DNA of 26,933 nucleotides from a virus. The stretch covers positions 1-26,933 of IMG/VR virus record IMGVR_UViG_3300025086_000185; one strand, given 5' to 3'. The position numbers and the translations under genes were made by a program. Position 1 is the stretch's first letter, and every line of letters starts with the position of its first letter. Below are positions 1-26,933 of this stretch, one piece after another. The notes beneath the pieces are model-generated. The model saw nothing but the letters and a program-made list of their open reading frames with translations, had not been told where the DNA came from and made no database searches.

Positions 1-666
1 GATTTGACCACTTTCTCTTGCTTGAATTTGATCTATGGTTACATTACCACCAAAAAGATTAAGTGCTGATCCTGCCAATTGTTTTGTAAGAAGACCTATT
101 GCAGTTTCCGCAGTTAAACCTGATGCGGCTAATGCACCCTTGCCTGAGACTTCTAATTGCTTGATTGCCCCTTTAAAGTCATTCTTTCCTAGAAACTCCC
201 CTATTTTTTCCATAACGTCCATACCGAGTCCCAGACCAGCACCAACCAAGGTATTCATAGTGTCATCACTATAATTAACTGTGTTTCCGTCTTGCACATT
301 TGACGGCACTGGGAGTAAAACAGTTCCTAAAGGTTCTTTATTCGTATTTCTTCGAAATCCTTCTTGAGCGTCTCTAGTATAACTTTGGAAGGTAGTAATT
401 TTAGTTTCGCTTTCAACTGTTTCCTGATATGGAACAGTTATTTTGCCTTTACTTACCACCCCACTTGCATCAATTACTGTTTCGTCGTATTCATTACTTT
501 TAGTTATAGTGTCCGTTAGTGCTCTCGTTCCTTCTCCTCGCGCTATAGGAACATAGTCCATCATATCAATCTGTAGATAATCAGTACCATCCACAAACAT
601 TGTATATGGATATCGAAGAATATTTAAACCATTAAATCTCTTTCTACGATTACTTACAGCGGTCAT
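1..666 (-). CDS. 48: Baseplate tail-tube cap protein gp48 (partial, 3' end outside window)
   Basis: The first 222 residues of a protein read leftward off the window edge. The N-terminus (residues 16-40, ILRYPYTMFVDGTDYLQIDM) and the later segment 118-137 (LLPVPSNVQDGNTVNYSDD), then IDQIQARESGQI at 211-222, match the pattern I know from marine T4-like gp48/gp54 tube-cap proteins. In T4, gp48 sits on the baseplate hub and forms the platform from which the tail tube polymerises. A Gly/Leu/Met-rich, helix-like segment lies at 141-160. The ATG at 666 is preceded on the same strand by a late-promoter motif (689-699) and follows gp53 by 25 nt. It is the last visible gene of the leftward gp4-gp53-gp48 group. 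The alternative is gp54, which belongs to the same family; adjacency to gp53 favours gp48. Confidence 0.75.
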   Translation of the reverse strand, partial: MTAVSNRRKRFNGLNILRYPYTMFVDGTDYLQIDMMDYVPIARGEGTRALTDTITKSNEYDETVIDASGVVSKGKITVPYQETVESETKITTFQSYTRDAQEGFRRNTNKEPLGTVLLPVPSNVQDGNTVNYSDDTMNTLVGAGLGLGMDVMEKIGEFLGKNDFKGAIKQLEVSGKGALAASGLTAETAIGLLTKQLAGSALNLFGGNVTIDQIQARESGQI

Positions 667-688
667 TACATAACTACTTTCGTTTCCA

Positions 689-699
689 TATTTATTTAG
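689..699 (-). promoter_or_regulatory. T4-type late promoter for gp48
   Basis: On the minus strand the sequence reads CTAAATAAATA, which contains both CTAAATA and an ATAAATA core like the T4 late promoter consensus (TATAAATA). It overlaps the stop codon of gp53 and lies about 22 nt before the gp48 ATG, so gp48 can be transcribed independently of its operon partners. Confidence 0.55.
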
Positions 700-1039
700 T
701 CACCAATTTGGCATAGTTTATATTTTTTAGATCATCAAACTCATCAATATCAACAATATAGAGTTGTCCTGCCAATTCTGACCATGTATATGCTCTAGAT
801 TGTCCCCAATGAAAATTAATACCAACAAATCCCCACTGATAAACTCCGGTGCAGGCAACTAGTGGATGTTGATCATATGTAATGTTAGGAGTCTTGGCAT
901 TATAGACAAAAGTATAATACCCACCAACATCAGGGACGGGCGTGACTGTTCTGTTGAGAGCACTCATGATTTCCATCATCTGCTCTTCAGGGTCAGTCAT
1001 ATTAATAATATCATCTTTAATTCTTTCGATACGATTCAT
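692..1039 (-). CDS. 53: Baseplate wedge protein gp53
   Basis: A 115-aa protein whose residues 41-98 carry the block typical of marine T4-like gp53: YYTFVYNAKTPNITYDQHPL, then QWGFVGINFHWGQ and YTWSELAGQLYIVD. In T4, gp53 is the wedge component that joins wedges to one another around the hub in the last step of baseplate assembly. It is shorter than T4 gp53 (about 196 aa), as is usual in the marine relatives. The start ATG overlaps the gp4 stop codon (ATGA at 1036-1039), so translation is coupled. An AGGA lies a few bases upstream of the start. The family call rests on recalled motifs, not a search. Confidence 0.8.
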   Translation of the reverse strand: MNRIERIKDDIINMTDPEEQMMEIMSALNRTVTPVPDVGGYYTFVYNAKTPNITYDQHPLVACTGVYQWGFVGINFHWGQSRAYTWSELAGQLYIVDIDEFDDLKNINYAKLVTK

Positions 1040-1473
1040 CTAATTCCTAACTCATCTTCTGTAAGAATTTTAAACTCCCACTGTCTATCTTCACAGAACT
1101 CTCTTGCTGCTTTCCACTTTGCCTGATTCTTGGCATACTCACAAACTTCATAGATGTATCCCTTCGTCTTTCTTTTCTGAACTTTGGGTTCAATACATTG
1201 TTTCTTTGGTTTGATTTCAATCACATATTTTTTAATCTTTCCACCTTTTTCTACAACTTTGATATAAAAGTCCGGAAAGTATCTATGATATCTATTATCA
1301 ATTGGTGAGACATATGGTAGTGCAATCTCTTCACTTCCCCATTCTAATATATTCTCATTACTATCACAATATTTCATGAACTTTAATTCCCATAAAGATC
1401 TATAGATGATATTGGTATGATCACCTCTATACTTGTTAGGATATGAAGGACGATATTTTCCCTTATAAGACAT
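1036..1473 (-). CDS. 4: Head completion protein gp4 (gp50/65 type), nuclease fold
   Basis: A 145-aa protein close in pattern to T4 gp4: KGKYRPSYPNKYRGD near the N-terminus, IIYRSLWELKFMKYCD at 22-36, WGSEEIALPYVSPID at 45-59 and HRYFPDFY at 63-70. gp4 is needed to finish the DNA-filled head before tail joining. The fold looks like a PD-(D/E)xK/TnsA-type nuclease. Visible candidate metal-site residues are E29, D68 in PDF, and E86-x-K88 in VIEIKP. It is the first gene of the leftward group, starting right at the divergent promoter region; the ATG is embedded in the promoter motif of the opposite strand. Length equals the T4 protein (about 150 aa). Confidence 0.85.
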   Translation of the reverse strand: MSYKGKYRPSYPNKYRGDHTNIIYRSLWELKFMKYCDSNENILEWGSEEIALPYVSPIDNRYHRYFPDFYIKVVEKGGKIKKYVIEIKPKKQCIEPKVQKRKTKGYIYEVCEYAKNQAKWKAAREFCEDRQWEFKILTEDELGIR

Positions 1474-1480
1474 CTAAATA
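1473..1480 (+). promoter_or_regulatory. Late promoter motif for the rightward tube/hub operon
   Basis: TCTAAATA, a variant of the T4 late motif TATAAATA, lies 34 nt before the GTG start at 1515. The same spacing (33-34 nt) recurs before the genes at 14388 and 20171. It shares its first base with the gp4 start codon on the other strand. Confidence 0.6.
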
Positions 1481-1506
1481 ACTAATAATATAGGACTCTC
1501 ATAAGG

Positions 1507-1514
1507 TATTTAGA
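1507..1514 (-). promoter_or_regulatory. Late promoter motif for the leftward gp4-gp53-gp48 group
   Basis: The minus strand reads TCTAAATA, the exact inverted copy of the motif at 1473-1480, and sits 33 nt before the gp4 ATG. It abuts the GTG start of the rightward gene. The two motifs point inward toward each other, so each transcript would start inside the 26-nt spacer and cross the other's motif. Confidence 0.6.
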
Positions 1515-2693
1515 GTGGCAAATAGAATAGTCAAAAAATTCTCTATGAGGAGTATGAGAGAGGTAGTAGGAGACCTTTCTCAAACTAATCATTATATGGT
1601 CAGTTTTTCTACTTTGAATAATACTCTTATGAGTTATATTCAAACGAAAATAGGTTTTCAGGAAGATGTAAGATTATTTTTATCAAGAAAAACTGGTCTT
1701 CTTTGTTCCGAAGCATCACTACCAACAAGTTCACTTGCAACCGGAGAGGTTCGAGATAATTTTATGGGAATTCCTCAAGAATTTGCCCATACTCGTTTAT
1801 ATACTGATATTGATTTCACATTTTATGTTGATACTAATTATGTCAACTTAAGAATATTTGAATCATGGATGGATTATATTTCTGGTGGTAGTGGAGCAGA
1901 TGAATTAACTGAAAATTATTATAGGAGAATGACATACCCAAGCACTTATAAAGTTCAAACGATGTTCATCTCAAAGTTTGAAAAGGATTTCAACTCTCAA
2001 ATAGATTATCAGTTCATTAATGCATTTCCAAAATTAGTCACGGCGATTCCGGTTGCTTATGGTGCCGCAGATTTATTAAAAGTAACCGTGCAATTTTCAT
2101 ATGATCGATATATTGTAAATCCCAGAGGATCAATCAAAAAAGCAAATATAAGTGAATTTAGTGATATTCCTCGTATAGCAAATGATGTAGCACCAACGCA
2201 AGGTTTGGAAGTGAGAGATAAGAAAGTTGTAGTTGCAAATCCTGAAGGAGGCACTGCGGCAACTCCCCAGGATGCAGCACCACCTGGTGTCCCGGAACAA
2301 AATGATAATACTGAAACTCCCCCACCTGTAACTCCACCTGTAACTCCACCTGGAGGAGGTCCACCTCCTCCTCCTACGAAGGAAAGAACCGCAGGTGATC
2401 AGGCAGTAACACAAAATACATCCAATCTTAACTATGGAATTCCCAATGGGGGAGAAAGATTCTTCACAGGATCCGATGGTAAGGGTTATAGAGCCAAACG
2501 TTTCGGTAATAATGTTGTAATCTATTCAGACTATAAAGGTATTGGAAACTTTGGAAACTTGTTTGATAAAGAAATTACATCTACAAAAACTAGAACAACA
2601 ACTGGTAATGGTTGGCTTTGGAATGATCTTAAAAATGTATCTGAAAAGGGAGGATTAACCGGAAGTAATTTTAGAGATTCTCTAAGTTTCTAA
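1515..2693 (+). CDS. 54: Baseplate tail-tube initiator-like protein (gp54 type, tail-tube fold) with Pro-rich extension
   Basis: 392 aa with a GTG start (AAGG at 1503-1506 is the only Shine-Dalgarno candidate). Residues about 20-205 look like the beta-barrel tube fold shared by gp19, gp48 and gp54; the segment 150-200 (FISKFEKDF, then IDYQFINAFPKLVTAIPVAY and LLKVTVQFSYDRYIV) is characteristic. In T4, gp54 binds the gp48 cap and nucleates the tail tube. Its position next to gp48 and gene 26 agrees with the T4 gene neighbourhood 26-51-27-28-29-48-54. Residues 250-290 form a Pro/Thr/Gly-rich linker built on a PPVT repeat, followed by a separate 100-residue C-terminal domain that I do not recognise. 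The extension makes it longer than T4 gp54 (320 aa). It could instead be annotated simply as a tail-tube-like structural protein. Confidence 0.6.
   Translation: MANRIVKKFSMRSMREVVGDLSQTNHYMVSFSTLNNTLMSYIQTKIGFQEDVRLFLSRKTGLLCSEASLPTSSLATGEVRDNFMGIPQEFAHTRLYTDIDFTFYVDTNYVNLRIFESWMDYISGGSGADELTENYYRRMTYPSTYKVQTMFISKFEKDFNSQIDYQFINAFPKLVTAIPVAYGAADLLKVTVQFSYDRYIVNPRGSIKKANISEFSDIPRIANDVAPTQGLEVRDKKVVVANPEGGTAATPQDAAPPGVPEQNDNTETPPPVTPPVTPPGGGPPPPPTKERTAGDQAVTQNTSNLNYGIPNGGERFFTGSDGKGYRAKRFGNNVVIYSDYKGIGNFGNLFDKEITSTKTRTTTGNGWLWNDLKNVSEKGGLTGSNFRDSLSF
2325..2353 (+). repeat. Short tandem repeat encoding Pro-Pro-Val-Thr
   Basis: A 12-nt unit (ccacctgtaact) is repeated a little over two times and extends into a Pro/Gly run. 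It forms the flexible linker between the tube-fold domain and the C-terminal domain of the gp54-like protein. Confidence 0.6.
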
Positions 2694-2705
2694 TAAAATA
2701 ACCCC

Positions 2706-2713
2706 CATAAATA
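2706..2713 (+). promoter_or_regulatory. Late promoter before gene 26
   Basis: CATAAATA, an exact match to the NATAAATA late consensus, lies in the short gap after the gp54-like gene and 27 nt before the gene 26 ATG. Confidence 0.65.
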
Positions 2714-2740
2714 AAATTACTGACTTGTATTACACATACT

Positions 2741-3463
2741 ATGCCTTTACCCAAGATTAATACACCGACCTATGAGTTGGTGTTGCCTTCTACCGGAAAG
2801 AAGATTAAATATAGACCTTTCCTTGTAAGAGAAGAAAAAATTCTTATTATGGCAATGGAATCTGAAGACATGAATCAGATTACCAGTGCGATCATTCAAA
2901 TCATTAGTGATTGTCTTCTTGCAAAAGATATTAAAGTAGAATCTTTGGCAACTTTTGATATGGAATATTTGTTTTTGAATATTCGTGCAAAGTCTGTTGG
3001 TGAAACAGTAGAGGTTAATGTGACTTGTCCTGATGATGGGGAAACTCAAGTTGAGATGTCAATCAATATTGATGACATCAAAGTTAAAAAAACTAGAGGA
3101 CATAAGAATATTGTCAAACTTGATGACAATCTCTCGATGAAACTTAAGTATCCATCACTCGATCAATTTATTGAAAACAATTTTGATACTGGTGAATCAT
3201 CTAATGAGATTTCTCAATCACTTTCAATGATTACTTCTTGTATTGAAATGGTTTATAATGAAGAAGAAAGTTGGGAAGCATCCGATTGCACCACGGAAGA
3301 ACTAAATGATTTTGTGGAGCAAATGAATACCAAACAATTCAAACAGATTGAGAATTTTTTCACCACAATGCCAAAATTATCACATAAAATTGCGGTTAAA
3401 AATCCAAAAACTGGTGTAGAGTCTGAAGTTCTCCTTGAAGGGTTAGCAGCTTTTTTCAGTTAA
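2741..3463 (+). CDS. 26: Baseplate hub assembly protein gp26 (T4_baseplate family)
   Basis: 240 aa with the family's N-terminal signature: YELVLPSTGKKIKYRPFLVR at 11-30 continuing EEKILIMA, then DMEYLFLNIRAKSVGE at 73-88 and a TCPDDGE segment at 95-101. In T4, gp26 is required for hub formation. Its location immediately before the tape-measure genes is also that of tail assembly chaperones in other long-tailed phages. The last codons read GCT TTT TTC AGT TAA, which contains an in-frame -1 slippery heptamer (3451-3457). A shift there would replace the last residue and stop with Q-L-S and continue into the 59-aa frame, giving a predicted 301-aa product (239 + 3 + 59). Without the shift the normal 240-aa protein is made. 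Confidence 0.8.
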   Translation: MPLPKINTPTYELVLPSTGKKIKYRPFLVREEKILIMAMESEDMNQITSAIIQIISDCLLAKDIKVESLATFDMEYLFLNIRAKSVGETVEVNVTCPDDGETQVEMSINIDDIKVKKTRGHKNIVKLDDNLSMKLKYPSLDQFIENNFDTGESSNEISQSLSMITSCIEMVYNEEESWEASDCTTEELNDFVEQMNTKQFKQIENFFTTMPKLSHKIAVKNPKTGVESEVLLEGLAAFFS

Positions 3464-3494
3464 GTATGGCTCATACCAATCTTGAGTCATACTT
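3451..3494 (+). promoter_or_regulatory. Predicted programmed -1 ribosomal frameshift signal
   Basis: In the gene 26 frame the heptamer T TTT TTC occupies 3451-3457, the X XXY YYZ form. After a 4-nt spacer, bases 3462-3473 pair with 3483-3494 in 12 consecutive pairs (eleven Watson-Crick, one G-U at 3469/3487) closing a 9-nt loop. The gene 26 stop codon (3461-3463) lies at the foot of the stem. The frame entered by slipping back one base is exactly the frame of the 59-aa ORF, whose ATG (3466-3468) lies inside the stem and has no Shine-Dalgarno sequence. The layout is seen directly; the function is inferred from established -1 frameshift sites such as lambda gpG/gpGT. Confidence 0.75.
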
Positions 3495-3645
3495 TAAGAT
3501 TAATTTTGCTTTGATTCAGCATCATAAATATTCATTAACAGAGATTGAAAACATGATTCCTTGGGAGAAGGACATTTATCTGGCACTACTTCAACAGTAC
3601 ATTGAAGAAGAAAACTTAAAGGCACAACAAAAGAGTGGAAACTAA
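3466..3645 (+). CDS. 59-aa ORF, probably expressed as -1 frameshift extension of gp26 (gp51-position; tape-measure chaperone-like)
   Basis: The ORF begins M-A-H-T-N-L-E-S-Y-F and has the helical core EIENMIPWEKDIYLALLQQY at residues 26-45, ending in an acidic-basic tail EEENLKAQQKSGN. The pattern of a conserved Pro-Trp/aromatic-Glu followed by an amphipathic helix resembles the short second ORFs of tail assembly chaperone pairs. By position it corresponds to T4 gene 51 (hub assembly catalyst), but T4 gp51 is much longer, so I give no symbol. No Shine-Dalgarno is visible and the ATG is buried in the hairpin described above, so translation as a gp26 fusion is more likely than free initiation. 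The 3' end overlaps the next gene by 11 nt, and it contains a CATAAATA at 3523-3530. Confidence 0.7.
   Translation: MAHTNLESYFKINFALIQHHKYSLTEIENMIPWEKDIYLALLQQYIEEENLKAQQKSGN
3523..3530 (+). promoter_or_regulatory. Possible intragenic late promoter before the tape-measure-like gene
   Basis: CATAAATA matches NATAAATA exactly but lies within the 59-aa ORF, 104 nt before the next start (3635). The spacing is unlike the other motifs here (22-34 nt), so it could be a chance match in AT-rich coding sequence. Confidence 0.25.
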
Positions 3646-5236
3646 TCTAGGGCAGCAAACACCAAAACTAAATGTCACGAATGTCTCATCGGCAGTATTC
3701 GGAAAGGATGGTTCTGCTTTAGGCGAAGAAAGTAAAATTGGTAAACTTTCTCGTATCGTAAGAACCACTCGTCTTAAAGTAAATCAGGTTGAAAAAATTC
3801 TTCCAGAGCATCAGCAATTAATTGGTTCAAATGCAACAAAAATTAAATCAAATACTGAAAACATAAAAATTAATGCAGATAAAATTACACGACTGAAGAA
3901 AATACTTCAAAACCAAAAAAGTGATATAGGAAAAAAATTACCAGACAGCACAGAAAAGAAAGATAAGGCACAATTAAATACTACACTATCAGAAACCAAT
4001 AGAATTCTTGTAGAAATTCAAAAGCAACTTGCACAGGATTTTGGTGCAAGAGAGCAAGAAGCAAAAGAAGAAAGTGAAGATGCAAAAGAAGCAACATCTA
4101 AACAAAGATTTAAACGAGAAGAAACTGCACTAGAAAAATCTGCAAAATCTATAGTTTCTACGGCCAAAAAAGCAACTAAAAAAGTTGCATCTCCTCTTGG
4201 AAATATTTTTCAAAAAATATTAGCGTTCATAGGAATTCTTGGTAAAGGTATAGCACTTAATGCTGCTTTTGCATGGTTCCAAGATCCAGAAAATCAGAAA
4301 AAAATAACTAAGTTTTTTAATATTTTAAAAGAAAACTGGAAGTTACTGCGAAATATATTTTTGACTGTTGTTGCTGCTGGTGTAATAATAAAAGTGGTAG
4401 GTGCTCTCACAGCGATAGGAGGTGTCCTTGCATTTTTAGCTAATCCAGTAGTACTAGCTTCATTAGCACTTCTTCTTGGAGCTTTATCTATTCCATTTAT
4501 TATGGATAAAATTAGTGCGGACGAGAGAAAAAAAACATTTGGTGAAGGGAATATGGATAAAGGACTTTTTGTTACTCGGGCATTGAATAATTATGGAAGA
4601 AAGGCTACTAAAAAAAATAGAGAAGAAAACCTGTCGGATCAGGAACAAAGAGAATATTTGATGTTGCAAAATTATAATAAAATGCTACAGGATAGGCAAA
4701 GAGCCAATCAAGACTTGTTTGCCGCAAGAAAAAATAAAAAAGGTGCAGAGGTTATTTCTGGTTTAGAGCAACGACTTCAAGGTATTGACAAAGATTTAAC
4801 TATGTTTGAGCGTGGAGAGGGGGGAGTTAAGATTCAGGGGCAAACTGTGGGAAAACTTTTTGAAGTTTTTAAAGCAACCGGACTTGTGCCACAAACTTCT
4901 TTATCCAAGTCGGGATTACAATATAGAGCAGAGGGTGGTCCTGTAATGGCAGGAAATACATATCTAGTAGGAGAAAACGGACCAGAATTATTCTCTCCAA
5001 ATATTGATGGATCTATTGTCAATAATATGAGAACAGAGAAAATATATCAAATGCTTGCATCAGGAAAGAAGGGTAGAACTAGAATTGTAAATTTACCACC
5101 ACAAGTAATTGAAGGTCCAAAACCAGAGGTAAATGTGAATCAAGGTCCTGCAACTAAAGCACCCACAATATCAAGTTCTAATCCGTTCGATGGTTCGAGA
5201 TTAGTAACCCCTGAAATTTACGGAATATCGGTGTAG
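3635..5236 (+). CDS. Tape-measure-like tail protein with coiled coils and membrane-type segments
   Basis: 533 aa, GTG start overlapping the previous ORF by 11 nt. Residues 35-175 are charged, Lys/Glu-rich and strongly coiled-coil-like. A Lys/Ala stretch at 165-185 is followed by SPLGNIFQKILAFIGILGKG (186-205) with LNAAF, then two or three hydrophobic spans at about 241-289. Residues 432-455 carry a motif seen near the end of many tape-measure proteins: EGGPVMAGNTYLVGENGPEL, then FSP. The C-terminal 60 residues are Pro/Asn-rich. Such proteins set tail length and are released into the host envelope during DNA injection. T4's tape measure gp29 is 590 aa, a comparable size. The gene follows the presumed chaperone pair, as tape-measure genes do in other phages. 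The direct gp29 equivalence is unproven; the neighbouring 588-aa protein shares part of the architecture. Confidence 0.6.
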   Translation: METNLGQQTPKLNVTNVSSAVFGKDGSALGEESKIGKLSRIVRTTRLKVNQVEKILPEHQQLIGSNATKIKSNTENIKINADKITRLKKILQNQKSDIGKKLPDSTEKKDKAQLNTTLSETNRILVEIQKQLAQDFGAREQEAKEESEDAKEATSKQRFKREETALEKSAKSIVSTAKKATKKVASPLGNIFQKILAFIGILGKGIALNAAFAWFQDPENQKKITKFFNILKENWKLLRNIFLTVVAAGVIIKVVGALTAIGGVLAFLANPVVLASLALLLGALSIPFIMDKISADERKKTFGEGNMDKGLFVTRALNNYGRKATKKNREENLSDQEQREYLMLQNYNKMLQDRQRANQDLFAARKNKKGAEVISGLEQRLQGIDKDLTMFERGEGGVKIQGQTVGKLFEVFKATGLVPQTSLSKSGLQYRAEGGPVMAGNTYLVGENGPELFSPNIDGSIVNNMRTEKIYQMLASGKKGRTRIVNLPPQVIEGPKPEVNVNQGPATKAPTISSSNPFDGSRLVTPEIYGISV

Positions 5237-5240
5237 TATT

Positions 5241-7007
5241 ATGCCTTTACCTCTATTAGGACTAGCATTAGGAGCAGGAAAAGCAATAGTCGGCGGAGTA
5301 GCAAAGGCAACTTCTGTAGGTGCAAAAGTTGCTGTATCTGGAGCAAAAGTTGGTGCCAAAGCATCGGTATCAACGGGTAAATTTTTTGCAAAGAGTGGTG
5401 CTAGAGTTGCTCGTGGTGGCGTTAAAATTGCAAGACAAGGTGGTAAACAAGTTGTAAAAGGTTCAAAATTTTTCAAAAAGAAAGTTGTTGGTGGCATCAC
5501 AAAAAGATTAAAACAAAATGCAACTAATCTTCGAGATTCTCTCAAAAAAGCAAATAAAAATCAGGATAAATTGAGAACCAAGAAGCAACAGAGAGAGGAA
5601 AAAACAAAAAGTCTTAATAAGAAAAGAGAAAAAGAAAAAGAATTAGAGTCAAAACAATCTAATGCTCGTGGAAATAAACTTAAAAATCTTTTGGCAAAAG
5701 CTCCTTTAGGTATTTTTGATAAATTATTTTCTCTTGGTGGATTATTGCTTGGTGGCATTCTTATTAATGCAGCACAGGGTCTTATAGAGAAAGGCAAAAA
5801 GTTCATGAAAGACAACAAAGAACTTTTTGATACTATTGGAAACTTTTTAACTGGTGTAAAAGATGGTGTTGTTGGATTCTTTGACTCTTTTACTGGATCA
5901 TATGCAAAAGAAAATGCCTTTGATGATTTTGCAAAATTTAGTGATGATGGCACATTACAAAGTGGTAAACTCAAAGATGTGGCAGATATCTATAATGGTT
6001 TTGGTGACTTCATTAATAAAATTGAAAAAGTATTGGGTGGAAAAGGAACCACAGGTAATTTTTTAAAAACGGGTACAGTTCTTGCAAAACAGGGTGGTAA
6101 AACAGGGACCAAAAATTTAACCACCGGAGAATTTACACCGAGAGCATTTACTAAAGAAGAACAAGAAAGATTTGATAGAATGCAAAGTGGTGGATCTGCA
6201 TCAGCACAACCAGCAGAAGCAGGTAAAGAAGATCAATTATCCTATGATAAATCAACAGGACCAGCTGATCCTGCTCACGGTGCCGGATCTAATAGTCCCC
6301 AAAGTAAAACTGGATTTGTTTCAGGAGCAGGTAATACAGGTAGAAAAATATTTTTACATTGGAGTGCCGGTAGTTATACTAATGCATATAATGCATATCA
6401 TTCAATAGCTCTGGGTGATGGTAGTATTGTTCGACATACTCCATATGATCAAGATAAATATGCTCATACTAAAGGGGCAAATAAAGGTAGTGTCGGATTG
6501 GCAATTGCTGCAATGGGAGGTAAAGGTGTTGGTGAAAATAATTTTGGAGCATTCCCTCCAACAAAGAAACAACTTGATGCCATGGTTTATGAAGCAGCAA
6601 GACTTGCCGTTGATTGGGGATGGTCAGAGGCAACAATCGATTCAAATGTTCGCACTCATGGAGAATGGGAAAGGTATGCAACAAGAAATAATTTACTTCC
6701 CGGAAGACCTCAAAGATGGGATGTAGATAAGTTAAGGCAATCTGATCCAAACGTAGATACGAGTAAGATATTAAGTGGTGGTGGAAATGAACTTCGCCAA
6801 AGAATAAAAGCAACTTTCAAACTAATAAAGCAACAAGCAAACATATCATCTTCAACAGTTCCAACTGCCGCTGATATATCACCCACTGAAAATCAAACTC
6901 TAACAGCAAGTGCAATAAGTCAAGAGGATGATGTGGAAAATACGATCTTTGTACAAACAGTTGTTAAAAATAATTATATTCCAGTCCCGACAACAACCTT
7001 AACATAA
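5241..7007 (+). CDS. Tail protein with tape-measure-like N-terminus and N-acetylmuramoyl-L-alanine amidase domain
   Basis: 588 aa, starting 4 nt after the previous stop. Residues 1-95 are unusual: Gly/Ala/Val/Lys repeats (GAKVAVSGAKVGAKASVS at 27-44) without acidic residues. Residues 98-148 are a Lys/Glu coiled coil. Residues 155-180 (PLGIFDKLFSLGGLLLGGIL) are a hydrophobic span matching the PLG-IF segment of the preceding protein. Residues 368-500 form an Amidase_2/PGRP-type domain. The candidate zinc ligands are H373 in FLHWSAG, H473 in RTHGEWERY and D494 in QRWDVDKL, with the supporting H409 and N413 in YAHTKGANKGS. This domain cuts the amide bond between MurNAc and the stem peptide. A linker of Gly/Ser/Pro (315-365) precedes it. 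The likely job is local peptidoglycan opening during infection, carried in the tail, rather than host lysis, since no holin is adjacent. Confidence 0.75.
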   Translation: MPLPLLGLALGAGKAIVGGVAKATSVGAKVAVSGAKVGAKASVSTGKFFAKSGARVARGGVKIARQGGKQVVKGSKFFKKKVVGGITKRLKQNATNLRDSLKKANKNQDKLRTKKQQREEKTKSLNKKREKEKELESKQSNARGNKLKNLLAKAPLGIFDKLFSLGGLLLGGILINAAQGLIEKGKKFMKDNKELFDTIGNFLTGVKDGVVGFFDSFTGSYAKENAFDDFAKFSDDGTLQSGKLKDVADIYNGFGDFINKIEKVLGGKGTTGNFLKTGTVLAKQGGKTGTKNLTTGEFTPRAFTKEEQERFDRMQSGGSASAQPAEAGKEDQLSYDKSTGPADPAHGAGSNSPQSKTGFVSGAGNTGRKIFLHWSAGSYTNAYNAYHSIALGDGSIVRHTPYDQDKYAHTKGANKGSVGLAIAAMGGKGVGENNFGAFPPTKKQLDAMVYEAARLAVDWGWSEATIDSNVRTHGEWERYATRNNLLPGRPQRWDVDKLRQSDPNVDTSKILSGGGNELRQRIKATFKLIKQQANISSSTVPTAADISPTENQTLTASAISQEDDVENTIFVQTVVKNNYIPVPTTTLT

Positions 7008-7013
7008 TATAAA

Positions 7014-8306
7014 ATGTCACAAGCAGCAGCAGCATCAAAATACGAAATCATGTCAATCTCTAGTGAAAGAGGTGAAGTTTTTATAGGAGGAAAAGTTGTT
7101 GCCTTTGATTATTATGAGAGCATACTGTCTCCGAATATAACGGCAAATATGATAGTCGTGGATAGTGGTGGTTCTGCTTCATATGATAGTAAGTATGATC
7201 CGCAAGAAAGAGCCGGTACAATTTATAACGCATTTCCAATTAAAGGAAGAGAAAAGGTAAAATTCAAAATTAAATCTGCATTAGGAACACTTGATTTTAC
7301 AAATAGATCCTTATTTGTAAATGGTGTTAGTAATCCAGATCAAAATTCTCAAAGGGAATCAATTTTATTAAGTCTGTTTTCTGAAGGAGCAAAACTTAAT
7401 TTAGAATCAACTGTAATAAGAAAATATGATGGAAACATTGGACAATCTGTCAATAATATTTTAAATGAGTTTGTAATTTCAAAAAGTGAGTTTGTGAAAT
7501 TGAATTCTGTCAATATACAACCTACTGCTAATGCATATAATTTTGTCGGCAACAGTAAATCTGCTTTTGAAGTCATTTGCAATCTTGGATCAAAATCTAT
7601 TAATGGAAAAGATAGTGCTGGATTTTTGTTTTTTGAAACTCAGGATGGATTTAATTTTAAATCCATCGATAATTTAATTTCCACTAAACCTAAAGCAAGA
7701 TACTATAAAGGAGAGGGGTTAATAGGATCAATATCAAGTAATCGTGATAATTTAAAAATTTTATCTTCTGTTATTAGAAAAAATCAAAATGTTTTGAATG
7801 CTTTAAATCAAGGAGTTTATTATTCGAGAAACATTTTTTTCAATCCAAAAACTTTTGAAGAAACTGAAATTGAATATAGATTTACTGAAGGTAAATTGGT
7901 AAAGTCTCTAGGAAAATCAGCAGAGGCACCCGATATAAACGCATATACTAAAACAAATTATAATATATTAGATATTGGCACACTTGAACAAACTGTCGCG
8001 GGTGGTGATAATAATGATCCGAAAGATTATCGGGCACAGGCAGCAATGAGATATAATATATTATTCAGTCAATTGATTGATATTCAAGTTCCGTGTAATC
8101 CAAATCTGAGGGCAGGAGACACAATTCACTGTGATTTTGAAATTATTACACAATCAAAGAAAGTGCAAGGTTTTGAAGATCCTGTTCAAAGTGGTAAATA
8201 CTTAATAGTTGATTTATGTCATCATTATGAACCAACAAGATCTATCACATCACTGACACTGGCTCGTGATAGTTATGGTCTTTATACTACTAAAAACGAA
8301 TCATGA
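7014..8306 (+). CDS. 27: Baseplate hub protein gp27-like
   Basis: 430 aa. Two conserved stretches point to the gp27/VgrG-N family of marine T4-like phages: AYNFVGNSKSAFEVICNLGS from about residue 173, and AGFLFFETQDGFNFKSID from about residue 202. The C-terminal half contains IDIQVPCNPNLRAGDTIHC followed by a GKYLIVDLCHHYEP segment, the pattern of hub proteins whose last domain forms the channel ring. gp27 forms the trimeric ring that links the tube to the gp5 spike. The following gene encodes the gp5-type OB fold and overlaps by 4 nt (ATGA), consistent with a gp27-gp5 complex made from coupled genes. It is slightly longer than T4 gp27 (391 aa). Confidence 0.7.
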   Translation: MSQAAAASKYEIMSISSERGEVFIGGKVVAFDYYESILSPNITANMIVVDSGGSASYDSKYDPQERAGTIYNAFPIKGREKVKFKIKSALGTLDFTNRSLFVNGVSNPDQNSQRESILLSLFSEGAKLNLESTVIRKYDGNIGQSVNNILNEFVISKSEFVKLNSVNIQPTANAYNFVGNSKSAFEVICNLGSKSINGKDSAGFLFFETQDGFNFKSIDNLISTKPKARYYKGEGLIGSISSNRDNLKILSSVIRKNQNVLNALNQGVYYSRNIFFNPKTFEETEIEYRFTEGKLVKSLGKSAEAPDINAYTKTNYNILDIGTLEQTVAGGDNNDPKDYRAQAAMRYNILFSQLIDIQVPCNPNLRAGDTIHCDFEIITQSKKVQGFEDPVQSGKYLIVDLCHHYEPTRSITSLTLARDSYGLYTTKNES

Positions 8307-8851
8307 AAAGCGCATCATTACCACAAGGATTTTTTCTGGGACAAATTCCACCCAATTGGAATGAATATCTGCGAGCTTCATCATGGAAAGATGCACATAA
8401 CAATAGAGTAAAAGTTAGAATACCCGGAAAACATTCCAAAGGTGATGAAGTATGTGATAAAGATTTACCTTGGGCTATTGTAGAACAATCGACTTCGAGT
8501 GGAAACTTAAATGGTTCATCCGTTGGATTGTGGGGTGGTGAATGGGTAACCGGATATTTTTTAGATAAAGATGAACAACTTCCAGTAATCACTGGAGTTC
8601 TGGGTGTTAATACTATAGAAGAAGGAAAAATAAGTGAATCTGCATGTAGCACACAATTTAAACCTGTCAAAAGATTTAATAGTGGTTTGGTGGCACAAGC
8701 ATATCAGATGAGGGGTGGAAGTAAACCAACCAAACCCGCCGAAATAGATAAAAAAACTATAAAGGAAGCAACGCAAAGTTCGCCCCCAGCACCAGAACCA
8801 CCTATTGTGGCACCAGCATTTGCACCAGTTAATCCTGATGAAGTAGCATGA
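8303..8851 (+). CDS. 5: gp5-type baseplate spike OB-fold protein (lacks lysozyme and beta-helix domains)
   Basis: 182 aa. Residues 5-105 match the N-terminal OB fold of gp5/VgrG: GFFLGQIPPNWNEYLRAS at 9-26, NNRVKVRIPGKH at 33-44, LPWAIVEQ at 55-62, GEWVTGYFLDKDEQLPVITG at 79-98. In T4 this domain mounts the spike under gp27. The rest is a conserved tail (FKPVKRFNSGLVAQAYQMRG at 119-138) and a Pro/Ala-rich end. T4 gp5 is a 575-aa fusion of OB fold, lysozyme and beta-helix; here only the first part is present. Lysozyme-like and beta-helix modules appear in the next two genes. It is translationally coupled to the gp27-like gene. Confidence 0.7.
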   Translation: MKSASLPQGFFLGQIPPNWNEYLRASSWKDAHNNRVKVRIPGKHSKGDEVCDKDLPWAIVEQSTSSGNLNGSSVGLWGGEWVTGYFLDKDEQLPVITGVLGVNTIEEGKISESACSTQFKPVKRFNSGLVAQAYQMRGGSKPTKPAEIDKKTIKEATQSSPPAPEPPIVAPAFAPVNPDEVA

Positions 8852-8870
8852 CTTTCATTACCACATGGAC

Positions 8871-8878
8871 TATAAATA
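8871..8878 (+). promoter_or_regulatory. Consensus late promoter before the transglycosylase gene
   Basis: TATAAATA, an exact match to the T4 late promoter, lies in the 52-bp gap after the OB-fold gene and 25 nt before the ATG at 8904. It is the best late-promoter match in the window. Confidence 0.75.
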
Positions 8879-8884
8879 CGAGCA

Positions 8885-8895
8885 TAAGGAGGTGA
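8885..8895 (+). promoter_or_regulatory. Perfect 11-nt Shine-Dalgarno sequence
   Basis: TAAGGAGGTGA is fully complementary to the standard 3' end of bacterial 16S rRNA and sits 8 nt before the ATG at 8904, fixing that start. Most other genes in the window have weak or no recognisable site, so this gene is probably translated at high level. Confidence 0.8.
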
Positions 8896-8903
8896 ATCAA
8901 TAA

Positions 8904-11765
8904 ATGTCAATTCCACAAAACGCACAAAATATTGTGTCCCAAATGGGATTCTCCCAAGAAGAATGGGATTTATACAGAGAAGCTATTGCTAAAATAGAAT
9001 CTCGGGGAAGTGGTGGATATAGTGCTGTTGGAGGTTCTGGTGGTGCATATGACGGAAAATATCAATTAGGATCTTTAGCTAAACAAGATGCTGCGAGAAT
9101 TGCTGGTGTTCGTAATCCCGGAGATAGTTCTGCAGGAAGACAATCTTTTCGAAGTAATCCAACCCAACAAGAGTTATTTTTTGCAGCATATACAAAAGCA
9201 AACTTTGGTTATTTAAGTAGCAATTCAAAATTTGTAAATGCAAGTCCAGAAAAAAAACTTGAGATACTTGGATACGCTCATAATCAGGGATGGGATGGTG
9301 CTAATAATTTTCTGAACACTGGTGAAGTTGGTGCGGATGGATTTGGAACAAAGGGAACAAAATATACACAAGAAGTAGCAAAGGCATTTAGAAGAAGAGG
9401 AAGATTACCTTCAACATCAAGTTCATCGACATCAGATTCATCAACATCAGATTCATCACAAGAAACAGCAAAAATAAACTATGGGGCAATTACAAAAAAA
9501 ATAACAGTACCAAAGGAGGTTAGTCCAGAAGCATTATCTGCCATAAATTCTATAAATTCAAAAAAAGATGAAATTGCCGAACTAATAGCAGAACAAGGAG
9601 GAGACGAAAAAGCTTTTGAGAATTGGCCTGCTGAGGCAAAGGAAGAGTATAATAAAAAATTAACAGAATTAACACAACTAGAATTAGACTTTAGAAAATT
9701 AACAAAAACTGATGCCTCTGCTAATTGTATTGCACGAGATACTATAGGAAAAACATGGACCTTTATAGATTCTCCCGACTGTACACAACTTAAGTTTTCT
9801 GCTGCACAAAGGAAAGCAGTTGGAGAACTCAATAAACCCGTGGATTTACCGGATCCATGTGGACAAGGTGATTTGGCCAAAATTAACACCTCATTATTAA
9901 AATTTTTCAATGATCTCAAAGCAATAAGACAATTCGGAGACACTTATATTAATAGCACAGTTAATGAAATATACAGAGTTACAAATTTAGTCAGAAATAC
10001 GGCATCAGCAATCGGTGCAGTATTAAAAGGCATAATGCAAAATCTTCGTAATTGGTTGCTCGATAAAATTAGACGAGGTATTCAAGATTTAATTGATATG
10101 ATATTTCCAACCCTTGCCAAACAATTAAAAAATACCATAATAGGACAAATTATTGATAATATTCTATGCAAATTTAAAGATATAATCAAAAACCTTGGCA
10201 GTCTTGTTGGAGACTTCTTATTCGAACTTATCGGTAATGTTGTCAATCTTCCTCTTTGTGGAGTTCAGCAATTTACAAACGGATTAATTAATAATGTTGT
10301 TGCCAAAGTAGATGAGGCACTGGCACCAATATTAGATGGCATCAATGATCTTTTAGGTGGTGCCGGTAAAATTGTTGGGTCAGTATTTGAAGCACTTGAT
10401 TTCATTCTTGGATTTGAAGCATATCTTTGCCAAAAACCAAATTGCCCGGAAATTAAATCCACAATATTAGGACCATGGGCAAACTCTCCCGATAAACCTT
10501 TTGGAAATGGTTTTGATAATTTTGTTGGCGATGCCGAGAATTATATTTTGGGTGGAGGACTAGAAGAATCCGTTAATGGACTATCAATTTTCGGCGGAAA
10601 ATTAGGAGACTTGGCAAATGCACCCGATGCAGCATTCCCATGTGATACAGATCCCTTTAAATGTGGTCCACCATCCATTGAAATTTTTGGTGGTGGTGGT
10701 ATTGGTGCCGTAGGTAAGGCAGTTATTGATAGATTTGGTAGAATTTATGGAATCGATATAGAAAATGGTGGTAGTGGATACACAAAACCTCCATTTGTAA
10801 GTATTATTGATCCATGTGATAATGGTAGAGGTGCATCTGGATATGCAGTAATTGATTATGAAACAGGACAAGTTATTGATATTCCAGTGATTAATCCTGG
10901 ATACGGATATCCAAATGCACCAACTGGTTTTGATGAATTTGGTGATCCGGTAGATCCCACATTACCTGGTGGCGGAGGAACCACTCCTGGTGGTGGAGAT
11001 ACTATCATCGATCCTGATATTGTAGTGAATGACTACGTGGTTTGTTTAAAAGGTTTTGATATTATTTCTACAGGACTTGGATACACACCCACAGATGAAA
11101 TTATAATTACACCAGACGTTCCAAATTTAAGGGCAAGTGTCAGAATAACAGAGGAGGGTCAAATTGTTAGTATAACCTTGACTGATGAAGTTTGTGGTTT
11201 AACTGATATTCCAACTGTTACAATAAAAAGTCCGACAGGAGAAGGTGTCAAAATTAGACCAAGATTCTCCTTCAAGAGACTTACTGATGATATTGAAGAA
11301 GAAACACCACCAGAATTGATTGTTCCCGTAGATAAGGCAACTACTAGTGATGGTATTATTAATGCTCTTGCTCAAAGAAGTGTTGTTCGTGTAATTGATT
11401 GTGTTGGAAATACTGCCCCAGTCATCGGATATGTTAATGGTCAACCATATTCTGGACCATTCCATGTTCACCCATCCAAAGGCGTGAAAATGGTTGGTGC
11501 CTTCCATATTCGTGGATATCATGATACAATCTATGATACTGCTGAAGAAAGTTTAAATAGAAGAAGATCTACTCAACTCTCGACTCCTGCACCAGCAACC
11601 CCCCAAACTCCTGCATCGACATCGAGACCTGCACCAACGCCAAGACCCACACCAGCACCAAGGTCTGCTCCCACACCCACTCCAAGACCTGCACCCACTC
11701 CAAGACCCTCCCCATCACCACCATCGTCATCACCCGGTGGCGGTGGTGGATATGGCGGATATTAA
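8904..11765 (+). CDS. Large baseplate/tail structural protein with N-terminal lytic transglycosylase-like domain
   Basis: 953 aa. Residues 20-165 form a lysozyme-like domain: EAIAKIESRGSGGYSAVGGS with candidate catalytic E32, then YDGKYQLGSLAK at 49-60 and ILGYAHNQGWDGANNFLNTG at 121-140. A Ser/Thr linker follows at about 173-190, and a charged helical linker to about 300. Residues 330-510 are long amphipathic helices containing a CQKPNCPE segment. From about 595 come beta repeats with GGSGYTKPPFVSI, NPGYGYP and STGLGYTPTDEIII. About residues 845-880 hold PYSGPFHVHP and AFHIRGYHDTIYD, a His-rich conserved block. The last 60 residues are PTPRP/PAP repeats ending in GGGGGYGGY. It probably delivers cell-wall cleavage at the tail tip, taking the place of the T4 gp5 lysozyme. 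It has its own late promoter and perfect Shine-Dalgarno. Confidence 0.7.
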   Translation: MSIPQNAQNIVSQMGFSQEEWDLYREAIAKIESRGSGGYSAVGGSGGAYDGKYQLGSLAKQDAARIAGVRNPGDSSAGRQSFRSNPTQQELFFAAYTKANFGYLSSNSKFVNASPEKKLEILGYAHNQGWDGANNFLNTGEVGADGFGTKGTKYTQEVAKAFRRRGRLPSTSSSSTSDSSTSDSSQETAKINYGAITKKITVPKEVSPEALSAINSINSKKDEIAELIAEQGGDEKAFENWPAEAKEEYNKKLTELTQLELDFRKLTKTDASANCIARDTIGKTWTFIDSPDCTQLKFSAAQRKAVGELNKPVDLPDPCGQGDLAKINTSLLKFFNDLKAIRQFGDTYINSTVNEIYRVTNLVRNTASAIGAVLKGIMQNLRNWLLDKIRRGIQDLIDMIFPTLAKQLKNTIIGQIIDNILCKFKDIIKNLGSLVGDFLFELIGNVVNLPLCGVQQFTNGLINNVVAKVDEALAPILDGINDLLGGAGKIVGSVFEALDFILGFEAYLCQKPNCPEIKSTILGPWANSPDKPFGNGFDNFVGDAENYILGGGLEESVNGLSIFGGKLGDLANAPDAAFPCDTDPFKCGPPSIEIFGGGGIGAVGKAVIDRFGRIYGIDIENGGSGYTKPPFVSIIDPCDNGRGASGYAVIDYETGQVIDIPVINPGYGYPNAPTGFDEFGDPVDPTLPGGGGTTPGGGDTIIDPDIVVNDYVVCLKGFDIISTGLGYTPTDEIIITPDVPNLRASVRITEEGQIVSITLTDEVCGLTDIPTVTIKSPTGEGVKIRPRFSFKRLTDDIEEETPPELIVPVDKATTSDGIINALAQRSVVRVIDCVGNTAPVIGYVNGQPYSGPFHVHPSKGVKMVGAFHIRGYHDTIYDTAEESLNRRRSTQLSTPAPATPQTPASTSRPAPTPRPTPAPRSAPTPTPRPAPTPRPSPSPPSSSPGGGGGYGGY
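9422..9458 (+). repeat. 15-nt tandem repeat in Ser/Thr linker
   Basis: The unit ttcatcRacatcaga occurs twice in full and once in part. It encodes S-S-T-S-D repeats that link the transglycosylase-like domain to the rest of the chain. Length variation here would change linker length without a frameshift. Confidence 0.65.
11580..11762 (+). repeat. Degenerate Pro/Thr/Arg repeat encoding the C-terminal tail
   Basis: Degenerate copies of a unit encoding P-T-P-R-P or P-A-P-R end the 953-aa protein, followed by a Gly-Gly-Tyr-rich tip. The segment is low complexity and probably extended. Confidence 0.55.
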
Positions 11766-11777
11766 AATTAAAAAATT

Positions 11778-12368
11778 ATGACATTTATCCCAGAAACTTT
11801 AATTACAGATAATCCACACGGATTATTGTGCTTTGGTCCTATCGCACCAGAAGATGGAGATGACGGCAGTGCAATGTCTTTATTTTTGGATGGCGGATAT
11901 ACTCAACTATGCAATAAAAACGGAAATTTATCTGTAATTGTTCCCGGTAAATCTGAAGAACTTTGTGGAACCGAATTGGTAAAGGGTGACCAACAAGAAG
12001 CATCAGAAGAGGCAATTGCAAAACATATTGTTGCAAGAAATGGTGACATCTGTATTACTGCCGAGAATGGAAATATAAAATTCAAGGCAAAAAACATATA
12101 TGTAGAATGTATAGGTAATGGTAATGATGGATCATTTTTGTTAAAAGCAAATGATCACATTGAAATGATTGCTGGTGAACAAATGACCATGGGAGCATCA
12201 AAAATATGCATGGTTTCATCTGATGCCATTACTCTGAATGCTCAAGGTTTTTTGAATTTATTCTATGCTGATGTAATTCAATCATCTCCTCTTAATGTGG
12301 TTTCAAGTATACTGCAAGGAGATATACTTAAAGGATTTATAGATACTGTTAGAAAAACTTGTGGATAA
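11778..12368 (+). CDS. Beta-helix spike-like baseplate protein (gp5 C-terminal type)
   Basis: 196 aa. Residues 80-165 are a run of short alternating strands with regular polar turns: KHIVARNGDICITAENGNIK at 83-102, KFKAKNIYVEC, GSFLLKANDHIEMIAGEQ, ISLNA-like ITLNAQGFLNL. This is the pattern of the triple-stranded beta-helix of gp5 and VgrG needles. Residues 1-65 are a separate N-terminal part (LLCFGPIAPEDGDDG, then LFLDGGYTQLCNKNGNL). The last 25 residues are helical. It follows the transglycosylase gene by 12 nt and, with that gene and the OB-fold gene, would complete the parts of a gp5-like puncturing device. No sequence identity to T4 gp5 is claimed; the call rests on strand pattern and context. 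Confidence 0.5.
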   Translation: MTFIPETLITDNPHGLLCFGPIAPEDGDDGSAMSLFLDGGYTQLCNKNGNLSVIVPGKSEELCGTELVKGDQQEASEEAIAKHIVARNGDICITAENGNIKFKAKNIYVECIGNGNDGSFLLKANDHIEMIAGEQMTMGASKICMVSSDAITLNAQGFLNLFYADVIQSSPLNVVSSILQGDILKGFIDTVRKTCG

Positions 12369-12377
12369 GGAGTAAAA

Positions 12378-13172
12378 ATGGCATTTGAATCTTTAGAAAC
12401 AAATCACTTAGATGTTTTCAACTCTTTTACCGGTGGCGGTGTTGTATTTCCGAAAGGATTTACAGAACCCGGCGGAGGTATTCTATCGGTATATAAGGGA
12501 CACTTTGGACAAGGATCTAGTGCAATTCCTTATAGTGCATCATTAGTTGCTGGACCTTCTGTTGGTCCTATTCCCACTCCATTAACATGGAACTTTTTGG
12601 GTCTTGGTGCTGAAGTAGGAACGAGAAATTTGATTGGCGTAGATGTAAAGATTGGTTCTGATATATCACTAGGTGCAATCTCGGCAAGATATAGTGCGAT
12701 ATTTAATAAAATAACCGGAAAAGAAGTAACTGTAGCTCCGGCAGATACTTCTGTGGCACCGGCAGAAACACATGTATCTGCTGCTGGAAGTTTATTTGGA
12801 AATTGGAATTATAATGGACTGAATCTAGGACTTCTTCATACTCACTCTGATGCAAGACTGAAAAAAAATATTGAACCCATCCCCAGTCCCTTGACAAAGG
12901 TGCTACAATTAAATCCTGTATATTATGAGTGGAGAGAAGATATTCTTCCCTCTGCATTTGTAAAAAATCATAGACAAGGCAGACAAATTGGTTTAATTGC
13001 ACAAGAAGTTGAGGAAATCATTCCTGAAGTTGTAAGAGAGGAAAAAATTTATGATGATGAATGGAAAGGCGTCAACTATGAAAAACTCACTGCCATGTTG
13101 ATTGGAGCAGTCAAAGAACAACAAAAACAGATTGAAGAATTGAAAACTAGAATTACTGAATTAGAATCATGA
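12378..13172 (+). CDS. Tail structural protein with C-terminal peptidase S74 intramolecular chaperone
   Basis: 264 aa preceded by a clear AAGGAG (12367-12372). The first 110 residues are Gly-rich beta-type, followed by an Ala/Pro/Thr linker (118-135). From residue 155 the S74 domain begins: HSDARLKKNIEPI, then GRQIGLIAQEVEEIIPEVVR at 201-220 and WKGVNYEKLTAMLIGAVKEQ at 229-248, ending in a coiled coil. S157 and K162 form the Ser-Lys dyad spacing (S+5) of self-cleaving endosialidase-type chaperones. Such domains trimerise and fold the preceding fibre, then cut themselves off just before the serine. The mature protein would be about 156 aa, unusually short for a fibre, so it may be a tip or collar piece. 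The next gene overlaps by 4 nt. Confidence 0.75.
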   Translation: MAFESLETNHLDVFNSFTGGGVVFPKGFTEPGGGILSVYKGHFGQGSSAIPYSASLVAGPSVGPIPTPLTWNFLGLGAEVGTRNLIGVDVKIGSDISLGAISARYSAIFNKITGKEVTVAPADTSVAPAETHVSAAGSLFGNWNYNGLNLGLLHTHSDARLKKNIEPIPSPLTKVLQLNPVYYEWREDILPSAFVKNHRQGRQIGLIAQEVEEIIPEVVREEKIYDDEWKGVNYEKLTAMLIGAVKEQQKQIEELKTRITELES

Positions 13173-14095
13173 ATGAAAATTTAGCAAATAGAGCTCTCGA
13201 AGTTTTAAACAGAGACCAGGATCAATTAAAAGGTGCATACGAAAAACAATCTGATTATGATGCACCGGATAAAATAGAAAAAGTAACAGTCACAGAAAAT
13301 TCTGATGGAACTTGGAGTCAGAATAAAGAACTTGTCGAGAGTGGATTTAAAGATGGGAGTGTTATTGGAGAAAGAGAGGCAGAAATTGAAGAAGAAGCAG
13401 AAATATTACAAGAGTTTTGTGCAGAAATAGACAATAAAATTATTGGTATTCTCACTCAAATTGATGATAAGAAAAGAGAAATAGTTACTCTATCACTTAC
13501 AGCAGGAATTTCGACTGGAACAGTAGATAGTCCGCTCAATTTTTGCAACTCATCATTGGGTGTTGGTATAGTTACATTATTTGATATAAACGAAGACACA
13601 GAAACTGTTAAAATATACACCAAGATGGCAGGTCCTAATGTTGATTACGGGACAGAAAATCCATTTGAACCTGACACAACCATATCTTTAAGTGGAGTGA
13701 CAACACACTATGCAGGATTTGGATACGAGAATGTTGCCGAATCATTCATTTATAAAAATAGTGCCGGATCTGTAACCGGACTCAAAACAGATGGAAGTGG
13801 ACCAGGAATTTCTACAAATGGTAGACTTGATTTAGCAGGAACCGGAACACCTTTTAGTGGTGCTTTAACATGTGCTCAAATAAAAACTCAAATCGATTCC
13901 TTGTATGATGATATTATTGTGCTCCGAAATGAAATAGGAACACTTCGAGGCAATCTTAATATTGTTAAAAATAAGAAATCAGAAAAAGAATTACAAAACT
14001 GGGGATGTAAAAATATTAGATCCGAAGTTAATGCTAGAGCAACTTCCGAATCATCAGTAATATCTGCCGTTGTGGGTCTATCAACAAGCAATTGA
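13169..14095 (+). CDS. Structural protein of unknown function with two coiled-coil arms
   Basis: 308 aa, start overlapping the previous stop (ATGA), so co-translated with the S74 protein. Residues 67-105 are a Glu-rich coiled coil with EREAEIEEEAEIL and ILTQIDDKKREIV. Residues 112-232 form a Gly/Thr/Ser-rich beta domain with a GVTTHYAGFGYENV segment. Residues 235-275 are a second coil (LRNEIGTLRGNLNIVKNKKS) followed by ELQNWGCKNIRSEVNA. Two antiparallel helices with a beta head between them would make a hairpin-like spike. I recognise the general type from marine T4-like phage structural regions but no named family. Confidence 0.55.
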   Translation: MNENLANRALEVLNRDQDQLKGAYEKQSDYDAPDKIEKVTVTENSDGTWSQNKELVESGFKDGSVIGEREAEIEEEAEILQEFCAEIDNKIIGILTQIDDKKREIVTLSLTAGISTGTVDSPLNFCNSSLGVGIVTLFDINEDTETVKIYTKMAGPNVDYGTENPFEPDTTISLSGVTTHYAGFGYENVAESFIYKNSAGSVTGLKTDGSGPGISTNGRLDLAGTGTPFSGALTCAQIKTQIDSLYDDIIVLRNEIGTLRGNLNIVKNKKSEKELQNWGCKNIRSEVNARATSESSVISAVVGLSTSN

Positions 14096-14109
14096 TGCTA
14101 CTATATAAT
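14081..14109 (+). promoter_or_regulatory. Possible host sigma-70 type promoter before the 72-aa gene
   Basis: TCAACA (14081-14086, four of six to TTGACA), a 17-nt spacer, then TATAAT (14104-14109, exact) straddle the end of the 308-aa gene. The start codon of the 72-aa gene is 22 nt downstream. This would give that gene non-late expression inside the late cluster. Confidence 0.35.
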
Positions 14110-14131
14110 TAAACCAATTGGACATGATGAT

Positions 14132-14350
14132 ATGGGGAACGAACATGTCAGCAGCATTCTAGTCGATATTTGTAAGAGAACCGTTATTGTTTTAGGCAAT
14201 GAGGGTGATACGAGAGTAATAGAATGTGAGACCGTAAATGAGTTCATGAATGTTCTAAAGATTATTGATGAAAACATCGAACCAGAGATGGTAGTGTATG
14301 CCAAACTTGCAGTTCGTAAGAAAAGAAATTCAATTAATAAAGGTAACTAA
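14132..14350 (+). CDS. Small conserved-type hypothetical protein (72 aa)
   Basis: Starts MGNEHVSSILVDICKRTVIV and ends in a basic patch VRKKRNSINKGN. The middle (TRVIECETVNEFMNVLKIID) reads as strand-helix, so a small alpha/beta fold is likely; no membrane or signal segment. I recall proteins of this size and pattern at the same place in cyanophage genomes, without known function. No strong Shine-Dalgarno is visible. It lies alone between two structural genes and may have its own sigma-70-like promoter. Confidence 0.6.
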   Translation: MGNEHVSSILVDICKRTVIVLGNEGDTRVIECETVNEFMNVLKIIDENIEPEMVVYAKLAVRKKRNSINKGN

Positions 14351-14353
14351 ATA
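14347..14353 (+). promoter_or_regulatory. Late promoter motif before the 1916-aa structural gene
   Basis: CTAAATA overlaps the stop codon of the 72-aa gene and lies 34 nt before the ATG at 14388, the same form and spacing as the motif at 1473-1480. Confidence 0.6.
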
Positions 14354-14387
14354 GAATATAGAAATATTTCAGCAGTAAAATAATACC

Positions 14388-17300
14388 ATGCCTCTGAATA
14401 AACTAGATAATTTTATCAAGAATACTGAAGGTCGCATACTATATGTAAGTCCATCAGATCTGGACGCAACTGATAGTATTAATAATCAGGGTAATTCTCT
14501 TGCTCAACCATTCAAAACTCTTCAGAGAGCACTGCTAGAGTCTGCAAGATTTTCTTATTTGCAAGGAAATAGTAATGACTTGATTGAGAGGACAACTATT
14601 CTTCTCATGCCTGGAATTCATGAGATTGATAATAGACCTGGTTTTGCTCTTAAAAGTATTGGTGGAGTCGCAAAAGTATTTTCTCCTGGTGGTGGAGAAA
14701 CCGCAGCATCAGATACTTTATCTCTCAAACTAGATTCTAATTTTGATATCAATCAAGAAGATAATATTCTTTACAAGTTTAATAGTGTCAATGGTGGAGT
14801 CATCGTTCCCAGAGGAACATCCGTTGTTGGTCTTGACTTAAGAAAGACTAGACTTCGCCCAAAATACGTTCCAAACCCAACAGATGCAACAGTTGCTGGA
14901 TCTTCGATTTTTAGAATTACTGGTACATGTTACTTCTGGCAGTTCTCATTCTTTGATGGCGATGATAAGGGCACAGTCTACACCGATCCCACAGATTTTT
15001 CCGTAGATAATAGATCTAAACCAACGTTTTCACACCATAAACTCACTTGCTTTGAGTATGCTGATGGTGTTAACAATGTCAATAACTATGATCTAACCGA
15101 TCTTGACATGTATTATGCGAAACTTTCTAACGCATATAATCAAGCATCGGGTAGAAATATTGATCAAAAATATCCTGCCAATCCACAAGGATTTGAGAAG
15201 CAAAGACCCGAATGGGAAATTGTCGGTGCCTTTGCATCCGACCCAATACAAATTGATTCGATTGTATCAGGTAGTGGCGGAACTCCAAGTAGCATCATCA
15301 CTGTTACTACTAAAGAAAATCATGAATTGCAAGCAGGAACTCCAATCAAGATTATTGGAGTCTCCCCCAATGACTACAATATTTCCACAAAAGTCCAGGG
15401 CGTTTCTACAGATAATCCAAAAGTATTCACATATTTACTCCCAGACTTTAGAAAAAATCTGGAAACTCCCGGTACTGCATCAAGTGCTAGTGTAACTATT
15501 GAGACTGACACCGTAACTGGTGCGTCTCCATATATCTTTAACATCTCTCTGCGTTCAGTCTTCGGCATGAACGGTATGTTGGCAGATGGAAATAAAGCAT
15601 CTGGATTCCGTTCAATGGTCGTGGCTCAGTTCACTGGAGTCTCACTTCAAAAGGACGATAGAGCGTTTGTAAAGTATAACAAATCAAATAGAGTATATGA
15701 TGGTCTTTCTCAATCTAAAGTAACTGGTAGCACTTTGTCGGTAGAGTCATCTTCTACCAATCCAAATACTGTCTACCATTTAGATTCTGGTGCGGTTTAT
15801 AGAAATGGATGGGAAACCACACACATTTCAATGACCAATGATGCAATCCTTCAGATTGTTTCTGTGTTTGCTATTGGATATAACAAACACTTCTTTGCAG
15901 ACACCGGTGGTGACGCATCAATCACCAACTCTAACTCTAACTTTGGTCAATTATCATTAACTTCTGCAGGATTTAAAAAAGAAGCATTTGCAAAAGATAA
16001 TAAAGCATTTGTCACTAACCTCATTGCACCTAGAGCAATCACCAGTGAGCAAGAAAATATTGATTGGCAGGCATTAGATGTTGGTATTACAACATCAGTT
16101 GCAAATAATAGAAGATTATATCTTTTTGGATTTACTGACAAAGATGTAAAACCACCAATTTTAACGCAAGGATTCCGTGTTGGTGCAAAAGTTGAGGATA
16201 AACTATTTGTAGATTTTAGTGCAGTTACAGGATATGGTGTAAGTGAAGCAAGAATCTTAATGAGTGATGAGGAGACCAGTAGTGTCAAAGAACATCGTGT
16301 AGCATCTGGTCCAGCATCTAATGTTTTCTCTATCGGTGCTCACAATCTTTCTACGGGTGAAAAGGTTATTATTAGGAGTGATGATGGTGATCTGCCAGAA
16401 AACATTACCGCAGAAACAATATATTTTGTCATTGATAATGGCAACAACAATGATATTAGATTAGCATCTTCTTTCACTTCCGCACAAAATTCTACTGCAA
16501 TTGAGGTTTTCGGAGGAACTAACCTCACTATTTTAAGTAGAGTATCTGATAAGGAACCCGGAGATCTGGGACATCCAGTTCAATATGACACCACAAATAC
16601 CCAGTGGTATATCAATACCAATGCTGGTAGTGAAATTTATACTGCATTAACTCAAGTTGGTGTTCAAACTAATGCTGGATTGGATGCTAGAACTGACACT
16701 TCATTCCTGAAGAGAATTGCAGATACTAGAAGTTTAGATGAAAAGATTTACAAAATTAGAGTTGTAGTTCCAAAAGAACTTGCAAACGGAAAAAATCCTG
16801 AAAGTGGATTTATTCTTCAAGAATCTAGTTCTACTGGTGTAAGAACTGATGCAGACTTTGATTTGTCCACAATCACAGTGAATGATTATGATTTCAATAG
16901 AAATCCTAGATTCATCGGTAGTTGTACATTCTCTGGCAGCACTGTATCGATTAGATCTGAATTACCACATAATGTAAGTGTTGGTGATGTTGTTATTGTC
17001 AAAAATGTAACTGATACAACTAACACTGTTGGCACAGCAAATAGTGGATACAATGGCACATTCACAGTTGGGTCAGTCACCAATGACATGGAATTTACAT
17101 ATGAAACTGGTAGATCCCTTGGTCCGGCACTTACAAATGATTTAACTACTAGAAATAGTTCCCTGCCAAGATTTGAGATTAACAACTTACAGAATAATCT
17201 GTTTGTTTATAGAAACGAAACAATTTCTGAATATATTGATGGTCAGCAAGATGGTATCTATCACATCTATGCACTGAATGCCGATGTTGGAGTCACCACA

Positions 17301-20138
17301 GAGTTTAACTATAAGTATAATCAGAATGTTGTTGATCTTTATCCACAATTGGATAGAGATAATGTTAATGATAGTCCAACATCAACTAAATCGTTTGCTC
17401 TTAGAGCACCTCTTGGTGCAGTTCAAACAAGTGATTTGAAGAAGAGTCTTACGAGAGAATCCACAGACTCTTTTAACAAAAAGTTTAAAAGGCATTTAGT
17501 CGTATCTTCAGAATCCGATCTCAGTGTTGTTGCTGGTATTGCAACTCTAACTTTCACAGAAAATCATGGTTTCTCCGGAATTCTAACTCATGAAGGTGCA
17601 ATCACCGGTGGTTCTGGTCACGTAAATGGAACACACTACAATGTAAAACTCTTTAATGAAGTTGGATTGTCTAGTTGGAATGGTGCTACTGCCATTGTTG
17701 GAGTATCTGGTGGTGCTGTTGTCAGCATGGACGTTCAATCATCTGGATCAGGTTATCAGGATGGAGATGAATTATTCTTTGACACCGCAGCAATCGGTGG
17801 ATCTGCTAATGCAAAAATTGCCGTTGCCACAAGAGGATTATCTAATGCAAATCTTCTCAGCACTGATGGTAGTGTTCTGCAATTAACTGGTATTGGAACC
17901 ACGGCATTTGGTCTTTACAGAGTTACTGGTGTTCCTGGAAGAAATCAAGTTTCTATTGCAAAAACAATAGGAGATCCATTCTCTATCGAAGGACAATATG
18001 GTATTTCTGTAGCTCCTGTTGGAAAAGTTTCCTCAAATTCATTTAACTCTAGCACAGGGACTCAAACATTCAATTGCTCAACTCCTCACGGATTAGTTGC
18101 AGGTAATAGATTTAGAGTAACTGACTCCAGTAATAACAATCTTGGAGATTTCTTGGTAAAATCAAGAGTTGGTGTTAATACTTTCACCGCAGTTACAAAT
18201 GCAAGTTTGTCTGCAGAGTATATTCTTAAGCACGGACTATCTGCAAATGATGGCGTCTCTGATAAATCTAATGAGAATCTTGCATCGAGAGGTATTAGTT
18301 TCTATGACACTGAAGTTTTAAGACTGGGTGGTTTTAATGGAGATAATACTCTGCAAATATCTGCGGTCAATTCTGGTATTGCCACAACGAAGAGATTCCC
18401 TCTAGGTTCTTATCTCCAGGTTGACAGCGAAATCATGAGAGTTGTTAGTAGCACTCTCGGTGGTGTAAGTGATAATGAAATTAGTGTTGTTCGTGGTGCT
18501 TTAGGAACAGGAATCTCCACACATGATCCCGGTTCGCTTATCAATAAAGTTGACCCAATTTCAATCGAATTCCGTAGACCATCTATTATTCGTGCATCCG
18601 GTCACACATTTGAATATCTAGGATATGGTCCTGGAAACTATTCTACGGGTCTTCCACAAGTTCAGGACAGAACTCTAACAGAGACTGAAGAATTCCTCTC
18701 TCAAGCACAAGAGAGAAGGGGTGGTGTTGTTGTTTACACTGGTATGAACAACAAAGGAGACTTCTATGTTGGAAATAGAAGAACATCCTCTGCAACTGGT
18801 GAAGAAACTACATTTGACATTCCGGTCTCAACAGTCACTGGAGAAGATCCAGCAAGATTGAGTGTTGTTTTTGATGAAGTCACTGTAAAAGAGAGACTTG
18901 TAGTCGAGGGTGGAGATGCAGGTCAAATTCTCTCTCAATTTGATGGTCCGGTAACTCTTACCAAGGAGATTACCACCAAGGACAAAATAACCTCAAAAGG
19001 TGTGGTTAAAATTACTGACACTACTCAATCAACCAGCACAACAACTGGAGCACTCGTAGTTGATGGTGGTGTTGGTATTGCCAAAAACTTAAATGTTGGT
19101 GGAGACATCAATGTTACGGGCAATACGAGTTTTACAAATAATCTTACTGGTGCAGGTGCCACATTCGGCAATATTCAGATTGCGATCACCGATGACAACA
19201 CAATTGACACCACAACTGATGATCTGAAACTTGATGCTGCCACTAACAGAATTGCTGCTAATGCTAATTTAAGTGTTGACGGAGAGTTAAATGTAACTGG
19301 CATCTCTACATTTGCAGGACAGGCAGTATTTAATACTGGCATCGTCCCAGATGCTGATGAGGGTGCATATCTTGGCACTACATCATTACCATTCTCCGAG
19401 GCACATATTGGCGAAGTTATAATTGCTAGTGGTACAGGTGCTAATGAGGATAGAACCATTACAACCGCATCTGGTAGTTTATTCCTTGATGCAGATGGAA
19501 CTAATCCTGTTAATGTATTAGCAGATGTATTAGATGTTGATGGCAATCTGAATGTTGATGGCACATCACAATTTGATAGTAATGTCAATATGGGCAGCAA
19601 TCTAACGGTTGCTAGTACTCTTGATGTTAATGGTTTAGCAGATATTGACAACGTTAGAATTGATGGCAACACCGTCAGCACGTCTAGCGACAAGTTAATT
19701 CTTGATTCTGATTCTGGTGAGGTTGAAATTAATGACAACTTAGATTTGAACGGAACATTAAATGTTTCTTCAACATCAACATTAGGTGGTAACACTGCCA
19801 TTACCGGAACATTAACAGTCACCGATGACATCACCGCATTCTTCTCTTCTGATGAAAGATTGAAGGAGAATATCACACCAATTGAACAACCTCTTGCCAA
19901 GGTACTTTCAATTAGTGGTAATACATTTACCTGGATTGAAGGTGGTGTTCATGAAGGTGAGGACACCGGTGTTATTGCACAAGAAATTGCTGCTCTTGGA
20001 CTTCCTGGACTCACTGTTACTAGGGAAACTGGTTACATGGCAGTTAAATATGACAAACTCACTGCACTACTTATTGAGGCAGTCAAGGAATTATCAGCAA
20101 AAGTTGAAATTCTGGAGCAAAAATTATCAGATAAATAA
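14388..20138 (+). CDS. Giant virion structural/fibre protein with peptidase S74 chaperone
   Basis: 1916 aa. It opens with MPLNKLDNFIKNTEGRILYV and a segment resembling pectate-lyase-like stalk starts (LAQPFKTLQRALLESARFSY). Five degenerate beta modules carry a His-Gly/Asn-hydrophobic-x-x-Gly core at about residues 312, 652, 861, 1060 and 1233. A GSGYQDGDELFF unit is near 1118. Residues 1390-1465 contain FRRPSIIRASGHTFEYLGYG and RRGGVVVYTGMNNKGDFYVG, a block I associate with cyanophage structural proteins. Residues about 1560-1815 are repeats of the type L-N-V-D/G-G-T-x-x-F, a fibre shaft. The end is an S74 domain: SSDERLKENITPI with S1821-K1826 as the catalytic pair, TGVIAQEIAALGLPGL, and a C-terminal coiled coil. 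Self-cleavage would leave about 1820 residues on the virion. It is probably a long host-contact fibre or baseplate-attached whisker. Confidence 0.75.
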   Translation: MPLNKLDNFIKNTEGRILYVSPSDLDATDSINNQGNSLAQPFKTLQRALLESARFSYLQGNSNDLIERTTILLMPGIHEIDNRPGFALKSIGGVAKVFSPGGGETAASDTLSLKLDSNFDINQEDNILYKFNSVNGGVIVPRGTSVVGLDLRKTRLRPKYVPNPTDATVAGSSIFRITGTCYFWQFSFFDGDDKGTVYTDPTDFSVDNRSKPTFSHHKLTCFEYADGVNNVNNYDLTDLDMYYAKLSNAYNQASGRNIDQKYPANPQGFEKQRPEWEIVGAFASDPIQIDSIVSGSGGTPSSIITVTTKENHELQAGTPIKIIGVSPNDYNISTKVQGVSTDNPKVFTYLLPDFRKNLETPGTASSASVTIETDTVTGASPYIFNISLRSVFGMNGMLADGNKASGFRSMVVAQFTGVSLQKDDRAFVKYNKSNRVYDGLSQSKVTGSTLSVESSSTNPNTVYHLDSGAVYRNGWETTHISMTNDAILQIVSVFAIGYNKHFFADTGGDASITNSNSNFGQLSLTSAGFKKEAFAKDNKAFVTNLIAPRAITSEQENIDWQALDVGITTSVANNRRLYLFGFTDKDVKPPILTQGFRVGAKVEDKLFVDFSAVTGYGVSEARILMSDEETSSVKEHRVASGPASNVFSIGAHNLSTGEKVIIRSDDGDLPENITAETIYFVIDNGNNNDIRLASSFTSAQNSTAIEVFGGTNLTILSRVSDKEPGDLGHPVQYDTTNTQWYINTNAGSEIYTALTQVGVQTNAGLDARTDTSFLKRIADTRSLDEKIYKIRVVVPKELANGKNPESGFILQESSSTGVRTDADFDLSTITVNDYDFNRNPRFIGSCTFSGSTVSIRSELPHNVSVGDVVIVKNVTDTTNTVGTANSGYNGTFTVGSVTNDMEFTYETGRSLGPALTNDLTTRNSSLPRFEINNLQNNLFVYRNETISEYIDGQQDGIYHIYALNADVGVTTEFNYKYNQNVVDLYPQLDRDNVNDSPTSTKSFALRAPLGAVQTSDLKKSLTRESTDSFNKKFKRHLVVSSESDLSVVAGIATLTFTENHGFSGILTHEGAITGGSGHVNGTHYNVKLFNEVGLSSWNGATAIVGVSGGAVVSMDVQSSGSGYQDGDELFFDTAAIGGSANAKIAVATRGLSNANLLSTDGSVLQLTGIGTTAFGLYRVTGVPGRNQVSIAKTIGDPFSIEGQYGISVAPVGKVSSNSFNSSTGTQTFNCSTPHGLVAGNRFRVTDSSNNNLGDFLVKSRVGVNTFTAVTNASLSAEYILKHGLSANDGVSDKSNENLASRGISFYDTEVLRLGGFNGDNTLQISAVNSGIATTKRFPLGSYLQVDSEIMRVVSSTLGGVSDNEISVVRGALGTGISTHDPGSLINKVDPISIEFRRPSIIRASGHTFEYLGYGPGNYSTGLPQVQDRTLTETEEFLSQAQERRGGVVVYTGMNNKGDFYVGNRRTSSATGEETTFDIPVSTVTGEDPARLSVVFDEVTVKERLVVEGGDAGQILSQFDGPVTLTKEITTKDKITSKGVVKITDTTQSTSTTTGALVVDGGVGIAKNLNVGGDINVTGNTSFTNNLTGAGATFGNIQIAITDDNTIDTTTDDLKLDAATNRIAANANLSVDGELNVTGISTFAGQAVFNTGIVPDADEGAYLGTTSLPFSEAHIGEVIIASGTGANEDRTITTASGSLFLDADGTNPVNVLADVLDVDGNLNVDGTSQFDSNVNMGSNLTVASTLDVNGLADIDNVRIDGNTVSTSSDKLILDSDSGEVEINDNLDLNGTLNVSSTSTLGGNTAITGTLTVTDDITAFFSSDERLKENITPIEQPLAKVLSISGNTFTWIEGGVHEGEDTGVIAQEIAALGLPGLTVTRETGYMAVKYDKLTALLIEAVKELSAKVEILEQKLSDK
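20130..20137 (+). promoter_or_regulatory. Late promoter before the 935-aa fibre gene
   Basis: GATAAATA matches NATAAATA exactly, overlaps the stop codon of the 1916-aa gene and lies 33 nt before the ATG at 20171. Confidence 0.65.
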
Positions 20139-20170
20139 CTAGATGGAGATCCTAAAGTATTCTAAAGTAG

Positions 20171-22978
20171 ATGGCAAATTATAAGAAGTCCTTTAACTTT
20201 CGTAATGGTGTCCAAGTTGATAATGACAATTTTATAGTAAATGCAAATGGCCTGGTCGGAATTGGCACATCGATTCCGACCGAGTTTCTTGATGTAAGAG
20301 GAACTGCAAAGGTTAGTGGTATTGTATCAACTTCCGATTTATTTGTCACCGAGGACGTATTTGTATCAGGTGCATCAACAGTAACAATATTGGATGCAAC
20401 CAGTCTTAATGCAACTGGTGTTGTAACGGCACAACAATTTATAGGTGATGGTAGTTTACTATCTGGTGTTGTTGCAATCGCAAGAACTGGATGGGTAATA
20501 AACAGTTCAGGTATTTCTACATTAACACATGTTGGTATAGGTACAACTAATCCGGCAACTTTATTGCAAATCGGTGATGATCCAACATCGGCAACTTATG
20601 GTGTTGGTATTGATTCAACTGGACAAGGCAACTTTACAGGTATTATTACAGCACAATCCGGTGTTCATATAGACGATAGTATTGTTCATATTGGAGATAC
20701 TAATACTAAGATTAGATTCCCTGCTGTTGATACATTCACCGTAGAAACAAGTGGTGATGAGAAACTTCGAGTAGGTTCTACAGGAAAATTACAAGTATAT
20801 AGAGGAACTTCAACAACTGGCAAAACTTCTGGTTCTGAAGCATTTACAGTTGGTAATGGTGCTGGTAGTCATAGATTTGCTGTCTATCCTGATGGCACAA
20901 CTGTTATTGGTGGTGCGGGTGACATTGCAGATAATAATATTATACTTCAAAATGATGGCAAAATCGGTATAGGAACCACTAATCCTGCACATGATTTAGA
21001 TGTATATTTAAGTGGTCGGTTAAATGAACTTGGTCAGGGTGGTTATGGTCTATTAGTCGGACCTGGATCAAACACTGGTGGATTTACTTATATGTCTACC
21101 GGTGACATAGAGATATCCACTTCTCAGACTTCTAAGGACATTGTATTTTCTGATGCTGTTGGTGGTAATGAGAGAATGCGTTTGACTGGTAGTACAGGTC
21201 GTCTTGGTATCGGATCCGATAAACCAACAGAAAAATTGGATGTTGATGGGAATGTTAAGGCAACATCATTTACAGGTGATTTAAGTGGTAATGTAAACAG
21301 TGGAATTTCTACCTTTACTGTACTTAAAGTTGGTACAGCAGTCACAATGTCTGCTGGTATTATCACTGCAACGAGTTTTGTTGGTAGTGTAACCGGAAAT
21401 GTGACTGGTAATCTAACTGGTGATGTAACTGGCAATGTCACAGGATACTTAAGTGGTGTTGCACAGACCGCAGGTTTTGCATCAACTTCATTCGGACTTG
21501 ATGGCACACCTGCTATTACAGTAGGAAATATTGTTGGTTCATCTGCAACTGTAACCGCACTGGTTGTTGATAATAAACTCGGTATTGGTTCTGATACTCC
21601 TGCTGCTGATATAGAGATCAGAAAAACAACAAATACAGCAGTTGATGTTATTACATCACTTAACACTGCGAGAATCAGTGTCGGACAATCTGTAGGAACC
21701 GGAAATAGTAGTGGTGTTTTAAGTTTCAACTCCGGAACACTCAGTCTCTCCAATTATGATATTGGTGGTGTCAACATCAATCTTCATTCTGGTGCTGGTA
21801 TTGGAACGACAGAAAGTTTCAAGGTTCGTTATGATGACAATACCAAGTTCGAGACCACATATGATGGAAAAGTCGGTGTAAATCGTCATGGTATTACACT
21901 CACACGAGAACTAGAAGTCGGTGGAAATGTATTCGTCAGTGGTTATGGTCAGTTCTCCGGTATTGTAACCGTAGGACAAGGTGCTAATCAACTTACTCTG
22001 GGTGATGGTAGTGCTCTACCAATCTCTAGTAGTGCTGTAATTAATATAACCAGTGGAATTACCACATTCAATGATGTTCTTGTCAATCGTAATTTTAGAG
22101 TCGGCACTGGTATTGCCACATTATCAGGTGATACTTTCATCGGAGGAAAGTTAGGCGTTGGAACAGCAAGTGATGCTGGATTCCTTGGTGCTTATTCATC
22201 TACAATCTTTGGTGATTTCTACTCTACCGGTGCAATTATCGGCAGAACCGAACTTGGAATCACTACAACTGCTGATGGATCATTACAAGTTGACCCAAGA
22301 ACAATTCCATCAGGATTAGGACAAGTTGTTCCTGAAGTTGCATATGGAAACTTCCAAGCAGATGGTGGTTCTTTCACAATGTTTGGAGGGACAGGATTAT
22401 TTGTTCCAACTGTTGGAGTTGCAACCATAGGATATGGTGCAACCAATTTGGGTATGACTCAAAGTGATCATGATAGCACCAAGTATCTGACGAGAATTGG
22501 AATCAATACTTACTTTGCAAGATCTGTTCTTGATGTTGGCATGGCAAGCACCACGATGAGCAGTTTTGTCATCATGCCTTCACTTAATAATGAAGAATTA
22601 GACATCGTTGCCAACCTTCATACCTCAAATGCTGGTGGTAATCAGAATGTAAATCCAGTTCAATCTGGATTTGGAACAGCAACTGCCAAGAAACTTCTTG
22701 GTGATTCCGGTGTTCCTGGTGGTTCTATTGTTTATAACAATGAATCCAGAAGACTCAATGTTAGCACGGGTGGCACAGTATTCTGCGGTATTGCAACATT
22801 AACACAAAATCAGTCCGGATATGATTCACTTGCTATTCCCACATTCAATAGCACTAAGAGAAACTTAATGAGTGGTTATGGCAACCTTCCTAAAGGTGCA
22901 ATCATGTATAACACAACCACAAATAAACTTAACTTCTGGAATGGTTCTGCATGGGAAGCAGTAACAAGTTCAACCTAA
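20171..22978 (+). CDS. Tail fibre-like structural protein with G-I-G repeats, no S74 domain
   Basis: 935 aa beginning MANYKKSFNFRNGVQVDNDN. At least five copies of a G-[IL]-G-[TS]-x-x-P-x-x-x-[LI] motif occur at about residues 30, 121, 265, 346 and 470 (for example GIGTTNPATLLQIG and GIGSDKPTEKLDV), typical of trimeric fibre shafts. Residues 404-427 are a tetrapeptide repeat (GNVTGNLTGDVTGNVTG). The C-terminus has two similar units, GSIVYNNESRRLNVST and GAIMYNTTTNKLNFWNGSAW, the usual ending of marine T4-like fibre proteins. Unlike its upstream neighbour it has no self-cleaving chaperone, so it folds alone or with help from another chain. It is the last gene before the terminator. Confidence 0.7.
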   Translation: MANYKKSFNFRNGVQVDNDNFIVNANGLVGIGTSIPTEFLDVRGTAKVSGIVSTSDLFVTEDVFVSGASTVTILDATSLNATGVVTAQQFIGDGSLLSGVVAIARTGWVINSSGISTLTHVGIGTTNPATLLQIGDDPTSATYGVGIDSTGQGNFTGIITAQSGVHIDDSIVHIGDTNTKIRFPAVDTFTVETSGDEKLRVGSTGKLQVYRGTSTTGKTSGSEAFTVGNGAGSHRFAVYPDGTTVIGGAGDIADNNIILQNDGKIGIGTTNPAHDLDVYLSGRLNELGQGGYGLLVGPGSNTGGFTYMSTGDIEISTSQTSKDIVFSDAVGGNERMRLTGSTGRLGIGSDKPTEKLDVDGNVKATSFTGDLSGNVNSGISTFTVLKVGTAVTMSAGIITATSFVGSVTGNVTGNLTGDVTGNVTGYLSGVAQTAGFASTSFGLDGTPAITVGNIVGSSATVTALVVDNKLGIGSDTPAADIEIRKTTNTAVDVITSLNTARISVGQSVGTGNSSGVLSFNSGTLSLSNYDIGGVNINLHSGAGIGTTESFKVRYDDNTKFETTYDGKVGVNRHGITLTRELEVGGNVFVSGYGQFSGIVTVGQGANQLTLGDGSALPISSSAVINITSGITTFNDVLVNRNFRVGTGIATLSGDTFIGGKLGVGTASDAGFLGAYSSTIFGDFYSTGAIIGRTELGITTTADGSLQVDPRTIPSGLGQVVPEVAYGNFQADGGSFTMFGGTGLFVPTVGVATIGYGATNLGMTQSDHDSTKYLTRIGINTYFARSVLDVGMASTTMSSFVIMPSLNNEELDIVANLHTSNAGGNQNVNPVQSGFGTATAKKLLGDSGVPGGSIVYNNESRRLNVSTGGTVFCGIATLTQNQSGYDSLAIPTFNSTKRNLMSGYGNLPKGAIMYNTTTNKLNFWNGSAWEAVTSST
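21385..21452 (+). repeat. 12-nt tandem repeat encoding G-x-V/L-T
   Basis: About five imperfect copies of a 12-nt unit (ggnaatgtnacn type) run in frame inside the 935-aa fibre gene and encode G-N-V-T variants. Synonymous third-base changes separate the copies, so the protein repeat is maintained even though the DNA is drifting. Confidence 0.6.
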
Positions 22979-22982
22979 TAGC

Positions 22983-23011
22983 TTGACAAGACTCTAAAAA
23001 CCCTATAGACT
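22983..23011 (+). promoter_or_regulatory. Sigma-70 type promoter just after the late cluster
   Basis: TTGACA (22983-22988, exact -35), a 17-nt spacer, then TAGACT (23006-23011, four of six to TATAAT). Five bases after the fibre stop codon. A transcript from here would run through the terminator-like hairpin before reaching the helicase gene. Confidence 0.5.
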
Positions 23012-23024
23012 ACCTTTGTCCGGG

Positions 23025-23053
23025 TTGAAGAGGAAGCTCTAAGACACTATAAA
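23025..23053 (+). promoter_or_regulatory. Second sigma-70 type promoter candidate
   Basis: TTGAAG (23025-23030), a 17-nt spacer and TATAAA (23048-23053). Five of six matches at -35 minus one base and five of six at -10, with ideal spacing. The expected transcript start falls inside the left arm of the following hairpin. Confidence 0.4.
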
Positions 23054-23086
23054 AACCGTCTACCAGGTCGCACTGGGGGCGGTTTT
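23052..23086 (+). terminator. Rho-independent type terminator after the structural genes
   Basis: AAAACCG (23052-23058) pairs with CGGTTTT (23080-23086), with inner pairing CCAG/CTGG (23063-23066 and 23073-23076) around a 6-nt loop. The descending arm ends in TTTT. It separates the late structural genes from the helicase group. The same bases overlap promoter elements on both sides. Confidence 0.65.
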
Positions 23087-23088
23087 CT

Positions 23089-23096
23089 GCTATAAT
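23089..23096 (+). promoter_or_regulatory. Extended -10 promoter for the helicase gene
   Basis: TGCTATAAT-type extended -10 (TG at 23088-23089, TATAAT at 23091-23096) lies directly after the terminator hairpin, 25 nt before the helicase start. No recognisable -35 hexamer is present; that position is occupied by the hairpin loop. An identical 11-nt stretch recurs at 24334-24344. Confidence 0.55.
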
Positions 23097-23121
23097 ATGT
23101 TCATACAGGACAGGAGAGCAC

Positions 23122-24300
23122 TTGACCATCACCTTGCGACCCCATCAGAAGGAAGCAGTCAATGCGATGTGGGACAACAACAAAGGTCAGGTCATCATCC
23201 CTACTGGTGGTGGTAAGACCATCTGCATGATTGAAGATGCCATGACTAACATGGAACTGATCAATCGTGGTCAGACATTTGTTATTGTAGCACCACGTAT
23301 TCTGCTTGCCGAACAACTCTGCAAAGAATTTCTTGAGTTGATTGATACTACTTACACACATGTAATGCATGTTCATAGTGGTGAAACTGAGTTCTTCAGT
23401 AGCACCAAACCAGAGAAGATTGCATTATTCAATAATACTGCAAGATCTGCTGGTGAGAACTGCATTATCTTTACTACATACCATTCGTTGCACCGCATTC
23501 AAGAGGCAGATATTGAAGTAAACACCATTTACTTTGATGAAGCACATAATAGTGTGCAGCGTAACTTCTTCCCTGCTACTGAGTTCTTCTCTCACGATGC
23601 TGATCGTTGCTACTTTTTTACTGCTACTCCTAAGCATTCTCTTACCATCTTCAAACCAGGAATGAATGATGGTGCTGTCTACGGACAGGTGATTTGCAAT
23701 GTTCCTGCACCTAAACTTGTTGAAGAAGGTTATATTCTTCCCCCCAAGGTTGTGGTCCAGCAACTGCCACAGGGTGATTTCAAGCAGTCTGATGAGAGAA
23801 ACCTCCTGGATACTATTGATGCAAACTCGCTCAATAAGATTCTTATTGCTGCACGTTCTACCAAACAGATTGTGCGTCTTGTGAGTCAGTCTGACTTTTG
23901 CTATGAACTTAAGGAGCGTGGATACAACTGGATGTATATCACTAGCAAGACTGGTGCTATCATCAATGGTAAGAAAGTATCCCGTGAAGAGTTCTTCAAA
24001 ACTCTGAATCAGTGGGGTCAAGATGATACTCGTTTCGTCGTGATGCACCACAGCATTCTGTCTGAAGGCATCAACGTCAAGGGACTGGAGGCAGTCCTGT
24101 TCATGCGGAACATGGACTACATCGGAATCAGTCAGTCTATCGGTCGTGTGATCCGTCTGGGTGGCACTCAGAAGACCTTCGGACTGGTTTGTGTGCCTGT
24201 CTTTGACAAGGTGGGCATCAGCACTGCCAGGAGCGTTCAGGCAGTGGTTGACACTGTATTTGAGCAGGGTGAACCTGCCATCTCAGTGGTCCGGAAGTAG
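23122..24300 (+). CDS. uvsW: SF2 DNA helicase, UvsW-like
   Basis: 392 aa with a TTG start preceded by AGGAGA (23112-23117). Helicase motifs in order: RPHQ at 6-9, PTGGGKT (Walker A) at 27-33, APR at 58-60, DEAH at 139-142, TATP at 167-170, SEGINVKGLEAV at 314-325, and QSIGRVIR at 338-345. T4 UvsW unwinds branched DNA and R-loops and helps switch off origin-dependent replication. It is shorter than T4 UvsW (503 aa): the first motif starts at residue 6, so the N-terminal DNA-binding domain is missing. Placement after structural genes and beside small early-type genes fits cyanophage genomes. The last quarter of the gene is clearly more GC-rich than the first. It could instead be a distinct ResIII/XPB-like phage helicase. 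Confidence 0.7.
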   Translation: MTITLRPHQKEAVNAMWDNNKGQVIIPTGGGKTICMIEDAMTNMELINRGQTFVIVAPRILLAEQLCKEFLELIDTTYTHVMHVHSGETEFFSSTKPEKIALFNNTARSAGENCIIFTTYHSLHRIQEADIEVNTIYFDEAHNSVQRNFFPATEFFSHDADRCYFFTATPKHSLTIFKPGMNDGAVYGQVICNVPAPKLVEEGYILPPKVVVQQLPQGDFKQSDERNLLDTIDANSLNKILIAARSTKQIVRLVSQSDFCYELKERGYNWMYITSKTGAIINGKKVSREEFFKTLNQWGQDDTRFVVMHHSILSEGINVKGLEAVLFMRNMDYIGISQSIGRVIRLGGTQKTFGLVCVPVFDKVGISTARSVQAVVDTVFEQGEPAISVVRK

Positions 24301-24312
24301 AACTGTCCACCA

Positions 24313-24331
24313 GGAGCAGACACCCTGCTCC
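24313..24331 (+). terminator. Perfect 7-bp hairpin after the helicase gene
   Basis: GGAGCAG (24313-24319) and CTGCTCC (24325-24331) pair perfectly around a 5-nt loop, 12 nt after the helicase stop. There is no T-run after it, so termination would be weak. It may instead act as an RNA-processing or stabilising hairpin, or attenuator. Confidence 0.45.
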
Positions 24332-24335
24332 ACTC

Positions 24336-24344
24336 TGCTATAAT
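24336..24344 (+). promoter_or_regulatory. Extended -10 promoter for the small-gene cluster
   Basis: TGCTATAAT (24336-24344), again with no clear -35 and again directly after a hairpin. It lies 22 nt before the ATG at 24367, with AAGGA between them as the ribosome site. Confidence 0.55.
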
Positions 24345-24366
24345 TACAAAGTAATCAAGGAACACC

Positions 24367-24507
24367 ATGAAAGTCAAAGTTCAACTCTATGTTGCTGGTA
24401 ATGTATTTGATGAAATTGTGCAAGCAAAAAACTATGAGGATGCAAGAAAAACTGCACTTGCACGTAACCCTACGGCAACTATTGTGAGCGTCACTGCTGT
24501 GTTCTAA
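24367..24507 (+). CDS. Small conserved-type phage protein (46 aa)
   Basis: MKVKVQLYVAGNVFDEIVQA followed by KNYEDARKTALARNPTATIV and ending SVTAVF. A strand-helix-strand layout in which the A-R-x-T-A-L-A-R-N-P segment is the helix and its cap. I recall very similar 45-50-aa proteins next to the helicase gene in cyanophages; function unknown. AAGGA (24357-24361) precedes the ATG. The stop shares a base with the next start (TAATG), so the next gene is coupled. First gene after the extended -10 promoter. Confidence 0.7.
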   Translation: MKVKVQLYVAGNVFDEIVQAKNYEDARKTALARNPTATIVSVTAVF

Positions 24508-24737
24508 TGTCAGAATCAAAGGATTATAGAAAGTTCTACACTTGTCCTAATAGAGATATTCTGGGGGACAAGTGTGGTGATCCTGATGGTTATGTCACCA
24601 AGAATGGCATGTGGGTAGCAGTTCCTCTCGCAGGTTCAAAAAAATTTGTTATAATTAATAACGGATCGATTGTTCACACATCACGGAACTATCAATCTGC
24701 TGTCTCATACATAAAAAAGAACTCAAAAAAACGATGA
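24507..24737 (+). CDS. Hypothetical protein (76 aa)
   Basis: Starts MSESKDYRKFYTCPNRDILG and contains CGDPDGYVTKNGMWVAVPLA, then FVIINNGSIVHTSRNYQSAV and a basic end KKNSKKR. Two cysteines lie at residues 13 and 23. The second half looks like two strands and a helix. I do not recognise a family. Its start overlaps the previous stop and its stop overlaps the next start (ATGA), so it is embedded in a translationally coupled string. Confidence 0.55.
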   Translation: MSESKDYRKFYTCPNRDILGDKCGDPDGYVTKNGMWVAVPLAGSKKFVIINNGSIVHTSRNYQSAVSYIKKNSKKR

Positions 24738-24931
24738 TGAAGGACCAAAATCAAATCCCTGAAGGTGAAAGCAAGCAAGACAAATGGAATCGTGGTCTTG
24801 ACATTTTCATTGAATCTGTTATTAAACCTGATGCATCCCTTCGTCAGTGTGCTCACAACCAAAGATGCTATCATGAATTGATGGATGTTCGTTCTGATGT
24901 TCTTAATTATTTAAAAACAAAAAGATGGTAA
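24734..24931 (+). CDS. Hypothetical protein (65 aa)
   Basis: Either of two adjacent ATG codons (24734, 24737) could start it. The sequence is hydrophilic and probably all helical: KQDKWNRGLDIFIESVIKPD, then LRQCAHNQRCYHELMDVRSD and LNYLKTKRW. C-x-x-x-x-x-C with nearby His (CAHNQRCYH) might bind a metal, but spacing is not of a standard type. No family recognised. The gene overlaps its upstream neighbour by 4 nt. Confidence 0.55.
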   Translation: MMKDQNQIPEGESKQDKWNRGLDIFIESVIKPDASLRQCAHNQRCYHELMDVRSDVLNYLKTKRW

Positions 24932-24937
24932 AAAGTT

Positions 24938-25102
24938 ATGAATCCAGACGAAATTACTTTAGACACTACTAGCAGACAATTCACCTATGAAAAGATGTCT
25001 CGTGATCTTGACAAATTGAGCATGGAGGAATTGAGAGACATGTGTAAATGTTACATGAAACTCTATTTGAAACAACAAGAAGTTATGATTAAACTCTCAT
25101 GA
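24938..25102 (+). CDS. Hypothetical small helical protein (54 aa)
   Basis: MNPDEITLDTTSRQFTYEKM then SRDLDKLSMEELRDMCKCYM and KLYLKQQEVMIKLS. The last 35 residues form an amphipathic helix of the kind used in coiled-coil or helix-hairpin binding proteins. It starts 6 nt after the previous stop with no strong ribosome site, and its stop overlaps the next start (ATGA at 25099-25102), which supports it being a real gene. No family recognised. Confidence 0.55.
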   Translation: MNPDEITLDTTSRQFTYEKMSRDLDKLSMEELRDMCKCYMKLYLKQQEVMIKLS

Positions 25103-25278
25103 AAAATGAAACACGTCTCATAATGGAGTCACAACTGAACAATGTCTGCAAAATTCTCAACGGAAAATGGTACAGAACATCACTTCTCAACTCCAGAGGA
25201 GAAACAGAAGAAAGAATCATCATATCTTATTCCAATTTTGATGCTTCTGGAAATGATATCATGAACAAAAATAAATAA
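25099..25278 (+). CDS. Hypothetical protein (59 aa)
   Basis: MKNETRLIMESQLNNVCKIL then NGKWYRTSLLNSRGETEERI and IISYSNFDASGND. One helix followed by two or three strands is likely. An internal ATG at residue 9 (25123) is an alternative start. Start coupled to the previous gene by ATGA. Function unknown. Confidence 0.5.
   Translation: MKNETRLIMESQLNNVCKILNGKWYRTSLLNSRGETEERIIISYSNFDASGNDIMNKNK
25270..25277 (+). promoter_or_regulatory. Possible late-type motif before the 104-aa gene
   Basis: AATAAATA fits NATAAATA and lies 21 nt before the ATG at 25299, but it is made of the last Lys-Asn-Lys codons and stop of the previous gene in a very A-rich stretch, so it may be chance. Confidence 0.25.
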
Positions 25279-25298
25279 AAACAAAGAAGTATAAACAT

Positions 25299-25613
25299 AT
25301 GCTATCCACACAATATCGTCTTCGTCTGGAGTTTATTTGTAAATGCATTGCAAATGGAGAAGAAGTGAAATTTGATGATATGGTTTGGGCACAGAAACTT
25401 GCCAAAGCAAACACAACAGCAAATGAAATGTTGAAGAAGGCAAGAAGACAATCTGCTCAAGATATTCAAGAAGGAAGTATCGATGATTTTTGCAATAGGA
25501 TGGGACTAGGAGACCCGGATCCATCCAAACATAGCACAGGGTTTCAAAATACAGACGAAATCGTAGAGTGGTTTCATCAAGATAAACCTGATGACTGGAG
25601 GCAACGTGACTAA
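25299..25613 (+). CDS. Conserved-type cyanophage hypothetical protein (104 aa)
   Basis: The N-terminal half is basic and helical: YRLRLEFICKCIANGEEVKF then MVWAQKLAKANTTANEMLKK and ARRQSAQD. The second half carries GLGDPDPSKHSTGF (70-83) and an acidic end FHQDKPDDWRQRD. I recall the combination of the A-N-T-T-A helix with a later G-D-P-D-P motif from many marine T4-like phages, always without known function. AAGAAG precedes the start. It overlaps the next gene by 8 nt if that gene starts at GTG 25606. Confidence 0.65.
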   Translation: MLSTQYRLRLEFICKCIANGEEVKFDDMVWAQKLAKANTTANEMLKKARRQSAQDIQEGSIDDFCNRMGLGDPDPSKHSTGFQNTDEIVEWFHQDKPDDWRQRD

Positions 25614-25872
25614 TGACTTTCTAGACAACTTGGCAGCAAATCAGTATCTTAAGATGCATCAACCTAAAAAGATGAACATCACTCCTCAAACATATATTGA
25701 TATGAATAAGGAGTTTGAAGAAGAAGGCACTGCCGTTAGAATTGAAGTTCCCACACAGGAAGCAATCGATAAGTGGTTAAATCACAAGGAGGACATTCAC
25801 AAACGAACTACAGAACCAGTTGACATGGTTGCTAAAATGTGGGAGAAGTATAGGGAAGAGAATGATAATTGA
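25606..25872 (+). CDS. Hypothetical protein (88 aa)
   Basis: I place the start at GTG 25606 because GGAGG (25597-25601) lies just upstream and gives only an 8-nt overlap; an in-frame ATG at 25591 would add five residues and a 23-nt overlap but has no ribosome site. The protein is mainly helical and charged: NDFLDNLAANQYLKMHQPKK, TPQTYIDMNKEFEEEGTAVR, then EAIDKWLNHKEDIHKRTTEP and MWEKYREENDN. No family recognised. The end overlaps the next gene by 11 nt. Confidence 0.55.
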   Translation: MTNDFLDNLAANQYLKMHQPKKMNITPQTYIDMNKEFEEEGTAVRIEVPTQEAIDKWLNHKEDIHKRTTEPVDMVAKMWEKYREENDN

Positions 25873-26056
25873 TTATGACCACAAGCAGATAGAAGTTCCG
25901 CAAGAAATTGTTGAATACTGTGATGTTTTCACATATGATGCAGATCATGACGATTTACGTTATATTGATTGTGTTTACATGCACATGGGTTATTATGGAA
26001 ACAGCATAGATCATTTGTATGAACTACGCCAACAAATTGTCCCTGTCTTTGATTAA
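25862..26056 (+). CDS. Hypothetical acidic protein (64 aa)
   Basis: MIIDYDHKQIEVPQEIVEYC then DVFTYDADHDDLRYIDCVYM and HMGYYGNSIDHLYELRQQIV. Strongly acidic with many Asp, Tyr and His. I start it at ATG 25862, just after GGGAAG, rather than at the upstream in-frame ATG 25820, because the extra 14 residues lie fully inside the previous gene and give an odd basic leader. The stop codon is directly followed by the next ATG (TAAATG). Confidence 0.5.
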   Translation: MIIDYDHKQIEVPQEIVEYCDVFTYDADHDDLRYIDCVYMHMGYYGNSIDHLYELRQQIVPVFD

Positions 26057-26518
26057 ATGAAAGAGTTTGATTATGAACTTGATTACAAGTCACTTGATTT
26101 CACAGATGCAGAAACTCGCAAACTTTATCGCATTGGAAGGGGCGAACAAGGAGTGCTATTGGTACGCCCTTACACTAACGACATATGTGCTCATTGGAGA
26201 TTTGTAGATGAAGAGACTGCTGTTAAGTCTTCTGATACGATTTACCAGATGTTCTGTACTTACAGACGGAAGAAAGATTTTATTGGCATGGACATGGCAC
26301 GGAAATTCCTTGAAATGGGTTTCACTCGCGCCAGAAGGTATGCCAATCACTCTTCGGGACGCAAATATGATTCCAACAGGAAAGTTCGTCCGCAGGAATC
26401 AGATTGGAGAACGAATGAGAAAGCAAAAGCTGCAGCAATCTTCAAGGTAATTCGTGATAAGGCAGCATATGATCCTACATATAAAGAAATGAGAAAGGAA
26501 TGGAGGTCAAATGAGTGA
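26057..26518 (+). CDS. DUF4385 family protein
   Basis: 153 aa matching the DUF4385 pattern almost throughout: FDYELDYKSLDFTDAETRKL at 4-23, YRIGRGEQGVLLVRPYT, CAHWRFVDEETAVKSSDTIY, then DFIGMDMARKFLEMGFTRAR and RYANHSSGRKYDSNRKV. The family occurs in marine phages, bacteria and algae and has no assigned biochemical role. The basic Arg/His/Lys block near the end could bind nucleic acid. The ATG follows the previous stop with no gap, so translation is by re-initiation. It is the best-conserved protein of the small-gene cluster. Confidence 0.8.
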   Translation: MKEFDYELDYKSLDFTDAETRKLYRIGRGEQGVLLVRPYTNDICAHWRFVDEETAVKSSDTIYQMFCTYRRKKDFIGMDMARKFLEMGFTRARRYANHSSGRKYDSNRKVRPQESDWRTNEKAKAAAIFKVIRDKAAYDPTYKEMRKEWRSNE

Positions 26519-26663
26519 GCAAAAACATATTGTGTGCCTCAAATGTGGTGGAAAAGGATGTGAAGTTTGTCACTCTGGGTGGGAATGTACTATGACAGAG
26601 TTTGGTGTATGTAATAAGTGTGATATGGGCTGGGAGATAGGGAGAAATACAAATGAAAGATAG
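26511..26663 (+). CDS. Small zinc-ribbon/DnaJ-like Cys-rich protein (50 aa)
   Basis: Preceded by GGAGGT (26502-26507) and overlapping the DUF4385 gene by 8 nt. The protein holds seven cysteines: CLKCGGKGCEVCHSGWEC near residues 9-26 and CNKCDMGWEIG at 35-45. C-x-x-C-G-G-K-G-C is close to the CxxCxGxG repeats of the DnaJ zinc-finger domain, and two C-x-x-C pairs plus C-x-x-C could bind one or two zinc ions. It may be an adaptor or folding-related protein; the exact role is unknown. Confidence 0.65.
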   Translation: MSEQKHIVCLKCGGKGCEVCHSGWECTMTEFGVCNKCDMGWEIGRNTNER

Positions 26664-26811
26664 TAATGGGTGGACAATAAGGGATCCTATTAGTGATGAT
26701 GAGTGTATCTTAATTTGCTTGCGTAATGCTCCATGTGGGACTGATATGAAACAAGTGAACAAACTTATTAAACATTATGAATTAAAAAATGATTCGATCC
26801 AACATTCTTGA
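26653..26811 (+). CDS. Hypothetical protein (52 aa)
   Basis: MKDSNGWTIRDPISDDECIL then ICLRNAPCGTDMKQVNKLIK and HYELKNDSIQHS. The start overlaps the zinc-ribbon gene by 11 nt, after GGGAGA, and the 3' end overlaps the next gene by 23 nt. Short and without a recognised family, but the coupled overlaps and ribosome site support translation. Confidence 0.45.
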   Translation: MKDSNGWTIRDPISDDECILICLRNAPCGTDMKQVNKLIKHYELKNDSIQHS

Positions 26812-26933
26812 ACCAGAGTTCAATATTCTGTTTCCGTATCAAACATTTCCGTGGAGATTGGAGTATGATAGAACTGTGTGTCACTTTGAGTGTGAAGAAC
26901 ACTTGCAAAAATACCTTGACAGGTATAAACTAA
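26789..26933 (+). CDS. Hypothetical protein, 3' end outside window
   Basis: The first 48 residues are open to the window edge: MIRSNILEPEFNILFPYQTF then PWRLEYDRTVCHFECEEHLQ and KYLDRYKL. C-H-F-E-C-E-E-H followed by L-x-K-Y-L resembles a short C-x-x-x-C-x-x-H motif and a helix that I have seen in cyanophage hypothetical proteins. Start overlaps the previous gene by 23 nt. Confidence 0.5.
   Translation, partial: MIRSNILEPEFNILFPYQTFPWRLEYDRTVCHFECEEHLQKYLDRYKL

Follow-up and report, generated by a model that had tools for sequence, protein, structure and literature searches.

In the window, as the whole 26,933-nt stretch of DNA analysed here, from a marine T4-like virus, is called, gene 26 is followed by a 59-aa ORF that would normally be annotated as a gene of its own, gene 51. 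This arrangement raises the question of whether the small ORF is translated independently or is reached by ribosomes that change frame at the end of gene 26. It is very probable, on comparative grounds, that a -1 frameshift in gene 26 makes both a short and a long tail chaperone. Comparison across relatives reveals a slip site, an open and conserved -1 frame, an absence of alternative start codons in many relatives and a covarying stem; the corresponding features of the window are collected in Table 1.

Table 1. Features of the gene 26 region of the window and the grounds on which each was assigned
Feature	Position	Strand	Basis
Tail tube protein gene, directly upstream of gene 26	1515-2693	+	PF23849, E 7.2e-23; phrog_45, E 1.3e-39
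Gene 26, read in the zero frame; putative short tail assembly chaperone (TAC-N)	2741-3463	+	240 aa; PF12322, phrog_150
Predicted gp26-gp51C fusion (TAC-NC), 301 aa	2741-3645	+	Sequence; natural in-frame counterpart in T-even gp51
Slippery heptamer T_TTT_TTC, in phase with gene 26	3451-3457	+	Sequence; T_TTT_TTN in 364 of 368 loci
Extension in the -1 frame (TAC-C domain)	3457-3645	+	62 codons plus stop; open frame; phrog_634 match
Zero-frame stop TAA, one codon past the slip site	3461-3463	+	In each of the 364 loci, 0-1 codons separate slip site and stop
Putative downstream stimulatory hairpin	3463-3493	+	Conserved 11-pair stem 3463-3473/3483-3493, loop 3474-3482, 5-nt spacer; fold, covariation
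59-aa ORF as normally annotated (gp51)	3466-3645	+	Considered not an independent gene
Next gene downstream, a tape-measure candidate that overlaps the end of TAC-C	3635-5236	+	Position; short-motif phrog matches

The product of gene 26 matches Pfam PF12322 (T4_baseplate) with an E-value of 5.7e-75 and phrog_150 (baseplate hub) with one of 7.5e-81. It is the single PF12322 gene in the 26.9-kb record, which is a fragment, and the record holds no second copy carrying the C-terminal domain in frame; across 703 phage records there is likewise one gp26 place per record. The T4 late-promoter-like motif CATAAATA occurs at 2706-2713, 27 nt before the gene 26 start, and TATAAATA at 8871-8878, 25 nt before the start at 8904 of a 953-aa ORF, the total of such motifs in the window being no higher than chance.

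The 3' end of gene 26 reads GCA GCT TTT TTC AGT TAA, and the slippery heptamer that the earlier note had described near the stop is indeed in frame, with a single sense codon (AGT) between it and the TAA. The heptamer by itself is weak evidence, because six codon-phased T_TTT_TTN sites occur in the ORFs of the window, one of them at 3355 within gene 26. Given these six sites and the A+T-rich genome, the arrangement might be a coincidence, in which an A+T-rich gene happens to have Phe-Phe codons towards its end, accompanied by a chance stem or by an unrelated element such as a terminator. The relatives speak against this: among 368 homologous gene 26 loci drawn from IMG/VR and phage records, T_TTT_TTN lies in frame, 0-1 codons before the stop, in 364, where its last base is C in 323, A in 26, T in 13 and G in 2. 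At a second Phe-Phe pair inside the gene, taken as a control, the same motif is found in 11 of 280 distinct loci compared with 287 of 287 at the gene end, and on this control a chance heptamer was rejected. The site inside gene 26 of the window that served as the control is a second in-frame T_TTT_TTC at 3355-3361 (Phe206-Phe207), and it is not conserved in relatives. Furthermore, a T-ending codon followed by TTT is present in 24 of 24 diverse phages, with a joint P of about 10^-14.5 given the codon use of each phage; P-values for the slip site count related loci as independent and so overstate the significance, but the contrast between terminal and internal sites is unambiguous. The largest contributions to this value come from GC-rich phages, for example DLP_6, Moby, phiM9 and pf16.

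The loci without T_TTT_TTN are those of a damaged contig (L110), T-even JS09, VP-1 and Vibrio phage K476. In VP-1, recorded as Ackermannviridae, the gene ends GTT TTT CGC TAA TG, and in K476 it ends CTT TTT GCG TAA TG, both with an overlap of stop and start and with no canonical heptamer; either a weaker one-tRNA slip (compare the GTTTTT of PMC12846349) or true reinitiation would account for these two. In a marine lineage (L165-L198) the second slip codon is mostly TTA, giving T_TTT_TTA, often together with a GGGCTCTC/GAGAGCCT hairpin.

Beyond the slip site, the -1 frame is open, as the earlier note had proposed: it runs (..FF-QLS-MAHTNLESYF..) to 3645 and would give a fusion of 239+62 = 301 aa, of which the 59-aa part matches the gp51 family phrog_634 with an E-value of 1.8e-27. 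Wherever the extension is complete it is open (358 of 358 loci), with a length of 56-68 aa. It is possible to read gene 51 instead as an independent small gene expressed by termination and reinitiation, the ribosome stopping at the TAA at 3461-3463 and restarting at the ATG at 3466 with no frameshift at all. Such a restart would suit the window and its close relatives, where the ATG lies two bases past the stop, as well as the 94 of 222 distinct extensions that have an ATG at or before the corresponding point, and annotators do call gene 51 separately. However, this is very unlikely for several reasons. In 88 of the 222 there is no ATG, GTG or TTG before the conserved core, so that in these relatives, among them Syn33, S-T4, ACG-2014d, HTVC008M, Aeh1 and Cronobacter S13, the extension cannot be a separately initiated gene; in these start-less relatives the homology extends upstream to the slip site. 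It is in the -1 frame, and upstream of the ATG, that conservation begins; there is no variation in the slip codons, in contrast to an internal Phe-Phe pair, and in the T-evens the domain is fused in frame. In the window itself the ATG, as first suspected, lies inside the stem and is preceded by no Shine-Dalgarno sequence.

The frameshift reading also bears on how gene 51 has been recorded. Two puzzling observations on gp51 are on record (PMC3037559): Aeh1 was the sole T4-like phage of 26 found to be without it, and the cyanophage version has only about 20% of the normal length. A gp51 that forms the -1 part of a fusion would account for both. In the deposited annotations examined gp51 is separate, truncated (Syn33, ACG-2014a) or absent (S-BM3, ACG-2014d, Aeh1, S13), and none of the phage gene tables examined marks a joined gene at the gene 26 end. 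In Aeromonas phage Aeh1 (locus L372) an unannotated 58-aa -1 extension of gene 26 occupies 2283-2456, with no start codon before the core. Hidden extensions also lie in annotation gaps of two other Straboviridae, Cronobacter phage S13 (L373, 3729-3893) and Aeromonas phage Asswx_1 (L101, 2705-2873), from which it follows that the frameshift and the two-gene solution would both be found inside Straboviridae.

Downstream of the slip site, the earlier note had drawn a hairpin of 12 pairs (3462-3473/3483-3494, with one G-U and a 9-nt loop) behind a 4-nt spacer. All coordinates and counts given in that note hold, and these pairs, with the G-U at 3469/3487, and the loop are present. Relatives, however, do not preserve the outermost pair, 3462-3494, and the conserved stem is therefore one pair shorter and its spacer 5 nt. 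Folding of 3440-3510 gave -20.7 kcal/mol, with a z of -4.5 and none of 200 shuffles as low; relative to synonymous shuffles the z of the hairpin is -4.3. Within the clade of the window, the codons CTT GAG TCA TAC of the 3' arm are invariant in 62 of 62 distinct sequences (P 0.015), as against a mean synonymous diversity elsewhere of about 0.31-0.34, and the 43 nt from the slip site to the stem end form the least variable of 713 windows over the gene end and extension in 64 distinct close relatives. Covariation was assessed on 63 sequences picked for their gene 26 homology, without regard to pairing; compensatory cells in the stem number 12, where 2.8 are expected (0 of 500 shuffles). Since all 12 fall at one pair, changing U-A to A-U or G-C, this covariation probably represents few events.

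A second, unrelated stem type, GGGCTCTC/GAGAGCCT, occurs in another lineage and has 17 compensatory cells over four pairs, compared with 5.4 expected (0 of 500 shuffles), and a third, GCCCTC/GAGGGC, occurs in the MED4-213 group. Over 59 sequence clusters the mean hairpin z relative to synonymous shuffles is -1.97, with 54% at p<0.1, and many of the hairpins are separated from the heptamer by 5 nt. A significant hairpin is missing or weak in about half of these clusters; a universal hairpin was rejected on this ground, and the stem would thus be a lineage-dependent helper that is not required in all lineages. Other roles for the hairpin were also considered. A terminator was rejected for want of a terminator-like T tail, and a known Rfam element for want of an Rfam match. 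Masking of the gp51 start codon is unlikely to be the main role of the hairpin, given that lineages without the ATG (L165, L171 and the MED4-213 type) have equally strong hairpins. The lack of a T tail and of an Rfam match, together with the covariation of the stem and a slip site kept against codon use in the GC-rich DLP_6, Moby and phiM9, leaves coincidence scarcely credible as an account of the locus, and already contradicted by the comparative data.

The same features weigh on transcriptional slippage, in which RNA polymerase rather than the ribosome would slip, on the T6 run, and mRNAs one base shorter (or two longer) would encode the fusion by normal translation. A homopolymer T run in 364 of 368 loci is what such slippage would need, and polymerase slippage can also be aided by a hairpin. 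Nevertheless, the run has just six T, with C as the next base in 323 loci and A or G in 28, and a run of six is short for slippage by a bacterial polymerase. The X_XXY_YYZ phase is always kept, the hairpins stand at a spacing typical of ribosomal shifts, for which about 5-9 nt is usual, and often at 5 nt, and the covariation indicates an RNA structure acting downstream of the slip site. Slippage by the polymerase is accordingly regarded as extremely unlikely, and a ribosomal frameshift remains the preferred reading. The alignment of gene 26 ends that had been proposed as a check on it came out in its favour at every point, namely the slippery site, the hairpin covariation and the -1 frame.

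The relationship between the two forms is illuminated by T4 and its nearest relatives. The gp51 proteins of T-even JS09 and Aeromonas phage Aes012 are PF12322 proteins with an extra domain at the end, and a profile of the -1 extension matches their C-terminus with best-domain E-values of 1.8e-11 for Aes012 and 3.6e-8 for JS09 (two loci searched). The 59-aa ORF thus encodes what in T4 is the C-terminal domain of gp51, and T-even gp51 is a paralogue of gp26, matching the gp26 family over its length, with this extra domain fused on. Given the PF12322 membership and the match of the extension profile to T-even gp51, T4 would encode the short form as gp26 and the long form as gp51, in two genes: T4 gp26 is orthologous to the short form of the window, and the C-terminus of gp51 is homologous to its -1 extension. 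In the lineage of the window, one gene plus a frameshift would do the job of T4 gp26 and gp51. In the T-evens, unlike the window, the long form has a full gene to itself on the opposite strand, which apparently arose by duplication and fusion, and there is no slip site at the end of their gene 26. The proposal that the locus is the T4-group version of the lambda G/GT frameshift is well supported by the comparative data for the group, but does not extend to T4 itself, which uses separate paralogous gp26 and gp51 and no frameshift.

A role as tail assembly chaperone is suggested by homology, gene position and published assignment. The match of the downstream neighbour to phrog tape-measure families is weak (E 2.5e-4 and 2.2e-3, a short motif only), and it is proposed as a candidate tape-measure gene from this motif and its position; a tape measure is annotated just downstream of the corresponding locus in Cr30 and HTVC008M. 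Searching the PDB by sequence with gp26 gave no match, and the lambda G-type family was not among the matches in Pfam and PHROG family searches. An AlphaFold2 model of gp26, built on a 46-sequence alignment, has a pLDDT of 86.7, and Foldseek matched it to models of T4-like gp26 in a viral library. In the PDB, the HK97 tail assembly chaperone (2ob9) ranks second and third and is the top interpretable match, at probability 0.89 and 0.60 with a weak E of 0.46-0.71 over some 60 residues, a resemblance between fold and model that fits the chaperone reading without proving it. Past the tape-measure candidate, 5241-7007 encodes a 588-aa protein that matches a phrog endolysin and, weakly and below the cut-off (E 1.1e-4), Amidase_2; it may be a cell-wall hydrolase carried on the tail. 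On the minus strand, 692-1039 encodes a 115-aa protein matching the gp2-like DNA end protector phrog_429 over positions 27-109 of a 210-position profile, possibly a shortened form.

It is suggested that a minority of the ribosomes translating gene 26 would slip back one base at T_TTT_TTC, where the two Phe-tRNAs would re-pair from UUU/UUC to UUU/UUU in a presumed tandem slippage, and that the hairpin starting 5 nt downstream would aid the slip. Translation would then go on in the -1 frame through the gp51-type domain, yielding much short chaperone (gp26, TAC-N) and little of the long TAC-NC, with the short form presumably in excess. We infer both the shift and its efficiency from comparison of sequences. 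By analogy with lambda gpG/gpGT (PMC5009743), both forms would coat the putative tape-measure protein encoded at 3635-5236, and the extra domain would recruit tail tube subunits before both forms leave. On balance it appears probable that, outside the T-evens, T4-like phages depend on a fixed polyT slip site and on a stimulatory hairpin, often 5 nt downstream, that has repeatedly been swapped for unrelated stems, and that much of the marine lineage, together with phages believed to be without gp51, has no means other than the frameshift of making the gp51 domain.

On comparative grounds, these results make a strong case for a tail-chaperone frameshift in marine viruses of a very abundant group. 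If the frameshift reading is true, an extra tail domain on a fraction of gp26 would be needed for assembly of the virus tail. The gene 51 annotations in many of the phage records examined are truncated, separate or absent. No published cyanophage ribosome profiling covering the gene 26 slip site was found; the conserved hairpin could be used in a reporter test.

In a 2016 review the tail-chaperone frameshift was described as widely conserved in long-tailed phages 'except T4' (PMC5009743). Tail-chaperone genes of T4-like phages were since identified by Vladimirov, Gautam and Davidson (Virology 2022), a study cited in PMC10885494 for the two-gene solution in some T4-like phages and in PMC12846349 for polyT slip signals within T4-like TAC-N genes. 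As described in those two citing papers, their system involves genes of the 26 and 51 families, as here, and the proposed -1 shift likewise leads from TAC-N into TAC-C; the window represents an uncultured marine member. To judge from these citations, the idea that T4-like phages use frameshifting had been put forward in print in 2022 and is not new in principle. The present analysis adds the covarying hairpin, the census of start codons and the gp51 of Aeh1 in the -1 frame, and the conservation and turnover of the hairpin may be previously undescribed. In its abstract, the work by Vladimirov and colleagues reportedly describes frameshifting as apparently conserved in several groups of T4-like phages, with T4 using genes 26 and 51. 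In Vandenendeviridae/Andersonviridae (phage Adele, PMC12846349) a polyT slip motif, GTTTTT, similarly stands at the TAC-N end and the -1 frame is open in all alleles, although these are other phage families with another motif than the window, one that resembles VP-1. As with lambda gpG/gpGT, the window would encode a short and an extended chaperone, the proposed shift is in the -1 direction and close to where the first ORF ends, and the candidate tape-measure gene follows directly; the window differs from lambda in its slip site, T_TTT_TTC, and in the conserved downstream stem.
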